NCBI RefSeq assembly: GCF_000682775.1
Contig: NZ_AWFI01000016.1
Coordinates: 1 to 64,000 of the forward strand
Source: Hyphomonas sp. L-53-1-40
GTDB lineage: Bacteria > Pseudomonadota > Alphaproteobacteria > Caulobacterales > Hyphomonadaceae
DNA: 64,000 bases
Direction of reading: 5' to 3'
The notes under the pieces are model-generated. The model saw only the letters and a list, made by a program, of their open reading frames with translations, searched no databases and was not told the DNA's origin. This document shows, one piece after another, positions 1-64,000 of this stretch (positions are counted from its first letter, which is position 1; the number at the start of each line of letters is the position of its first letter). A program made the translations under genes and the position numbers.

Positions 1-213
1 CCCATCGGGCCTCTCCTTTATTCAAATTAGGTGTCCGGCCCGCCGGACGCATGAACACCAGGCCGAATAGCCTGTTAAACGCGCCTCATAGCCATGTGCG
101 GCGTGGGTTTCAAGCACGCAAATGCCAGTTCACTGCGGTCTAGTTTCCAGTCTTGCCCCGGTCGGAAACCCCGGATAAGCGGAAACAGCCAGAACTTACG
201 CTAGGACAATGAC

Positions 214-1770
214 ATGACCACCGACCTCAAGCCTCATGCCGACCGGGTAAGCCAGACTTCTCTGAAGACGCTCGCAGATACGCGTGCATCTTCTGCTCCG
301 CTGCGCGCCGCAGGTTGGTCCATTGACCTTTCCCGACACTATCTGGACGCCGAAGCAGAAGCAGGATTGCTTCAATTTGGGCGTGTCTCCGACCTTCAAT
401 CGGCTGCAAACAGCTTGTTCGCTGGTGATATCGTGAACCCTTCGGAGAGTCGCCCCGCCCTGCATTGGGCGTTGCGCGCGCAGTCCGAATTGTCAGGCGA
501 GGCCGAGACAGTCAGGCAAAGCGTTCTGCCCGCCCTCTCCTTTGCGCGGGATGTTGTTTCAGGCAGCGTGACGAGTTCGACTGGCCTACCTTTCAATGCC
601 GTTCTCCACATCGGCATCGGCGGGTCTGATTTCGGTCCTCGCCTGATCGCCGACGCGTTCGAGGACAAAGCCTCGGGCAATATCGATCTCCGCTTCTGCG
701 CGAATGTCGACCCCTTTGACCTGGACCGCGCCATGCATGGGCTTGACCCGACGCGCACGCTGGTCATCGGTGTCTCCAAATCCTTTGGTACTGAGGAGAC
801 ACTCTACAATCTCGCCCGAGCCCGGACATGGCTTGAAGAGTCTGTTGGTGATCAATCGCAACAGCATCTCGCGCTGGTTACCGCAAATCCGGACCGCGCC
901 AAGGCTTGGCTGAATGGCCGAGAAGCACATGTGTTTGATATGCCCCTGTCAGTGGGTGGGCGTTTCTCGCTCTGGTCGGCAGCATCATTGGCTTGCATGA
1001 TCTATCTCGGCGCAGACACGTTCGAAGGCATACTGAAAGGCGCCGCCGAGATGGATGCGCATGTCAGGTCGGCTCCACTCGAAGAGAATGCCGCCATGCG
1101 CCTGGCCCTGCTCGACTATTGGAACGCAACAATTCGAAACGAAAAGATGCGCGTCCTGCTCGCATATGCGAACCGGTTACGAATGCTGCCGACCTATCTG
1201 CAACAGCTTGAAATGGAATCGAACGGCAAGACGGTTGGCCCGATGGGCGCAATGGTATCTGGTGCAACTGCCCCGGCGCTCTGGGGCGGTGAAGGCTCTG
1301 TCGGCCAGCACTCCTACCATCAATGGCTGCACCAGGGCTCACAGGACGTACCTTGCGAATTCATCCTCGCTCCAGATCGGAACAGGGATCCGGAAGGCAT
1401 CAAGGCCCTGACCGCCCATGCCTTGGCGCAGGCGGAAGTGCTCGCGAATGGACGGAGCTTCGAGGAAGTCAAACGGGAAGAGCCGGATCTGTTCGACGAA
1501 GTCGCACGCCAGAAGGTCCATGCGGGTGGCCGCGCCTCCACCTTCCTCGTACACAACACGTTCGGGCCAGCCGCATTCGGCGCGCTGGTTGCCCTGTATG
1601 AGCATCGGACCTATCTCGCCGGGCATTTGTGGCAGCTCAACCCGTTTGACCAATGGGGTGTGGAACGAGGCAAGACGATGGCATCACGTCTCAAGCCAGC
1701 AGTCGAAGGTACCGCAGCGGCGGACGACGCGGTTACGTCAGCCCTAATCGCCATGATTGCGGGGGATTAA
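214..1770 (+). CDS. pgi: Glucose-6-phosphate isomerase
   Basis: Interconverts glucose-6-phosphate and fructose-6-phosphate in the cytoplasm, feeding glycolysis or Entner-Doudoroff and gluconeogenesis. The 518-residue product carries the PGI family signatures: SVGGRFSLWSA near residue 247, QQLEMESNGK near 330 with the catalytic Glu, YHQWLHQGS near 368 with the catalytic His, and FDQWGVERGK near 480 with the catalytic Lys. It is slightly shorter than the enterobacterial enzyme, as is common in alphaproteobacteria. An AGGAC ribosome site precedes the ATG. The RNase E/G-like gene follows directly in the same frame. The sucrose-type cluster at 43-52 kb would deliver its substrate or product. Confidence 0.96.
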   Translation: MTTDLKPHADRVSQTSLKTLADTRASSAPLRAAGWSIDLSRHYLDAEAEAGLLQFGRVSDLQSAANSLFAGDIVNPSESRPALHWALRAQSELSGEAETVRQSVLPALSFARDVVSGSVTSSTGLPFNAVLHIGIGGSDFGPRLIADAFEDKASGNIDLRFCANVDPFDLDRAMHGLDPTRTLVIGVSKSFGTEETLYNLARARTWLEESVGDQSQQHLALVTANPDRAKAWLNGREAHVFDMPLSVGGRFSLWSAASLACMIYLGADTFEGILKGAAEMDAHVRSAPLEENAAMRLALLDYWNATIRNEKMRVLLAYANRLRMLPTYLQQLEMESNGKTVGPMGAMVSGATAPALWGGEGSVGQHSYHQWLHQGSQDVPCEFILAPDRNRDPEGIKALTAHALAQAEVLANGRSFEEVKREEPDLFDEVARQKVHAGGRASTFLVHNTFGPAAFGALVALYEHRTYLAGHLWQLNPFDQWGVERGKTMASRLKPAVEGTAAADDAVTSALIAMIAGD

Positions 1771-1773
1771 CCG

Positions 1774-2793
1774 ATCCGAATCCTGCGCGAAGTCTGTATT
1801 GGCGAAACGCGCCAAGTCTTGCTGAACGATACGGGCCGTCCTGTCGCACTCAAGATCACACGTTGGTCCGACAGCGAGACACGGCCGATTCTGGGCGCGC
1901 AGGCCCCTGCCCGGATCCGATCGCTACAACCCGAACAAGGCGGCGCATTTGTCGAGACGGCCGGCAAGGCTGAGGCGTTCCTGCGCCTGCCAGCAGACCA
2001 CGGACTTACAGAAGGTCAGTCTGTAGACGTGACGGTCATGGCAGAGGCACGAAAAGATAAGCTGCCTCGCGTGTCGATGACCGCCAATAGCACTCCAGTA
2101 TCACGCGACAACTTATGGCGCGAAGCACCAATCCACGATGTAGAGATCGGTGATGACCGCATTGAAGCAGCGTTTGACGAAGCCTCGTCGGCAATTGTGA
2201 CCATCCCGAAGGGAGGACGTCTATGCATCGAGCGCGCTAGGGCTCTGACAGTGGTCGATATTGATAGCGCCGGGCGCCAGAGCAAGGGTAGCGCGGCAAG
2301 TCGCGCACTTCAGCTCAATCTCGATGCTGCCCGAGAGCTGGCCCGACAGGTAGGCCTCCGCAGCCTCGGCGGCCTCATCATCCTTGATTGCGTCGCGCCC
2401 CTCAATACAGGATCTCGCAAGAAGGTTCAGGATATAATGAAGTCCTGCCTGAAAGAGGCTGGACTTCATACCGCCACCGTCTTGGCACCGTCGCAACTCG
2501 GCTTGATGGAAATCGCGCTGCCTTGGCGCGAAACGCCGCTTCACGAACGCACGCTCGATTCTCGCGGCAACCCTACCGACGAGACACTTGCGCTGCTAGG
2601 GTTGAGACTGTTGGAGCGCACCGCCAAGCAAAATCCGATGCACAGGCTGACCCTTGAATTGCCAGGCCGGGCCAAGGCCTGGCTGGACAAGACGGGTGCG
2701 CCCCTTCTGGACAAGCTGTCGGACAAGTATGGCCGACGCTTCACATATCTTGCCTCGACGAAGCCGATGCCCTCAGTATATCAGACCGCATGA
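1774..2793 (+). CDS. Ribonuclease E/G-like protein, probably degenerate (start uncertain)
   Basis: Member of the RNase E/G family of RNA-processing enzymes, in the short alphaproteobacterial form found next to yacG. An S1-like segment (about residues 20-90 counted from the TTG at 1819) is followed by the catalytic-domain core with LNLDAARELARQVGLRSLGG and the Asp of IILDCV (D190). The second metal-binding Asp of E. coli RNase E (D346) aligns by eye to a glycine (G215), and no CPxC zinc-link is present, so activity is doubtful. The family N-terminal motif GETR is encoded at 1801-1812, upstream of the first conventional start (TTG 1819). The open frame begins right after the pgi stop and contains no ATG or GTG, so I mark an ATC at 1774, which has GGGGG 8 nt upstream. 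CTG 1783 or ATT 1798 are alternatives. Confidence 0.72.
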   Translation: MRILREVCIGETRQVLLNDTGRPVALKITRWSDSETRPILGAQAPARIRSLQPEQGGAFVETAGKAEAFLRLPADHGLTEGQSVDVTVMAEARKDKLPRVSMTANSTPVSRDNLWREAPIHDVEIGDDRIEAAFDEASSAIVTIPKGGRLCIERARALTVVDIDSAGRQSKGSAASRALQLNLDAARELARQVGLRSLGGLIILDCVAPLNTGSRKKVQDIMKSCLKEAGLHTATVLAPSQLGLMEIALPWRETPLHERTLDSRGNPTDETLALLGLRLLERTAKQNPMHRLTLELPGRAKAWLDKTGAPLLDKLSDKYGRRFTYLASTKPMPSVYQTA

Positions 2794-2999
2794 GTAAACC
2801 TGTGTCCCCCAAATCCGTCCAACCGAAATGTTCCCAATGCCAGAAGAATCCCATCTCTGCGCAGTACCGGCCTTTCTGTTCAAAACGCTGCGCTGATGTC
2901 GACCTGAACAAATGGTTGTCTGAGGGATATGCCATTCCAGGCGCGCCGGCGGACGTGGCAGATGAGGTGCCGGGTCAAGAGATGTCAGAGGATGACTGA
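2790..2999 (+). CDS. yacG: DNA gyrase inhibitor YacG (zinc ribbon protein)
   Basis: Small zinc protein of the YacG family, known in E. coli to bind GyrB and inhibit gyrase. The 69-residue product has the family zinc-ribbon ligands C14-x2-C17 and C30-x3-C34, followed by the conserved DLNKWLSEGYAIPG segment and an acidic tail. Its ATG overlaps the stop of the RNase E/G-like gene (ATGA), so the pair is translationally coupled, an arrangement usual in alphaproteobacteria. Function is assigned from family membership. Confidence 0.9.
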   Translation: MSKPVSPKSVQPKCSQCQKNPISAQYRPFCSKRCADVDLNKWLSEGYAIPGAPADVADEVPGQEMSEDD

Positions 3000-3056
3000 A
3001 AACAGCATGGACAAGTTCAAAACCCTTCGTTAGATACCGCGCTTCCCCAGTGGCCC

Positions 3057-3131
3057 GCCCGGGTAGCTCAGGGGTAGAGCAGCGGATTGAAAATCCGCGT
3101 GTCGGTGGTTCGATTCCGCCCCCGGGCACCA
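3057..3131 (+). tRNA. tRNA-Phe (GAA)
   Basis: Full cloverleaf: acceptor GCCCGGG (3057-3063) pairs with CCCGGGC (3121-3127); D arm AGCTCAGGGGTAGAGC; anticodon stem CGGAT/ATCCG around TTGAAAA giving anticodon GAA; T arm with GGTTCGATTCC. The discriminator A and CCA are encoded (3128-3131). It lies between yacG and the convergent acyltransferase gene. Confidence 0.97.
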
Positions 3132-3150
3132 TTCTCGACTTTCCGTACAT

Positions 3151-3783
3151 TTATGCCGCTTGTTCATCGGATTGCGATCTGGCAACCGAGGTTTCCAGAA
3201 TGCCGGGTTCGTCCCATGCACCCTCAGGGCGGATGATGCGATACGGGTCTTCTTGCATGCGCAGCGCCAACGGATGGCGGGGGATCGGGATTTCGATCTC
3301 GCGGTATTCGTAATCCGAGAACCAGAATGCCGGCCGACCCTCAATCAAATGACATTTGAAGGTTCGAGACCAGACGGGCCAAAGGCGAGACTGAATTTGG
3401 CCAATCATCCTCTCATACCCTTTACGCGAAACCATCTCGAATCCGGTGGCCAGCAGCACGCGCAATCCAACGCGCCCGCGCTCACACGGCAGCAAGGCAA
3501 TCCGTTCCAGCTTCGCAAACTCGGCGAACCAGCGAATGCGCAATGTCCCCACCGGACGCCCTCGCGCCTTCAGAAGAAGGTGTGTTGCGCAGAAATCATT
3601 CCCGTCAAATTCTTCCTCATATGGACAATCCTGCTCGCTGAGAAAGACAGCAGATCGAATGGCGCTGATCTGATGGAAACCGTCAAGAGTTCTTACAATT
3701 TCTGTTGAATATTCGAGATAAGCTTCAGGCGGCACACGGCGGAGAAGCACAGCCTCTCCGATCTGGTTTCGGGTCTGGCTCAT
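3151..3783 (-). CDS. GNAT-like N-acyltransferase family protein
   Basis: The 210-residue product resembles the acyltransferase fold of GNAT and autoinducer-synthase-like enzymes: IRSAVFLSEQDCPY near residue 43, a beta-strand pair around GRPVGTLRIRWF (about 75-86), then KLERIALLPCERGRVGLRVLL, which matches the motif-A region where the acyl donor pyrophosphate binds, and GYERMIGQIQ. Donor and acceptor cannot be told. Its ATG overlaps the stop of the upstream unknown gene by 4 nt, so both are one unit read away from the LysR-type regulator. The 3' end lies 19 nt from tRNA-Phe. Confidence 0.6.
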   Translation of the reverse strand: MSQTRNQIGEAVLLRRVPPEAYLEYSTEIVRTLDGFHQISAIRSAVFLSEQDCPYEEEFDGNDFCATHLLLKARGRPVGTLRIRWFAEFAKLERIALLPCERGRVGLRVLLATGFEMVSRKGYERMIGQIQSRLWPVWSRTFKCHLIEGRPAFWFSDYEYREIEIPIPRHPLALRMQEDPYRIIRPEGAWDEPGILETSVARSQSDEQAA

Positions 3784-4358
3784 GATGCCTGATCCATAGC
3801 CGTCTGGAATGGCGGCTGAATGAACAGATCTGGGAGCCCCCCTTCAAATTCTTGAAACCCCAAGCTCAACATGGAGCGCCGCCCGTCCTCCGTGGCTCCT
3901 CGCGCATAGGCGGGAAACATACCGAGCATTTCCACACGCAGGACAGCGGACGCAGTCATGATTTTCTTGCGCGCTTCCCGCGATCTGCCAGCATAGACGC
4001 CGACATAGAATGCCGCGATATCCTTGCCCTGCGTCGCCAAATGCTCAGACGAAGGTGCCGCAGGCACATAAGAACCATTCCTGACAGCAGCTTCGCCATC
4101 GGCGGATAGCGGTATGGTCAGGAAGATGCCGTCTACCGGCTCTCCCGTCACCCATGCCGTCATACCGGTTTGAACGTTCATCGCCGAAATCGCATCGACT
4201 GACGCTAGCTTTCCGTCAATCAGCGATTCCGCCATGGAAACGGCGGCTTGGAGCTCGTCGCGGTTTGCGAGCCGAAACCCGAAATCTCTTGCCCGCGCAG
4301 CAAGTACCTCAGGGTCAATATCCGCCCCAACCATATTTCTAGCCTGAGTTGCATTCAT
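3780..4358 (-). CDS. Conserved hypothetical protein, paired with the GNAT-like gene
   Basis: I do not recognise this 192-residue soluble protein. It has no signal peptide or membrane segment; the centre holds PVDGIFLTIPLSADGEAAV and a GKDIAAFYVGVYAGRSREARK segment that could be a helix and strand of an acyltransferase-like fold, but no motif is decisive. The start is backed by GGAG 7 nt upstream of the ATG. It overlaps the GNAT-like gene by ATGA, suggesting the two products act together. It is transcribed divergently from the LysR gene across a 64-nt gap with a perfect T-N11-A palindrome, so it may be that regulator's target. Confidence 0.55.
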   Translation of the reverse strand: MNATQARNMVGADIDPEVLAARARDFGFRLANRDELQAAVSMAESLIDGKLASVDAISAMNVQTGMTAWVTGEPVDGIFLTIPLSADGEAAVRNGSYVPAAPSSEHLATQGKDIAAFYVGVYAGRSREARKKIMTASAVLRVEMLGMFPAYARGATEDGRRSMLSLGFQEFEGGLPDLFIQPPFQTAMDQAS

Positions 4359-4384
4359 GAAAATTCTCCATTATATGGTTAATT

Positions 4385-4397
4385 TTCATGACATGAA
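4385..4397. promoter_or_regulatory. Candidate LysR-type regulator binding site
   Basis: TTCATGACATGAA is a perfect 13-bp palindrome of the T-N11-A form typical of LysR-type operators. It sits in the 64-nt divergent gap, 25 nt upstream of the LysR ATG and 26 nt upstream of the opposite gene's ATG. Role is inferred from form and position. Confidence 0.45.
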
Positions 4398-4422
4398 TTC
4401 GGGCGGGTGACTTCAGCAAAAA

Positions 4423-5373
4423 ATGAAACGGGGGCTTTCACACGCGCAAGGCAGTCAATGCTCGTTCGATCAGTTTGACTGGGACCGTTTGAGAATCTTC
4501 CGCGCGGTGGCACGGACTTGCAGTATGAGCGCTGCCGCATCCCTGCTTGGAGTCTCATCGCCAACAATCAGCCGCAGGATAACCGAGCTCGAATCCACGC
4601 TGCATACAGAGCTATTTAGGCGGAACCACACGGGGGTAATCCTGACGAAGGCGGGAGACGCGCTACTGCGACACGCCGACCTTGTAGCGGACACAATCGA
4701 AGCCGCTCAGAACGAAGTCTGTAGTGCAGCAAATGATTCAGGAACGCACATCCAGCTTGTCTGCAGTGAGGCAATAGCTCTTTACTGGATCGCACCTCGT
4801 CTTGCGCAGTTCCAACTGAGCAATCCCGACACGATCGTCGACCTCACAATCAGCGATTCACCATCTGATTTTCACGACCTGGCGGGAGACATCGCCATTC
4901 AGGGGCTGCAACCAACCGAGTCTGACCTGATGGTCAGTCGTATTGGCAGATCGCACTATGCCGGCTTCGTATCGGCCGAATGGGAAAAGGATCACGCAAT
5001 GCCATCGTCACTATCCGATCTGGCAAGGAGAAAAGCTCTTATCCATAGTCCCTACTCTGAACTTCTTCAGAGATCTGGAAACAGCTTCCCGGGTCTCGAC
5101 ATGATGCGCCGCATGAACACATTGGAAACGATGGTATCATTCTGCGAGTCCGCAATAGCGCCAGCCTTGTTACCCACCCACATAGCTGATCGATTTCCCG
5201 ATCTCGTTGTATGTCCGGCGCCTCGATCTCCCGCGATAGACATCTGGCTCTACCATACGCCACGCGTCAGAAAGTTAAAAAATGGAGGTTGCTTTCTGGA
5301 GTGGCTCCACCACATTTTCTCAGTCGACCAAAGCGAATGGTTTCGCCAAGTTGATGTCACGCGTATGTGCTGA
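4423..5373 (+). CDS. LysR-family transcriptional regulator
   Basis: Transcription factor with an N-terminal winged helix-turn-helix (about residues 20-78: WDRLRIFRAVARTCSMSAAA, then SSPTISRRITELE) and a C-terminal substrate-binding domain (about 100-300). Length of 316 is normal for the family. It is divergent from the 3.2-4.4 kb pair and convergent with the acyl-CoA dehydrogenase gene (1 nt between stops). No clear Shine-Dalgarno precedes the ATG, so the exact start is less sure. The effector cannot be predicted; likely targets are itself and the divergent pair. Confidence 0.88.
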   Translation: MKRGLSHAQGSQCSFDQFDWDRLRIFRAVARTCSMSAAASLLGVSSPTISRRITELESTLHTELFRRNHTGVILTKAGDALLRHADLVADTIEAAQNEVCSAANDSGTHIQLVCSEAIALYWIAPRLAQFQLSNPDTIVDLTISDSPSDFHDLAGDIAIQGLQPTESDLMVSRIGRSHYAGFVSAEWEKDHAMPSSLSDLARRKALIHSPYSELLQRSGNSFPGLDMMRRMNTLETMVSFCESAIAPALLPTHIADRFPDLVVCPAPRSPAIDIWLYHTPRVRKLKNGGCFLEWLHHIFSVDQSEWFRQVDVTRMC

Positions 5374-5374
5374 C

Positions 5375-6415
5375 CTATGCGACCAGCCCCTGCTGCTGGG
5401 CAGCCAGTTCCCTGAGCGCCATTGGCGCCCCCATGATCTGGCGGTTTACACCAATTCGCTTGTACCAGTAATGCAGGCCAACGAGATCCGTGAAGCCCAT
5501 TCCGCCATGTACTTCCGTAGACGTTTTGGCAATGAAGGTTCCGACTTCTGCCATGTGCGCCTTGGCGAGAAACGCCATAGCTAGCGCTTCATCATCCTGA
5601 ACGTCCAACGCATGAGCGGCGTGCCATATCAACGCGCGTGCAGGTTCAAGTTTCGCCGCCATTTCAGCGCAAAGATGCTTCACCGCCTGAAAAGAGCCAA
5701 TCACGCGACCGAACTGCTGGCGATCCCCCGCATAGGCGACGGCCTTGTCCAACATGCATTGGGCGGCACCGAGCGTGTCAGCGGCAAGAAGAATGCAAGC
5801 TACGGCGAACGTCTTTTCGATTTCGGCTCCCGTAAATTGCTGCTCGAACGAGGTAATTGTGACTTCTGAGAACTCACGCGTCCGGTCGATTGTCTTGACC
5901 TGTTCTGCAGAACCGACCTGACCGATCCGGACCGTGTCATTCGCCAGAAAAAGCAAGTGAGTCGAACGCGCGACGTCCATGGCCATGAGTGATGCCCCGG
6001 AGACGGCCTCGTCACGAATCGACAGGCCAGAACCATCCCGTCTCGAAAGAAAATCGTTAAGGGCTATACCGAAGCGCGCATCGTTGTTCGTAATGTCGTT
6101 CATAATGCTGGAACCAGAGTCACGCAACGCATAGGCTGCGACAGAGTTCGATAAGAAACGTGCGGGAACAATACCGTATCCGAAGCACTCCTGGACAAGG
6201 GCCGCGTCGAGCACACCGAGCCCCGACCCTCCATCTTTCTCCGGCACAAGTAGCCCATCAAGACCGAGCGCGGTCAGTTTCTCGGCAAGCGTTTCAGCGA
6301 CTTGGATTTCGCCCTCTGCAATCTGGCGAACAAGATCGAGCGACACTTCTTCGGCGACGAAGCGGCGAACGGTTTCCTGCAACATCACCTGGTCTTCTAA
6401 GAGTCCGAATTCCAT
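5375..6415 (-). CDS. Acyl-CoA dehydrogenase (second gene of pair)
   Basis: FAD-dependent acyl-CoA dehydrogenase family. The 346-residue product begins MEFGLLEDQVMLQETVRRFV, the usual N-terminal helix, and ends with the C-terminal helical domain: DRQQFGRVIGSFQAVKHLCA near 240 (the FAD and dimer contact region) and STEVHGGMGFTDLVGLHYW near 305. The middle beta domain is less conserved, as in the second subunit of paired ACADs in steroid or side-chain degradation. The start is set by GAGGAG ending 10 nt upstream, inside the previous gene's last codons. It follows the other dehydrogenase by 4 nt, so the two may form a hetero-oligomer. Substrate unknown. Confidence 0.86.
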   Translation of the reverse strand: MEFGLLEDQVMLQETVRRFVAEEVSLDLVRQIAEGEIQVAETLAEKLTALGLDGLLVPEKDGGSGLGVLDAALVQECFGYGIVPARFLSNSVAAYALRDSGSSIMNDITNNDARFGIALNDFLSRRDGSGLSIRDEAVSGASLMAMDVARSTHLLFLANDTVRIGQVGSAEQVKTIDRTREFSEVTITSFEQQFTGAEIEKTFAVACILLAADTLGAAQCMLDKAVAYAGDRQQFGRVIGSFQAVKHLCAEMAAKLEPARALIWHAAHALDVQDDEALAMAFLAKAHMAEVGTFIAKTSTEVHGGMGFTDLVGLHYWYKRIGVNRQIMGAPMALRELAAQQQGLVA

Positions 6416-6419
6416 TGAT

Positions 6420-7613
6420 TTAACTCCTCGCCAGCCGGGGTTCGCGCGGCATGCCAAGCCCGCGTTCCGCAATAATGTTCTTCTGAATCTGAGCCGTACC
6501 GCCACCGATGATCAGTCCGAGATCATACATGTAGCGCCACTGCCAGGCCCCGCCGGACCTCAAATGCTCGCCCTCCTCATAGAGAATGCCAAGTTCACCC
6601 AGCGCATCGATGGCCAAGGCCGCGATCTGGTGATTGAGTTCGCAGCCCTGCAGCTTTACGACTAATCCTGCCAAGCCAGCCGCCTCGCCCTTGAGACTGT
6701 TTGTTGTGATCCTCAGCCCATTGGCCTGCATGGCGTAGACTTCGGCCTGCAGCGTCATGAGCCGATCACGCAGCACCGGATTGTCGATCAGGCGTTGCCC
6801 GTTTACGGTTTCAACCTTCATCAGCTCGACCAGTTCGATGAACCGGGCCTTGGTGGCATTCGGGTCTCCCAGCATGCCCCGCTCGTGAGTGAGCGTTGCG
6901 TTGGCGACTTGCCAGCCCTTGTTCACCTCGAACACGACGCCGCTTTTAGGCACTCGTACATCGGTGAAGAAGACCTCGTTGAAGTTTGCCGAACCGGTCA
7001 TATCGACAAGTGGGCGGACTTCGATGCCGGGCGTATCCATCGGGAACAGGATATAGGTGATGCCATGATGCTTCTTGGCATTCGGATCAGTTCGGACGAG
7101 ACAGAACATCATGTCGGCCTGGCGCGCCGTGGAGGTCCAGATCTTCTGACCATTGATGACGAAGTCATCTTCATCCTCGACCGCGCGCGTGCGCAGCGCC
7201 GCAAGATCAGATCCCGCGCCCGGCTCCGAATACCCTTGGCACCAGATCAGCTCTCCCTTGAGCGTCCGCTCAATGTACGCCTCTTTCTGTTCCGGTGTTC
7301 CGAGTTCAAGCAATGTCGGCACCAGCATCGAAATGCCCTGACCGGCGAGCGGCCGTGGCACCCCGGAACGCGCGAACTCTTCGGCAATGATCCGGGATTT
7401 CAGGATATCGGGCTCGGCGCCATACCCGCCGAATTCGGTGGGAATGGTACGCGCCGTCAGGCCTTCCCGGATCAGGAACTCCTGCCAGGCGAGACGTTTC
7501 GGATGCTTCAGGCCCTTGTCGTCAGGGCCCGGCGCAAGATGGGCGTTGGCTTTCAGCGTTTCTGCGACCTGGTCACGAAACGCGGCGTATTCGGGGCTCA
7601 ATGTCAAATCCAT
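6420..7613 (-). CDS. Acyl-CoA dehydrogenase (first gene of pair)
   Basis: Full-length acyl-CoA dehydrogenase of about 397 residues. N-terminal domain from MDLTLSPEYAAFRDQVAETL; the beta-domain FAD and substrate motif WCQGYSEPGAGSDLAALRTR near 133; QKIWTSTARQADMM near 165; and the C-terminal domain ending GGGTAQIQKNIIAERGLGMP, where GGTAQIQ is the typical FAD-binding stretch. I chose the ATG at 7613, with GAGAG upstream, over a TTG 27 nt earlier. It is transcribed away from the crotonase gene at 7726 and forms a two-gene unit with the shorter dehydrogenase, a pairing typical of acyl side-chain or terpenoid degradation. Confidence 0.9.
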   Translation of the reverse strand: MDLTLSPEYAAFRDQVAETLKANAHLAPGPDDKGLKHPKRLAWQEFLIREGLTARTIPTEFGGYGAEPDILKSRIIAEEFARSGVPRPLAGQGISMLVPTLLELGTPEQKEAYIERTLKGELIWCQGYSEPGAGSDLAALRTRAVEDEDDFVINGQKIWTSTARQADMMFCLVRTDPNAKKHHGITYILFPMDTPGIEVRPLVDMTGSANFNEVFFTDVRVPKSGVVFEVNKGWQVANATLTHERGMLGDPNATKARFIELVELMKVETVNGQRLIDNPVLRDRLMTLQAEVYAMQANGLRITTNSLKGEAAGLAGLVVKLQGCELNHQIAALAIDALGELGILYEEGEHLRSGGAWQWRYMYDLGLIIGGGTAQIQKNIIAERGLGMPREPRLARS

Positions 7614-7725
7614 GAGCCAACTCTCGAATGGCTTCCCCAAGGGCTGGCAATATGAAATCGAAGTCTGTCTTGCAGAACGTTGGGGAAAGCCTGTTAGCGC
7701 TGGCTTTAGTCAAAGGAGGACACTC

Positions 7726-8490
7726 ATGCCCGTCGAGTACAAGAAACAAGGCAATGTCGCGATCATCACCATGAACCGACCCGAGGCACGCAACGCCATC
7801 AACGCCGAAATGGCCACTACGATGGAGGCTGCAATTGACCAAATGGAATCTGATCCGGAGGTCTGGGTCGGCATTCTCACTGCCGTCGGCAAGGCATTTT
7901 GTGCCGGCGCAGACCTCAAGGAGATCTCCGCAGGGAATGGTGCTGGCCTGTCCACGAAGAAAGGCGGGTTTGCAGGAATCGCACGTCGCGAACGGACCAA
8001 GCCACTGATCGCGGCCATTACAGGATCTGCCCTCGCAGGCGGCACCGAGATCGCCCTTTCGTGTGACATGATCATCTGCGCGGACAACACGAGTTTCGGT
8101 CTTCCGGAAGTAAAACGCTCCCTCGTCGCCGGAGCTGGCGGCCTGTTCCGCTTGCCCCGCGCTATCGGGCGCGCAGTCGCGCTTGAAGCCATCCTGACAG
8201 GTGACCCACTTCCGTCACAGCGGGCCTATGAACTCGGTATGGTCAACAAGGTTGTGCCAGAATCCGAAGTGATGGGCGAAGCCGAAGCGCTTGCCGCAAG
8301 GATCACCGCCAACGCACCGCTCGCTGTCGCCGCCAGCCGCGCCGTGGCGATGGATGCGACCAGCAAGACGGATGACGAGCTCTGGAAAGACAGCGGCAAG
8401 GCATTTGCCGGCATTGTCGGGACGGAAGACTTCAAGGAAGGCCCGAAAGCGTTCATCGAAAAACGTGCGCCCGTCTGGAAGGGCCGCTAA
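7726..8490 (+). CDS. Enoyl-CoA hydratase (crotonase family)
   Basis: Hydrates trans-2-enoyl-CoA esters in beta-oxidation-like pathways. The 254-residue product has the oxyanion-hole segments GKAFCAGADLKE (56-66) and GSALAGGTEIAL (100-111), and the two catalytic glutamates at E108 and E128 (LPEVK), 20 residues apart as in rat mitochondrial hydratase. A consensus AAAGGAGGA lies 6 nt before the ATG. It is divergent from the acyl-CoA dehydrogenase pair and would act on their product. Confidence 0.92.
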   Translation: MPVEYKKQGNVAIITMNRPEARNAINAEMATTMEAAIDQMESDPEVWVGILTAVGKAFCAGADLKEISAGNGAGLSTKKGGFAGIARRERTKPLIAAITGSALAGGTEIALSCDMIICADNTSFGLPEVKRSLVAGAGGLFRLPRAIGRAVALEAILTGDPLPSQRAYELGMVNKVVPESEVMGEAEALAARITANAPLAVAASRAVAMDATSKTDDELWKDSGKAFAGIVGTEDFKEGPKAFIEKRAPVWKGR

Positions 8491-8493
8491 CGA

Positions 8494-9717
8494 CTATACC
8501 TGTGATCTGAGCCACCGGACCGCGCCCAACCCGGCCGCGCGTCCGGTGGCTATGCAGGCCGTCAACAGATAACCGCCTGTGGGCGCGTCCCAGTCCAGCA
8601 TCTCGCCCGCGCAGAACATGCCAGGCTGTTCCTTCACCATGAACTGATCGTCCAGCACATCGAATGAGACGCCGCCCGCCGTGGAGATCGCTTCATCCAG
8701 CGGGAAAGGCTTAGCAAGCGGGATCGGCAGACATTTGATCAGTCGGGCCAGACGTTCCGGCTCATTGGAGACATCCAACCCACCAAACTCGAGCAACAAT
8801 GCGCGCTTCACGCCTTTCAGGTTTGCTGCTTTGCGGAGATGGTTTGAAAGCGACTGTTTTCCACGGTCTTGTTTCAGACGCCTGACCAGAGCTTCCTCCG
8901 AGAGGTCGGGCGCAAGATCAATCTCCAAAGTCGCCTTCCCGTTATTCTCCAGCCTGTCGCGGACGGCGAGTGACAGCGTGAAGATCGCACCACTTTCCAC
9001 GCCCCGGTCGGTCACAACGAATTCTTCCCGGCTGGTCTGGTCCCCGAAACGAACAGCAACATTCTTCACGGGCATTCCGACAAATTCCGTCCTGATACGG
9101 TCTGACCAGTCGACGATGAAGCCGCAATTGGACGGTCGGAAAGGCTTTGTGTGTATGCCCCTCTCGGCGAACACAGATGGCCAACTCCCATCCGAGCCGA
9201 GCCGCTTCCAGCTTCCTCCACCCAGAGCAAATATCTGTGCGTCTGATTGTACAGATATGGGCCCCTCTGGAGTGTCAAAGATCATGTCAAAATCGTCGCT
9301 CCATCCCGCCCATCGATGCCGTGTATGTAGCTGGACGCCGTGCGACTGCAGCCGTGCGAGCCACGCCCTCAGGAGCGGCGATGCTTTCATTTGTACCGGG
9401 AACACCCGGCCCGTTGGCCCAATTGTCGCCTCGACACCGAGAGCCCGCATCCATTCCGCGATGGCTCCTGGCCCAAATTCGCCAAGGGCAGTTTTCAGCA
9501 TGGGTGCCACACCTGGAAACCGCGAGGTAAATGCTTCCCCCTCACGCATATTGGTAATGTTAAGGCCGCTCTTGCCAGCCATAAGGAATTTCCGTGCCGG
9601 GCTGGGCATGGCTTCATAGAGTGAAACGGCATACCCGACGTCTGACAGGATTTCTGCTGCCATCAGGCCAGCGGGTCCTGCGCCTATGACGGCAACATGG
9701 GTCGAGTTCTCAGTCAT
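8494..9717 (-). CDS. NAD(P)/FAD-dependent flavoprotein, HI0933/BaiN-like family
   Basis: Flavoprotein of the HI0933/YhiN type. The N-terminus has the dinucleotide-binding Rossmann motif VAVIGAGPAGLMAAE (residues 8-22), then KFLMAGKSGLNITN near 50, characteristic of this family, and a C-terminal FAD contact region with FCAGEMLDWDAPTGGYLL near 380. About 407 residues, normal length. Its ATG overlaps the 3' end of the RNA methyltransferase gene by 8 nt, so they are co-transcribed. The cellular role of this family is not well defined; a reductase acting on a small molecule is likely. Confidence 0.85.
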   Translation of the reverse strand: MTENSTHVAVIGAGPAGLMAAEILSDVGYAVSLYEAMPSPARKFLMAGKSGLNITNMREGEAFTSRFPGVAPMLKTALGEFGPGAIAEWMRALGVEATIGPTGRVFPVQMKASPLLRAWLARLQSHGVQLHTRHRWAGWSDDFDMIFDTPEGPISVQSDAQIFALGGGSWKRLGSDGSWPSVFAERGIHTKPFRPSNCGFIVDWSDRIRTEFVGMPVKNVAVRFGDQTSREEFVVTDRGVESGAIFTLSLAVRDRLENNGKATLEIDLAPDLSEEALVRRLKQDRGKQSLSNHLRKAANLKGVKRALLLEFGGLDVSNEPERLARLIKCLPIPLAKPFPLDEAISTAGGVSFDVLDDQFMVKEQPGMFCAGEMLDWDAPTGGYLLTACIATGRAAGLGAVRWLRSQV

Positions 9718-10471
9718 CACGATTGACGCGCGCCTTGCCCCGGCCAAGCGCAAGCGCCTTGATGGCGCCCCGGAAAGTCTGCACTTCCTGCCGCGTCCAG
9801 TCAGCCCGGACCAGAGCTGCACGCAAATTGTCTTTCATGAGCGGTGTCTTTTCCGGAGGGAAGAAATAGCCGGCGCGTTCCAACTCCTCTTCGAAATGCT
9901 CGAACATGCGGAAGAGCTCATCTCGCGGGGCTGGCTCGCCCAGTTTCGCCTTGTCATGAGAGATCACCAGATCCGATTGCTCGCGGCGCTTTCCCCACTC
10001 TGCGCAGAACACACAGACGGCTTGAGCAAGGTTGAGGCTCTTGAACTCCGGATCGACCGGATAGGTCATCAGGAAGTCTGCAACAGCCACGGCATCGTTC
10101 GGCAGGCCTGATTTCTCAGCGCCGAACATGATGGCTGACTGGCCGCTCCCCAGTCGCTCGAACGCCGTATCCGCAGCGGCGCCCGCATCCCCGACGCGCT
10201 TTTCGATGCCGCGTAGGCGCGCCGTAGCTGCTGCGAGCCAGGTGATGCCCTCCAGCGCATCCGGGAGGCTCTCGAAGACGCGCACTACTACGCCCGAATC
10301 GAACGCCCCGGCAGACATTGTATCTGCTGCAGGATTCGGCCAGCCATCCCGCGGTGCAACCAGACGAAGGTCGGTCAGTCCGAAATTGCGCATCACACGG
10401 GCCGCAGCGCCGATATTCTCGCCCAATTGGGGGCTGTGAAGGATAATTGCGGGGTTGCGCTGATCTGACAT
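9710..10471 (-). CDS. trmJ: tRNA/rRNA methyltransferase, SpoU/TrmH superfamily (TrmJ-like)
   Basis: SAM-dependent 2'-O-ribose methyltransferase with a trefoil knot. Motif 1 is HSPQLGENIGAAARVMRNFG (12-31), motif 2 IMFGAEKSGL near 125 and motif 3 SLNLAQAV near 153. A C-terminal helical extension follows, as in TrmJ, which methylates nucleotide 32 of some tRNAs; this assignment within the superfamily is by likeness. The ATG at 10471 was chosen because the family N-terminus starts there. It is divergent from icd across 76 nt and is followed by the overlapping flavoprotein gene. Confidence 0.85.
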   Translation of the reverse strand: MSDQRNPAIILHSPQLGENIGAAARVMRNFGLTDLRLVAPRDGWPNPAADTMSAGAFDSGVVVRVFESLPDALEGITWLAAATARLRGIEKRVGDAGAAADTAFERLGSGQSAIMFGAEKSGLPNDAVAVADFLMTYPVDPEFKSLNLAQAVCVFCAEWGKRREQSDLVISHDKAKLGEPAPRDELFRMFEHFEEELERAGYFFPPEKTPLMKDNLRAALVRADWTRQEVQTFRGAIKALALGRGKARVNRDD

Positions 10472-10547
10472 GGTTTTCCCTGTTTTGACGCGGCTGTGGG
10501 CTCTGCTATAGCCCTGCGAGAATAGTGCAACCGCAGGGAATACAAAC

Positions 10548-11768
10548 ATGGCGAAAATCAAGGTCAAAAATCCAATCGTCGAGATGGACGGGGACGAAAT
10601 GACCCGCATCATCTGGCAGATGATCAAGGACCGGCTGATCCATCCTTATCTCGACATCGACCTCAAATATTACGACCTGTCGGTCCAGAAGCGTGATGAG
10701 ACGGACGACCAGATCACCATCGACGCAGCCAATGCAACCAAACAATACGGCGTTGCTGTCAAATGCGCCACGATCACACCGGATGAAGCCCGCGTTGAAG
10801 AGTTTGGCCTGAAGAAGATGTGGCGTTCGCCAAATGGCACGATCCGCAACATTCTCGGCGGCGTTGTCTTCCGCGAGCCAATCGTGATCTCCAACGTCCC
10901 GCGTCTAGTGCCAGGCTGGACAAAGCCCGTTGTGGTCGGCCGTCACGCCTTTGGCGACCAGTACAAGGCCACGGACTTCCTCGTTCCCGGCAAGGGCAAG
11001 CTGACCATGAAATGGGAAGCATCCGACGGATCCGATTCCAAGGAATTCGAAGTCTTCGACTTCCCTTCCTCTGGTATCGCCATGGGCATGTACAATCTCG
11101 ACGAGTCCATCCGTGACTTCGCGCGTGCCAGCCTGAACTACGGCCTACAGCGCAAATGGCCGGTCTACCTGTCGACCAAGAACACGATCCTGAAAGCCTA
11201 TGATGGCCGCTTCAAGGATATCTTCCAGGAAGTGTTCGACGCTGAATTCGCAGACAAGTTCGCCGAGTTTGGCGGCACTTACGAACATCGCCTGATCGAC
11301 GACATGGTCGCAGCGGCCATGAAATGGTCCGGCGGCTATGTCTGGGCCTGTAAGAACTATGACGGCGATGTCCAGTCCGACACGGTCGCCCAGGGTTACG
11401 GCTCGCTCGGTCTGATGACATCCGTTCTGATGACGCCAGATGGCAACACGGTCGAAGCCGAAGCCGCACACGGCACGGTGACGCGTCACTACCGCAACCA
11501 CCAGAAGGGCGAAGCCACGTCGACCAACTCCATTGCGTCGATCTTTGCCTGGACTCGCGGCCTCGACCATCGCGGTCGTATGGATGACACGCCTGACGTA
11601 CGCGCCTTCGCCCAGAAGCTGGAAGAGACCATCATCAAGACAGTCGAGAATGGCCAGATGACGAAAGACCTCGCCTTGCTCGTCGGTCCGGATCAGGAAT
11701 GGCTGACGACTGAAGGCTTTATCGAAGCGGTCGACAAGAACTTCCAGGAAGCCATGTCGAAATCCTGA
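10548..11768 (+). CDS. icd: Isocitrate dehydrogenase, NADP-dependent (type II)
   Basis: Oxidative decarboxylation of isocitrate to 2-oxoglutarate in the TCA cycle, making NADPH. The 406-residue protein is of the homodimeric, eukaryote-like type II: N-terminus [20 protein letters not shown], substrate loop [12 protein letters not shown] near 95, [14 protein letters not shown] near 132, metal-binding [18 protein letters not shown] near 273 and the coenzyme region [12 protein letters not shown] near 307. It is monocistronic and divergent from the trmJ-like gene. Confidence 0.97.
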
Positions 11769-11805
11769 TAATCTCAGACCTTACAGAACAAAGCCCCGCA
11801 GCTTC

Positions 11806-11922
11806 TCAAGCGATGTACTTGGCGACAAACCATGCGCCCCAGACGATCCCGAGCAACGGGATCAGCGCCACCAACCAAATTGGGCGAGCCTTTACGTTCC
11901 CAAGTTTCTCCTCCGGCTCCAT
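11806..11922 (-). CDS. 38-residue single-pass membrane protein coupled to gmk
   Basis: A very short gene, MEPEEKLGNVKARP followed by one hydrophobic span rich in W, L, I and G (about residues 15-34) and a YIA terminus. The ATG shares one base with the gmk TGA stop (TGATG), the classic termination-reinitiation overlap, and the reading frame stops cleanly at 11806. A charged N-terminus followed by a single helix fits a small inner-membrane protein. It is the last gene of the fabD-to-gmk run. I do not recognise a family; function unknown. The alternative, that it is a chance frame, is weakened by the overlap and the clear membrane helix. Confidence 0.66.
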   Translation of the reverse strand: MEPEEKLGNVKARPIWLVALIPLLGIVWGAWFVAKYIA

Positions 11923-12575
11923 CACGCCTCTCCCAGAAGCGTGCGCACATGGTCTTCAAGATCAAGTTGACGCAACCGTTTCAATCGCTCGGTCAACAAT
12001 ATGCGTCGTAGCCTTTGATAGGCCACTTCCAGATCATCGTTCACAATCACATAGTCATAGCGGCGCCAATGCATGATCTCCCGTTTGGCGTCGTCCATGC
12101 GGCGGGCAACAATCTCCGGGGTCGAGCCAGGTCGGGCCGCGAGACGTTGTTCCAGCGCGCTGATGCTGGGTGGGAGAATGAATACCGAAACCACATCGTT
12201 TGGCATCTGGTCGTGCAGCGCATCTGCGCCCTGCCAGTCCACATCGAACAAGACATCCTCGCCCGCATCCAGCTTGGCGACCGTGTCGGCCTTTGGCGTC
12301 CCATAATACTTGTCGAAAACGTGCGCCCATTCCAGGAATTCCCGCCGTTCGATCATGTGATGAAACTCGTCGACAGACCGGAAGTGATAGTCTTTTCCGT
12401 CGTTTTCGCCGGGACGTGGTGGACGCGTGGTCGCCGACACGGACAAATTCACATCGTCGAACTCTTCGATCAATTTTTTTGCGAGCGTCGTCTTGCCAGC
12501 ACCTGAGGGGCTCGACAGAACCAGCATGAGTCCCCTGCGGTGCCCATGATCCTTTGGATGTCCACTATTCGACAT
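11922..12575 (-). CDS. gmk: Guanylate kinase
   Basis: Phosphorylates GMP to GDP. The 217-residue protein has the P-loop LSSPSGAGKTTLAKK (20-34), the GMP-binding segment SATTRPPRPGENDGKDYHF near 47, and FDVDWQGADAL near 109. The first 15 or so residues (HPKDHGHRRG) form a short basic leader before the core. It overlaps the yicC 3' end by 11 nt and its stop overlaps the small membrane gene's start. Confidence 0.95.
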   Translation of the reverse strand: MSNSGHPKDHGHRRGLMLVLSSPSGAGKTTLAKKLIEEFDDVNLSVSATTRPPRPGENDGKDYHFRSVDEFHHMIERREFLEWAHVFDKYYGTPKADTVAKLDAGEDVLFDVDWQGADALHDQMPNDVVSVFILPPSISALEQRLAARPGSTPEIVARRMDDAKREIMHWRRYDYVIVNDDLEVAYQRLRRILLTERLKRLRQLDLEDHVRTLLGEA

Positions 12576-13452
12576 TGGCTGCCTGCTCCTTGAACTGGTC
12601 TATGGTTCCTTTGAGACTGAGTCCGGCATTCGTCAAATCAAGGCTAACAGATTTCGAGCAGAGCGTATTGGCTTCACGGTTGAGTTCCTGGGCGAGAAAA
12701 TCAAGCTTCCGGCCCACCGGTGAGCCACCGGAAAGCAGTTTTCGCGCAGAGTCGAAGTGTGCGAGCAAACGGTCCAGCTCCTCGCGGACATCGGCCTTCG
12801 CAGCGGTCAGCGCGAGTTCAGCTGCCAGCCGTTCCGGTTCCACCTGCTGGTCTGCCCCCAATTCTTCCAATTGCTTCGTAAGCCGTGCCTTGAGCAATGC
12901 AGGCTGGTCCCCTGCGAGCGAGATAGCGGTGTCCGTCGCCGATACCAGTTCGTCGACCAAGTCTGACAGCATCGCTTTCAGCGCGCGCCCCTCAGCCTGA
13001 CGTGCCTCGTCCAACTCCGCAAGCGCCGCGCCCGCAGCAGATTCAAGTTCAGCCATCACGTCCGAATTCGCCGCAACGTCCCGTATGTTTGTGGATCCGA
13101 TTTCCACAACGCCTTTTACGGTCATCAGGGTGGCGATGGCTTCGCTGGAAATGCCAACGCCGTGCGCTTGTTCCGCCGCCGCCAGCAATGTGTCCAGCAA
13201 GGCCTGATCGATCGTGGCGCCTCCCGCCTGTTCGCTCAGCTCGATCCTGAGCGAGACCTGAAGGGATCCGCGATTGAACCGTTTCGAAGCCGCGGCTTTG
13301 ACCACACGTTCCAACGCATCGAACCCAGGAGGGGTGTTCACCCTTACATCCAGTCCTCGCCCATTCACGCTCTTGGCCTCCCAAGCCCAAGCGCCCCATT
13401 CCGCTTCCCCTGTGACGCGGGCAAAACCGGTCATGCCGGATAGGTTATTCAT
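12565..13452 (-). CDS. yicC: YicC family endoribonuclease
   Basis: The 295-residue YicC/YloC protein starts SGMTGFARVTGEAEW and includes KSVNGRGLDVRVNTPPGFD (27-45), both conserved in the family, with a C-terminal DUF1732 region RKLDFLAQELNREANTLCSK near 250 that holds the conserved catalytic-type E and R residues. E. coli YicC is an endoribonuclease linked to turnover of a small RNA. Here it sits between mltG (4-nt overlap) and gmk (11-nt overlap); yicC-gmk adjacency is common. Confidence 0.92.
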   Translation of the reverse strand: MNNLSGMTGFARVTGEAEWGAWAWEAKSVNGRGLDVRVNTPPGFDALERVVKAAASKRFNRGSLQVSLRIELSEQAGGATIDQALLDTLLAAAEQAHGVGISSEAIATLMTVKGVVEIGSTNIRDVAANSDVMAELESAAGAALAELDEARQAEGRALKAMLSDLVDELVSATDTAISLAGDQPALLKARLTKQLEELGADQQVEPERLAAELALTAAKADVREELDRLLAHFDSARKLLSGGSPVGRKLDFLAQELNREANTLCSKSVSLDLTNAGLSLKGTIDQFKEQAANVE

Positions 13453-14477
13453 TTCCCTGCCCGCTCCCTCTGGATTTCTTCGCGTTCATATTTGCGATAG
13501 GCTGCGACATTTCGATTGTGCTCGGCCAGCGTCTTCGCGAACAAATGGCCGCCCTTGCCGTCTGCCACGAAAAAGATGTGGCCTGTCTCATCGGGGTTCA
13601 GGACGGCCGCAATTGCCTCCCGGCCCGGATTGCAGATCGGCGTCTTTGGCAGACCATCAATCTGATACGTATTCCAGTCCGTCTTCCGGTCGATCTCGGA
13701 TCGATAGAGCGTTCGGCGCTCTCCACGACGATTGTACAGGGGCTCACCCCTGGAGATCCCGTAGATGATCGTCGGATCGCTCTCCAAACGCATACCTCGC
13801 TTCAGACGGGTAACGAACAGGCCAGCAATCTGTGGGCGCTCTCCGGCGATACCGGTTTCCTTCTCGACAACGGAGGCAAGGATTACCGCCTCTCCCGGTG
13901 TTGAAATGGGCAAACCTTCAGCGCGCCTAGGCCACAGGCCTTCCAGCATGTCTGCTTGTGCCTTGCGCATTCGCTCGACCAGTTCTGCGCGGGTCGTGCC
14001 GCGCTGGAAGAGATAAGTGTCCGGCAGCAACGCACCTTCAGCTATGTCTTCATCCGGCATATCGCCTGTCAGGACCGGATCGACCTCTATCAATTTCAAT
14101 AGCTGTGCGGTCGTACGTCCTTCGGGCAAGGTAATCTTGTGCAGAACCGCCTTGCCTTCAATCAGAATGTCCATGACATCCGCTACGCTGGCGTGTGGCT
14201 CAATGACGAATTCGCCGGTCTTGATGGCAAGTTCAGTGCCGTCGAGCCGTGCCTTCAGGCGTACCAGACGGTCGTCCTGCACGATACCGTCCTGCTCCAG
14301 CCGCAAGGCTACGCGGGTCAACGTTTCGCCCGGCTCAACCGTGAAGACGTGCTGCTCTGTGGAGGGGCCCGGTTTCGAGACTTCGTTCTGCAACCAGAGC
14401 CATCCGCCGCCAAGGGCTGCGCCACCCACAAACAGCAGGAGCACCAGCACCGAAAGCAGGAGTTTGATGAATTCCAT
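13449..14477 (-). CDS. mltG: Endolytic murein transglycosylase MltG
   Basis: Inner-membrane enzyme that cleaves nascent peptidoglycan strands. The 342-residue protein has one N-terminal membrane helix (about residues 5-27: a Leu/Val run then GGAALGGGWLWL), a LysM-like segment around GETLTRVALRLEQDGIV (49-65) and the YceG catalytic domain with ILASVVEKETGIAGERPQIA near 205, including the catalytic Glu of VEKETG, and LESDPTIIYG near 235. Placement after fabF matches the acpP-fabF-mltG order of many proteobacteria. Confidence 0.94.
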   Translation of the reverse strand: MEFIKLLLSVLVLLLFVGGAALGGGWLWLQNEVSKPGPSTEQHVFTVEPGETLTRVALRLEQDGIVQDDRLVRLKARLDGTELAIKTGEFVIEPHASVADVMDILIEGKAVLHKITLPEGRTTAQLLKLIEVDPVLTGDMPDEDIAEGALLPDTYLFQRGTTRAELVERMRKAQADMLEGLWPRRAEGLPISTPGEAVILASVVEKETGIAGERPQIAGLFVTRLKRGMRLESDPTIIYGISRGEPLYNRRGERRTLYRSEIDRKTDWNTYQIDGLPKTPICNPGREAIAAVLNPDETGHIFFVADGKGGHLFAKTLAEHNRNVAAYRKYEREEIQRERAGK

Positions 14478-14539
14478 GAACGCCTCGCGAATCCTGACTG
14501 TGCCAGCCTACATGCCAACCCCAGCCCGGAGAAACAGGC

Positions 14540-15826
14540 TTACTGAACTTCCTTGAGAACCAGCGACGCGTTCGTTCCGCCAAAGCCGAAGCTGTTGGAC
14601 ATGGCCGCGCGCACCCGGCCCTTCTTGGCCTTGTGCGGGATCAGGTCCAGAACGGTCTCGAAGCTCGGATTGTCGAGGTTCAGGGTCGGCGGCATCACCT
14701 GGTCGCGGATCGCCAGTGCGCAGAAGGCGCTTTCGATTGCGCCAGCGGCGCCGAGCAGATGCCCAACGGCGGACTTGGTGGACGACATCGACATGTTCTT
14801 GGCGTGATCCCCGAAGGCCCGCTCAACCGCGCCGGCTTCACCTTCATCCCCCTTAGGGGTCGAGGTGCCGTGGGCGTTGACATAGTCGATCTCGGACAGG
14901 TCCATGCCAGAATGCTTGAGCGCCATCTTCATCGCGCGATATCCACCCTCGGCGCCCTCAGCAGGCGCCGTGATGTGATAGGCGTCACCCGTCAGGCCGT
15001 AGCCTGCGACTTCCGCATAGATCTTCGCACCGCGTGCCTTTGCATGCTCGTACTCTTCGAGCACGACGATGGCGGCGCCTTCACCCATGACGAAGCCATC
15101 CCGGTCCTTGTCATAGGGGCGCGAGGCCTTTTCAGGCGTATCATTGAAATTCGTGGACATAGCCTTGGCAGCGCAGAACCCTGCGATACCGATGCGGCCA
15201 ATGACAGCCTCGGCGCCGCCTGCAACCATGACATCCGCATCGCCATATTTGATGAGGCGGGCAGAGTCACCGATCGCGTGAGCGCCGGTAGCACAGGCCG
15301 TCACCACCGAATGGTTAGGCCCTTTGAATTTGTGCCGGATCGATACCTGGCCAGAGGCCAGATTGATCAAAGCAGCAGGGATGAAGAACGGGCTCACCTT
15401 GCGCGGCCCGCTCTCATGAAGCGTGATCGCAGTCTTGTAGATCGATTCAAGACCACCAATACCGGACCCGATGAGAACGCCAGTGCGCTCCTGACCTTCG
15501 TCATCCTCGGGCTTCCATCCGGCATCCTCTACAGCTTCGTCTGCTGCAGCGATCGCATAAAGAATGAATTCGTCGATCCGACGCATCTCTTTTGGGGAGA
15601 CGAATTTGGCCGGATCAAACGCATGGGGATCTCCTTCGCCGCCGCCGCGGCCTGTTACCCACGGAACCTGAAACGCAATCTTGCACGGCATATCTTCGGG
15701 ATCGAACGTATCAATACGTCCAGCCCCAGATTTGCCTTCAAGCAGGCGCTCCCAGGTTGCCTCACGGCCAGCGGCCAAGGGTGAAACAATCCCGATTCCG
15801 GTAATAACAACGCGGCGATCTGACAT
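14540..15826 (-). CDS. fabF: 3-oxoacyl-[acyl-carrier-protein] synthase II
   Basis: Condensing enzyme that elongates acyl-ACP with malonyl-ACP. The 428-residue protein has the Cys-His-His triad: C178 in VVTACATGAHAIG, H319 in NAHGTSTPKGD and H355 in KSAVGHLLGAAGA, with K350. Start MSDRRVVITGIGIVSPLA is the family N-terminus. It lies 16 nt after acpP. Confidence 0.97.
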   Translation of the reverse strand: MSDRRVVITGIGIVSPLAAGREATWERLLEGKSGAGRIDTFDPEDMPCKIAFQVPWVTGRGGGEGDPHAFDPAKFVSPKEMRRIDEFILYAIAAADEAVEDAGWKPEDDEGQERTGVLIGSGIGGLESIYKTAITLHESGPRKVSPFFIPAALINLASGQVSIRHKFKGPNHSVVTACATGAHAIGDSARLIKYGDADVMVAGGAEAVIGRIGIAGFCAAKAMSTNFNDTPEKASRPYDKDRDGFVMGEGAAIVVLEEYEHAKARGAKIYAEVAGYGLTGDAYHITAPAEGAEGGYRAMKMALKHSGMDLSEIDYVNAHGTSTPKGDEGEAGAVERAFGDHAKNMSMSSTKSAVGHLLGAAGAIESAFCALAIRDQVMPPTLNLDNPSFETVLDLIPHKAKKGRVRAAMSNSFGFGGTNASLVLKEVQ

Positions 15827-15842
15827 AGAAATCCTGGAAATC

Positions 15843-16076
15843 TTAGATGTGGGCTTTGATGTGCGTTACCGCATCACCAACTGTGCGGATAGATTCCTGC
15901 ACATCATCCGGGATCTCGATGTTGAACTCTTCCTCGAAAGCCATGACCAGCTCGACGAGGTCAAGAGAGTCAGCGCCGAGGTCGTCGATGAAGCTTGCGC
16001 TCTCAACAACTTTGTCACCATCCACGTCGAGATTATCGACAACAATTTTTTTAACGCGTTCTAGAACGTCAGACAT
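15843..16076 (-). CDS. acpP: Acyl carrier protein
   Basis: Acidic 77-residue carrier of growing acyl chains. The phosphopantetheine site is S37 in [14 protein letters not shown]. The start has a good ribosome site (AGAGAGG on the coding strand). A 114-nt gap separates it from fabG and may hold its own promoter, fitting the high expression usual for ACP. Confidence 0.97.
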
Positions 16077-16190
16077 GAGTACCTCTCTGAAAATGCCTGA
16101 GGACTGGCCCAGATTCGAACCATTGTGTTGCGCCTAGCATACACTGGGGACGAGCGCCAAGTCCTATGAGTGGGGCTTGCTGTAGTGAAA

Positions 16191-16928
16191 TCAGATCATT
16201 GCCATGCCGCCATTCACGTGGATTGTCTGTCCCGTGACGTACGCAGCCTGGTCTGAAGCAAGATAAACGGCTGCAGCGGCAATGTCTGCACCCTGGCCGA
16301 GGCGACCAGCAGGAATTTGCCCCAAAAGAGCGTCTTTCTGCTTTTCCGGCAACACATCCGTCATGGGTGATTCGATGAATCCGGGCGCAATCGTGTTGGC
16401 GGTAATCCCACGGCTGGCGACTTCCTGCGCCAATGATTTGGTAAATCCGATCATGCCAGCCTTGGAGGCGCAATAATTGGCCTGGCCAGGGTTTCCGGTC
16501 ACGCCGACAATGGATGTAATTCCAATAATCCGGCCATGGCGGCGCTTCATCATGCCTCGCACACAGCTCTTGGTGAGGCGGAAATAGCTACCCAGATTGA
16601 CCGAGAGAACATCGTTCCAGTCATCATCCTTCATCTGCATCAACAGCTTGTCGCGCGTGATGCCGGCATTGGCGACCAGAACATCCAGCGGACCAATCGC
16701 GTCTTCAGCCCGCCCCACAAGGCCATCGACCGATTCCGCATCAGACAGGTTGCAGGGCACGATGGCGCTCTCGCCTTTCAGTGTGCCGGCAACTTCTTCC
16801 AGCACGTTCTCACGTGTCCCGGAGAGAGCCACTTTGGCGCCCGCTTCGGACAAGGCTTGTGCGATGGCGCGGCCAATTCCGCCAGAAGCGCCAGTCACGA
16901 GGGCCGTACGGCCGGTAAGATCAAACAT
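16191..16928 (-). CDS. fabG: 3-oxoacyl-[acyl-carrier-protein] reductase
   Basis: NADPH-dependent SDR that reduces 3-oxoacyl-ACP. The 245-residue protein has TGASGGIGRAIA (12-23) for the cofactor, NAGITRD (87-93), and the catalytic S139, Y152 and K156 (YCASK). Six nt separate it from fabD, so they form a unit. Confidence 0.95.
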   Translation of the reverse strand: MFDLTGRTALVTGASGGIGRAIAQALSEAGAKVALSGTRENVLEEVAGTLKGESAIVPCNLSDAESVDGLVGRAEDAIGPLDVLVANAGITRDKLLMQMKDDDWNDVLSVNLGSYFRLTKSCVRGMMKRRHGRIIGITSIVGVTGNPGQANYCASKAGMIGFTKSLAQEVASRGITANTIAPGFIESPMTDVLPEKQKDALLGQIPAGRLGQGADIAAAAVYLASDQAAYVTGQTIHVNGGMAMI

Positions 16929-16933
16929 CTTGT

Positions 16934-17884
16934 CTATCCCTTCATTGCTTCTGCAAAGGCTTCGAGATCTTCGGGGGTCCCGAGCGTGAAACCGTTGAGC
17001 GACTTGTCGATTCGGCGTTGCATCACCGTAAGCACCTTGCCATTGCCTGCTTCGCCCGTCGCTTCAACTCCTTGAGCGACCATGAATTGCACAGTCTCGG
17101 TCCAGCGCACACGGCCTGTGACCTGTGCGACGAGGTTCTTCCGGATCGTTTCCGGGTCGGTGACAGCACTTGCAGACACGTTCGCGACCAGTTCACTCAC
17201 CGGCTGCGCAATCGACACCTCGGCCAGCGCCTCGGCCATCGCATCAGCGGCTGGCTGCATCAGGGAGCAATGGAACGGTGCGGAAACATTGAGAAGCATG
17301 GCTTTCTTGACGCCACTATCCTTCGCCTGCGCGCAGGCGGCCTCAACCGCATCCTTGCGGCCAGATATGACAAGCTGACCCGGCGCATTGTCGTTCGCGA
17401 TATCACAGGCGCCGCCGGTTTCGCGTCCAGCTGCACAGGCGGCTTCCGCCTGATTTATGTCGGCTCCCAACAAGGCTGCCATTGCACCCTCTCCCGGCTG
17501 CACGGCGGCCTGCATGGCATTGCCGCGAATGCGCAGGAGGCGCGCCGTATCCGCCACACCAAGCGCGCCTGCAGCAGCAAGCGCAGAATACTCGCCCAGG
17601 GAGTGACCCGCCACATAGGCCGCGTCCTTGGCCGACAAGCCAAACTCAGCCTCCAGGGCGCGGGCGGCGGCAACACTGTGCGCCATGAGCGCGGGCTGAG
17701 TATTTGCCGTCAGGGTCAACTCGGCAATATCGCCGGCCCACATGAGGCCAGACAGATTCTGTCCAAGGGCTTCATCAATCTCGGCAAAGACATCGCGTGC
17801 GGACTGAAAGGCCTCCGCAAGCGACTTGCCCATTCCGATTTCTTGGCTCCCTTGACCAGGAAAGATCAGCGCGAATTTTTTCAT
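16934..17884 (-). CDS. fabD: Malonyl-CoA:ACP transacylase
   Basis: Loads malonate onto ACP. The protein, 316 residues from the ATG at 17884, starts [19 protein letters not shown] and has the nucleophile S95 in [11 protein letters not shown] and the catalytic His in SAPFHCSLM near 203. It is first of the fatty-acid run and divergent from rpsF across 208 nt. Confidence 0.96.
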
Positions 17885-18092
17885 GTCTGGTTTCTCCAAA
17901 TTGCGCCCGTGGTTAAAGGTGACCGCGAATGTAAGCAAGCGCTTGAAAAACAGGCCCAAATGCGCTTTACACCCGCATTCACTCGCAGGCATGCGGCCCT
18001 CGTTAGTTTGGAATGAGCCAGATGAAGAGGGGCCATCGCCCGGCAGTTTCCCGCTGTCTGGCGCCGCATGGCTCTACTATGGGACTGAAAAC

Positions 18093-18431
18093 ATGGCACT
18101 ATATGAGCATGTCGTGATCACACGACCTGACATTTCGCCTGCTCAAGTCGAGACTTTTGTCGAAGAACTGAGCGGCTTTCTCAAGGAAAAAGGCGCATCT
18201 GTTGGCAAGACCGAATACTGGGGTCTTCGCAACCTGGCCTATCCAATCAAGAAACAACGCAAGGGGCACTACTCGCTTCTGAACATCGACGGCCCCGCCG
18301 ACGCAGTTCAGGAACTTGAACGCCGCCTTCGCATCTCCGACGACGTCATGCGCTACATGACGATCCGCGTTGAAGCCCTGAGTGATGAGCCGTCGCCGGT
18401 TCTCTCTCGCAAAGACCGTCGTCGCGACTAG
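18093..18431 (+). CDS. rpsF: 30S ribosomal protein S6
   Basis: Small-subunit protein. The 112-residue product [15 protein letters not shown]... shows the S6 fold pattern with [20 protein letters not shown] near 38, which carries the S18 contact, and the MRYMTIRV strand near 86. First gene of rpsF-rpsR-rplI. The 208 nt upstream, shared with fabD, should hold its promoter and leader; I see no obvious hairpin there. Confidence 0.97.
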
Positions 18432-18446
18432 GGAAGGACACTCGAA

Positions 18447-18704
18447 ATGGCTCAGAAACTGAACATCACGAACATTCCTGCCCGCCGTCCGTTTGGACGT
18501 CGCCGCAAGGTCGACCCGTTCACCGGTCAGAATGCGCAGGAAATCGATTACAAGGACGTGAAACTGCTGCAGCGCTATATCTCTGAAAAAGGGAAAATCG
18601 TGCCCAGCCGCATCACGGCCGTAAACCTCAAGAACCAGCGCAAGCTTGCTCAGGCGATCAAACGCGCCCGCATGCTGGCCCTGCTTCCGTTCGAAGTGAA
18701 GTAA
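18447..18704 (+). CDS. rpsR: 30S ribosomal protein S18
   Basis: Basic 85-residue S18. It has the conserved core [19 protein letters not shown] (33-51) and the C-terminal helix with [24 protein letters not shown] upstream gives the start. It lies 15 nt after rpsF and 12 nt before rplI. It lacks the N-terminal zinc cysteines, so it is the C-minus type. Confidence 0.97.
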
Positions 18705-18716
18705 GGAGACACGAAC

Positions 18717-19304
18717 ATGCAAGTCATCCTTCTTGAACGCATCGAACGCCTCGGCAAAATCGGCGAAGAAGTGAACGTGAAGAACGGGTTCGCCCGGAAC
18801 TTCCTCATCCCTCAGGGCAAAGCCCTGCTCGCCAATGATCGTAACCGGGCTCGCTTCGAGTCTGAGCGCGAAGCCATTGAAGCTCGTAACGCAGAAGCTC
18901 GCGCAAATGCCGAGTCCGAAGCTGAAAAGCTGAACGGCACCGTCTTCACGCTCATTCGCCAAGCTGGCGATACGGGGCAGCTTTACGGGTCGGTTACTGC
19001 TCGCGACGTTGCTGATGCGGCTGAAGCTGCAGGTCACGCCGTGCCACGCTCGGGCGTACGCCTGAACCGTCCGATCAAGGCCATCGGCCTGTACGACGTT
19101 GCAATTCGCCTGCACGCAGAAGTAACTGTCACGGTCCAGGCGAACATCGCCCGCTCCGCTGAAGAGGCTGAACGCCAGGAGAAAGGTGAGGACATCGTTG
19201 CCTCGCTCCAGGCTGCAAACCAGGAGCTCGCTGAAGAGCAGGCCGGCGAACTCGCCGAAGCTGCTGCTGAGCGGGCCGAAGCCGGAGGCGAAGACGAAGA
19301 ATAG
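18717..19304 (+). CDS. rplI: 50S ribosomal protein L9
   Basis: L9 with the N-terminal domain MQVILLERIERLGKIGEEVN and the signature GFARNFLIPQGKAL (23-36), a long linker helix and the C-terminal rRNA-binding domain with GQLYGSVTARDVADA near 87. At 195 residues it is longer than the roughly 150-residue enterobacterial form: an acidic Glu/Ala-rich tail from about residue 145 (EEAERQEKGEDIVASLQAA to the end) is added, as seen in several alphaproteobacteria. A terminator follows. Confidence 0.96.
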   Translation: MQVILLERIERLGKIGEEVNVKNGFARNFLIPQGKALLANDRNRARFESEREAIEARNAEARANAESEAEKLNGTVFTLIRQAGDTGQLYGSVTARDVADAAEAAGHAVPRSGVRLNRPIKAIGLYDVAIRLHAEVTVTVQANIARSAEEAERQEKGEDIVASLQAANQELAEEQAGELAEAAAERAEAGGEDEE

Positions 19305-19325
19305 TCTTCTGCAAATTCGAATTGA

Positions 19326-19360
19326 GGGCCGCAGCTATCCACAGCCGCGGCCCTTTTTTT
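19326..19360 (+). terminator. Rho-independent terminator of rpsF-rpsR-rplI
   Basis: GGGCCGC (19326-19332) pairs perfectly with GCGGCCC (19347-19353) around a 14-nt interior that can extend the stem, and is followed by seven T. It begins 21 nt after the rplI stop. Confidence 0.9.
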
Positions 19361-19438
19361 GTGAAGTGACGGTGAATTGCGCAGCTCAATCCGCATCAAG
19401 GCGATGAATTCGCGTCGCAGGTAAGGTAAAAGAATCGC

Positions 19439-20935
19439 ATGCCTCTAGATGATGCCCCCGCCGCCACAATCGCGCCGCCCCACAATCTGTCGGCGGAAGC
19501 CGCAGTGCTGGGGGCCATCCTGTTCGACAATAACGCCTACCAGCGCGTGGCAGATATCCTGCGGCCCTCAGATTTCTATGCGCCAGCGCATCAGGAGTTG
19601 TTCGACGTGTCGGCAACGATGATTCAGCAGGGCCGCATTGCAGACGGCGTCACGCTGCGCGAGCATTTCGAAAAGGCTGAAAAACTCACTGAAATTGGTG
19701 GCGCCCGGTATTTGGAGCAATTGCTCGACTCAGCTGCCTTTGGCCCGGAAGTCGGCGACTATGCACGGATGATCCGCGACCTTGCCATGCGACGGTCGCT
19801 GGTCGGCATTGGCAGCGAACTGACGGGTCGCGCCTTGAACCCGACTCCGGAAGAAAATGGCGAACGCCAGATCGAACTGGCTGAACGGCAGCTCTTCGAC
19901 CTCGCAGAGCGCGGCTCGTCGGGTCGCGGTTTCACGACCTTCTCCGAAGCCCTGACAGAATCTCTCAAGAACGCTGAAGCTGCGTTCAAGCGCGAAGGCA
20001 AGATTGCCGGCATCCCGACCGTGCTGCGCGATCTCGATGAGAAGCTTGGCGGACTGCACCGATCTGATTTGATCATTTTAGCCGGGCGCCCCTCAATGGG
20101 GAAAACTTCACTTGCAACCAACATTGCCTACAATGCCGCTGCGGCCTATCGCGCAGAAGTACAAGATGACGGCTCGAAGAAGACTGTAGACGGCGCAATT
20201 GTCGGCTTCTTCTCGCTGGAAATGTCAAACGAACAGCTTGCAACGAGGATCATCGCCGAGCGGACTGGCATCACCACCCATCGGATTCGTCAGGGCGATC
20301 TCGACAAGAGCGACTTTGAACGGCTGCGTGAAGCGACCGAAGAGCTTCAGAACCTGCCGCTCTATATCGACGACACAGGCGGTATCTCGATCAGCCAATT
20401 GGCCGCCCGCGCCCGACGCCTGCAGCGCTCTGTCGGGCTCGACATGATCGTGATCGACTATCTGCAGCTGATTACAGTCACCAGCGGCAACGCGAACGCG
20501 AACCGGGTCCAGGAGATTACGCAAATCACGACCTCCCTGAAGGCGCTTGCGAAAGACCTCAACGTACCGATCATCGCGCTGTCGCAGCTTTCACGTGCCG
20601 TAGAACAACGCGACGACAAGCGCCCCCAATTGTCTGACTTGCGGGAATCCGGATCGATTGAGCAGGATGCTGACGTCGTCATGTTCGTCTATCGCGAAGA
20701 ATACTACCTGTCGCGGACCGAGCCCGGCGCCGATCCGAGCGATCCCTCCTCGAACGAAAAATGGAGCCAATGGCGCGAGCGCATGGACCAGGTCTATGGC
20801 AAGGCCGAGGTCATCATCGGCAAGCAACGTCACGGTCCGATTGGCCGCGTAGAACTGGCGTTTGACTCGAACATCACCCGCTTCGGAGATCTCTCCCGCG
20901 ACCAGCAAGGCTATGGAAGCGATTTCGACGAATAG
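19439..20935 (+). CDS. dnaB: Replicative DNA helicase DnaB
   Basis: Hexameric 5'-3' helicase of the replication fork. The 498-residue protein has the N-terminal collar (about 15-125, starting PHNLSAEAAVLGAILFD), Walker A GRPSMGKTSLA with K222, FFSLEMSNEQLATRI near 259, Walker B VIDYLQLI near 339, and the motif SQLSRAVEQRDDKRPQLSDL near 381. A linker insertion (EVQDDGSKKTVDGA near 240) between Walker A and H2 is seen in other alphaproteobacteria. No intein. Downstream of the rplI terminator, so it has its own promoter. Confidence 0.97.
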   Translation: MPLDDAPAATIAPPHNLSAEAAVLGAILFDNNAYQRVADILRPSDFYAPAHQELFDVSATMIQQGRIADGVTLREHFEKAEKLTEIGGARYLEQLLDSAAFGPEVGDYARMIRDLAMRRSLVGIGSELTGRALNPTPEENGERQIELAERQLFDLAERGSSGRGFTTFSEALTESLKNAEAAFKREGKIAGIPTVLRDLDEKLGGLHRSDLIILAGRPSMGKTSLATNIAYNAAAAYRAEVQDDGSKKTVDGAIVGFFSLEMSNEQLATRIIAERTGITTHRIRQGDLDKSDFERLREATEELQNLPLYIDDTGGISISQLAARARRLQRSVGLDMIVIDYLQLITVTSGNANANRVQEITQITTSLKALAKDLNVPIIALSQLSRAVEQRDDKRPQLSDLRESGSIEQDADVVMFVYREEYYLSRTEPGADPSDPSSNEKWSQWRERMDQVYGKAEVIIGKQRHGPIGRVELAFDSNITRFGDLSRDQQGYGSDFDE

Positions 20936-20938
20936 CGA

Positions 20939-21907
20939 CTAAAGCTGGCCCAGCCAGTCCAACAGCAGGCGATTCACCTCTTCAGGCCGTTCCTGCTGAG
21001 TCCAGTGCCCGCACCCCTCAAGCAGTTCAGCGCCGCGCAGATCGCCAAGGCTCTTTTTCATCGCTGCGACCATGTCGCCAGGATACATCTTGAGAACCAG
21101 GTCCTCGGTGCCGCCAATGTACAGAGAAGGTTGAGCGATCACAGTGGAAGAAGGGTGCTCCTGCAGGTACGCATGATCGCGATGCCAGTTGCGATACCGG
21201 TTCAGCGGGCCACGAAACCCGGATTGACGGAACTGGGCATCATAATAGGCAACGTCGTCATCACTGAGCCAGGGTAGTGGCATGTCCGGCTCCGGCAACC
21301 TGTAGAGCAGCGTGTCGCCATGCTTCTTGTCGACCGGCCAGGTCCCCTCGGGCGCATCACCTGAAATCGCGTAATAGAACTTTCGGATCGTTTCTGCGGG
21401 ATCGGCTTCGAGCTCTGCCTCGGGTGGACCTTCATCCTGGAAGTAGACCTGATAGAAAAACAGACCACGCTCAGTGAAGACGGCACGTACCGCGTCGATG
21501 AAGACCACATCGCCCGGCGGCACATAGGGCACTGACAGCCCGGCCACTGCCCGGAACCGGTCGGCATGGAGCCGCGCCGTGTTCCAAGCGATCGGTGCGC
21601 CCCAGTCGTGCCCGACGACAACCGCTGGCGCAGCTGGAGACAAGGCCTCGGCAAGCCCGGCAATATCTGCCGTCAGGCTTTCCATATCGTAAGCTTCGAC
21701 CGCGTCAGGCCGATCAGACCCACCATAACCACGCACATCCGGCGCGGCCACGCTGTAACCTGCCTCGGACAATGCCTTGATCTGGTGGCGCCAAGAATAC
21801 CAACTCTCAGGAAACCCATGCACGAGAACGACCAACGGCCCTTCCCCCGCCAGCGCTACGCGCAAGCGGAGTCCGTTCGTTTCGATCATCCTCAACTCAG
21901 GGGTCAT
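20939..21907 (-). CDS. Alpha/beta hydrolase, epoxide hydrolase-like
   Basis: The 322-residue protein has the HGFPESW oxyanion motif (30-36), GGSDRP (62-67), the nucleophile Asp101 in VGHDWGAPIAW, typical of epoxide hydrolases and haloalkane dehalogenases, a lid domain with tyrosines, and the final His in EGCGHWTQQERP. An aspartate nucleophile with HGxP favours epoxide hydrolase. It follows a crotonase-like gene by 7 nt, hinting at one catabolic unit. Natural substrate unknown. Confidence 0.82.
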   Translation of the reverse strand: MTPELRMIETNGLRLRVALAGEGPLVVLVHGFPESWYSWRHQIKALSEAGYSVAAPDVRGYGGSDRPDAVEAYDMESLTADIAGLAEALSPAAPAVVVGHDWGAPIAWNTARLHADRFRAVAGLSVPYVPPGDVVFIDAVRAVFTERGLFFYQVYFQDEGPPEAELEADPAETIRKFYYAISGDAPEGTWPVDKKHGDTLLYRLPEPDMPLPWLSDDDVAYYDAQFRQSGFRGPLNRYRNWHRDHAYLQEHPSSTVIAQPSLYIGGTEDLVLKMYPGDMVAAMKKSLGDLRGAELLEGCGHWTQQERPEEVNRLLLDWLGQL

Positions 21908-21914
21908 TGCCGGA

Positions 21915-22826
21915 TCAGTCCTTGCCGCCGATCCATTTGAACTCCGGCTCGTCCCACCACGGATAAAAGTTCGGCATGCCATCCGAGACCTTGACCGGAT
22001 AGACCGGCTTGCGCTTCTCTAGGAAGCTCATCACGCCTTCCTTGGCGTCTTGCGTTTTGCCGCGGGAGTAGATCGCCGCAGAATCCACGATGTGCGCTTC
22101 CATCGGATGGCTTGCGCCCAGCATGCGCCACATCATCTGACGAGTCAGGCTGGTTGATACAGCGGCTGTATTGTCCGCGATCTCTCTCGCCATGGCGCGC
22201 GCCACATCCATCAGCTCAGATTGCGGATGGACCGACCGTACCAGCCCGCCATCCTTTGCTTCCTGTGCCGGGAAGACGCGGCCGGAATAACACCATTCCA
22301 ATGCCTGCGAGATGCCGACCAGACGCGGCAGGAACCAGCTGGAAGCCGCCTCCGGATTGATGCCCCGCCGATTGAACACAAATCCAAAGCGCGCATTGTC
22401 TGATGCAATGCGAATATCCATTGGCAGCTGCATCGTCACGCCAATACCCACGGCTGCGCCATTGATCGCGCCGATCACTGGCTTCAGGCTGTCGAAGATA
22501 CGCAGTGTCACACGGCCACCACCATCGCGCTGGATATCCACATCGTCGGTCCGGCCAACTTCGCCACCTTCGGCGCGCTTGTCATAGTCGAACGTTTTGG
22601 CACCTTCGGAGAGGTCTGCCCCGGCGCAGAACGCCCGATCGCCCGAGCCGGTCACGATGACGACACGCACATTGTCGTCGGCATCCGTGATATCGAACGC
22701 CTCAATCATTTCGTACATCATCTTGCCGGTAAAGGCGTTCATCTTGGCTGGGCGATTCAGCGTAAGGGTCGCGATACCGTCTTCAATATCGAGGGTGATC
22801 TGTTCAAATTCTTTCGGCTGCGCCAC
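21915..22826 (-). CDS. Crotonase-family protein lacking the hydratase glutamates
   Basis: A 303-residue member of the enoyl-CoA hydratase/isomerase family starting at GTG 22826 with GGGAGG 8-9 nt upstream. First oxyanion segment is GDRAFCAGADLSEGAKTFDY near 61; second is GAINGAAVGIGVTMQLPMDI near 115. At the places of the two hydratase glutamates it has Thr (GVTMQ) and a FVFNRRGINPEA stretch, so simple enoyl hydration is unlikely; isomerase, thioesterase or another crotonase reaction fits better. The C-terminus (YPWWDEPEFKWIGGKD) is longer than in the 7.7-kb homologue. It is upstream of the hydrolase in the same direction. Confidence 0.8.
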   Translation of the reverse strand: MAQPKEFEQITLDIEDGIATLTLNRPAKMNAFTGKMMYEMIEAFDITDADDNVRVVIVTGSGDRAFCAGADLSEGAKTFDYDKRAEGGEVGRTDDVDIQRDGGGRVTLRIFDSLKPVIGAINGAAVGIGVTMQLPMDIRIASDNARFGFVFNRRGINPEAASSWFLPRLVGISQALEWCYSGRVFPAQEAKDGGLVRSVHPQSELMDVARAMAREIADNTAAVSTSLTRQMMWRMLGASHPMEAHIVDSAAIYSRGKTQDAKEGVMSFLEKRKPVYPVKVSDGMPNFYPWWDEPEFKWIGGKD

Positions 22827-22975
22827 GGCTGGCCTCCCTTGTGATGATTTTCCGGGCCCAAGCTGCCTGTGCCTCAGCATTCGTCAAGACTTACCCGGCG
22901 GCATTCAGCCCAATGCTTGACCTTGCCGCAGGCTCGGCTCGATAAACTAGTCCTCGAATTCAAAGGATCTTCACG

Positions 22976-24277
22976 ATGAAACTGACAGCCCTGCTAACCG
23001 GTGCGTCCATCGCGCTGCTTTCCCTGCCGGCCACGGCTGAGACCCTTTATCTTACGGCTGGCAAGTTTGTGGATCCAGTGACCGCGGAAACTGTGAATCG
23101 GCCAGTCTTCGTCATTGAAGATGGGGTGATCACGGCGCGCGGCACTGCAAACGAGTTACGCAAACCGTCAGGTTCCACATCTGTTGATCTGAAGGATGCG
23201 ACATTGGTGCCCGGTTTCATCGACATGCACACCCACCTGACCTCGGATCCCGAAGATCCGGCCTATTTCTCGCTGAGCTTTTCAGATGAGCGCCAAGCTA
23301 TCACAGGCGTCAAAAATGCTCGCAGGACCTTGCTCGCGGGGTTCACCACGGTGCGGAATGTCGGCGCTTCCAGCTATAGCGACGTCGCCCTTCGGGACGC
23401 GATCAATGAAGGCGATGTCCCCGGCCCGCGCATGTATGTTTCCGGGCCTCCGGTCGGGATTCTGGGCGGACATTGCTCGGACACCAATCTCTTGCCATCC
23501 GAGTATGATGTCGCGGGCGAGAACGTTGCCACAGGCCCATGGGAAATGCGGGAAAAAGTTCGCCGGAATATCAAATACGGCGTTGACCTGATCAAGACCT
23601 GCTCCACGGGCGGCGTGTTTTCGAAAGGCACCAGCCTTGGCGCCGCTCAGGGCACGCTGGAAGAACTGACGGCCATCGCCGAGGAAGCCCATGCACGCGG
23701 GATCAGGGTCGCCTCCCATGCGCATGGCACGATCGGTATCAAGAACGCGATCCTCGCGGGGATCGACACAATCGAGCATGCGAGCATCCTCGACGAAGAC
23801 ACGATCCGTCTCGCCAAGGAAAACGGCACCTATCTGTCCATGGACATCTACAACACCGAATACACGCTCGCTGAAGGCAAGAAGAACGGCGTGCTGGAAG
23901 AATCTCTCGCGAAAGAACGGGCGATCTCGAAAATTCAGAGAGACAGCTTCACCGCGGCGGTGAAAGCCGGGGTCAAGGTCGTGTTCGGCTCGGATTCGGG
24001 CGTCTATCCGCACGGGGACAATGCCAATCAGTTCTCTCGCATGGTCAATCTCGGCATGACGCCGATGCAGGCCATCCAGGCTGCGACCAGCCTGTCGGCC
24101 GAAGCACTCGGCAAAACAGGAGAACTCGGATGCAGCGACGTCGGTTGTCGTGCTGACTTTGTCGCCGTGGACTCCGATCCGCTTGCCGATATTTCCGCAT
24201 TGGAGGACGTGGATTTCGTCATGAAGGACGGCACGGTCTACAAGCGCGACGGCAAACCTCAGGCTGGCGTCTACTGA
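22976..24277 (+). CDS. Exported metal-dependent amidohydrolase (Xaa-Pro/Xaa-Arg dipeptidase type)
   Basis: Amidohydrolase superfamily enzyme with an N-terminal signal peptide (about 1-21, cleaved after ATA-E). Metal ligands are visible: HTH in GFIDMHTHLTSD near 83, the Lys to be carboxylated in DLIKTCSTGGV near 205, His in SHAHGTI near 249, EHAS near 269, and Asp in VVFGSDSGVYPHGDN near 341. The Lys-centred binuclear pattern matches the dipeptidase group described for Caulobacter proteins Cc2672 and relatives, so hydrolysis of N-acyl amino acids or dipeptides in the periplasm is likely. Monocistronic by spacing. Confidence 0.85.
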   Translation: MKLTALLTGASIALLSLPATAETLYLTAGKFVDPVTAETVNRPVFVIEDGVITARGTANELRKPSGSTSVDLKDATLVPGFIDMHTHLTSDPEDPAYFSLSFSDERQAITGVKNARRTLLAGFTTVRNVGASSYSDVALRDAINEGDVPGPRMYVSGPPVGILGGHCSDTNLLPSEYDVAGENVATGPWEMREKVRRNIKYGVDLIKTCSTGGVFSKGTSLGAAQGTLEELTAIAEEAHARGIRVASHAHGTIGIKNAILAGIDTIEHASILDEDTIRLAKENGTYLSMDIYNTEYTLAEGKKNGVLEESLAKERAISKIQRDSFTAAVKAGVKVVFGSDSGVYPHGDNANQFSRMVNLGMTPMQAIQAATSLSAEALGKTGELGCSDVGCRADFVAVDSDPLADISALEDVDFVMKDGTVYKRDGKPQAGVY

Positions 24278-24398
24278 CCCAACCCCGTTTATGAAACCAA
24301 CTGACTCGTCTACAAACAAGCTAGGTCACAGACGGGTGACGAGGGCGCCATCGAAGGCGCAGTTCAACTGATACTTTCAAGGATGGTAACCCCACACG

Positions 24399-25328
24399 AT
24401 GGAATTCAACCCCCTGCCCGCCGTAACAACCTTCGCCGCGCCAATATTCATCCTGTCAGTTGCGCTGGAATGGTGGGCGGTGAAGTCCGGGCGTGCTGCG
24501 GGGAGATATGACACCAAGGATGCACTCGCTTCCCTCACAATGGGGCTGGGCAATGTCGTCATCAATACACTCACTGGGACACTCGCCGTCTGGATGATGC
24601 TGATCGCCTGGCCATTCCGGGTTTTCACGCTCCCGTTCACGGCCGTGTCAGCCATTATCGGCTTCGTCCTTTATGACTTCATCTATTACTGGAAACACCG
24701 TTTCGCACATCGTGCCCGATGGTGGTGGATGGAGCATGTAACGCACCATTCCTCTACGCACTACAATTTGACCACCGCACTACGTCAGCCCTGGTTTGGC
24801 CCACTGACCGGACTTATCTGGATCGGCCTGCCCATGGTCGTCATCGGCTTTCATCCCTATGTCATATTCTTCGTGGGTGGCCTGAACCTGCTTTACCAGT
24901 TCTGGATTCATACTGAAGCGATCGACCGGATGCCACGCTGGTTTGAAGCAGTGTTCAATACGCCCAGTCACCACCGGGTTCACCACGCGACCAATGCCAG
25001 GTATCTCGACACAAATTTTGCCGGCGTGTTCATCATCTGGGACAAGATGTTCGGGACTTTCGTGCCGGAATTGGAGAACGAAAAGCCAATCTATGGCGTT
25101 GTGAAGCCCCTGAACAACTACAATCCTTTCGTCATCGCGTTTCACGAATTCTTCGCGATCCTGAAGGATTGCGCCTCCGACGGGCTTCGCCCTCATCGCT
25201 GGATCGGACGCCTGGTAAGCGAACCCGGCTGGTGCCCGGAAGGCAATCACAATCGCTCGACTGAACTCAAACACGCCTATCTGCAGGAAAATCCCGAGAA
25301 ACGCGGAACACCAGGCTTTCCCGAATAA
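24399..25328 (+). CDS. Sterol desaturase/fatty acid hydroxylase family membrane protein
   Basis: Integral membrane di-iron enzyme, 309 residues. Membrane spans cover about 5-25, 45-75 and 80-100. The three histidine clusters that bind iron are in order: WKHRFAHR (about 97-104), EHVTHHSSTHYN (113-124) and TPSHHRVHHATN (189-200). The family hydroxylates or desaturates sterols, carotenoids or fatty acids; which one cannot be told. It stands 109 nt before the acyl-CoA synthetase gene in the same direction, which could supply or use the lipid. Confidence 0.86.
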   Translation: MEFNPLPAVTTFAAPIFILSVALEWWAVKSGRAAGRYDTKDALASLTMGLGNVVINTLTGTLAVWMMLIAWPFRVFTLPFTAVSAIIGFVLYDFIYYWKHRFAHRARWWWMEHVTHHSSTHYNLTTALRQPWFGPLTGLIWIGLPMVVIGFHPYVIFFVGGLNLLYQFWIHTEAIDRMPRWFEAVFNTPSHHRVHHATNARYLDTNFAGVFIIWDKMFGTFVPELENEKPIYGVVKPLNNYNPFVIAFHEFFAILKDCASDGLRPHRWIGRLVSEPGWCPEGNHNRSTELKHAYLQENPEKRGTPGFPE

Positions 25329-25437
25329 ACCCGGCTGACGCGACGTTGCCCGTGGACGAATGCGAATGTCCCGCTAGAAACGCCTCCAGACCGTCGAGCG
25401 CGCTCACCAGAAGCGCTGCCGATATCAGGAGGAAAAT

Positions 25438-26985
25438 ATGCATCCCTGCCACCACGCGAAGACCCATCCTGACAAGGCCGCCTATATCATGGCTGCCTCC
25501 GGAGAAACCGTAACCTTCAAACAACTGGATGAACGATCAAACCAGATTGCGCACGCATTTCGCGACGCCGGCCTGAATCCCGGCGACACAATCGCGCTTT
25601 TCGCAGAGAATTCGGCGCGCTATTTCGAGATTTGTTGGGCCGCTCAACGCTCAGGCCTGTATTTTGTGTGCGTATCGTCACGCCTGACTGCGCCTGAAGT
25701 AAAATATATCATCGAGGATTCCGGCAGCTCCCTCCTGATCGCCAGCGCCGGAAAAAGCGATATCGCAAAGCAAGCGAAACAACTGGTCGGCATTGATCAG
25801 TTCTGGTCCATTGATGGTGACATCGAAGGTTTCCAGCGGTTGGAGACTCTTCAATCGGCCTTTCCAGTGACGCCCATCGCGGACGAGATGGCCGGTACGG
25901 ACATGCTGTATTCCTCCGGGACAACGGGAAGACCGAAAGGCATTCGTCCGCCACTCGAGCGGGATATGCCTATCGATGCTGACAATGTCCTGCTTCAGAT
26001 TACACGAGGAATGGCAGCTGCAGGACCAGACAGCGTCTATCTTTCACCAGCTCCACTCTATCATGCTGCCCCGCTCCGCTGGTGCATGACGTTCACACGC
26101 CTTGGCGCCACGCTGGTGGTGATGGAAAAGTTCGATCCAGAAGCCTTTCTTGATTGCGTGCAGGCTCACAAGACGACCCATGTTCAGATGGTCCCAACCA
26201 TGTTCGTAAAGCTTCTGAAACTTCCGGAGGACGTCCGAAAATCCTACGACGTCACAAGCTTGAAATTCGTAATTCACGCAGCCGCGCCGTGTCCGATCCC
26301 TGTAAAAGAGCAGATGATCGAATGGTGGGGGCCGATCATCGATGAGTACTATGCAGGCTCGGAAGGCAACGGCATGACATGGGCCAAGAGCGCCGAATGG
26401 CTCGAGCACAAAGGTACGGTGGGGCGCGCTATTTTCGGCGAACTTCATGTCTGCGATGAAAACGGGGATGAAGTGCCGGTTGGCAGTGAAGGCCAGATCT
26501 ACTTCGGTGGCACCACCCCGCCAAACTATCACAATGATCCTGAGAAAAATGCTTCTGCACTTAATCCAAAACATCCCGATTGGTCGTCTCTCGGCGATGT
26601 TGGCAAAGTCGACGAAGATGGCTTTCTGTACCTGACCGACCGCAAGGCCTTCATGATCATATCAGGCGGCGTGAATATCTATCCGCAAGAAGCGGAGAAT
26701 GTCCTGATCACTCATCCCAAGGTCGCCGATGTTGCGGTCATAGGGGTGCCCGACGAAGAATTCGGAGAATCTGTAAAGGCCATCGTCCAGCCAATGCCGG
26801 GGATAGCCCCATCAGATGAGCTTGCCGCGGAACTGCTTGAATTCTGCCGAGGCGAGCTGTCAAAGATCAAATGCCCCAAAAGTCTGGATTTCGACCTCGA
26901 GCTGCCCCGGCATCCGACCGGAAAACTGTATAAGCGACTGATCCGTGACCGTTATTGGGGCAAAAAAGAAAGTCGCATCGTTTAG
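25438..26985 (+). CDS. AMP-dependent acyl-CoA synthetase
   Basis: Activates a carboxylic acid to its CoA thioester via an acyl-adenylate. The 515-residue protein has the P-loop-like motif DMLYSSGTTGRPKGI near 159, the core EYYAGSEGNGMTWA near 304, YLTDRKAFMIISGGVNIYPQ near 398, and the C-terminal catalytic Lys in RHPTGKLYKRLI near 498. A strong CAGGAGG precedes the ATG. Its specificity is not evident. Neighbours are a lipid hydroxylase-type gene before and a class V PLP enzyme 57 nt after. Confidence 0.9.
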   Translation: MHPCHHAKTHPDKAAYIMAASGETVTFKQLDERSNQIAHAFRDAGLNPGDTIALFAENSARYFEICWAAQRSGLYFVCVSSRLTAPEVKYIIEDSGSSLLIASAGKSDIAKQAKQLVGIDQFWSIDGDIEGFQRLETLQSAFPVTPIADEMAGTDMLYSSGTTGRPKGIRPPLERDMPIDADNVLLQITRGMAAAGPDSVYLSPAPLYHAAPLRWCMTFTRLGATLVVMEKFDPEAFLDCVQAHKTTHVQMVPTMFVKLLKLPEDVRKSYDVTSLKFVIHAAAPCPIPVKEQMIEWWGPIIDEYYAGSEGNGMTWAKSAEWLEHKGTVGRAIFGELHVCDENGDEVPVGSEGQIYFGGTTPPNYHNDPEKNASALNPKHPDWSSLGDVGKVDEDGFLYLTDRKAFMIISGGVNIYPQEAENVLITHPKVADVAVIGVPDEEFGESVKAIVQPMPGIAPSDELAAELLEFCRGELSKIKCPKSLDFDLELPRHPTGKLYKRLIRDRYWGKKESRIV

Positions 26986-27042
26986 GCTGAGCAGAATATG
27001 GAGGCGCTTCCCCTCATTTTTCTTTCACGCTAGGGAAGAAAT

Positions 27043-28188
27043 ATGAGCGTCATTCCAAACCAGCGCCATTTGTTCGATATCCCGGACGATGTTGCCTATT
27101 TCAACACAGCAACGATGGGACCGATGACGACAGCCTCGGTCGAAGCCGGTAAAGCCGGACTGGCCCGGAAGCTGCGGCCCTGGTCTATTCAGGACACAGA
27201 CTTCTTTGCGGATACTGCGCGCCTCCGTCCCCTACTGGCCCAGTTAATCCATGCTGACACCGACGGCATCGCCTTTGTCCCATCTGTGAGTTACGCGCTA
27301 GCCACGGCTGCCGCCAACATAAGCTTGGCAGAAGGTCAGGAAATTCTTGTCTTGGAGGACCAGTTTCCCTCGAATGTTTACGTGTGGCGCGCCTTGGCGG
27401 AGTCTACCGGCGCCCAGCTGAAAACCATCACCCGCACGGGCAGTTCGACTCTGTCCGACTGTCTTCTCAACGAAATCGGGCCCAATACCGGACTTGTGGC
27501 TTGCGCTCATATTCGCTGGACCGACGGTGCATTGGTCGATGTCGCGGCGGTCGGCAAAAAATGCCGGAATTATGGGGCCGCCTTCGTGCTGGACCTGACC
27601 CAAAGCTGCGGTGCACTGGATTTCAATACGCAAAATGTTCAACCCGACTTCGTGGCAGTCGCCGGTTACAAATGGCTGCTCGGTCCCTATGCGACCGGCT
27701 TCCTATATGCGGCCCCAAAACATAGATCGGGCCGTCCATTGGAGCAGAATTGGATCAACCGGAAAGGCGCCTCCAATTTCGCGAGGTTGATTGACTATTC
27801 TGACGAATTCGGAGCCGGGGCCGAACGGTTTGACATGGGGGAGCGTTCGAATTTCGCACTACTTCCAGCCTTCGAAAGCGCCGTTCGCACAATTCTGGAT
27901 TGGGGCGTCGAAAACGTGGAGCGCACGCTTCGCGCCCGCAATGCCGACCTGTCGCAAAGGCTCAATTCAGTTGGAGTGTTGTGCCCTCCAGAGGCCGAGC
28001 GCGGCCCCCACTATCTCTGCCCCTTACTGCCGGACTCTGCGCCCGAAGACCTGACGGCACGCCTGAAGGCCGAAGGAATTTTTGTGTCTTGCCGAGGCGA
28101 CCGGTTGCGCATCACTCAGCACCTCTTCACGAATGACAAAGACACCAACCGGCTCGTGGAACGCCTCGCTTATTTCCTCCGATCCTGA
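27043..28188 (+). CDS. Aminotransferase class V-fold PLP enzyme
   Basis: PLP-dependent enzyme of the class V group (cysteine desulfurase, kynureninase and isopenicillin-epimerase-like). In the 381-residue protein the cofactor lysine is K210 in VAVAGYKWLLGPYATGF and D184 in FVLDLTQSCGAL is the pyridine-nitrogen Asp. No catalytic loop Cys typical of desulfurases is apparent, so an aminotransferase, lyase or racemase role is more likely. Start MSVIPNQRHLFDIPDDVAYF follows AGGGAAG. Possibly in one unit with the acyl-CoA synthetase. Confidence 0.83.
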   Translation: MSVIPNQRHLFDIPDDVAYFNTATMGPMTTASVEAGKAGLARKLRPWSIQDTDFFADTARLRPLLAQLIHADTDGIAFVPSVSYALATAAANISLAEGQEILVLEDQFPSNVYVWRALAESTGAQLKTITRTGSSTLSDCLLNEIGPNTGLVACAHIRWTDGALVDVAAVGKKCRNYGAAFVLDLTQSCGALDFNTQNVQPDFVAVAGYKWLLGPYATGFLYAAPKHRSGRPLEQNWINRKGASNFARLIDYSDEFGAGAERFDMGERSNFALLPAFESAVRTILDWGVENVERTLRARNADLSQRLNSVGVLCPPEAERGPHYLCPLLPDSAPEDLTARLKAEGIFVSCRGDRLRITQHLFTNDKDTNRLVERLAYFLRS

Positions 28189-28298
28189 GCAGCTCAGCCG
28201 GTACCTGCTCTGCTACAATCTGCACTTGCCGCTCGGTCAAGCTTGCCGAGACGTCAATCGCACGCCAAAACAGGGAAAATTTCTAATTGGAGGAAAAC

Positions 28299-28754
28299 AT
28301 GGCGGACCCACGCACAGTTGCATATGACGATCTCGAATCCCTGGCTGGCCAGGAAGTCGGCGTGTCCGATTGGCACACAATTGATCAGGATCGCGTCAAT
28401 ATGTTTGCCGAAGCCACGGGCGATCATCAGTGGATCCATGTGGATGTCGAACGCGCCACGAAGGAACTCGGCAGCCCCATTGCGCACGGCTTCCTGACCC
28501 TGTCGCTGCTGCCAATGCTGGGCTCTGAAGTCCTGCGCGTCTCCGGCACGACACGCGGCATCAATTACGGCTCCGACAAGGTCCGGTTCACGAATATGGT
28601 GCCGGTCGGCTCCAAGGTGCGCCTGCGCCAGAAATGCCTGTCGGTTGAGCCGAAGGCTGGCGGCAAGCAGATGAAGATGGAAGCCACGGTGGAAATCGAA
28701 GGCCAGGAGCGCCCCGCGCTGGTCGCAGAATCCATTACGGTTCTGTACGGCTAG
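28299..28754 (+). CDS. MaoC-like (R)-specific enoyl-CoA hydratase
   Basis: Hot-dog fold hydratase of 151 residues. The hydratase 2 motif is present: AEATGDHQWIHVDVERA with the catalytic Asp and His (about 44-52), and SPIAHGFLTLSLLP (66-79). The start is fixed by TTGGAGG 5-11 nt before the ATG at 28299. Such proteins hydrate crotonyl-CoA-like substrates in lipid or PHA metabolism. A terminator follows. Confidence 0.9.
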   Translation: MADPRTVAYDDLESLAGQEVGVSDWHTIDQDRVNMFAEATGDHQWIHVDVERATKELGSPIAHGFLTLSLLPMLGSEVLRVSGTTRGINYGSDKVRFTNMVPVGSKVRLRQKCLSVEPKAGGKQMKMEATVEIEGQERPALVAESITVLYG

Positions 28755-28780
28755 TTTCAACGCCCATTCCCAAACCATTC

Positions 28781-28810
28781 AAGGGATTGCTCTCCGGCGA
28801 TCCCTTTTTC
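28781..28810 (+). terminator. Rho-independent terminator after MaoC-like gene
   Basis: AAGGGATTGC (28781-28790) and GCGATCCCTT (28797-28806) form a 10-bp stem with one mismatch and a 6-nt loop, followed by TTTC. Confidence 0.8.
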
Positions 28811-28901
28811 TTTGCCGCTTTCCCTCCAGATTGCATCACCTATCATGGTGTGATGCTCCGAACCGCCTATATGATACGCGAATACTCTCATGGAGCTCAT
28901 G

Positions 28902-29312
28902 ATGACAAAAGCCAGGATTCAGCGGTCCGACCGCGAATGGCGCGAGATACTGACTGAAGAGGAATATCGCGTCGGTATTAAAGAAGGTACCGAGCGTGCC
29001 TTCACGCCCGGCAATCACAATGACGAACACCGCGAGGGACTCTTTCACTGCAAGGGGTGCGATACGCCGCTCTGGTCGTCTGAGCACAAATTCGAGTCTG
29101 GAACGGGATGGCCGAGTTTCTGGCAGCCAGCAAGCGAAGGCGTGGTTGCGACCAAGACCGACTTCAAGATGATCTTGCCGCGCACTGAATGCCATTGTGC
29201 AATCTGCGGCATGCATCAGGGACACGTTTTCAAGGATGGGCCGCCGCCCACCGGAGAACGTTGGTGCATCAACGGCGTCGTTCTTGAGTTCAAACCGACC
29301 AAACAGGCCTAG
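28902..29312 (+). CDS. msrB: Peptide-methionine (R)-S-oxide reductase
   Basis: Repairs methionine-R-sulfoxide in oxidised proteins. The 136-residue product has the SelR domain: zinc cysteines in HCKGCDTPLW and CHCAICGMHQGHVF, the substrate pocket SGTGWPSFW near 64, and the catalytic Cys of RWCINGV near 122. Three ATGs lie close together (28890, 28899, 28902); GGAG at 28892-28895 best serves the last. Confidence 0.94.
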   Translation: MTKARIQRSDREWREILTEEEYRVGIKEGTERAFTPGNHNDEHREGLFHCKGCDTPLWSSEHKFESGTGWPSFWQPASEGVVATKTDFKMILPRTECHCAICGMHQGHVFKDGPPPTGERWCINGVVLEFKPTKQA

Positions 29313-29370
29313 ACACGATCAGAAGCAGCTGGTCCTATCGAGGCTTGCTCACAGCTTCGGAGTCTTTGAT

Positions 29371-31614
29371 ATGCGCCTCCTTCCCCTTTTCATGATCAGC
29401 GCTGCCGCGATGGCGCTTACGACCGGATGCACCATGACTGAAACCCCTCCCCCAGAACTGACCCAGGCCGACACCTCATCGCCGAATGCGCAAGCGGCGG
29501 CGCCCCTCACATCGCCAGTTGCCCCGCGCATTGATCATGAAATCACGCAGGTTGGGCGGACCCGCAACGATCCCTATCACTGGATGAAGGATGAGAACTG
29601 GCAAGAGGTCATGCGCGACCCAAGCGTCTTGCGCCAGGATATCCGCGACTATCTCGAAGCGGAAAACGCTTTCACAAAGGCAGCACTTGAGACTCCAACC
29701 ACTGCCCTGCGCGATGAACTTTTCAAGGAAATGCGAGGACGCATCAAGGAAGACGACAGCTCGGTTCCCGAGATTAACGGTCCTTACGCATATTACACCC
29801 GCTACCGTGAGGGTGGCGAGTATCCGATTATAGCCAGAAAACCTGCCGAAAAGGCCTTTGACCCCGATGCTGAAGAAACCATCCTTTTGGACGGGGACGC
29901 ACTTGGAAAGGAAGAGGACTATTTCTCATTCGGCGGTATTGATACCTCACCGGACCACAGTCTGATCGCTTATGCGACGGATACGCAAGGCAGTGAGTTT
30001 TATACAATTCGTCTAAAGAATATCGAAACTGCCGAAGATCAAAGCGTCAGCATTGAGAATGCCTATGGACCGTTTGAATGGAGCGCAGATGGAAAGCGGA
30101 TTTACTGGATCCATCGCGATGAAAATGCGAGGCCGGATTCAGTCTGGCAAAGAGACCTCGATACTGGTGAAGACACACTGATCTACAAGGAGAATGATCC
30201 AGGAGTCTTTCTCAGCATCAACAAGAGTGCGAGCGAAGAAGTAATATTCATTGGAGCGTCCAGCCATACGACGTCTGAAGTCTACTGGTTCCCCGCCGAC
30301 GAGGCAGATCCGGCACCCCGAATTATCGCGCCACGCCAGACCGACAGTGAATACAATGTCGTTCACTGGGACGGTCAGTTCTACATCTATACCAATCTCG
30401 ACGGTGCCGTAGACTTCAAATTGATGCGTGCCCCGATGGAGTCGACCAGTCGCGATGCGTGGGAAGAAGTAATTCCACACCGGCCGGGCACCCTGATCCT
30501 GGGAATACAACCTCAAAAGGACTTTCTCGCCATCATGGAGCGCGAGAACAGCCTGCCACAGATTGTCATTCGGGCGCGTGAGGACGGCTCCAGCCACAGG
30601 ATCAATTTCGAGGAGGCGGCATATTCGCTGGGCCTCGACAGCGGATATGATTTTGCGACGCCAATCCTGCGATTTGAATATTCGTCCCCAACGACGCCGG
30701 ACCAGGTATTCGACTATGACCTGAACACACGTGAACGCACGCTTCGCAAGACGCAGGAAGTGCCATCCGGTCACAACCCCGAAGACTATGTTGCCGAGCG
30801 ATTGATGGCGCCCTCATGGGACGGGGTGGAGGTGCCCATAACGCTACTGCGCCACAAATCCACTCCCGTTGATGGATCGGCGCCGCTGCTGCTCTATGGT
30901 TATGGTTCATACGGAATCACCTACCCAGCTGACTTCCGCACCAGCCGGCTCAGCCTTGTGGACCGCGGCGTGATCTATGCGATCGTGCATCCTCGCGGCA
31001 GCATGTCCAAGGGGTATCAATGGTATCTTGACGGCAAGCTCGAAAAGAAATCGAACACGTTCAAGGATTTCATCGCGGCCGGACATTATCTCGTCGATCA
31101 GGAATATACGTCCGAAGGCAACATCGTTGCCTATGGCGGATCTGCCGGAGGACTTCTCATGGGTGCGGTCGCAAACATGGACCCGGAACTGTTTGGCGGC
31201 ATTATCGCAGCCGTACCATTTGTCGATGTTGTGAATACCATGTCTGACGAAAGCCTGCCGCTGACGCCGCCGGAATGGCCGGAATGGGGCAACCCACTTA
31301 CGTCCGCCGAAGATTACGACACGATCATGGCCTATAGCCCATATGACAATGTAGCCGACAAGCCATATCCGCCCATGCTCATCACTGGCGGCCTGTCGGA
31401 CCCGCGTGTCACCTATTGGGAGCCCACAAAATGGGCTGCACGCCTGCGCCACGATGCGCCCGATGCTGGCCCTTACTTTCTGCGCATCGAGATGGAAGGC
31501 GGCCATGGCGGTGCATCCGGTCGCTTCGAAGGCCTGAAGGATATCGCGCTCGATTATGCCTTCGCTCTTGCGGCCATGGGCAAAGTTGATGGTGTGGATT
31601 TTAAAGAAGAATAG
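29371..31614 (+). CDS. Oligopeptidase B-like S9 serine peptidase, lipoprotein signal
   Basis: Prolyl-oligopeptidase family enzyme (S9A), 747 residues from the ATG at 29371. An N-terminal export signal ends in LTTGC, a possible lipobox, so it may be lipid-anchored in the periplasm, unlike cytoplasmic oligopeptidase B. A beta-propeller spans about 60-480; the hydrolase domain has the triad S591 (YGGSAGGLLMG), D677 (GGLSDPRV) and H712 (EGGHGGASG). Oligopeptidase B types cut after basic residues in short peptides. It starts 58 nt after msrB. Confidence 0.9.
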   Translation: MRLLPLFMISAAAMALTTGCTMTETPPPELTQADTSSPNAQAAAPLTSPVAPRIDHEITQVGRTRNDPYHWMKDENWQEVMRDPSVLRQDIRDYLEAENAFTKAALETPTTALRDELFKEMRGRIKEDDSSVPEINGPYAYYTRYREGGEYPIIARKPAEKAFDPDAEETILLDGDALGKEEDYFSFGGIDTSPDHSLIAYATDTQGSEFYTIRLKNIETAEDQSVSIENAYGPFEWSADGKRIYWIHRDENARPDSVWQRDLDTGEDTLIYKENDPGVFLSINKSASEEVIFIGASSHTTSEVYWFPADEADPAPRIIAPRQTDSEYNVVHWDGQFYIYTNLDGAVDFKLMRAPMESTSRDAWEEVIPHRPGTLILGIQPQKDFLAIMERENSLPQIVIRAREDGSSHRINFEEAAYSLGLDSGYDFATPILRFEYSSPTTPDQVFDYDLNTRERTLRKTQEVPSGHNPEDYVAERLMAPSWDGVEVPITLLRHKSTPVDGSAPLLLYGYGSYGITYPADFRTSRLSLVDRGVIYAIVHPRGSMSKGYQWYLDGKLEKKSNTFKDFIAAGHYLVDQEYTSEGNIVAYGGSAGGLLMGAVANMDPELFGGIIAAVPFVDVVNTMSDESLPLTPPEWPEWGNPLTSAEDYDTIMAYSPYDNVADKPYPPMLITGGLSDPRVTYWEPTKWAARLRHDAPDAGPYFLRIEMEGGHGGASGRFEGLKDIALDYAFALAAMGKVDGVDFKEE

Positions 31615-31640
31615 TCCGGCCCGGATGCCGCCACTTCACG

Positions 31641-31668
31641 CCCAATTCAATCCCCTGATTGGATTGGG
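31641..31668. terminator. Hairpin between the peptidase gene and tRNA-Pro
   Basis: CCCAATTCAATC (31641-31652) pairs with GATTGGATTGGG (31657-31668) with one mismatch and a 4-nt loop. No T tract follows on either strand. It lies just downstream of both convergent genes, so it may be a shared 3'-end structure. Confidence 0.45.
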
Positions 31669-31675
31669 TGATGAA

Positions 31676-31752
31676 TGGTCGGAGCGATAGGATTCGAACC
31701 TACGACCCCTCGCCCCCCAGGCGAGTGCGCTACCGGGCTGCGCCACGCTCCG
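31676..31752 (-). tRNA. tRNA-Pro (GGG)
   Basis: On the minus strand the acceptor CGGAGCG pairs with CGCTCCG; D arm GCGCAGCCCGGTAGCGC; anticodon stem CTCGC/GCGAG around CTGGGGG giving anticodon GGG; T arm GGTTCGAATCC; encoded CCA at 31676-31678. It follows the merR-type gene. Confidence 0.96.
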
Positions 31753-31786
31753 ACACCGGCGGCTTGTACCCATGTCTTATGTGGGT

Positions 31787-32251
31787 TCAGGCTGCGCGAG
31801 TCTGGCGAACCGCGTCGAGCCGAGCTTTCAGGTCTTTCAGTTCGACCAATGTATCCTGAAGGCGCTCTCTGGGATCGCCTGATACTTCACCCGCCACATC
31901 CGCCTGGAACGCGTCTGCCACGCTTTTCTGAAGCTCGCGCGCCGGGCTCGTGCCGAGCGTTGCTGCTCCGGAGAGGACCGCTGGGACACCCTGCTCGGCA
32001 AGCAATGCCTTGGCACCTTTGAGCGTCATTCCTTTTTCGTGCACGAGAGTCTGGATGGCCCGGAGCGCATCCAAGTCCTGCGGACGGAACATGCGGCGAC
32101 CATCGGCGCGCTTGATCGGACGGACATCCTTGGTGAATTTGGTTTCCCAATATCGGATCACATGTGTCTCGAGCCCAAGCTCGCCTGCAGCCTCGCCAAT
32201 CGAACGGAATGCCTGAGCTGATTTGGTGACGCGGGCTCGGTTTGCCGACAT
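31787..32251 (-). CDS. MerR-family transcriptional regulator (downstream of ihfA)
   Basis: A 154-residue MerR-type protein: RSIGEAAGELGLETHVIRYW (17-36) is the helix-turn-helix and first wing and KRADGRRMFRPQDLDALRAI (48-67) the second part. The C-terminal part is a helical dimer stretch without Cys ligands, so it does not sense metals by the usual route. Position in plsX-fabH-ihfA-merR is conserved across alphaproteobacteria. It starts 16 nt after the ihfA stop. Confidence 0.9.
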   Translation of the reverse strand: MSANRARVTKSAQAFRSIGEAAGELGLETHVIRYWETKFTKDVRPIKRADGRRMFRPQDLDALRAIQTLVHEKGMTLKGAKALLAEQGVPAVLSGAATLGTSPARELQKSVADAFQADVAGEVSGDPRERLQDTLVELKDLKARLDAVRQTRAA

Positions 32252-32267
32252 GAGGGATCCTTCCTGA

Positions 32268-32561
32268 CTATTTGTGGTCCACCAATGATTTCAACATTGG
32301 TGAAGGGCGGAAGGTGACGACGCGGCGCGCGGCGATGACAGCTTCCTGCCCGGTTTTCGGGTTGCGGCCTTCCCGTGGCGCTTTTGATCGCACCACAAAA
32401 TTACCGAAGCGAGAGAGCTTGACCTCATCCTGAGTTTCCAGAGCCGACCCGATCAATTCCAGCGTTCTGTCCAACAAGTCCGAAGACTCTTGGCGAGTCA
32501 CACCGACTTCGCGGACGATGGCATCCGTGACTTCTGCCCTGGTGACGGTCTGATTGCTCAT
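32268..32561 (-). CDS. ihfA: Integration host factor subunit alpha
   Basis: DNA-bending protein of the HU/IHF family, 97 residues. The arm signature GRNPKTGQEAVIAARRVVTF (66-85) with Pro67-type tip is complete, and the N-terminal TRAEVTDAIVREVG helix is typical of IhfA. Neighbours fabH and merR support the alpha subunit. Confidence 0.95.
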   Translation of the reverse strand: MSNQTVTRAEVTDAIVREVGVTRQESSDLLDRTLELIGSALETQDEVKLSRFGNFVVRSKAPREGRNPKTGQEAVIAARRVVTFRPSPMLKSLVDHK

Positions 32562-32664
32562 GGGATTCTCCCGCTCCGGTTAATGGTTAAACGCGTTTCG
32601 TTAACGGATCCCTAGCGAAACCGTTGCGTCAGTTCTTTGATAATGCTGATTTTTGAGGATCAGG

Positions 32665-33636
32665 CTAGAGGCGGAAAAGGCTCGCACCCCAGGAAAATCC
32701 ACCGCCCATTGCTTCCGAAAGAATCAAGTCGCCCGGTTTAGCGCGGCCCGTTCGAACGGCATGATCCAGCGCGAGCGGAATGGACGCTGCAGATGTGTTG
32801 GCGTGCTGGTCGACCGTGATGATGACTTTTTCATCATCAATTTTCATCCGTTTCGCCACGGCGTCGAGAATGCGCTTATTGGCTTGATGAGGTACAAACC
32901 AGTCAATCTGCTCAGAGCTCAGACCAGTTTCATCCAGCACGGCCTGGATCGCCGAGGAGATGTTGGCGACAGCATGGCGGAATACCCTGTTTCCTTCCAT
33001 ACGCACGTGACCGATCGTTCCCGTCGAGCTTACACCACCATCTACATACAGCAGATCGGATTTCGTACCATCGGTCCGTATATGATGTGTGATTATCCCG
33101 GCATAATCAGCGCCAGTCCACTCCTCAGCTTGCAGCACGACCGCACCGCCGCCGTCGCCGAAAAGAACGCAAGTTCCCCGATCTGACCAATCCAGAATGC
33201 GCGTGAAGGTTTCGGCTCCAATCACGAGCGCGGAATTGAACAGGCCCTGCTTAAGCATGGAATCGGCGGTCGCGAGCGCGAACAGGAAACCTGAGCATAC
33301 CGCCTGAACGTCAAAAGCTGCGCCATGATCCATGCCGAGCTTGGCCTGAACAGCGGTGGCAGTCGCGGGGAATGTCTGATCGGGCGTGGTGGTGGCCAAC
33401 ACGATCAGGTCTATATCGTTCGCTTGAAGGCCTGCAGCCTCTAGCGCACGTTTCGCCGCTGCGGCCGCAATGTCGGACGTGACTTCGCCGTCAGCCGCAA
33501 TATGTCGACGTCGAATTCCGGTGCGCTCCACGATCCAGTCGTCGGTCGTCTCGACCATTTTCGACAGGTCCTCATTTGTCAGGACCTTCTCTGGCAGATA
33601 GCTGCCGGTTCCACGGATAAAACTGCGCCGCGCCAT
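32665..33636 (-). CDS. fabH: 3-oxoacyl-[acyl-carrier-protein] synthase III
   Basis: Starts fatty-acid synthesis by joining acetyl-CoA to malonyl-ACP. The 323-residue protein has C114 in [14 protein letters not shown], the His in [12 protein letters not shown] near 245, and the Asn in [10 protein letters not shown] near 275, plus [15 protein letters not shown] (31-45), the family's substrate-binding stretch. It lies 23 nt after plsX. Confidence 0.97.
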
Positions 33637-33659
33637 ATCTTGCCTATCAATAGGACGGC

Positions 33660-34685
33660 CTATTCGGCCGCCATACCTTTCGTTCTGATTTTCTCGAGAT
33701 TGGCCGCAACCTCATCCCTGAAGTGACTTGCCGCGAGATCGGCTGCCAACTCGCAAGCCCTGGCAAAGCCTCTACTGTCTGTGCCGCCATGACTTTTTAC
33801 CGACACGCCGCCCAAGCCCAATAGCACACCGCCATTTACATTGCTCGGATTCATCTGCTCTCGCAGACCTTTCAAACCACCCATGGCGAGCAATGCGCCG
33901 ATCTTGGACAGGACGCTGCTTGTCAGCGCTTCACGCACGCGTGTTCCCAACATACGGGCAACGCCTTCGCCAGCCTTGAGCGCGACATTTCCGGTAAAAC
34001 CATCAGTTACGATGACGTCGACGGTACCCGATGAAATGTCATCGCCTTCGATAAAGCCATGATAGGCAAGGTCGAGCCCGGAATTGCGCAACCATTCGTG
34101 CGCCTCACGGATCTCGTCATGCCCCTTCATCTCCTCGGAGCCGATATTGAGGATACCTATGGTCGGCTTCTCGATGCCAAGAATGGCTCGTGCATAAGCT
34201 TCGCCCATAATCGCGAAGGTAACGAGTTGTGCCGCGTCCGCTTCAAGGTTTGCGCCGACATCCAACACGACGCTCCGCCCCCGAAGAGTCGGCCACGCCG
34301 CTGTCATTGCCGGACGGTGCACGCCATCCATCTTGCGCAGGACCAGCATGGAGATTGCCATCAAGGCACCCGTATTGCCCGCCGAAACCGCAGCGCTCGC
34401 GCGGCCATCTTTAACGTCATGAATAGCATTCCACATTGAAGATCCCTTGCCGCGCCGAAGGGCCTGGCTGGGCTTCATGTCGCTGGTCACATGAAGATCG
34501 GTGTGAACAATTTCGATACGCTCCGACGGTTTGGACAGGAGCGGCTTCAGCTGAGCTTCGTCGCCATGCAGACGCACGGAGGCATCCGGACGCGCGGCAA
34601 GAAAGAGCTCTGCGCCCGCGACCGTCACATCGGGGGCCTGGTCGCCCCCCATTGCGTCAATTGCCAGTATTAGGCCTTGGGCCAT
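33660..34685 (-). CDS. plsX: Phosphate acyltransferase PlsX
   Basis: Makes acyl-phosphate from acyl-ACP for phospholipid synthesis. The 341-residue protein starts [19 protein letters not shown] and has [18 protein letters not shown] near 82, [10 protein letters not shown] near 100 and DVGANLEAD near 140. A GTG 18 nt upstream is an alternative start, but the ATG at 34685 has GGTGGAG 12 nt before it. It pairs with fabH. Confidence 0.95.
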
Positions 34686-34777
34686 TGGGCTTTCGTGCTC
34701 CACCAGTTCGTTCGGGATACTTTTCGGTGTTTACGGCGCGCCTCTGACATTGGCAACGCCGGGGATGTGAACGATGG

Positions 34778-35329
34778 CTAATCTTGACCCGGCAGCTGCC
34801 AGGACAATTTGCCGGCGAGCACATCATCGTCCGTTGCAGCGGCAAAGCACGTCGCATTGTGTAACAAAAAGGCTGCAAGCAGGGGTTCCCGGCCCGGCGC
34901 GCTTATCCCGTTTCGTTTGGCACATTCAGACACGGTTTGATGGATCTCCGAATGAGGAACGCTCATGGCCTCCATCAAGGCCTTGCCGAGACCATAGTGC
35001 AGCTCCGCCAGTTTTCGAACCTTGCGAGCAATAGACGAATCACCGACCCCCAATTCGCGGAACGCTGCGTCAAAACCATCCAGCACCAAACGATTCACAT
35101 GTTCGGCGGTCTTTCGTGCGCGGGCCGAGTCGATGTGCTTCAATCGTCGTATGACCAATGTCGCGCTTGCCGTAATCATCGCAGCACGGCCCTCGAATGT
35201 GTCCCGCGCCGCCCCCTGCTCGTACAAGACCGGCTGCAGCGCGGCGGCGGCGAGGTCTGTGTAGAGCATGTGGGCTGAGGCCTGGACCGTGCCCCCGCGC
35301 CCACTCCAGAGATTGCGAAACCCGACCAC
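34778..35329 (-). CDS. Ubiquinol-cytochrome c chaperone (Cbp3-like) family protein
   Basis: A 183-residue protein of the ubiquinol-cytochrome c chaperone family, related to mitochondrial Cbp3, which helps assemble cytochrome b of complex III. Typical segments: the helix AHMLYTDLAAAALQPVLYEQ, RKTAEHVNRLVLDGFDAAFR, and RELGVGDSSIARKVRKLAEL. The GTG at 35329 (VVGFRNLW) has AAGGAG 7 nt upstream; an upstream TTG at 35365 lacks one. It is divergent from bamE across 75 nt. Confidence 0.86.
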   Translation of the reverse strand: MVGFRNLWSGRGGTVQASAHMLYTDLAAAALQPVLYEQGAARDTFEGRAAMITASATLVIRRLKHIDSARARKTAEHVNRLVLDGFDAAFRELGVGDSSIARKVRKLAELHYGLGKALMEAMSVPHSEIHQTVSECAKRNGISAPGREPLLAAFLLHNATCFAAATDDDVLAGKLSWQLPGQD

Positions 35330-35404
35330 ACCTGCACTCCTTCGCTTGCCAAGACCGGCCACCAACAGCTAGGTCTTTCAGAACGAATTAACAGGAGTAG
35401 TCCT

Positions 35405-35881
35405 ATGTCGCGATGTGCGATACTGGCACTGTCACTACTGGCTCTGCCCCTTACAGCTTGCTTGACGCCATCGCGCGATTATCACGGCTATGTGGCGGAC
35501 GAAGCTCAGCCGCGCGAAATGAAGCCAGGCGAAGATACTCGCTCCAGCGTGTTGGCCCAACTTGGGTCGCCCTCCACCACCAGCATCTTTGACGAGAACA
35601 CCTGGATCTACATGTCCGAACTTCAGGAGCGCATTGCGTATCTGAACCCGAAGGTGAAAACACGCAGCGTCGTCGCCATACGCTTTGGGGAAGACGACAA
35701 GGTGGAAGAAGTCGTCGAATATGATCAGGATGCTGGCCAGATCGTGAATTATGCGTCGCGTGAAACGCCAACTCGCGGCCGGGAGCTTGGCTTCTGGGAG
35801 CAGATCTTCGGTACGATCGGCGCGGTTCAGCTGCCACGCACCAATGAAGCCACGCCGGACAATCCGACCGGTCGTCGTTAG
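35405..35881 (+). CDS. bamE: Outer membrane protein assembly factor BamE (lipoprotein)
   Basis: Lipoprotein of the BAM complex that folds outer-membrane proteins, 158 residues. Signal peptide ends in LTAC (lipobox, Cys near 19). The SmpA/OmlA domain is seen as KPGEDTRSSVLAQLGSPSTT (41-60), FDENTWIYMSE and VVAIRFGEDDKV, with a long C-terminal tail. The start has CAGGAGT upstream. Adjacent to the Cbp3-like gene, as in Caulobacter-type genomes. Confidence 0.92.
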   Translation: MSRCAILALSLLALPLTACLTPSRDYHGYVADEAQPREMKPGEDTRSSVLAQLGSPSTTSIFDENTWIYMSELQERIAYLNPKVKTRSVVAIRFGEDDKVEEVVEYDQDAGQIVNYASRETPTRGRELGFWEQIFGTIGAVQLPRTNEATPDNPTGRR

Positions 35882-35883
35882 GC

Positions 35884-35980
35884 AACTCGCCTCTTGGCTC
35901 CAAAGCAAAAGATGCAGCCCATATAGGGACCGCTCTATCCCGCTTGGAGTGAATTATAGAAAAGTAACTCGCCTCTTGGC
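35884..35980 (+). repeat. Pair of 15-bp direct repeats
   Basis: AACTCGCCTCTTGGC occurs at 35884-35898, right after the bamE stop, and again at 35966-35980, an exact copy 82 bp apart. Between them no gene is apparent. The copies flank what could be a promoter for the small gene at 36122; origin and role unknown. Confidence 0.6.
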
Positions 35981-36121
35981 GGATTTCGGGGTAGTCTTGG
36001 CTTATTCCGTCACGATTTGGCGAAAGGCGACGCGATAGACGTTCCAGCCTCAGGCGGAAAAGGTGTGTATTTGTGTGGAATTTCGGTTCCGAACGAACAA
36101 CCTTGAAGCAGGAGGATGGTG

Positions 36122-36316
36122 ATGGTCTGGAGACTACCTCTCTTAAACAGGACCTTGAAGTCGCTGCAAAAATCGAGTGAACAGTCATCAACACAGATGT
36201 TGGCGACGGACGATATCCAAAAGCGCTATGAAGCGGTCAAGTGCTTGGCCAAGCAGCGTTTGGATCGTGCAGACAGGCTGATTTTCGAGGAAGATATCCC
36301 TCAACAATTTGGCTGA
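36122..36316 (+). CDS. Small hypothetical protein
   Basis: A 64-residue protein starting MVWRLPLLNRTLKSLQKSSE at the ATG at 36122, placed 6 nt after a perfect AGGAGG. The sequence is helical and charged (KRYEAVKCLAKQRLDRADRL near 36-55) with no signal. I do not recognise a family. It is convergent with the NepR-like gene 12 nt away. The ribosome site makes it more likely real than its size alone would. Confidence 0.5.
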   Translation: MVWRLPLLNRTLKSLQKSSEQSSTQMLATDDIQKRYEAVKCLAKQRLDRADRLIFEEDIPQQFG

Positions 36317-36328
36317 GGCCAAGCGTCT

Positions 36329-36514
36329 TCAGTCCTTGCGCTTAGTCTGTTTTGATTCCTGAGCACGCAGCTCATCCAAAAGATCCAACATGGATTGTGG
36401 GCACGGCTCCGCGAGAACTTCCGCATAGGCTTCGCGCAATGCCGCTCCAAGTTTGGCGGCACGCTTGATGCGTGCGACATCGTGTTCTCTTAGATGCTTA
36501 GCGACCGCTTTCAC
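36329..36514 (-). CDS. NepR-like anti-sigma factor (small)
   Basis: A 61-residue protein whose core LGAALREAYAEVLAEPCPQS followed by MLDLLDEL matches the NepR pattern of a first helix with LRxxYxxVxxEPxP and a second with LxLLxxL. NepR holds the general-stress sigma factor EcfG inactive until phosphorylated PhyR takes it away in alphaproteobacteria. Start is GTG at 36514 with GGGAGGGG upstream. No ecfG or phyR is in the window, so this would be an orphan or extra copy. The call rests on this short motif alone. Confidence 0.52.
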   Translation of the reverse strand: MKAVAKHLREHDVARIKRAAKLGAALREAYAEVLAEPCPQSMLDLLDELRAQESKQTKRKD

Positions 36515-36789
36515 GCTGCCCCTCCCAGTGCGCTCCCCAGATTCCGATCATCCATTCTGACCATAATCACGCCAAAAAAATATATGGTGGAAGCTTTAAT
36601 ATGCTCTTACCATTCTCCCTTTAGGCGAAAAATATTCTCGAGCTTTGCCTGTGTATCGCCCATGCATTGCTGTCACCACCTCTGTCCTTGCTTGGCGAAA
36701 AAGCTGTTTCACTCGTTTAGCCGTCGCCAGAGGCGCATGCCGCTACGGAGAGACTGGACAAGCTTGGCGAGGCCCGAAACTATAGCCAG

Positions 36790-37656
36790 ATGATACATGG
36801 ACCAACCTCCCAAACCTATATTTCGCAACGCCTTCGTCTTCACTATGTGGATTGGGGCAATGAAACCGCTCCGCCCTTGATTCTCTTGCATGGCGGACGA
36901 GACCACTGCCGTAGCTGGGACTGGGTTGCCCAGGAACTTCGCAAGGATTGGCATGTCATCGCCCCCGACTTGCGAGGGCATGGTGATAGCGCTTGGTCGG
37001 CCGATGGCGAATATTCCGCGCGGGCCTGCCTGTACGATTTTGCTCAACTCATCCATCAGAAAAAACTCGCACCGGTTACGATTGTTGCCCACTCCTACGG
37101 CGGCAACATCGCGTTGCGGTATTCCGGCATCTATCCAGAGAATGTACGCAAATTGGTGGCCATTGAGGGTCTGGGCCCCTCCCCCAAAATGCTGAAAGAG
37201 CGGTTTGGACGCCCGATCGGCGAGCGCATGCGCGAATGGATCGGTTCCAAGCGCGGCATGGCCGGGCGGACGCCAAAAAAGTATGGCAGCCTCGAAGAAG
37301 CATACACGCGCATGAAGGATGAAAACAGCTATCTCAATGACGAGCAGGCGCGACACCTGACCCTGCACGGGATCAGCCAGAATGAAGATGGCACATGGTC
37401 GTGGAAATTCGACAACTATTTTCGCACGTTCCCGCCCTACGATATGGCGCAGGAAGATGTGGAGCAGTTGTGGGGAGAAATCACTTGTCCGACTTTGCTG
37501 CTCTATGGAGAAAAAAGCTGGGCATCGAACCCCGCAGAGGATGGCCGGATCGAGAAGTTCAACACGGCGACCGTCAAACTCTACAAGGATGCCGGTCATT
37601 GGTTGCACCATGACAAGTTCGAACAATTCATGGGCGACTTGAAGGCATTTCTCTGA
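36790..37656 (+). CDS. Alpha/beta hydrolase (serine type)
   Basis: Cytoplasmic alpha/beta hydrolase of 288 residues: LLHGGRDHCRSWDW (32-45), DLRGHGDSAW (60-69), nucleophile S102 in VAHSYGGNIALR, and final His in KDAGHWLHHDKF near 273. A Ser nucleophile suggests an esterase, thioesterase or C-C hydrolase. It is followed after 75 nt by an SDR gene in the same direction; substrate unknown. Confidence 0.82.
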   Translation: MIHGPTSQTYISQRLRLHYVDWGNETAPPLILLHGGRDHCRSWDWVAQELRKDWHVIAPDLRGHGDSAWSADGEYSARACLYDFAQLIHQKKLAPVTIVAHSYGGNIALRYSGIYPENVRKLVAIEGLGPSPKMLKERFGRPIGERMREWIGSKRGMAGRTPKKYGSLEEAYTRMKDENSYLNDEQARHLTLHGISQNEDGTWSWKFDNYFRTFPPYDMAQEDVEQLWGEITCPTLLLYGEKSWASNPAEDGRIEKFNTATVKLYKDAGHWLHHDKFEQFMGDLKAFL

Positions 37657-37731
37657 TCGCCTGCCCCGAGGACAGTGCTGGCGCACAGGCGCAACTGCAC
37701 TAAGCTCTCCAAAAATACTGGAGGGATAGCC

Positions 37732-38472
37732 ATGAACGATCCACTATTGAATTTCGAAGGCAAGGTTGCCCTGATTACCGGCGGCAGTCGCGGACTGGGA
37801 TACCAGATGGCAAAAGCGCTTGCTGCACGCGGCGCAGATATCATCATAGCCAGCCGCAAAGTGGATGCCTGTGAAGCGGTGGCTGAAGAGGTTCGGGCAA
37901 TGGGTCAGCGTGCTCTCGCCGTAGGTGCACATTGCGGGAAATGGGACGAGATCGATAAGCTGATCGAAGCGGCATACGCCGAATTCGGGCGCGTCGACAT
38001 TTTGATAAACAATGCCGGCATGGGGCCGCGTATGCCGAGCCATGAGATGCCCGAAAGTCTGTATGACAGTGTGCTGAACTTGAACCTGAAAGGACCCTAT
38101 CGTCTGGCCAGCATCATCGGTCAGAAGATGAAAACGCAGGGCTCTGGCAGCATTCTCAACATCTCTTCGATTGCCTCCCTCCAGCCGCTGGCCCAAGTCG
38201 TTCCTTACAGCGCGGCCAAGGCTGGTCTCAACGCGATGACGATTGGCATGGCCAAGGAGTATGCGCCGCACGTTCGTGTAAACTGTATCTGCGCAGGCCC
38301 CTTCCTGACCGATATTGCGGACGCATGGACCGACGAAGCCCGCCAAACAGCGGATAACGCCCTTCGTCGCCCTGGACGCCCCGAAGAAATCGTATCGGCT
38401 GCCCTTTATCTATTGAGCGACGCGGCCAGTTTCTCCACAGGATCCGTGATTTCGGTAGATGGCGGGACCTAG
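37732..38472 (+). CDS. Short-chain dehydrogenase/reductase
   Basis: NAD(P)-binding SDR of 246 residues: TGGSRGLGYQMA (16-27), NNAGMGP (93-99), catalytic S146, Y159 and K163 (YSAAK), and a terminal SFSTGSVISVDGGT. ATG at 37732 has GGAGGGA upstream. Looks like a gluconate-5-dehydrogenase or 3-oxoacyl reductase relative. It is convergent with the CoA-transferase gene (stops overlap by 4 nt). Confidence 0.88.
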   Translation: MNDPLLNFEGKVALITGGSRGLGYQMAKALAARGADIIIASRKVDACEAVAEEVRAMGQRALAVGAHCGKWDEIDKLIEAAYAEFGRVDILINNAGMGPRMPSHEMPESLYDSVLNLNLKGPYRLASIIGQKMKTQGSGSILNISSIASLQPLAQVVPYSAAKAGLNAMTIGMAKEYAPHVRVNCICAGPFLTDIADAWTDEARQTADNALRRPGRPEEIVSAALYLLSDAASFSTGSVISVDGGT

Positions 38473-39635
38473 TCAATCCCCAATCCCAACTCGGACAATA
38501 CGAGCTCCGTATGTTCGCCAATTCTTGGAGCCGGAGCGATTTCTCGCTGCTGCGTGCCTCGAAAAGTGACGGGTGGCTGCGTTTCCCAATAATGACCTTC
38601 CGTCGGGTGCTCGCGTCGTTGAAAGAAGCCTGTCGCCACAAGATGCGGGTCTGATTGCAAATCCGGAAAATCGTTCACACGGGCCGCCGGAATATCTGCT
38701 TTGCCCAACGCGTCAATCCAATACTCCGTAGTCTGCTTGTCGAAATATTCCTGTACGCGCGACATCATATAGTCCTGATTGAAAAACCGCCCCTTTCGAT
38801 CGGCGATGCGCTCGTCTTGCAACTCTTCCGGGGCGCCCATGACCTCGAAAAGCTTGATCCAGCGTGCGTCGACATATGGCGCGATTACGATCCAGCCATT
38901 CGACGTCTTGAGCGGCTGACGAGAGGGGTCAACCTGACGCTGATACAGGAATGGTCCGACCGGTGGATCGAACTCAGCCTCATAGAAATGCTCCTCCAAC
39001 AGGAAGTGCGTTACGCATTCGAACATTGGTACTTCAACATGGACTGCCTCGCCCGTGCGGTCGCGATGGTGAAGTGCCGCAAGCGTTGCATACATTGCGT
39101 GCATTCCGGAAACCTTGTCTGCGAAGGCGGTTGGAATAAAGCGCGGTCGCTCGTTTCCGTCGACCTTGGGCAGCAGCATGGTTGCGCCCGACAGACCCTG
39201 AATCAGGTCATCATAGGCAGGGCGACCTGCATAGGGGCCGTCCGATCCGAAGCCCAAACAATGGACATAGACAATGTCGGGCTTGACTGTACGGACCTCT
39301 TCGAAAGTCAGGCCGAGGCGCGCAACGGCATCCGGGCGGATATTGTGGATGAAGACATCGCTCTGCTCGATCAGCTTCCTGATCGCGGCCTTGCCGTGTT
39401 CAGATTTCAAATCCCAGACGACCGAACGCTTGCCTCGATTAATCGTTAAATGGCATGGCCCCATGCTGCGATTGTTTGCAGGCTTGCCAACATTGCGGAA
39501 GTCATCTCCTCCCTTCGGCTCTACCTTGACGACATCTGCGCCCATGTCCGCCAAGGTCTGCGTGCAATAGGGACCGAAAATGACCGTGGTCATGTCCGCA
39601 ATCTTAATGTTCGACAGCAGGTTGGTGCCTGGCAT
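38469..39635 (-). CDS. Family III (CaiB/BaiF) CoA-transferase
   Basis: Moves CoA between carboxylic acids. The 388-residue protein starts at ATG 39635 (GGAGG 9 nt upstream) with SNIKIADMTTVIFGPYCTQT; DMGADVVKVEPKGGDDFR near 30 is the CoA-binding loop and the nucleophile Asp lies in GRPAYDDLIQGLSG near 160. Substrate not evident. It is not operonic with an acyl-CoA dehydrogenase here, unlike the homologue at 61.2 kb. Confidence 0.88.
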   Translation of the reverse strand: MPGTNLLSNIKIADMTTVIFGPYCTQTLADMGADVVKVEPKGGDDFRNVGKPANNRSMGPCHLTINRGKRSVVWDLKSEHGKAAIRKLIEQSDVFIHNIRPDAVARLGLTFEEVRTVKPDIVYVHCLGFGSDGPYAGRPAYDDLIQGLSGATMLLPKVDGNERPRFIPTAFADKVSGMHAMYATLAALHHRDRTGEAVHVEVPMFECVTHFLLEEHFYEAEFDPPVGPFLYQRQVDPSRQPLKTSNGWIVIAPYVDARWIKLFEVMGAPEELQDERIADRKGRFFNQDYMMSRVQEYFDKQTTEYWIDALGKADIPAARVNDFPDLQSDPHLVATGFFQRREHPTEGHYWETQPPVTFRGTQQREIAPAPRIGEHTELVLSELGLGID

Positions 39636-39780
39636 GTTGCGCATCCTCCAAATTCAGTCTTGCTGCGGTTGGCGAGCCGCAGTTGCTTACAAGGCAAGTA
39701 GACGGGGTGTCGTTAGGACAGACAAGCCGGATCAGGGTTGTTTCCACGCATAAATACCCTGCGCGAGGATACGCCATGTT

Positions 39781-40968
39781 TCAGATTGCGCTGGCCAGTC
39801 GAGAGACCCCGGTTCGGACCCCCAGTCGCACACCTGTCAGGCGCCAGAAAAGCCCCCAATACGCCCGGGCGCGCTTGAAATCACGTTCCGACAGCTGGAT
39901 GCGAATTCGATAAGTCAGCAACCCCGCAATCCGTGACAAGGCTTCATTCCGATCTTCCAGCGGTGCTAGGACATCTCTGACCCGGTCCATCCATTCCGGA
40001 TGCTCTACCAGTTCATCAAGGCCATACCTGCATCCAAGCAGGCCGCCAAGGATGTGGCCTTCCAATGGCTTGAGCGGACTGAATTGATCAGCGTTCACGG
40101 CTCCGCGGAGTGCCTCTATCGCACTGGGCCACAACTTCTTGCGCGCCGCGATTACTGCCTTCTGAAAAAAGGCCTGGCGAGCGTTTAACGGATCACCCTG
40201 ACCACCACGGAGCTCATCCAGCGAAAGTGTCGGCAGTATTCGCTCCATTAATCCAGTGTCTGCAGCGCACCAACGGGCATATCGTGTATCCGCGGCATAG
40301 CGGATATCACTCGGACCGCGTGGGCCCTCATGTTGCCGCTGGAGCAGCGTCACCGCATCGACCCGACGCGCGTCATAGAGGCGCGCGAGTTCTATCAGTA
40401 CCGCATAATCCTCTGACACCGTTATATGTTCAGGCAACGGACCGATTTCCTCGTAGCAGGATTTCCTTACAAGCAAGCACGGTTGGCCGGTGATGAAACA
40501 ATCCTCGAGCACATGCACAAAGAATGATCGCCCGTCTTCTGGCGGGTAAGGGAACGTCTTTACATACTCGGTCCGACCGGTGCTCGCGTTCACGGAGAAT
40601 TTTTGCAACGCACCATACGAGATATTTGTCTCCGGACTCTCCAAGAAAGGTGCGATTAGGTTCTCTAGCGCATCAACAGGTGCGATGTCGTCATCATCCA
40701 TGATCCAGATGAGGTCGCCTCTTGCGCAAGTGAGTCCAACATTCAGGGCTGAGAGTTTTCCACCATTCGCCTTCTTCAAGTACCTGACTTGCCGCTCATA
40801 CGCCGCAACCACACGATCCGTCTCGTCGGTAGAGCCGTCGTCAACAACAATGATCTCTTCAATAGGCCAAGTCTGCGCCAACAGGCTATTGATACTTTCC
40901 GCAATCAGATGGGCCCGATTAAAGGTCGGAAGAATTACGGTTACGGATGGAGCGGCAACAGAAGTCAT
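39781..40968 (-). CDS. Family 2 glycosyltransferase
   Basis: GT-A fold transferase of 395 residues: SVTVILPTFNRAHLIAESI (8-26), VVDDGSTDETDRVV (42-55), the metal-binding DDDD in IWIMDDDDIAPVDALENL near 88, and EDYAVLIELARLY near 178. After about residue 250 comes a C-terminal helical region of unknown role. Sugar and acceptor unknown; divergent from a second GT2 gene at 41164, so a shared cell-surface polysaccharide step is possible. Confidence 0.86.
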   Translation of the reverse strand: MTSVAAPSVTVILPTFNRAHLIAESINSLLAQTWPIEEIIVVDDGSTDETDRVVAAYERQVRYLKKANGGKLSALNVGLTCARGDLIWIMDDDDIAPVDALENLIAPFLESPETNISYGALQKFSVNASTGRTEYVKTFPYPPEDGRSFFVHVLEDCFITGQPCLLVRKSCYEEIGPLPEHITVSEDYAVLIELARLYDARRVDAVTLLQRQHEGPRGPSDIRYAADTRYARWCAADTGLMERILPTLSLDELRGGQGDPLNARQAFFQKAVIAARKKLWPSAIEALRGAVNADQFSPLKPLEGHILGGLLGCRYGLDELVEHPEWMDRVRDVLAPLEDRNEALSRIAGLLTYRIRIQLSERDFKRARAYWGLFWRLTGVRLGVRTGVSRLASAI

Positions 40969-41073
40969 GTAAATGCTTGGAACTCAACGACATGCAAGAG
41001 GAATGATAATCCGGACAGCGCAATATTTGAGCCAAAGAAATTGATGTTCTTCCAGATTTCGGTATGAAAATCG

Positions 41074-41094
41074 CATGAGGATGCTCATGTTTTT
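41074..41094 (+). terminator. Terminator-like hairpin between divergent glycosyltransferase genes
   Basis: CATGAG (41074-41079), a 4-nt loop and CTCATG (41084-41089) followed by five T. The 195-nt gap is between divergent genes, so no annotated gene ends here. It may end a short transcript or act as a leader attenuator. Confidence 0.4.
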
Positions 41095-41163
41095 CTAGTC
41101 ACCTCCCCACGATTCACTGTATTTGAACGTCGTTTTTCTCGAAAAGAAAGCAAATTCGCACAA

Positions 41164-42210
41164 ATGAACAACGAAATCACGCCTTCGCAAATTGCCCGTG
41201 TAACGATTGTCGTTTCACCGAGAGAGCGTTTCGAACAGGCTGAGATGTCGTTGAAGTCCTGCTTTGACGTCACAGATACACCGTTCGAAATGGTCTACAT
41301 CGACGGGGGCACGCCGCGAGAAATAGCATGTGTCTTGAAGACCGAAGTGGAAACGCGGGGACACACTTACATCCGGCGGGACGGGTTCCTGACGCCCAAC
41401 GATGCTCGCAACACGGCGCTGCCTTTCATAAACACCGAGTACATAGCATTCATCGACAATGATGTTGTTTTTCAGCCCGCGTGGCTGGACGCTCTGATCC
41501 AATGTGCAGATGAAACCGGCGCAGGACTGGTAACCCCCACTATTCTGGTTGGACCAGCGGCCAGAATGCCGGACCTCAGCATTCATCATGCTGGCGGCAT
41601 TCTCGAGATTGACGAGGGTGAGAATGGCAAAACCATTCACCGCCGTCATGGTTTCGAACATCAACCTTACCTGGCCACCAAGAACGACCTCGTTCGGCAG
41701 CAAACAGGTTGCACCGAATTTCATGTTGTTCTGGCGCGAACAGAAATGATCCGTGACATTGGGCCTTTTGATCCGAACCTTGTTGGGTTCACCGACGAAA
41801 TAGACATGGCACTGATGGCGCGCAAGAAAGGCTGGAAGATCTTTTACGAACCGGCGTCGGTTGTGGCCTACGCAGTTGGCAAGAAGCTTACCTGGCGAGA
41901 TCGACCCTATTTCTGCGTTCGCTGGAGTCGTGGCCGAGTCATGCGTGCCGAGAGATATTTCTACGATAAATGGGGGTTGTCGCATGACTTCGAAAGGCAG
42001 GAGAATTTTTTGCGCGACCACAAGCGTCACGCTTTCCCTTTCAAGAAACTTCAAAAACTGGCTGGGTGGCGAATTACCGTTGCGACAACTGACTTGGTCT
42101 GTGAAGCTGTTTCCGCCTTGGCGTCTCGGCGCCTTATCAGGCCGGATCCGTCACCATCTGTGCCTCAATCCCAATTAGCCAATCCAACGCCCGAATCTGT
42201 TCCAGGCTGA
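41164..42210 (+). CDS. Family 2 glycosyltransferase
   Basis: GT-A fold protein of 348 residues. The N-terminal half has RVTIVVSPRERFEQAEMSL, VYIDGGTPREIACVLKTE near 45, the DxD-like metal site FIDNDVVFQPAWLDAL near 98, and a second acidic motif FTDEIDMALMARKKGW near 208. A positively charged C-terminal part may contact membrane or acceptor. No good Shine-Dalgarno; the start is the first ATG after AT-rich sequence. Its last 36 nt overlap the convergent dehydrogenase gene. Confidence 0.82.
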   Translation: MNNEITPSQIARVTIVVSPRERFEQAEMSLKSCFDVTDTPFEMVYIDGGTPREIACVLKTEVETRGHTYIRRDGFLTPNDARNTALPFINTEYIAFIDNDVVFQPAWLDALIQCADETGAGLVTPTILVGPAARMPDLSIHHAGGILEIDEGENGKTIHRRHGFEHQPYLATKNDLVRQQTGCTEFHVVLARTEMIRDIGPFDPNLVGFTDEIDMALMARKKGWKIFYEPASVVAYAVGKKLTWRDRPYFCVRWSRGRVMRAERYFYDKWGLSHDFERQENFLRDHKRHAFPFKKLQKLAGWRITVATTDLVCEAVSALASRRLIRPDPSPSVPQSQLANPTPESVPG

Positions 42211-43254
42211 CAACAGACGGTGGCGTCCGCGAAACTGTCTGGTTTCAGGGGCACACGAGAACACATCATCTCTCGAGAAACGATGAAGCAGGTCGTCTCC
42301 CTTCAAGTACCGGGCGTAGTTTTCCTCGACTATATCCAGCGTGCGGGAAGTTCGATCCGGCATTTGCGGTGTGAAATGCGGCGTGATCATTATGTTTGGC
42401 GCTGACCAAAGCCGATGCCATGGAGGAAGCGGCTCGTAGGGGTCTGTTACGTCCAGTCCCGCGCCTGCCAGGTGTCCGGACTCCAATGCCAAGATCATTG
42501 CCCCCTCATCGACAAGCTGTGCACGCGCAACATTGATCAAATAGCTTCCCGGCGACATCGCAGCAATTTCACGCGCCCCCAGCATTCGATAGCTGTGGTC
42601 ATTGAGCGACGCACACATCACCACGAAATCCGAATCCCGCACAGCATCCAGCAAGCTATCCCCGCGCGTAGCGCTATACATTTGCACGCCCGGGACTTTG
42701 GCCGGAATATCTTTCCGCCGATATGCCCTGATATTCATATCAAAGCTCTGGCATTGACGGGCAAGGCACTCTCCTGTCGCCCCATAGCCTATGATGGATA
42801 TGCTTCGGCCATTTAGCCCGCGTAAGGTATCTTGATCCTGAATGCCCCAGACGCGGCGCCGCTGGGCGCGCGCAAGGGTCGATGCCCTGTACACGAGCGA
42901 GAGCATGAAGAAGACAGCGTGTTCAGCGAGCACCGGACCAGACCGGCCCTTCGAAGAAGTCACAACAAGATCGCTGTCACTCAGCCTCTGTGGTGCATAA
43001 CCATCGAGGCCAGACTGGTCGCAATGCACCCATTTCAGCTTGGGCGCAGCAAGATAGCGATCATCCATCACGCCATCAATCAGGGCGACTTCGCAAGTCT
43101 GGAGAGCCGTGTCGATGGCGACTTGATCCTCTCGCTCGACGAAAACCAGTTCAGCAGGCGCAAAGATCTCTTGAAGGCGTTCGCGATGTTTCGCGGACCA
43201 CGGAAGTCGTGCCATGATCTTTGGTCTGGACTCCAGGAGTTTGCGTGTTGTCAT
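42175..43254 (-). CDS. D-2-hydroxyacid dehydrogenase family protein
   Basis: NAD-linked dehydrogenase of the D-isomer 2-hydroxyacid family, 359 residues from ATG 43254 (GGAAG upstream). Rossmann motif SIIGYGATGECLARQ near 152; catalytic Arg in LINVARAQLVDEGAM near 232, Glu in DVTDPYEPLPPWH near 263, His in MITPHFTPQMP near 285. Could act on glyoxylate or hydroxypyruvate type substrates. Divergent from the TonB receptor; the two LacI-type operator copies lie in the shared 247-nt gap, 124 nt or more upstream of this start, so it might also belong to the regulon. Confidence 0.87.
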   Translation of the reverse strand: MTTRKLLESRPKIMARLPWSAKHRERLQEIFAPAELVFVEREDQVAIDTALQTCEVALIDGVMDDRYLAAPKLKWVHCDQSGLDGYAPQRLSDSDLVVTSSKGRSGPVLAEHAVFFMLSLVYRASTLARAQRRRVWGIQDQDTLRGLNGRSISIIGYGATGECLARQCQSFDMNIRAYRRKDIPAKVPGVQMYSATRGDSLLDAVRDSDFVVMCASLNDHSYRMLGAREIAAMSPGSYLINVARAQLVDEGAMILALESGHLAGAGLDVTDPYEPLPPWHRLWSAPNIMITPHFTPQMPDRTSRTLDIVEENYARYLKGDDLLHRFSRDDVFSCAPETRQFRGRHRLLSAWNRFGRWIG

Positions 43255-43377
43255 GACTAACTTCCAAGGATGGGCAATTGCACCGATGCGAAATTCTGCT
43301 GTAAACTGAAAAGAGCAAGAAGTGCGCCGTTTCTCTTCAACTATCGTCTCATTCGCACTCTTCCCTTGGTGAACCCA

Positions 43378-43395
43378 TTGCAATCGATTGTATTT
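43378..43395 (+). promoter_or_regulatory. Putative LacI-type operator, copy 1
   Basis: TTGCAATCGATTGTATTT, with the palindromic core CAATCGATTG at 43381-43390. Upstream of the TonB receptor gene. Identical to copies at 43401-43418 and 49683-49700. The CpG-centred palindrome fits LacI-family operators. Confidence 0.8.
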
Positions 43396-43400
43396 ATGTA

Positions 43401-43418
43401 TTGCAATCGATTGTATTT
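43401..43418 (+). promoter_or_regulatory. Putative LacI-type operator, copy 2
   Basis: Exact repeat of copy 1, with core centres 23 bp apart (about two helical turns), 84 nt before the TonB receptor ATG. A tandem pair suggests cooperative repression. Confidence 0.8.
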
Positions 43419-43501
43419 TGATATTATGAAGAGCCAACCGGGACGTGCCGGTCTAGAAATCGACTGGTGCACACACCAGCAGTGATAGGGAGGAAAAAGT
43501 C

Positions 43502-45976
43502 ATGTCGATTGTTCGCAATACACTTTTGCTTGGTGCTGGCGCATTTGCCCTGGCGAATGGCACCGCGTTCAGCCAGGAATCTCTGAGTTCAACTGAAGCA
43601 GAGGCTCGGCAACAAACCGTCATCGTGACCGGTATCGTGAAGGCAGGCGGTCAAAACCGACTCGACAGCTCCATTTCTGTCAGCAGTCTCAATCAAGACG
43701 AGCTGATGAAGACCGCCCCGCGCAGCACCGCAGAAATCTTTCGCGCCCTGCCCGGCATTCGTGCCGAGAGTTCCGCCGGCGGCGGTAACTCCAATATAGC
43801 GGTCCGAGGAATGCCGCTATCCACAGGTGGGGCAAAGTATGTGAGCCTTCAGGAAGACGGGCTGCCGATACTGTTGTTCGGAGATTTCGACTTCGCGCCA
43901 GCCGATGGCTTCTACAAAGTGGACGGTACACTTGACCGCGTTGAGTCAGTTCGGGGCGGTACGGCCTCTACGCTGACCACAAACGGCCCTGGCGGCATCA
44001 TCAACTTCATTTCCAAAACTGGAAGCACAGAAGGTGGTTCGATCGCACTCAGCACGGGACTCGATCATGATGATTACCGGGGAGAATTCGAGTATGGGGG
44101 CGCGCTGACTGACACTGTCTACTTCCATGTTGGAGGCCATTGGCAACAAGGTGGAGACTATCGTGATCTTGGCTTTGATGCGGTCAGTGGCGGTCAAATT
44201 CGCGCCAGCCTCACCAAGGAATTCGAGAACGGCTTCATACGCGTGAACTCGAAGTGGCTGGACAAAGCCGACGCGACATACATGCCACAAGCTGCTGGTC
44301 TGTCTGGTGATGAAGTCACCGACAGCATCGCTGGCTTCTCAGCGACGAATGACAGCCTGCACAGCCCCTACATTCGGAATGGACGCGATGTTGATGGCAA
44401 CAATACCGTCAACAATTACGACCTTGCAGATGGCATCCGCACACAAATCAAGTCTCTAGGTGTTGAGGTAAACTTCGATATTGGTGCAGGAATAAATCTG
44501 GACGCCAAGGCCCGTTACCAAGACATCTCAGGCTATTTCAACGCTCCTTTCACGCACTTTGTGGGCGATGCCGATACTGTTCTGGCATCCACTTATGGCG
44601 GCGCGTCAGGGAGCTTCTTCAACGGTCCCGGCGCGGGCAATCCGGTGACCTCCGCATCGCTGGCGGCCGCGACGGGCAACCCCTATATCTCGGAAGTTGC
44701 CTACTTCAACACCGACCTCGACGATATGAGCAATTTCGCGAGCGAGTTGCGCGCCTCCAAATCGCTGGCCTTTGAAGGCTCTTCATTGGACCTGACAGCC
44801 GGCTACTTCTTCATGAATCAGAAGTTCGTTCAGGATTGGCACTGGAATCGGTTCCTGACATCAACCGACACCAATGCGGCTTTGATCGACGTGAATGGCT
44901 TCACCGACAATGGAATTCTTGGCTACAATCAAGCGTTCGGTTGGACGGGCACCAACCGCAATTATGACCTCGAATATCAGGCCCGCGCACCTTTTGTTGC
45001 AGGAAGTTGGGCACTTGATAACGGTCTGACGATTGACGGTTCAGTGCGCTTCGACACGATAGAGCAAACCGGCACACGCACCGAAGGTGCTGGCGGCGCA
45101 TTTGATGTAGATGGCGACGGCATTATTGACGCCCCGGAAATGATGGTATCGCTCAATACTGGCCAAGGTGGCATCGCCAACTTCGAGGTAGACCACACCT
45201 CCTTCACTCTCGGTGCGAACTATCTGGTTTCAGATACACTCTCCGTATTCGGACGCTACAGCGACGGTGCGGCCTTCAATGGCGAGCGGCAATTGTTCAA
45301 TTCGCTAAATGCAGGTGGCGGACTCGTCCCTGGTGGTGAAGAGACATATGTCGATGAGACGGAACAATTCGAAGCAGGTGTGAAATGGCAAGAATCCAGT
45401 GACGCCATTCCGGGACAGCTTGACCTCTATGTCACCTATTTCAATGCAGAGACAAAAGAGGACAATTACGAAATCACGACCATGACGGCGCTGGGCAATA
45501 CCTATGTCTCGCAGGGAATCGAAACTGAATTCAAATATGGTTATGGCGGCCTGGACCTGGCAGGATCGGTGACCTTCACTGATGCCGAAATAGACGATAG
45601 CGATACCGCGCCTGCCAATATCGGAAACACGCCGCGCCGTCAGGCAGATTGGATCTGGTCCCTTACACCAACTTACACGATCGACGGCCTGGGGCGCATC
45701 GGAGTGAACTTTACCGGCACCACGGACACATATGTCGATGATGACAACGTCTATGTGATGCCCGGCGCAACGATTACAAATTTCTTCGCTGATTGGGACA
45801 TCACCGAACAGGCTACCTTGTCCGTTGGCGTGAACAACGTGTTTGACAAAGTCCTGTTCACAGAAGCCGAGAACGGCCGAGTGTTCGACACCGATGGCGA
45901 TGGTGCTGCAGATGTCATCGTTGCCCGCTCGATCAACGGCACCTCCGCGACTGCAACTCTCAGATACCGCTTCTGA
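43502..45976 (+). CDS. TonB-dependent receptor (carbohydrate uptake type)
   Basis: Outer-membrane receptor of 824 residues. Signal peptide about 1-24 (ends TAFSQES); TonB box QTVIVTGI (39-46); plug domain about 55-170 with PRSTAEIFRALPGIRAES and the LDRVESVRGGTASTLTTNGP stretch; then a beta-barrel ending in aromatic Phe (TATLRYRF). GGGAGGAAAAA precedes the ATG. Two operator copies lie upstream and a LacI regulator gene follows, so it is probably induced by its sugar; with the GH-J enzyme and fructokinase nearby, sucrose or a fructoside is the best guess. Confidence 0.92.
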   Translation: MSIVRNTLLLGAGAFALANGTAFSQESLSSTEAEARQQTVIVTGIVKAGGQNRLDSSISVSSLNQDELMKTAPRSTAEIFRALPGIRAESSAGGGNSNIAVRGMPLSTGGAKYVSLQEDGLPILLFGDFDFAPADGFYKVDGTLDRVESVRGGTASTLTTNGPGGIINFISKTGSTEGGSIALSTGLDHDDYRGEFEYGGALTDTVYFHVGGHWQQGGDYRDLGFDAVSGGQIRASLTKEFENGFIRVNSKWLDKADATYMPQAAGLSGDEVTDSIAGFSATNDSLHSPYIRNGRDVDGNNTVNNYDLADGIRTQIKSLGVEVNFDIGAGINLDAKARYQDISGYFNAPFTHFVGDADTVLASTYGGASGSFFNGPGAGNPVTSASLAAATGNPYISEVAYFNTDLDDMSNFASELRASKSLAFEGSSLDLTAGYFFMNQKFVQDWHWNRFLTSTDTNAALIDVNGFTDNGILGYNQAFGWTGTNRNYDLEYQARAPFVAGSWALDNGLTIDGSVRFDTIEQTGTRTEGAGGAFDVDGDGIIDAPEMMVSLNTGQGGIANFEVDHTSFTLGANYLVSDTLSVFGRYSDGAAFNGERQLFNSLNAGGGLVPGGEETYVDETEQFEAGVKWQESSDAIPGQLDLYVTYFNAETKEDNYEITTMTALGNTYVSQGIETEFKYGYGGLDLAGSVTFTDAEIDDSDTAPANIGNTPRRQADWIWSLTPTYTIDGLGRIGVNFTGTTDTYVDDDNVYVMPGATITNFFADWDITEQATLSVGVNNVFDKVLFTEAENGRVFDTDGDGAADVIVARSINGTSATATLRYRF

Positions 45977-46015
45977 TTGCCTCCTGCATTGTAGCTGAGA
46001 CAGCCAGTCCTTTTC

Positions 46016-46053
46016 GGAGCCTGCCATTCACACTGGCAGGTTCCCATCTTTTC
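46016..46053 (+). terminator. Terminator-like hairpin after the TonB receptor gene
   Basis: GGAGCCTGCCA (46016-46026) pairs with TGGCAGGTTCC (46034-46044), 11 bp with one G-U, 7-nt loop, followed by the T-rich CATCTTTTC. Confidence 0.7.
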
Positions 46054-46254
46054 AGGACGAGGTGCTAGCCACTCCCACAGTTACTTCTGCAAGATCACAT
46101 AATTTCGAGGTCTCGCTATTCCCTTTGTGACTCAGCTTGATTTATAATGGATAATTCGCCCTGTGTGCGGGACACATCGGTCCTTATATGCCCGTTTAAT
46201 CGGCAATTCAGGCTGCAGAGAACAAGACGTCATGACGAGAGGAATTCAGGCGAC

Positions 46255-47292
46255 ATGAGCGAGCACGCAAGTAAGTCGCACCGAAAGATGACTATGGCAG
46301 AGCTCGCCAAGTTGGCCGAGGTTGATGTCTCGACGGTTTCGCGCGCTCTGAACGATAGTCCGTTGGTGAAGGAAAAGACCAAGCGTCTGATCCTCGATAT
46401 CGCGGCCGAGACCGGCTATGCAGTCAATGCCTCGGCGCGAAATCTTAGGCGCCAATCGTCCGAGGCAATCGGAATAGTCATCCCGCTTCGACCGGAATCT
46501 GGCCAGACTATCTCAGACCCCTTCTATCTGGAAATGGTCGGAGCGGTCAGTCAGGCCGCCTCAAAAAATGGCTATGACCTGATCGTGAGTATTCCACGTG
46601 AAGACGAAACAATCGCGGAACGCCGCCTGCTGCAGACGGGTAAAGCTGACGGCCTGATCGTGATCGGCCAGGCAGGCATGTCGCAACGGCTTGAAGAGCT
46701 TGGACCGCTGGGTCGCAAAGTCGTTGTCTGGGGTGGCAACGCTGGTCACCTAAATTACACACTTGTCGGAAGTGACAATGTCGAAGGCGGTCGACTTGCG
46801 GGTGACCATCTCCTTTCGATTGCTCGAAAACGTATATTGTTCCTGGGGCCGGGTCGCCTTCCTGAGGTCCAGCTGCGATACAATGGACTTCTCAAGGCAC
46901 ATGACGAACGTGGCGTACGCTGGGACGATACGTTGACTCTGGACATTGAATTCGGCGCGAAAAATGCGTTCGAGGAAGTTCTTCAATTTTTGGATTCGGG
47001 CAAGAAATTTGATGCCATCTTTGCCGCCTCGGATGTTTTGGCAATGTCCGCTTTGCTGGCGCTCAATGCACGCGGCATTTCTGTGCCAGATGATGTAGCT
47101 GTGGTCGGTTACGACAATATTGCACAAGCTGGTATGGCAACCCCGTCACTCACGACAATTGACCAGAACATAGCCCGTGGCGGCGAACTGATGGTGGAAA
47201 AACTACTCGCTCAACTGGCCGGTGAGACTGCCAAGTCGGAGTTGACGCCCACGCAGCTGATCATTCGTGAATCAAGCGGTGGATCGCGCTAG
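46255..47292 (+). CDS. LacI-family transcriptional regulator of the sugar cluster
   Basis: Repressor of 345 residues: helix-turn-helix TMAELAKLAEVDVSTVSRAL (13-32), hinge helix SARNLRRQS (62-70) and a periplasmic-binding-like sensor domain from GIVIPLRPESG to the end (VGYDNIAQAGMATPSLTTID near 280). ATG at 46255 selected; an ATG at residue 12 is possible. It sits between the receptor and the convergent GH gene, with no operator copy visible in front of itself, so it may be weakly autoregulated or unregulated. Likely binds the 18-bp sites. Confidence 0.92.
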   Translation: MSEHASKSHRKMTMAELAKLAEVDVSTVSRALNDSPLVKEKTKRLILDIAAETGYAVNASARNLRRQSSEAIGIVIPLRPESGQTISDPFYLEMVGAVSQAASKNGYDLIVSIPREDETIAERRLLQTGKADGLIVIGQAGMSQRLEELGPLGRKVVVWGGNAGHLNYTLVGSDNVEGGRLAGDHLLSIARKRILFLGPGRLPEVQLRYNGLLKAHDERGVRWDDTLTLDIEFGAKNAFEEVLQFLDSGKKFDAIFAASDVLAMSALLALNARGISVPDDVAVVGYDNIAQAGMATPSLTTIDQNIARGGELMVEKLLAQLAGETAKSELTPTQLIIRESSGGSR

Positions 47293-47293
47293 G

Positions 47294-48391
47294 CTACGCT
47301 GCTGGACCAGACACCAAAGTCAGAGAAATGTTTCGCACTGGCGGAAAACTCAGCTGCTTCTCCGGGCCCGCTTGCTCAGTAAACGGACCGAGTACGCTCA
47401 ACGTACCCGCCACAAGATCATGGTCCACAAGACTACATCCGAACATGCCATCAAGGCCTGTCAGCACGCTGCCAGACACCAGCGCTGACTCCCATTGCCC
47501 ATCCAATGATGCTGATGTGTACAGTCTTTGCTGAAACTCAACTTCGCTATCAGGCTGGCCTTCAAATTGGCGATTGCAAGCTGATACGAGGAGTAGCCAG
47601 AGATTCGATGCTTTGTCGTGATAGAGTTTCGGGACTTCAGACTGAGTATATTCGGCTGCGTCGGGCAGTTCGATCGGAGGCAGCAACTCCGTCATCGAGA
47701 CGCCAGCCGGCCCTTCCGTGAGTCGCGCGCGCGCTATGGCAGGCCTCGTTGGTCCGATCTTGGCAGACCAGAAGGCATTGAGTTCGTCATTGTGATCCCG
47801 CACCAGGAACGGATCGCGCCAAGCCATTATGGGACCGCCCTCTTCCCCAGCCCGGTCACCCAGTCTATCCAGTGGCCCCAGATAAAACCCCAGGCGGGTG
47901 ATCTGGTCATAGTCGCGCAGGGGACAACTGATCGCGGCAGCAGGCACAGTGGTCATGGCATCCGGTGTTGGGCCTGCCCCTACACAAATAGTCTGGAGGA
48001 AAGTTCGCGCCGGGGAGATGTCACGGACCCCGGTATATCCGAAGAGGGTTTGGCCCGTTTTTCCCATGATGGCAGAACCACTCCACACGTTGAACGCATC
48101 TGCGCCATCGGACGCGCCGCCGGGCTGGATCGCCACACCTTGATCGCGCCACGAGAGACCATTGTCGGCTGAACGGAAATGCCGAATATGAAAGGAATGG
48201 TCGTTGCGCTGCGGCGGCAGGATTGGTGATCCATCGAAGTCCGTCCGACTGAGCGCCAGACAGTATAGATGCAAGTGCCCTTCCCCCGACTGAATCGTCC
48301 AAGAGTCCCACAACCAAAGGTCTGGATGACGAATGTCTCCCGAAAAGGATAGATCGCATGGATCAGGGATCGGCGCTGTACGGCGACTCAT
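47294..48391 (-). CDS. Clan GH-J (GH68/GH32-like) sucrose-active enzyme, cytoplasmic
   Basis: Five-bladed beta-propeller enzyme by motif: LWLWDSW (25-31) with nucleophile D29, comparable to the WDTW of levansucrases; VWSGSAIM (102-109); AWRDPFLV (190-197) with stabiliser D193; and QSEVPKLY (250-257) with acid/base E252. Length 365. No signal peptide, so it would act in the cytoplasm, unlike secreted levansucrases. It follows the MFS gene by 9 nt on the minus strand. With the ROK kinase it probably splits sucrose or a fructoside to give fructose; hydrolysis versus transfer cannot be told. It overlaps nothing of the convergent lacI (1 nt gap). Confidence 0.78.
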   Translation of the reverse strand: MSRRTAPIPDPCDLSFSGDIRHPDLWLWDSWTIQSGEGHLHLYCLALSRTDFDGSPILPPQRNDHSFHIRHFRSADNGLSWRDQGVAIQPGGASDGADAFNVWSGSAIMGKTGQTLFGYTGVRDISPARTFLQTICVGAGPTPDAMTTVPAAAISCPLRDYDQITRLGFYLGPLDRLGDRAGEEGGPIMAWRDPFLVRDHNDELNAFWSAKIGPTRPAIARARLTEGPAGVSMTELLPPIELPDAAEYTQSEVPKLYHDKASNLWLLLVSACNRQFEGQPDSEVEFQQRLYTSASLDGQWESALVSGSVLTGLDGMFGCSLVDHDLVAGTLSVLGPFTEQAGPEKQLSFPPVRNISLTLVSGPAA

Positions 48392-48400
48392 AAACTATCC

Positions 48401-49651
48401 TCAGGAATATTCCGACTGGTCTGCAGCCTTGAGAGCGGCCGCTGCAGGGTTTGCAATCCAGTTCACAAGCCCCATCACGAACAATAAGCCTGCAAAGCCT
48501 GTCGCGAGGACGAAGCCAATCCGCATGTCGCCTCCGCCAAACCTATCACTGGCCACCGCCATCAACAGAGGCGCAAAAGCCGCCGACGCGGCCGTAAAAA
48601 ACAGGATCAGTCCTGCGACTGCGCCATGATCACTCTTTGGAAAACAGCTGATGCCCTTGGAGTTCAGAGTCGGATAGATCATCGACATGAACAGGCCCGA
48701 TAGCGGCAGCAGGAAAACCGCCGCAGATTTACCGATCAGCGCACTTGCGAGGAAACAGCCAAAAATGATCGCCGCGAACGCAAGCATTACCAGCTTCCAG
48801 TCAACGATGCGGAGAATCCAAGCCCCAAGAAACCGTCCGACAGCACGCAATACAAAGAAAATCATCACCGCATATGCCGCAAACATCATGGCGGTGTTGG
48901 TTCCGGTGAACCCTTCGAGAAAGGTTGGCAGCCAAACAAAGATAGCGACTTCGCAGGCGACATAGAGGGCGATGGCCAAGGAAAAACCAAGCGCGTGCGC
49001 ATTGCCCAAAAGTGACAGCGTGTGTCGTACCGACGCTGGCGTCTCCTTCTCACCGGTAATGGGTGGATACTCTGTCACCAACGCAGCGATGATCATCAGC
49101 GCGCACAAACACGCGGCTATCATGTACAGCCAGGTCCAGGACAAGCCCTGGCCCGTCAGCCACACTACCAGCAATGGACCTATGATGGCCCCGACGCCGA
49201 AGAAGCCTTCGACGGCGTTCATACGTGACGTGTGATCATCCGTGGAATTCGCGAGGTCTCCAACCAACGCCAATGCGGAGGTCTTGAATACACCGATGGC
49301 GAGGCCAGAAATGAAGAGCAGGGTAAAGTAAAGCTGAAAAGACTGGCCTGTCATGAAAAGTGCGCTGGCGACGCCATACATTGCCAAACCACCTATGATC
49401 GTCTTCTTGCGTCCGAAGCGATCCGCAAGGAAGCCCAGACCGATCCCGCTCATGGCAATCGCAATCATTGTTGCCCAATGAAACGCGCTCGCCTCAGTAT
49501 TGGAAAGATTCATGTCCACACGCGCGATCTTGATGATCTCGCCGACCGCATCGGTCGTCATGGCGAACATAAAGAACATCGCGTAAGTGAGTGCGGAAAC
49601 GAGCGCTACTGAGACGCCCTTTTTGCCAGACCCTACTTGTGTTCTTGTCAT
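48401..49651 (-). CDS. MFS transporter, probably sugar permease
   Basis: Major facilitator protein of 416 residues with 12 predicted spans. The loop motif GLGFLADRFGRKKTIIGG near 70 is the classic MFS signature between TM2 and TM3. ATG at 49651 has GGAGGAG 9 nt upstream. It shares its divergent promoter, with an operator copy 32 nt upstream of the start, with the fructokinase gene, and is followed by the GH-J gene. It should bring the sugar across the inner membrane after TonB-dependent outer-membrane uptake. Confidence 0.88.
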   Translation of the reverse strand: MTRTQVGSGKKGVSVALVSALTYAMFFMFAMTTDAVGEIIKIARVDMNLSNTEASAFHWATMIAIAMSGIGLGFLADRFGRKKTIIGGLAMYGVASALFMTGQSFQLYFTLLFISGLAIGVFKTSALALVGDLANSTDDHTSRMNAVEGFFGVGAIIGPLLVVWLTGQGLSWTWLYMIAACLCALMIIAALVTEYPPITGEKETPASVRHTLSLLGNAHALGFSLAIALYVACEVAIFVWLPTFLEGFTGTNTAMMFAAYAVMIFFVLRAVGRFLGAWILRIVDWKLVMLAFAAIIFGCFLASALIGKSAAVFLLPLSGLFMSMIYPTLNSKGISCFPKSDHGAVAGLILFFTAASAAFAPLLMAVASDRFGGGDMRIGFVLATGFAGLLFVMGLVNWIANPAAAALKAADQSEYS

Positions 49652-49682
49652 CTTGTTGTCTCCTCCGCGATTGTGATAACAA

Positions 49683-49700
49683 AAATACAATCGATTGCAA
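49683..49700 (-). promoter_or_regulatory. Putative LacI-type operator, copy 3 (MFS/fructokinase divergent promoter)
   Basis: AAATACAATCGATTGCAA on the plus strand, i.e. the same 18-mer as copies 1 and 2 in reverse. Lies 31 nt from the MFS ATG and 39 nt from the fructokinase ATG, so one site could control both directions. Confidence 0.8.
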
Positions 49701-49739
49701 ATGAATATTCGAAGTTCTGAAATGATCGGGGATCGGGTT

Positions 49740-50630
49740 ATGTCGACCAGAAACTTTCGCGGCGGAATCGATGCTGGCGGCACCACGTTCAAATGTGGCA
49801 TCATGGACTATAATGGTAACATCGTTCAGAAGTTTCGCGTCAAAGTCTCGACACCAGACGAAACTATTTCCAGCTGCATCAATTTTTTTCGGCCCGTTTT
49901 CGAAACCGAACGCCTGTCTTCGTTCGGAATCGCCAGCTTCGGGCCGATCGATATCGATCCGCGGTCCTCAACTTATGGCACCATTTTACAAACACCAAAG
50001 CCCGGTTGGTCCCTAACCGACCTCAAGACCGCGTTCGGCTCTGCTATGGGCGTATCTGTTCGCCTGGACACAGATGTGAACGGCGCTCTAAGGGCAGAGA
50101 TGGCATACGGAGCAGCAAAGCATGTGGACTCCGCTGCCTATGTCACTATTGGCACCGGTATTGGCGCAGGAGTTTTTGCCAATAATCAGCTCTTGGCACA
50201 CCCCCACCATCCAGAGTTTGGCCACATACCTGTGAACCGTCATCCCTTCGACTCAAGCTTCAATAGCGTTTGCCCATATCATGATGATTGTCTGGAAGGG
50301 CTTGCCTCCGCCACGGCGGTGCACGCCCGGGCCGGCGAGCCTACTGCACTGCCACAAGACCATCCTGTTTGGGACGTCACGGCTGATTACCTGGCTCAGG
50401 CGTGCCGCAGCTTGTTCCTGACAGCCCGCCTGAACCGAATCATTCTGGGCGGAGGGCTTATGCTGGCGCCGCACCTTCTGAGCCGCATACACGTCGAATT
50501 CGTTCGTCAGATGAACGGCTATCTCGGGATGGATTACCCGATTGCCGAAGACCTCATTTGCACTCCGGCCTTGGGAGATGATGCCGGTCTGATCGGCGCG
50601 ATCTTGTTGGGAGGTGACGCAGAACACTAG
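49740..50630 (+). CDS. ROK-family fructokinase-like sugar kinase
   Basis: ATP-dependent sugar kinase of 296 residues from ATG 49740 (upstream in-frame ATGs at 49701 and 49722 are possible). Phosphate loop GGIDAGGTTFKCG (8-20), catalytic D112 in RLDTDVNGALRAE, IGTGIGAGVFANN, and the ROK zinc site HPEFGHIPVNRHPF with C178, H181, C184 (VCPYHDDCLEG). This Zn form with the C-x2-H-x2-C group is typical of ROK fructokinases. It would make fructose-6-phosphate from sucrose cleavage. Divergent from the MFS gene. Confidence 0.86.
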   Translation: MSTRNFRGGIDAGGTTFKCGIMDYNGNIVQKFRVKVSTPDETISSCINFFRPVFETERLSSFGIASFGPIDIDPRSSTYGTILQTPKPGWSLTDLKTAFGSAMGVSVRLDTDVNGALRAEMAYGAAKHVDSAAYVTIGTGIGAGVFANNQLLAHPHHPEFGHIPVNRHPFDSSFNSVCPYHDDCLEGLASATAVHARAGEPTALPQDHPVWDVTADYLAQACRSLFLTARLNRIILGGGLMLAPHLLSRIHVEFVRQMNGYLGMDYPIAEDLICTPALGDDAGLIGAILLGGDAEH

Positions 50631-50818
50631 AATTTGCGCACTCATAGTTCAGCAAATACAGAGCACACCAAAACGCTCACTATGCTGATTTCCTCCAATT
50701 GCTCGCGCCAACTACCAGCTGGCAGTTTGCTTCATTTTGGCGCAACTTTTTCAGCTCTAGCGAGTTGGTTGATCATTGTGGCCGGAATGCCGTTGATCAA
50801 CCAGAAGATGAGGATGCT

Positions 50819-52228
50819 GTGTCCAGACTCGTAGTTTTTTCGAACCGATTGCCATTGGGATCATCGCCGTCTGGAGGACTGGTCGTTGCCTTGGGAAGAA
50901 CAATGGAGCAGCGAGGGGGAGTGTGGATTGGCGCCACGCCCGGGAAAAGCGGAACAGGCCAGCATACGCTCCAGTCATATGAAGGAGCCAGCTTTGACCG
51001 GCACGCGCTTCATCTGCCGGAAGGCGAATACAACGACTATTACCTGGGATATTCGAACTCCGTCCTGTGGCCGCTTTTCCATGGTCGCACAGACCTTCTG
51101 GATGTCGAAGAAGGACAACTCGCAGCCTATAGCAGCGTCAACAGGAAGATGGCGGAAGCATCTGTCAACCTGATCCAGAAAGGCGATGTGATCTGGATCC
51201 ATGATTATCACTTCATTCCTCTCGCTGCGGAACTGCGCAAATTGGGCGTCAACAATCCGATCGGTTTCTTTCTGCACACGCCATTCCCATCCTCGAACAA
51301 TGTACGCGCGATGTCTCACAAAGAATTCTTGCTGGATTGGTTGGCTGCGTACGATCTGGTGGGATTGCAAACCCAACGCGATGTCTCTGCACTGATCGAG
51401 GTTTGCCGCGCCACTTTCGGCGGACAGTTGCTGTCAGACGGGAGAATCCGCTGCAAAGGTCAGGATATCTGGGCGGCCAGCTTTCCAATTGGGATAGATG
51501 CGAAGACGTTCCGGCAGACAGCCGAGACGCAGGAAATGACGTCACCCCGGATTGACCCTGGCCAGAAACTTCTGATCGGCGTGGACCGATTGGATTATTC
51601 AAAAGGACTGCCTCACAAGTTCCGTGGATTTCAGCGCTTTCTGGAAGATCAGGATTCCGAAAGTGAGCGCCTTACACTGTTGCAAATCGCATCGCCGACG
51701 CGCGAAAATGTGGAAGCCTACCAGGATATCCGGCGCCAGCTTGAGCAGTTATCCGGTGAGGTCAATGGAGAGTTTGCCGAGCTTGGATACATGCCTATCC
51801 AGTACATCCATCGCGCTGTGCCCCGCGACTATCTGGCAGGCCTCTATCGACGGGCTGCGATTGGTCTCGTCACACCACTGATCGATGGAATGAATCTGGT
51901 GGCGAAAGAATACGTGACTGCGCAGGATTCCAGTGATCCCGGTGTACTGATACTCTCGGAATCTGCGGGGGCGGCAGAGCAGCTGGGCATTGGCGCCCTG
52001 ACGGTCAATCCCTTCGATCCGTCCTCTATTGCTGGCGCGATACGCAAAGCCGTCGCCATGACCCTGACCGAACGTATAGAACGCCATCAGGCCATGTGGG
52101 ATAAAATTTCTCAGCACGACGTCTATTGGTGGACTGAAACCTTCCTGAACCGGCTAGACAAAAATGCAAGTTCCCGCAGGAAAAGGAGTAGGTCCATTGC
52201 GGACCTGGAGACAATGTTGCGCGGTTAA
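50819..52228 (+). CDS. otsA: GT20 trehalose-6-phosphate synthase (OtsA-like)
   Basis: Retaining glycosyltransferase of 469 residues from GTG 50819, whose SRLVVFSNRLPLGSSPSGGL matches the OtsA N-terminus; GAGGA precedes it. WIHDYHFIPLAAELRK near 125, GVDRLDYSKGLPHKFRGF near 255 and LIDGMNLVAKEYVTAQ near 353 are conserved donor and acceptor motifs. It should join UDP- or other NDP-glucose to glucose-6-phosphate. No otsB phosphatase is in the window. It lies 188 nt after the fructokinase gene, co-directional, so it may use glucose-6-phosphate from the sugar pathway, but its regulation is not evident; a related product such as glucosylglycerol-phosphate is an alternative. Confidence 0.85.
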   Translation: MSRLVVFSNRLPLGSSPSGGLVVALGRTMEQRGGVWIGATPGKSGTGQHTLQSYEGASFDRHALHLPEGEYNDYYLGYSNSVLWPLFHGRTDLLDVEEGQLAAYSSVNRKMAEASVNLIQKGDVIWIHDYHFIPLAAELRKLGVNNPIGFFLHTPFPSSNNVRAMSHKEFLLDWLAAYDLVGLQTQRDVSALIEVCRATFGGQLLSDGRIRCKGQDIWAASFPIGIDAKTFRQTAETQEMTSPRIDPGQKLLIGVDRLDYSKGLPHKFRGFQRFLEDQDSESERLTLLQIASPTRENVEAYQDIRRQLEQLSGEVNGEFAELGYMPIQYIHRAVPRDYLAGLYRRAAIGLVTPLIDGMNLVAKEYVTAQDSSDPGVLILSESAGAAEQLGIGALTVNPFDPSSIAGAIRKAVAMTLTERIERHQAMWDKISQHDVYWWTETFLNRLDKNASSRRKRSRSIADLETMLRG

Positions 52229-52235
52229 TGCGTCA

Positions 52236-52487
52236 TCACGAGTCCCGGGACTCTTCATCAACCAATGTATTTTCAGTCACGACGGGACCGATTTCAGGTT
52301 CGGGGCCCAGTTCAACTGAATCGTCCTCACCCTTGAAGTGACTTACCGGCTCTTCCTGTATTGGCTCGAACGGGCCGTTCCCGGGCAGCATCTGCTCGCG
52401 CCGTCTCTCGGCACCGTGCTGGATCTCGCCAACTTCTTTGGCGGTGGATCGCGGATAGCCCAGATGATCCAAAGTCTTGCGTGTCAT
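52236..52487 (-). CDS. Small acidic hypothetical protein
   Basis: An 83-residue protein from ATG 52487 with GAGGAG 8-13 nt upstream: MTRKTLDHLGYPRSTAKEVG, a charged middle with RRREQMLPGNGPF, and a C-terminal Glu/Asp/Pro-rich tail (EPEIGPVVTENTL). No signal or membrane span. Unknown family. It is convergent with otsA (7-nt gap). Its 3' end contains the perfect palindrome GAGTCCCGGGACTC (52240-52253). Confidence 0.6.
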   Translation of the reverse strand: MTRKTLDHLGYPRSTAKEVGEIQHGAERRREQMLPGNGPFEPIQEEPVSHFKGEDDSVELGPEPEIGPVVTENTLVDEESRDS

Positions 52488-52966
52488 CAATTGTCTCCTC
52501 AAAGACAATCAACCCATATCAATCATATTGGTTGCACAGGCGGGAACCGACAGCATCGCCAAAGGCCTGGAACACCTGCCATCACCCTCAGCATACAAAA
52601 AATTGGCGTCACTAGTTATCACCCCTTATCGAACATTAAGACAGTCACGCGCTGACTGTTTGCTTGCCAAAGCCAAGCAAACTTCCGGGTGACCAGGGCA
52701 ACAATCGTCCACGAGTACAGAGAGCAGCTGATTTACACTTTCAATCTCCGCAGTGTAGATCATGCGACGGGCGTCGCCTCGACTCTGATCGGCCCTGATT
52801 AACGAACCGGAGTGCTTCGCTCGCATGACGTGCCATTTGAATGAACCAGGGCGGGAACGCGATTTCATGCTTGCACGCCGATTACAAATTACTGCCATTC
52901 CATGGTACCAGACTATCGTGTGCGCATCATCGGAAACGTCCATTTTGCACCTGTCAGGAGCGATAC
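52488..52966. other. 479-nt gap, no gene supported
   Basis: Between two divergent genes. Frames here lack good ribosome sites or conserved motifs; an open frame entering the GNAT gene from 52841 is only its upstream extension. AT content is higher near 52490-52640. Presumably promoters for both flanking genes; no clear hairpin, repeat or operator copy seen. Confidence 0.6.
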
Positions 52967-53590
52967 ATGCAGCTTTCACGTATATCTGGGGCCCTGGCAG
53001 CCCCGGACGATTTCGATGCAGTCTTCGGAATCTATGAAAGCGCCCTTCCCGCAGCTGAGCGCAAAACCAAGGCCGAGCTTGCCACACTGTTGGAGCGAAA
53101 TGACTACGCAGTGATCGCGGCTAGGCGAGGCAAGCAGGTGGTCGGCTTTTCGGTAATCTTTCTCCCTGATCAGAACACCTTCTCGCTTCTCGAATATCTC
53201 GCGACACGACAAGGGTGCCGAGGACAGGGCATTGGACAAGCGCTGTTCGAACATGCTCTGGAGTTATCGCATGGTCGCACCTTGTTGATCGAAGTCGAGG
53301 CCGAATGTGGCCCAGAGGCGGAACGCGGACTGCAACGCAGGCGGAAACGCTACTATGAGAGACTGGGGTGCAGAACGCTTGAAAGCGTTTCCTACAAGAT
53401 GCCTCAACTGAATTGCGAGACACCGCCTGCACTTGATCTAATGTACCATCCGAATGGAACGGATACAGCGATCACAAAGGATGTGATGCGGGCCTGGATC
53501 ATACGTATTTATTCCGGTGTTTATGATCGCCAGATTGGCGAGCCAGCCATTGAAGCGATGCTGCAAGACTGGCCAAGAAGCCAAGTCTGA
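52967..53590 (+). CDS. GNAT family N-acetyltransferase
   Basis: A 207-residue acetyltransferase. ATG 52967 follows AGGAGCGATAC. The acetyl-CoA motif is RQGCRGQGIGQALFEHALEL near 82, preceded by IAARRGKQVVGFSVIFLPDQ near 50, and followed by KRYYERLGCRTLESVSYKMP near 126. A long C-terminal part (about 150-207: PPALDLMYHPNGTDTAITKD) goes beyond the usual fold. Substrate unknown. Convergent with the SnoaL-like gene. Confidence 0.8.
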   Translation: MQLSRISGALAAPDDFDAVFGIYESALPAAERKTKAELATLLERNDYAVIAARRGKQVVGFSVIFLPDQNTFSLLEYLATRQGCRGQGIGQALFEHALELSHGRTLLIEVEAECGPEAERGLQRRRKRYYERLGCRTLESVSYKMPQLNCETPPALDLMYHPNGTDTAITKDVMRAWIIRIYSGVYDRQIGEPAIEAMLQDWPRSQV

Positions 53591-53609
53591 CCTCAACATG
53601 ATGAGGTCA
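53588..53609. terminator. Hairpin overlapping the GNAT stop codon
   Basis: TGACCTCA (53588-53595), loop ACATGA, TGAGGTCA (53602-53609): perfect 8-bp stem that starts at the stop codon. No T tract on either strand. Could be a bidirectional 3' end or a protein site. Confidence 0.35.
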
Positions 53610-53707
53610 AAACTGATTGGCACCGTCATCAACTCACCCTGCGTCCCGTGCCACGGAGTTCAGTCACGAAAAGCAGGATGAACTGGCATTGCAACTGATG
53701 CTAATGG

Positions 53708-54190
53708 TCAATCGGCGACGGCAGGATCGTCGACTGCTGTATCAGTTACGATCTTCCACGCGCCATTCACTTTCCGCCAGACGGTTACATAATCACCCGT
53801 CGTGTTTGGATCGCCATCGACGACGAAACTTCCCCACGTAATTCCCAAATCACCACTCGCTGCCCCCATGGCGCCTTCAGGCTCCCAGTGAACAGGCGAC
53901 GGAACCGTGTCCAGCTGTCGCTCGGCCATGATAGCCGTCTGGCCCGTCAGAAACCCCTCGCCTGCTTCAATCATGAAACCTTTTTCAAAATCCACAAATT
54001 TCAGAGACGCTGCTTCATAGCCATGCGCGAGATTGTAGGCTTCATAAGCGCGATCAACCGCCAGCAGTTCCGCCTCGATTTGCGAGACTGTTGCTTGCGC
54101 TTCAGACGCCGGCAGGCTGGCGCATCCTGCGACACTGAAAGCGATGCCCAACATGGCAATGCCGCACACTGTATTGACTGTTTGCTTCAT
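53708..54190 (-). CDS. SnoaL/DUF4440-like (NTF2 fold) lipoprotein
   Basis: A 160-residue lipoprotein: signal peptide then VAGCASLP (lipobox, Cys near 22). The mature part has the DUF4440 cone pattern: IEAELLAVDRAYEAYNLAHG near 37, GEGFLTGQTAIMAERQL, and TTGDYVTVWRKVNGAWKIVT near 132. Such proteins in the periplasm are often of unknown activity. ATG 54190 has AGGAGA. Divergent from the large amidohydrolase gene (163-nt gap), so possibly linked. Confidence 0.75.
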   Translation of the reverse strand: MKQTVNTVCGIAMLGIAFSVAGCASLPASEAQATVSQIEAELLAVDRAYEAYNLAHGYEAASLKFVDFEKGFMIEAGEGFLTGQTAIMAERQLDTVPSPVHWEPEGAMGAASGDLGITWGSFVVDGDPNTTGDYVTVWRKVNGAWKIVTDTAVDDPAVAD

Positions 54191-54353
54191 GAAAATCTCC
54201 TGTGGTGAAGTGTGGAATGTATCTGCAACCAAACCTCACCGGCACTGCGTATTGCGCTAGGGTCGGTGCGTCATGAGCACCAGGCCGCCGACAGATTGCA
54301 TCACCCCTCAACTGACGGAGATGCTAACCTGATATTCGTAGGAGAGAGAAAAT

Positions 54354-57300
54354 ATGCACATCCGCTTACTGATTTTATCCGTCCTTGCTTATGTCGTGGC
54401 CTCCCCAGCCCCAGCCTCCGGAGACAGCCTCAGCAGTCATGCTGGCGTTAAAACCGTCAACCTGGACTTGTCGGAGGGAACATGGATGAGCCTGGACGTC
54501 AGTCCAGACGGTGAGTTCATTTCGTTCGACCTTCTGAACGATATATACGTGATGCCAGCATCAGGAGGCAGGGCCGTCGCGATCCATCAAGGCTCTGCGG
54601 CACAACGTAGTCCACAATTCAGTGCGGATGGACAATTTCTAACTTATCTGAGCGACGAAAGTGGCGCCGACAATGTCTGGGTATCGCGCGTCGATGGCAG
54701 CGAAGCCCGCCAGATCACGCGGGAAACGCACGCCATGATAGCTGGTCCGGCTTGGGCCGCTGACGGGAAATCCATCGCAGCAGTGAAAACCTATTCCGAC
54801 ATCTTTCGTGTCCGAAACTCTGAAATACACCTCTACGACGTCGATGGCACATCCGATGAGATCATTGTTTCTCCTCCGCTGAGTGGCAAGGATGTTCAGG
54901 AGCCACGTTTTTCGCCCGATGGCCGGCATCTTTATTATACGGAACGTATTGGCGGTGATCACTATGTCTACATGAATACCGGCCTGAAGAACTTCGCCAT
55001 CAACAAGCTGGATCTGGAGACGGGGAAAAAGCGTCGTGCCATTTCCGGCTTCGGTGGTGCATCGACTCCGCAAGTCTCTCCCGATGGCAATTCAGTAGCT
55101 TTCATTCGCCGTCTGGGCGCAAAGACCGTGCTGTTCGTCAAAGACCTGAAAACCGGGTACGAACAGCCAATCTATGACGAACTCGGGCGAGACCTGCACG
55201 GAGATTACCTGCCACAGGAACACTACTATCCATCTTTCGACTGGTTTCCGGATAACCGAACGATTGCGATCTGGGCAAAGGGAAAGATTGTTCGTATCGA
55301 TACACAATCTGCCTATGCTGAAGAAATTCCCTTCAGCCTGACCGCCAGGCACGTGCTTCAGCCAGCCATTCGCGTGAAACAGGACCTTGCGCCCGAACAA
55401 GTCGCCATCCGCACGCTGCGGCAGCTGGCGCCTCAGCCGAACGGTCAGACCATGCTGTTCCGTGCAGTCGGCAAGCTTTGGAAGGTCCAAATGGATGTAC
55501 CAGCCAAACCGGCGCGCCTGACAACTTCCGATGCAGCCGAATCCGACCCTGCCTGGTCTCCGGACGGGCAGAAGATTGTCTATACGAGCTGGACGGATCA
55601 GACCGGCAGTCGGTTGGTCATCCGCAACGCGGCTACGGGAGAGGAAAGGACTATCGTTGAAAGTCGGGGCGTGATCCGAGAGCCACAGTTCTCAAACTCA
55701 GGAGACTTGATCGCGTATCGCATCATGGAACCGGATCCGTCGTTCAATGCGGCTGGACCGGAAACAGGCGTCTACATCGTGAGCACGGCCGAAGAAACCG
55801 CCAAATTCCTTTCCCCGTCGTCCGGTCTGGCCGGCTTCTCGCCCGATGACAGCCGTCTGTTCCTGTTCGCCGAAACTGCCTTCTACGAGCGGCGTGCTTC
55901 CGTTCTGATGAGCATCAATCTTGATGGCAGCGATACCCGGGAACACGCGATCGCTGAAACCGCGGACATACGTAATCTCAGCCTCAGCCCCGATCAGGCC
56001 TGGCTGGGCTTCAAGTATCACAATCGCCCCTATGTCATGCCGTTCGACATCCGTGACGAGCCCATTGTTCTGTCGATGGAAAACAATTCCTCAGCCCGTC
56101 TCCTAAGCGAGACTGGCGGATACGAGATGAGCTGGTCTCCAGACGCCTCCAAACTCTATTGGACCATGGGAGCGGAAATTCTGTCGGTTGACCCTGCCGC
56201 CCAGTCAGCGGCGATCCAATCTACACCCATTCGGATGGAGATGCAGACGGACATGCCTGAAGGCACGATTGCTTTTGTTGGCGGCAAGATCATTCCGATT
56301 GAGGGCGAAGTCATCGAGAACGGCACCGTCATTGTTGAAGGCAATCGCATTACGGTCGTTGGCCCGCGTAGCAAGGTCAAGATACCCCGGAACGCGACCC
56401 GGATAGACATCAAGGGCAAGACACTGATGCCGGGCCTGTTTGATGCCCACGGCCATATTGAATGCTGTTTCCGCTCTGGCACCATGCCGCAACAGCACCC
56501 TACCCGGCTTGCAGCACTTGCTTATGGCGTTACTACGAATTTCGATCCCTACTCCAACGACCTCATGTCATATGAGAGTGGTGAAATGACGCTCACGGGT
56601 GACCTCGTAGGTCCGCGCTGGTTGAAGTCCGGCCAGGTTGTACATGGCCTCGAAGGCCGTACGGACGGAGTTTATCATCCGCTTGCTTCGCTTGAGGATG
56701 CACGCAACGTCCTCAAGCGACGCACCGCGCTTGGTCCATCAATCCTCAAAAGCTACAAATTATCCACACGGGCGCAGCGTCAGCGCTTGCTTCAGGCTGC
56801 CCGTGAATACGGATATATGGTCGATGGGGAAGGTGCCGGTCAGTTCTATACCAATATTGGTATGATTATCGACGGGCACACAAATCTTGAGCACAACCTG
56901 CCCGTGGCTACCTATTACGAGGACCTCCAAAAGCTCATTGCCGCTTCTGATGTGTCAATGACCCCCACCTTGATCGTGACTTTCGGGGAGTTGTTTGGCG
57001 AGAATTTCATCTATGAGAATGAAGATCCCTGGAAGGAGGACAAGGTCAGGACTTTCATTCCGGATGTGAACAATGCCTATAATCCGATTGCAGGCCCAGG
57101 TGGCGCCCCGTTGCACGTACGCTGCATGCATTCGATTCACGTTTCCGATGAAATCTATGATATCGGCTTCCGGTCCGTCGGAAGATCACTCACCAAACTT
57201 GCCGAAGCTGGCGCTACTGTAAATGTCGGTTCGCACGGGCAAGCATCGGGCATCGCCATGCATTGGGAAATGTTGCTGTTTGCTGAAAGCGGCATGGCCC

Positions 57301-57593
57301 CGCTGGATATATTGCGTGCTGCAACATTAAACGGCGCGAAGACCTATGGACTTGATCATCAGCTCGGCTCCATCAAAGCTGGTAAACTGGCCGACATCAT
57401 CATCCTGGACAAGGATCCTACCGTCGACATCCGCAATGCGAACAGCGTCCGCTACACGATGGTCAATGGGCGCCTTTATGATGCGCACACAATGAATGAG
57501 ATCGGCAACTATGACCGCCCCCGGAAGGAATTCTACTGGGAGACTCAACCCACAAACGGAATCGACTGGAAATGGACATGGTCAGGAGACTAG
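54354..57593 (+). CDS. Exported amidohydrolase with N-terminal TolB-like beta-propeller
   Basis: A 1079-residue protein. Signal peptide (about 1-23, ASG-DS). About 30-610: repeated PD40/TolB-like blades (VSPDGEFISFDL, PRFSPDGRHLYY, PAWSPDGQKIVY and similar). About 625-1060: amidohydrolase domain with H699-G-H701 in FDAHGHIECC, GHTNLEHNLPV near 845, and C-terminal ILRAATLNGAKTYG with LADIIILDKDP. The last metal Asp is replaced by GSHGQ, as in this propeller-linked family. Likely acts in the periplasm on a peptide-like or amide substrate. First of a co-directional block; the FGE-like gene follows by 2 nt. Confidence 0.86.
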   Translation: MHIRLLILSVLAYVVASPAPASGDSLSSHAGVKTVNLDLSEGTWMSLDVSPDGEFISFDLLNDIYVMPASGGRAVAIHQGSAAQRSPQFSADGQFLTYLSDESGADNVWVSRVDGSEARQITRETHAMIAGPAWAADGKSIAAVKTYSDIFRVRNSEIHLYDVDGTSDEIIVSPPLSGKDVQEPRFSPDGRHLYYTERIGGDHYVYMNTGLKNFAINKLDLETGKKRRAISGFGGASTPQVSPDGNSVAFIRRLGAKTVLFVKDLKTGYEQPIYDELGRDLHGDYLPQEHYYPSFDWFPDNRTIAIWAKGKIVRIDTQSAYAEEIPFSLTARHVLQPAIRVKQDLAPEQVAIRTLRQLAPQPNGQTMLFRAVGKLWKVQMDVPAKPARLTTSDAAESDPAWSPDGQKIVYTSWTDQTGSRLVIRNAATGEERTIVESRGVIREPQFSNSGDLIAYRIMEPDPSFNAAGPETGVYIVSTAEETAKFLSPSSGLAGFSPDDSRLFLFAETAFYERRASVLMSINLDGSDTREHAIAETADIRNLSLSPDQAWLGFKYHNRPYVMPFDIRDEPIVLSMENNSSARLLSETGGYEMSWSPDASKLYWTMGAEILSVDPAAQSAAIQSTPIRMEMQTDMPEGTIAFVGGKIIPIEGEVIENGTVIVEGNRITVVGPRSKVKIPRNATRIDIKGKTLMPGLFDAHGHIECCFRSGTMPQQHPTRLAALAYGVTTNFDPYSNDLMSYESGEMTLTGDLVGPRWLKSGQVVHGLEGRTDGVYHPLASLEDARNVLKRRTALGPSILKSYKLSTRAQRQRLLQAAREYGYMVDGEGAGQFYTNIGMIIDGHTNLEHNLPVATYYEDLQKLIAASDVSMTPTLIVTFGELFGENFIYENEDPWKEDKVRTFIPDVNNAYNPIAGPGGAPLHVRCMHSIHVSDEIYDIGFRSVGRSLTKLAEAGATVNVGSHGQASGIAMHWEMLLFAESGMAPLDILRAATLNGAKTYGLDHQLGSIKAGKLADIIILDKDPTVDIRNANSVRYTMVNGRLYDAHTMNEIGNYDRPRKEFYWETQPTNGIDWKWTWSGD

Positions 57594-57595
57594 AC

Positions 57596-58456
57596 ATGAA
57601 ATATTCAGCGCTGATCGTAGCAAGTCTCGCACTTATGGCATGCTCCAATAATACCGAAATAAGCGTCAGACCGGACATGGCAACAGTTCAAGCAGCCAGC
57701 TTCTTCATGGGCGAAACGGTTGATTATGGGTATGGAGAGATCGACGGCCCACGTCATGAAGTCAGCATTGAGAGTCCGTTTGCTTTCTCTGTCACCGAAG
57801 TGACCGTTGGCGACTTTCGATCATTCGTTGAGGATTCCGGCTACGTGTCGGAAGGCATCTGCAATATCTATACAGACAACCAGTCCTGGCACATTGCGCC
57901 TGATAGGAATTGGGAACACCCCGGATTTGCGCAAGACGACGATCACCCCGTGGTCTGCGTCAGTTGGGACGACACGCAAGCTTTCACAGCTTGGCTGAGC
58001 GAAAAGACGGGTGAGGCCTTCCGGCTGCCTTCGGAGGCCGAATGGGAATACGTGGCTTCAACCGGCGGCGTCGAAGGTGAAGATGGGCATGTCAGCCATG
58101 ACGAAGCCAATATTGGCCTGGTCGATTGCTGTGGTGGCGTCGTGGAAGGACGCGATCAATGGATGGAAACCGCGCCCGTCGCCAGCTTCCCGGCCGACCG
58201 GTTCGGCATCCACGACATGCGTGGCAATGTGTGGGAGTGGCAAGCAGACTGCCATCAGGAAACCTATGACGGTGCGCCGCTGGATGGCTCTGCGCGCACG
58301 ACATGCACAACGCCCGGAAAACACGTAATACGCGGCGGCTCTTATGGTGATGCTGGCGACTACCTGTCCCCGCGCTACCGACTACCAGGTCCAAAATCGC
58401 AAGGCTATTTCACAGTCGGATTTCGCGTTGCACAGGATGTTGAACAAGCGAGCTAG
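57596..58456 (+). CDS. Formylglycine-generating-enzyme-like (SUMF1) lipoprotein
   Basis: A 286-residue lipoprotein starting MKYSALIVASLALMACSNN (lipobox LMAC). The sulfatase-modifying fold is seen: SFFMGETVDYGYG near 36, VTEVTVGDFRSFVEDSGY near 67, HPVVCVSWDDTQAFTAWLSE near 115, FRLPSEAEWEYVASTGG near 143, and RGGSYGDAGDYLSPRYRLP near 246. In true FGE two cysteines near the last segment do the oxidation; here that stretch has none, so it is probably not an FGE and may bind substrate or modify otherwise. ATG 57596 has AGGAGA. Two nt after the amidohydrolase stop. Confidence 0.8.
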   Translation: MKYSALIVASLALMACSNNTEISVRPDMATVQAASFFMGETVDYGYGEIDGPRHEVSIESPFAFSVTEVTVGDFRSFVEDSGYVSEGICNIYTDNQSWHIAPDRNWEHPGFAQDDDHPVVCVSWDDTQAFTAWLSEKTGEAFRLPSEAEWEYVASTGGVEGEDGHVSHDEANIGLVDCCGGVVEGRDQWMETAPVASFPADRFGIHDMRGNVWEWQADCHQETYDGAPLDGSARTTCTTPGKHVIRGGSYGDAGDYLSPRYRLPGPKSQGYFTVGFRVAQDVEQAS

Positions 58457-58554
58457 CAGGTGCGGTTTTCGCACCACACTCTTCCCAAATCGCATCTGTC
58501 CGCCATTCAGTTTCATAAGTAATCTGTTTTCAAAGCCAGCAATCGAGGATCACC

Positions 58555-59991
58555 ATGCGCATCAAGAGAGACAATTTCCGTGGCCTGCGCGCGATTGGTG
58601 CTGCAATCTCCGTTCTCACCTTGGCGGCCTGCGCCACGAGTGCGCTAAACGCTTCCGCAGAACCTGACGACCAAAACGAGCTTCCACCCTTGATCAATGA
58701 TGGCTTCGAGGGAGAAAGTGCCCTGAAGTTTGATTGGCCTATGCTGGAGATCGGTACTGGGCAGTATGAAGATGGGCCGACGGGCCTGACCGTTCTGAAA
58801 TTTGGCAAGAAGGTAAACGCCGCCGTGGATGCGCGCGGAGGTGGTCCGGGCACTGTGAATGCAGAGTATCTCAAACTTGGCTATACGCAGCCTGAACTGG
58901 ATGCGATCGTTCTGTCCGGTGGCTCTTGGTACGGCTTGGAGGCCGCCACGGCAGTAAACACCGCACTATTGGATGATGGCTATCGGGGCGGCCATTGGAA
59001 CAATGTCGGCCTTGTTGTTGGATCAATCATTTATGATTTTGGAGGGCGCCGCTTAAACGAAATCTATCCGGACAAACGCCTCGCGCAACTTGCCTTGCGC
59101 GCTGCAAAGCCGGGGGTGTTTCCGAACGGCGCTTTTGGCGCAGGGCGTTCGGCAATGAATGGCGGGATATTCGGGTGCAACGCACGATCCGGACAAGGCA
59201 GCGCCTTTCGGCAGATCGGCGACGTAAAGATTGCCGTCTTCACCGTCGTCAACGCATTGGGTGCCGTTACCGACCGGGATGGCAATGTCGTCGCCTGCCA
59301 CAAAGGGACAAACTGGCCCGAAACCCTGAAAGCTTCCGACCTCATGGGAGCCGCACCTGCCAGTCTGCAACCGGACTGGAATGGCGATAAGGACACTCAG
59401 GAATTTGAGAGGAAGAACACGACGATCAGTGTCGTGGTCACCAATCGCGCGATGTCCCCTGCGGAGCTTCAACGCCTCGCTGTTCAAGTTCACACATCCA
59501 TGGCGCGTGGCATTCAACCCTTTGCAAGTGAATTCGATGGCGATGTCCTGTACGCTGTTTCAACCAATGAAGTTGAAGCTGGGCCGGGCATGAACCTGCC
59601 CAGCATGGAAATTGGTGTGGCTGCATCTGAACTTATGTGGGATGCCATTCTGGCTGCTGTTCCACCCCAACAGGTCACTCAGCCCAAGGCTGACCCCGAC
59701 CTGGTCATTCCATCTTCGACACTCCGGGAATATGTCGGCACATACAAATTCAGCGATTTCGCATCGCTCACAGTACGTTTGGAAGACGGAAACCTGGTGG
59801 CGGAGGCTAGCGGAGAGCGCGACGTGTTTCAGATTACCAAAGCCGGACCACGAAGACTGCTAGCTGCAATGCAGGATGTTTTCACTGTAGACCGCGGCCG
59901 CTACCCATTCAGCGTCAAATTCACCGGCGACACCGTGATCGTGAACCCGGGACGATGGCAACAGATCGGACACCGTGTCGAACACGAGTAG
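58555..59991 (+). CDS. P1-family (DmpA-like) peptidase lipoprotein with extra C-terminal domain
   Basis: A 478-residue exported enzyme; signal ends LAACATS (lipobox, Cys near 26). The DmpA/L-aminopeptidase fold spans about 50-375: [16 protein letters not shown] near 91, [15 protein letters not shown] near 120, and the autoproteolysis site in [12 protein letters not shown] with T289/T290 as the N-terminal nucleophile of the beta chain. After about 390 comes a roughly 85-residue beta-rich tail ([20 protein letters not shown]) resembling the DUF3471-type domain of serine hydrolases, not usual in DmpA. Acts on N-terminal residues of peptides or amides. Co-directional with its neighbours (98-nt gap upstream). 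Confidence 0.82.
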
Positions 59992-60023
59992 GCCAAATTT
60001 CATTCTATCTATCAGGAATTCAG

Positions 60024-61202
60024 ATGACCAAGTATTCTGCCTTTGACTGGGCCGACGCCCTTTCGCTCGACTCCGATCTGACCGAGGATGAACGCTCGGT
60101 GCAACGAACCGCGCACGACTTCGCTGAGAAGCGCCTCCTGCCGGGTATTGTCGAGGCCAATCGCAACGCACAATTCGACCGAGAAATCCTGAGAGATATG
60201 GGGTCTCTGGGCCTGCTCGGTCCAACATTGCCTGAAGAGTATGGTGGAGCCGGAGTCAGTCACGTCGCCTACGGATTGGTCTCTCACGAAGTAGAGGCCG
60301 TAGACTCCGGCTATCGGTCTGCTCTCAGCGTACAGTCGTCTTTGGTGATACATCCCATTCACGCTTACGGGACAGAAGAACAACGCCAGCGCTGGTTGCC
60401 GGGGCTTGTGTCGGGCGAATTGGTCGGGTGTTTCGGGCTCACAGAGCCAGACCATGGTTCCGACCCTGGTAATATGTCAACTCGCGCTGTTGCTGTAGAG
60501 GGCGGGTATCGCCTGAACGGTGCGAAGATGTGGATCACGAACAGCCCTATTGCTGACGTGCTCGTCGTATGGGCGAAGCTGGATGGCACGATCCGCGGTT
60601 TTGTGCTCGAGCGTGGTATGGAGGGCCTTTCCACTCCGGAGATCCAGGGAAAGCTCGCCCTGCGCGCATCAATCACGGGCGAAATCGTCATGGACGACGT
60701 GTTCGTGCCGCATGACCATTTGCTCCCGAATGCACAAGGTTTGTCTGGTCCATTCGGATGTCTCAACAAGGCCCGGTTCGGAATTGCTTGGGGAGCACTT
60801 GGCGCCGCGCGTAGCTGCTGGATGTCTTCGCGCTCCTATACAATGGATCGGAACCAGTTCGGGCGACCACTTGCGGCGAACCAGCTCATTCAAAAGAAAC
60901 TGGCCGATATGCAAACGGAAATCTCGATAGGACTCCAAGCATGCCTGAAGGTCGGGCGACTGTTCGAAACCAACTCTGCCACGCCCGAGATGATTTCCTT
61001 GATCAAACGAAACAGTACCGGAAAAGCCCTTGATATCGCGCGGGCAGCCCGCGACATGCATGGTGGCAACGGCGTATCGGATGAATTCCACGTGATGCGC
61101 CACATGTGCAACCTCGAAGCGGTCAACACGTACGAAGGCACCCACGACATTCACGCATTGATCCTTGGGCGGGCACAAACCGGAATTGCGGCGTTCAGTT
61201 GA
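60024..61202 (+). CDS. gcdH: Glutaryl-CoA dehydrogenase
   Basis: Converts glutaryl-CoA to crotonyl-CoA and CO2 in lysine, tryptophan and glutarate breakdown. The 392-residue protein matches the GCDH pattern: [20 protein letters not shown] near 73, [20 protein letters not shown] near 137, and the C-terminal [20 protein letters not shown] with catalytic base E371. ATG 60024 has CAGGAA before it. One nt separates it from the CoA-transferase gene, the usual partner for glutarate use. Confidence 0.9.
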
Positions 61203-61203
61203 T

Positions 61204-62454
61204 ATGGCGAACGCACTTGACGGTTTGCGAGTTCTGGATCTGAGCAGAGTTCTTGCCGGGCCTTGGGCAACCCAACTTCTGGGAGACCTGGGGGCTGAAG
61301 TCATCAAAATCGAGCATCCAGTGCGTGGAGATGACACACGAAGCTGGGGGCCTCCTTTTCAATTCGGTGAGGATGGCGATACCCGTGAAGCCTCATATTT
61401 TTTAAGCGCCAATCGCAACAAGAAGTCGGTCTGTGTCGACATTTCGACGGAGGCTGGTCAGAGCGTGATTCGCGAGCTGTCGGTTTCAAGCGACGTGCTC
61501 GTCGAGAACTTCAAGACAGGTACGCTTAAAAAATATGGATTGGATGCCGCCTCGCTCAGGCTTCTCAACCCCCGTCTCATCTATTGCTCCATAACAGGCT
61601 TTGGCCAGACGGGCCCTTATGCTGACCAACCAGGATATGACCTGTTGATCCAAGCAATGGGCGGCCTGATGAGCGTCACGGGTGTTCCAGATGGTGAGCC
61701 GGGAGGCGGGCCGCTGAAAGTCGGTGTCGCATTGGTCGATATAGTGACTGGTCTTTATGCAGCCAATGCCATTCAGGCGGCACTTCTGCATCGGGAGCGG
61801 ACTGGCCAAGGCCAGATTATCGACATCTCGCTGCTTGATTGCCTCGTCGCCGCAATGGCCAATCAGTCACAGGGATTTCTCTCAACAGGAGAAAATCCGG
61901 AACGCATGGGCAATGCTCACCCAAGTATTGTACCATACGATGTCTTCAGTACCCGTGATGGGCACATTATCCTGGCAGTCGGAAACGATCTACAATTCAT
62001 TGACCTTTGCGAACGAATTGGCTGTCCCGAATTGCCCCGTGACGACCGGTTCGCAACCAATGGCGCGCGCGTGGCCAACCGGACTTCGTTGACCTCGCTG
62101 TTGACCGAAAAGTTGGGAACGCAGTCAACCAAATACTGGATGAACCTGCTACAGAACAGCAAAGTCCCAGCAGGACCTGTTAACAGAATGTCTGATGTGT
62201 TTGAAAATGCTCAAGTTGGGGCGCGGGGCTTACGCATCACCACCCCCCACCCTACCCTCGGGCCCGTGCCCGGAATCGCCTGCCCAATCCGACTCAGCCA
62301 CACACCCGTCACATACAGATCTGCTGCACCTGGACTGGGTCATGACACGCTCAACGTGTTGACCACTGTGCTTGGTTATTCTCCGGACACAGTCGAAAGA
62401 CTGCGTGCCGAAGGACAGGTGGGTGCCCGACCGTCGAACACGACACCGCGTTGA
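61204..62454 (+). CDS. Family III CoA-transferase, probably succinyl-CoA:glutarate CoA-transferase
   Basis: A 416-residue CaiB/BaiF protein: LDGLRVLDLSRVLAGPWATQ (4-23), LGDLGAEVIKIEHPVRGDD near 25, and the nucleophile Asp in DQPGYDLLIQAMGG near 146. Its ATG lies 1 nt after the gcdH stop, so the pair is coupled; gene pairing with glutaryl-CoA dehydrogenase suggests the substrate is glutarate, as for human SUGCT. That specificity is inferred from context. Confidence 0.86.
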   Translation: MANALDGLRVLDLSRVLAGPWATQLLGDLGAEVIKIEHPVRGDDTRSWGPPFQFGEDGDTREASYFLSANRNKKSVCVDISTEAGQSVIRELSVSSDVLVENFKTGTLKKYGLDAASLRLLNPRLIYCSITGFGQTGPYADQPGYDLLIQAMGGLMSVTGVPDGEPGGGPLKVGVALVDIVTGLYAANAIQAALLHRERTGQGQIIDISLLDCLVAAMANQSQGFLSTGENPERMGNAHPSIVPYDVFSTRDGHIILAVGNDLQFIDLCERIGCPELPRDDRFATNGARVANRTSLTSLLTEKLGTQSTKYWMNLLQNSKVPAGPVNRMSDVFENAQVGARGLRITTPHPTLGPVPGIACPIRLSHTPVTYRSAAPGLGHDTLNVLTTVLGYSPDTVERLRAEGQVGARPSNTTPR

Positions 62455-62646
62455 TAGACGAAGCAATATTCGCCTGAAGCGCTCTCGGTCTTGCAACGCC
62501 TCAGAGCATTCTTGACCTCGCTCTATCACATCCCCGACATGAGGGGTGCGTAATCCGCACCATGCAATTCACTTTTAGCATCTGCACAAATTTTCGTTTG
62601 TCCGTCTTACTCGGATGCAATGTAGCAAAAGCGAGCGGGAGAACAC

Positions 62647-64000
62647 ATGAAACTTAAATATCTTTGGACATCGGGGAGCGCGATTATTGCGCTGATGCAT
62701 GCCGCGAGCGCGCATGCTCAAACAGCTGACGCTCCGGCCGATGATACAGAACTGGTGCAGTCCGCCATTATGGTTACTGCCCAAAAGCGGGAACAGCGCC
62801 TGATCGACGTCCCCATGGCCATCGAGTCCATCTCAGGGGATGAACTGGAAAAACTCGGTGTTGCAAGCGTGCAGGACTTGTCCTTCAGCGTGCCCGGATT
62901 GACCATGCGGGAAGATGGTCCGGGTAGCTACACAATCTTCATCCGTGGGCTGGCGAACCAGTCCGGATCTGGCGCCCTCGTCGGCATGTACATGGACGAG
63001 GCACCTCTCTCACTGAGCGGCTATGACCAACTCAGCCCTGTGGCATTGGACCTTGAACGTGTGGAAGTCCTGAAGGGGCCTCAAGGCACACTCTATGGTC
63101 AAGGTGCCGCGGGTGGTGTCATTCGCTACATCACCGCCGATCCTGTGCTCGACAAAGTCGAAGGCAAGGTCAAAGGTGAACTCTACACGGTCTCTGAAGG
63201 TGAAATGGGCCAGAAGGGCGAATTCATCATCAACACACCGATCATCGAAGACAAACTCGCTGTCCGTCTGGCGGTAGGGGTCGAAAATGGCGGTGGCTGG
63301 ATCGACCAACCCGAGGCAGGCATCGAGGACGGCAATGGCACCGAACTCCTGAACGCGCGCGGGAAAATTCTCTGGGTGCCTACGGAAAACTTCTCGGCCA
63401 AGGCGATGGTCCAGATCCAGCGCGCAGAGACCGAACTCGGCATGGGGTATGAAGAAGCAGATCGTACGGTCGATGTGGGTCCTGACCGCAGCAAGGTGAT
63501 GATTCCGAAGAAGTTCGACTTCAACATCTACAATCTGGAACTGTCCTATGATTTCGGCTTTGCGGAACTGACCTCCTCAACTACGCAGATCGACCATGAC
63601 CACCAGTACCCGTTCTCCTATATCGCGCGCGAAGGAAATTACTCGTACGGATTTGTTGAAGGGAATGATGATCGCTTTGTAGAAGCTGAACAGTTTTCTC
63701 AGGAAGTTCGACTTTCGGATGCATCAGACCACTACGCCTGGACGGTCGGCGCCTACTATAGCGACGGAGAACGCTCCCTGACTGCGGACTATGAGTACGC
63801 ATACGCACCTGGTGGCGACCTGTATCAAGGTGGCGGCGTTCTGTATGACGATCTGTTCTACTATTCCGCTTCGTCGTCCGAATCATACTCTCTGTTTGCG
63901 GACGGCTCATTCGATGTAACGGAAAAGCTGACCCTCGGCGCCGGCATGCGCTATTTCCACGATGAGCAGACCAGCCTGATTGAATATGCACCCGGCACGG
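62647..64000 (+). CDS. TonB-dependent receptor, partial (cut by window end)
   Basis: Open frame of 451 codons running off the edge. Signal peptide about 1-24 (SAHAQTA). Start MKLKYLWTSGSAIIALMHAA; TonB box AIMVTAQKR near 40; plug GISGD... with LEKLGVASVQDLSFSVPGLT near 69 and LERVEVLKGPQGTLYGQGAA near 136; barrel strands start about 190. GGGAGAACAC precedes the ATG. Follows the glutaryl-CoA pair by 192 nt in the same direction, so it may import the substrate of the block's enzymes. Different subtype from the 43.5-kb receptor (longer, FecA/sphingomonad-like plug). Confidence 0.9.
   Translation, partial: MKLKYLWTSGSAIIALMHAASAHAQTADAPADDTELVQSAIMVTAQKREQRLIDVPMAIESISGDELEKLGVASVQDLSFSVPGLTMREDGPGSYTIFIRGLANQSGSGALVGMYMDEAPLSLSGYDQLSPVALDLERVEVLKGPQGTLYGQGAAGGVIRYITADPVLDKVEGKVKGELYTVSEGEMGQKGEFIINTPIIEDKLAVRLAVGVENGGGWIDQPEAGIEDGNGTELLNARGKILWVPTENFSAKAMVQIQRAETELGMGYEEADRTVDVGPDRSKVMIPKKFDFNIYNLELSYDFGFAELTSSTTQIDHDHQYPFSYIAREGNYSYGFVEGNDDRFVEAEQFSQEVRLSDASDHYAWTVGAYYSDGERSLTADYEYAYAPGGDLYQGGGVLYDDLFYYSASSSESYSLFADGSFDVTEKLTLGAGMRYFHDEQTSLIEYAPGT

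Follow-up and report, generated by a model that had tools for sequence, protein, structure and literature searches.

Predicted LacI-family operators in a Hyphomonas locus with a probable role in the use of a sucrose-like sugar

A sugar gene cluster of the marine bacterium Hyphomonas contains three identical 18-bp sequences that very probably serve as operators for a LacI-family repressor, whose gene lies between them. The cluster probably equips the cell to import and degrade a sucrose-like sugar through a TonB-dependent receptor, an MFS permease, a GH68-like enzyme and a ROK-family kinase. Judged from sequence comparison, the full model, in which the three sites (O1–O3) bind LacI, the bound repressor blocks the promoters and sugar releases it, has a probability of roughly 0.85. 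Many relatives share this arrangement, which is a clear though unremarkable case of an already known type of switch.

The 18-mer TTGCAATCGATTGTATTT is found with no mismatches at 43378–43395 (+), 43401–43418 (+) and 49683–49700 (−) of the window, the 64,000-nt stretch of DNA analysed here, exactly where the initial annotation had placed three copies. Putative operators O1 and O2 are the gene-distal and gene-proximal members of a tandem pair before the receptor gene; putative O3 lies in the divergent gap between the MFS and ROK genes. No other match with up to three mismatches is present in the window, and the mean of 100 shuffles was 0.01. The core CAATCGATTG occurs three times in the window, coinciding with the 18-mers, and no further window site lies within one mismatch of it. 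Shuffled sequences contained a mean of 3.84 sites within one mismatch of the core, so that the core alone is not improbable and the 18-mer is.

A whole-genome search had been proposed beforehand, with an 18-mer common in unrelated places as the refuting outcome. It covered the entire assembly (3,310,973 bases in 21 contigs, 99.94% complete) and did not bring that outcome: there were three copies, all in the cluster, and no other place with fewer than two mismatches. The next-best matches were one with two mismatches (C19:272) and four with three, among them C15:118854 and C1:588634, the latter inside an ORF. One perfect W-form match, at C15:284946, is located about 200 bp before a 190-aa ORF and a little beyond the 3′ end of a neighbouring gene. 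The sites had been assigned to the receptor promoter and the MFS/ROK gap only; both assignments hold, and the target set is wider, taking in the GH68-like gene and, from sequence, perhaps two distant genome sites.

The sites recur before the same genes in homologous clusters, a comparison that had also been proposed. Across 65 loci, 91 palindromes of the form TRCAAWCGWTTGYA were found, compared with 0–1 in five shuffles, and 86 of the 91 lie where a gene of a type seen in the cluster begins; this set takes in two loci (L087 and L088) chosen for having LacI or the motif, as well as near-duplicate species, and the counts are not independent because the loci are related. O1 and O2 are 23 bp apart, start to start, as the initial annotation stated, and such pairing is conserved: 22 of the 41 orthologous loci with receptor sites carry a further site, 21–24 bp upstream of the proximal copy, and 26 of 28 neighbouring pairs no more than 60 bp apart have this spacing. 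The divergent MFS/ROK gap position of O3 is likewise occupied in many homologous clusters. The same positions and spacing are found in other genera, where the surroundings have diverged. When 398 genomes of the order were searched, TTGCAAWCGWTTGTATTT matched 15 places in 11 genomes and a reversed control pattern matched none. Nine of these loci outside the window (including those of G033 and G062, which were already in the comparison set, and leaving out the place in G136) each have the site directly before a TonB receptor gene or between MFS and ROK genes. A GH32 fructosidase gene and a receptor gene flank this site in the relative G023, and some clusters contain alpha/beta-hydrolase genes with a site in front.

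The repressor ORF (46147–47292, +) matches PF00356 (E = 1e-10) and PF13377 (E = 8.4e-28), both above cut-off; it begins at 46147, with the ATG at 46255 as the more probable start. In all 17 other family loci, lacI and the GH68-like gene are neighbours. As in a LacI regulon, the sites are even palindromes with a central CG, lie upstream of sugar genes and are conserved in orthologous loci. Of 20 family genomes with the LacI orthologue, 7 have the strict motif; among the 85 that lack the orthologue it occurs in one (Fisher p = 2.4e-5), G035, at a site inside an ORF. The strict motif is absent from the other 13 LacI-bearing genomes, some of which have W variants. One genome (G052) has LacI and an O3-like site with one mismatch, with no site before the receptor gene; another (G070) retains LacI at 80% identity, with no site of two or fewer mismatches in 19.5 kb. 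The recognition helix of the window LacI reads VDVSTVSRALN. Of the 37 loci whose LacI has a V[DN][VIA]S helix, 31 carry W-form sites (a hand tally, since L112 of H. atlantica, L125 and three more loci fell into the '?' class of the loose helix expression); such sites also occur in 1 of 5 loci with an SKST helix, in 3 of 4 with other helix types (STS, SVS, SRS) and in 3 of 14 with no LacI found within 6 kb. The motif accompanies the VD[VIA]S/VN[VA]S-type helix and is mostly missing or altered alongside the SKST-type one. The locus set pairs recognition helices with operators and therefore makes a specificity rule directly testable, the forms CAATCGATTG and CAATCGGTTG offering a pair for comparing VDVS with SKST helices. 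No site with up to four mismatches precedes lacI itself in 45970–46260. An operator before the regulator's own gene is common, not obligatory, in local regulons of the LacI family. The lacI gene could be transcribed by read-through from the receptor gene.

The position of the sites relative to candidate promoters suggests how they might act. The receptor gene (43502–45976, +; 824 aa; PF00593, E = 1.1e-21; PF07715, E = 3e-11) is preceded by a candidate −35 box, TTGCAA, within O2 (43401–43406, +); no clear −10 signal emerged in the receptor promoters compared. O3 contains the candidate −35 box of the MFS promoter, also TTGCAA (49700–49695, −), followed after 16 bp by a candidate −10 box, TATCAC (49673–49678, −). 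A TA lies 16–17 bp beyond TTGCAA in 22 of 29 permease promoters. The permease (48401–49651, −; PF07690, E = 8.3e-38) is read from the ATG at 49651, chosen from a putative ribosome-binding site, in an ORF that extends to 49804. The divergent kinase (49740–50630, +; predicted start; PF00480, E = 2.4e-48) is fructokinase-like and matches the ScrK model at E = 2.3e-70 and 237 bits, under its cut-off of 400. A sigma-70 scan did not pick out the receptor and MFS promoters, finding 3 promoter-like sites versus 4.3 expected. The asymmetric TTT flank of the 18-mer had been taken as the mark of a specific regulator. The flank does recur in relatives, and among proximal sites the G-half is upstream in 16 and in the opposite orientation in none. 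As a sign of asymmetric recognition it fares less well: the polarity follows the gene, is pronounced at the gene-nearest site alone and accompanies the −10 signal of permease promoters, which disfavours that cause. The asymmetry is best explained, from the sequences compared, by promoter overlap, the gene-distal half TTGCAA resembling a −35 box.

A gene for a 365-aa GH68-like protein (47294–48391, −) separates lacI from the MFS gene; it was absent from the initial annotation and adds to the locus. No Pfam family scores above cut-off; for PF02435 the protein reaches 15.4 bits versus a gathering score of 27, and 14 of 18 homologues match at E ≤ 0.1 (best 4.8e-6). Its sequence profile matches a PDB levansucrase at E = 5.7e-7. 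The predicted model (pLDDT 91.6) is a GH68-like propeller, for which Foldseek ranks 1–26 are levansucrases or inulosucrases and structural Z-scores tie the GH43, GH68 and GH32 folds, in both cases among the matches listed. By profile and by Foldseek (among the matches listed), GH68 levansucrases and inulosucrases such as PDB 1pt2 and 7bjc are nearest, and the D, RDP and E residues are shared. D29, R192-D193-P194 and E252 are invariant in 18 of 18 GH68-like homologues; D29, D193 and E252 we take to be catalytic, as in the GH68 family. Unlike GH68 levansucrases, the Hyphomonas protein is shorter, falls below the Pfam cut-off, has no signal peptide by eye and is encoded in a permease/kinase operon. 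The protein is predicted to be a cytosolic fructoside hydrolase, which would provide a function for a protein group without a Pfam name.

These elements can be combined into a compact sugar switch predicted for Hyphomonas and its relatives. Without inducer, LacI dimers (the product of 46255–47292) would occupy O1, O2 and O3; 23 bp is about two helical turns, so binding at O1 and O2 would probably be cooperative. At the promoters of the receptor gene and the MFS/GH68-like operon, O2 and O3 respectively would overlap with −35 box and spacer, and O3 would also stand in front of the divergent kinase gene, so that RNA polymerase would be excluded from all these promoters. The incoming sugar (sucrose or a short fructoside being the likeliest) or its product would free the repressor from DNA, and receptor, permease, GH68-like hydrolase and fructokinase would then be produced. 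The sites, with their rarity, spacing, polarity and conservation before the same genes, are observed, as are the −10 signal of permease promoters and the conserved catalytic pattern of the enzyme, whose fold is predicted; binding, repression, cooperativity, effector and substrate are the parts of this model that we infer.

The locus resembles described sucrose systems. In the sux locus of Xanthomonas campestris pv. campestris (SuxR, SuxA, SuxC, SuxB), sucrose induction and SuxR repression were measured, and a LacI-family repressor, TonB receptor, inner-membrane sugar transporter and intracellular sucrose-degrading enzyme occur together (PMC1790865). A receptor, a transporter and a LacI-family protein, three components of a sux-type uptake system, are present in the Hyphomonas locus, with the GH68-like enzyme as putative sucrose degrader. 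The sux enzyme is an amylosucrase (PMC1790865), whereas Hyphomonas has the GH68-like protein and a ROK kinase. A regulator survey describes the ScrR regulon of Burkholderiales and other sucrose LacI regulators as having even palindromes with a central CG, as here, and similar contents (permease, outer-membrane protein, hydrolase, kinase), in a different lineage (PMC4052901). The survey also reports a 22-bp spacing peak, double-only sites for one sucrose regulator, and ScrR-type double sites 21–22 bp apart, like O1/O2, read there as cooperative binding (PMC4052901). Literature searches found nothing on this locus for Hyphomonas, sucrose and TonB-dependent uptake (by title and start of abstract), nothing for intracellular GH68 with sucrose, TonB-dependent uptake and a marine setting, only a genome paper for GH68 and Hyphomonadaceae, and, for the motif letters, no title on a LacI regulator among the matches listed.

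Other explanations were weighed against this model. The sites might belong to another regulator, a second LacI-type protein or one of another family, with the adjacent lacI controlling something else. Relatives that carry the motif with a different LacI helix or with no LacI within 6 kb, and G070 with LacI and no sites, would fit this, as would the 15 first-look candidates that a LacI query finds in its own genome, so that paralogues probably exist. However, the co-occurrence of motif and LacI orthologue across family genomes and the adjacency of lacI in all 17 family loci make such a regulator very improbable. A dispersed or recently duplicated repeat with no regulatory role would account for three copies identical down to their flanks; it is rejected, with virtually no weight left, by the lack of any other genome copy below two mismatches, and it is contradicted by positions and spacing kept in other genera despite diverged surroundings.

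It is rather unlikely, though less so than either of these, that LacI binds the sites and activates, or that the sugar is not sucrose or a fructoside (another furanoside or an acylated sugar, for example). The tied GH43, GH68 and GH32 Z-scores among the matches listed, the sub-cut-off Pfam score and the site-fronted alpha/beta-hydrolase genes lean that way; against it, profile and Foldseek (among the matches listed) both put GH68 first, the partner gene is fructokinase-like, a GH32 gene lies under the same site in G023, and operator–promoter overlap suits repression. Somewhat more doubtful still is a joint proposal in which the GH68-like proteins would form a cytosolic fructosidase family of their own, close to GH68, GH32 and GH43 and acting on something other than plain sucrose, the gene-distal operator half would be held as a −35 box with the other half free to drift, and the Hyphomonas repressor would also have come to control, at a distance, a small gene without a name next to ruvB.

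A terminator-like stem of 11 pairs, 7 of them G-C, lies between the receptor gene and lacI (46016–46044, +); the terminator-type scan overall gave 10 stems versus 7.8 in shuffles, about equal. Folding calculations did not favour RNA structure in the receptor leader beyond that of shuffled sequences (z = −0.73, −1.33 and 0.67). The leader contains the inverted repeat CTGGTG-NNNN-CACCAG (43464–43479, +), which has one exact place in the genome; two relatives (G037 and G052) share the stem and differ in the loop.

Three mismatch-free copies of TTGCAATCGATTGTATTT, placed by the initial annotation at 43378–43395 (+; O1), 43401–43418 (+; O2) and 49683–49700 (−; O3), were recovered exactly there, with no other match in the window at up to three mismatches. 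Across the strain's whole assembly (G000; 3,310,973 bases, 21 contigs), every TTGCAATCGATTGTATTT match outside these three sites has at least two mismatches, and the wider palindrome TRCAAWCGWTTGYA is perfect at five places: O1, O2, O3, C15:284946 and C19:275. O1 and O2 lie 84–124 bp upstream of the ATG of a TonB receptor gene (43502–45976, +). O3 lies 32–49 bp upstream of the ATG of an MFS permease gene (about 49651 down to 48401, −), within the 88-bp gap to a ROK kinase gene (about 49740–50630, +); gene starts are inferred. Between receptor and permease are encoded the putative LacI-family repressor (46147–47292, +; ATG 46255 is the likelier start) and a GH68-like protein (47294–48391, −). 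The common strand of the MFS and GH68-like genes and their spacing of about 10 bp make a single operon probable. No site was found before lacI itself; a terminator-like stem precedes this gene, weak evidence given that comparable stems are about as frequent in shuffles. The nearest model for the kinase is ScrK, with a score below that model's cut-off. An OtsA-like trehalose-phosphate synthase gene (50699–52228, +) follows the kinase gene; among the genomes looked at, it adjoins the cluster elsewhere only in G052, G037 and G070.

The arrangement recurs widely. The GH68-like protein is present in 18 of 105 family genomes, and a LacI gene adjoins its gene in 17/17 family loci besides the window, that of L039 encoding a protein only 41% identical to the window's. 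With W at two variable places, the 18-mer occurs at 15 places in 11 of 398 order genomes, which hold no match to the reversed control pattern; all nine loci fetched besides the window's have it before the receptor gene or between the MFS and ROK genes. A species-genome scan returned 60 loci, judged by title to come mostly from Alphaproteobacteria, with others from Gammaproteobacteria and Bacteroidota. These loci, the window, L030, L042, L087 and L088 make up a 65-locus set of 1,018,036 bases. It contains 91 perfect sites of the palindrome with W at its variable positions (W-form), spread over 40 loci, against 0, 0, 0, 1 and 0 in five Markov shuffles. Most sites (86/91) are close to where a cluster-type gene is estimated to start, no more than 350 bp ahead of that point or 60 bp past it, and one lies inside a named gene.

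Tandem placement is likewise common. When one mismatch is allowed, the 65 loci contain 28 neighbouring pairs within 60 bp, spaced by 21 bp (n = 2), 22 bp (9), 23 bp (13), 24 bp (2), 26 bp (1) and 45 bp (1). Sites precede the receptor gene in 41 loci, as a tandem in 22, singly in 12 and otherwise in 7. Ravcheev et al. (2014; PMC4052901) report that intersite distances peak at 13, 22 and 32 bp; for the Burkholderiales regulator ScrR they describe double sites only, 21–22 bp apart and interpreted as cooperative. The sux locus of Xanthomonas (PMC1790865) follows the same logic and is experimentally tested. These precedents therefore place the window regulon among an already known kind of system; the literature searched on it yielded no description of this regulon itself.

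Sites and repressor also co-occur. Of 105 family genomes, 8 contain the strict motif: 7 belong to the 20 with a LacI orthologue (E at most 1e-90) and 1 to the other 85 (Fisher p 2.4e-5). Recognition helices were compared over 63 loci. A W-form site accompanies the V[DN][VIA]S helix in 31 of 37 loci (DVS 14/15, DIS 11/14, NVS 2/2, DAS 1/3, NAS 1/1, together with L112 and L125); among the six misses, a site with one mismatch is present in L111, L119, L120, L122 and L133, and no site in L138. With an SKST helix, a W-form site occurs in one of five loci, L144, where it lies inside the GH68-like gene; in three of the five the inner position is C or G, and L121 and L137 have neither type. Against a strict helix rule, W-form sites also occur with STS, SVS and SRS helices (L156, L164, L165) and in 3 of 14 loci lacking LacI within 6 kb. 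None was found in L163 (SPK helix) or in the remaining L151, L153 and L162. CAATCGGTTG-type sites appear instead in L144, L147, L151 and L161, gammaproteobacterial or unassigned loci; the helix is SKST-type in L144, L147 and L161. Helix and operator may have changed together in these loci.

G052 and G070 depart from the pattern. G052 has an O3-like site with one mismatch and no site before its receptor gene. The decayed locus L084 (G070:C5:34500–54000) retains LacI, MFS and OtsA, with the receptor fragmented; the GH68-like gene was not found in the G070 genome, the stretch has no ROK match, and no site within two mismatches was found across 19.5 kb.

The sites have a polarity. When each site is read in the direction of its gene, TGCAA is upstream and TTGTA downstream at 16 proximal receptor sites, the order is reversed at 0, and 7 are symmetric or of another form; the same classes number 17, 2 and 14 for permease sites, 3, 5 and 15 for distal receptor sites, and 1, 1 and 10 for single receptor sites. 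A TA begins 16 or 17 bp past the TTGCAA position in 22 of 29 permease promoters, every other offset outside the operator reaching at most 5; the window has TTGCAA-16-TATCAC. The signal is ambiguous in 43 receptor promoters (offsets 16–17 in 12, offset 21 in 9). The simplest reading for the permease is that TTGCAA serves as a −35 box and TANNNN as a −10 box, both under the predicted repressor. This reading would account for the directional flank, which the initial annotation had taken to suggest a specific regulator.

The GH68-like protein of the window matches no Pfam family at E 0.001; its PF02435 match has E 0.0093. When 18 homologues were scanned singly at E up to 0.1, PF02435 was found in 14 and PF00251 (GH32) in 9, and their joint profile retrieved levansucrases from the PDB (best E 5.7e-7). 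In the predicted structure (mean pLDDT 91.6), Foldseek rows 1–26 among the matches listed are levansucrases or inulosucrases; by Z near 26, arabinofuranosidase, GH68 enzymes and levanases are tied among the matches listed. D29, R192-D193-P194 and E252, which we take to be nucleophile, transition-state stabiliser and acid/base, are invariant in 18/18 sequences. The protein is probably fructoside-active and, by the PF02435 model, no formal GH68 member.

An inverted repeat, CTGGTG-NNNN-CACCAG (43464–43479, +), lies immediately upstream of the receptor ribosome-binding site, at its one exact place in G000. The same stem with a different loop occurs at L028:4847–4862 and L027:9475–9490 (three Hyphomonas genomes in all), and it is retained in G052, where the receptor operators are lost; folding of the receptor-leader RNA showed no excess stability. 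The palindrome also precedes a small unnamed gene near ruvB (the latter named by eye) at G000:C19:275–288, L090:4430–4443 and L091:8840–8853, all in genomes with LacI. This gene matches no Pfam family at cut-off. Of 105 family genomes, 11 have a homologue; those in the eight besides these three are at most 40% identical and have no site within three mismatches nearby. In G023, apart from the main cluster, a perfect site separates the divergent genes of a GH32 fructosidase (PF00251, E 4.5e-79) and a TonB receptor (L088:1026–5249). At L043:688–3741, a place shared with L159, an MFS gene and an alpha-amylase-family gene (GH13-type) adjoin LacI with a one-mismatch site between them. PF07859 alpha/beta-hydrolase genes stand behind a site adjoining lacI at L034:10914–13352 and in its relatives L125, L129, L131 and L149, an arrangement that hints at acylated substrates in part of the genus Hyphomonas.
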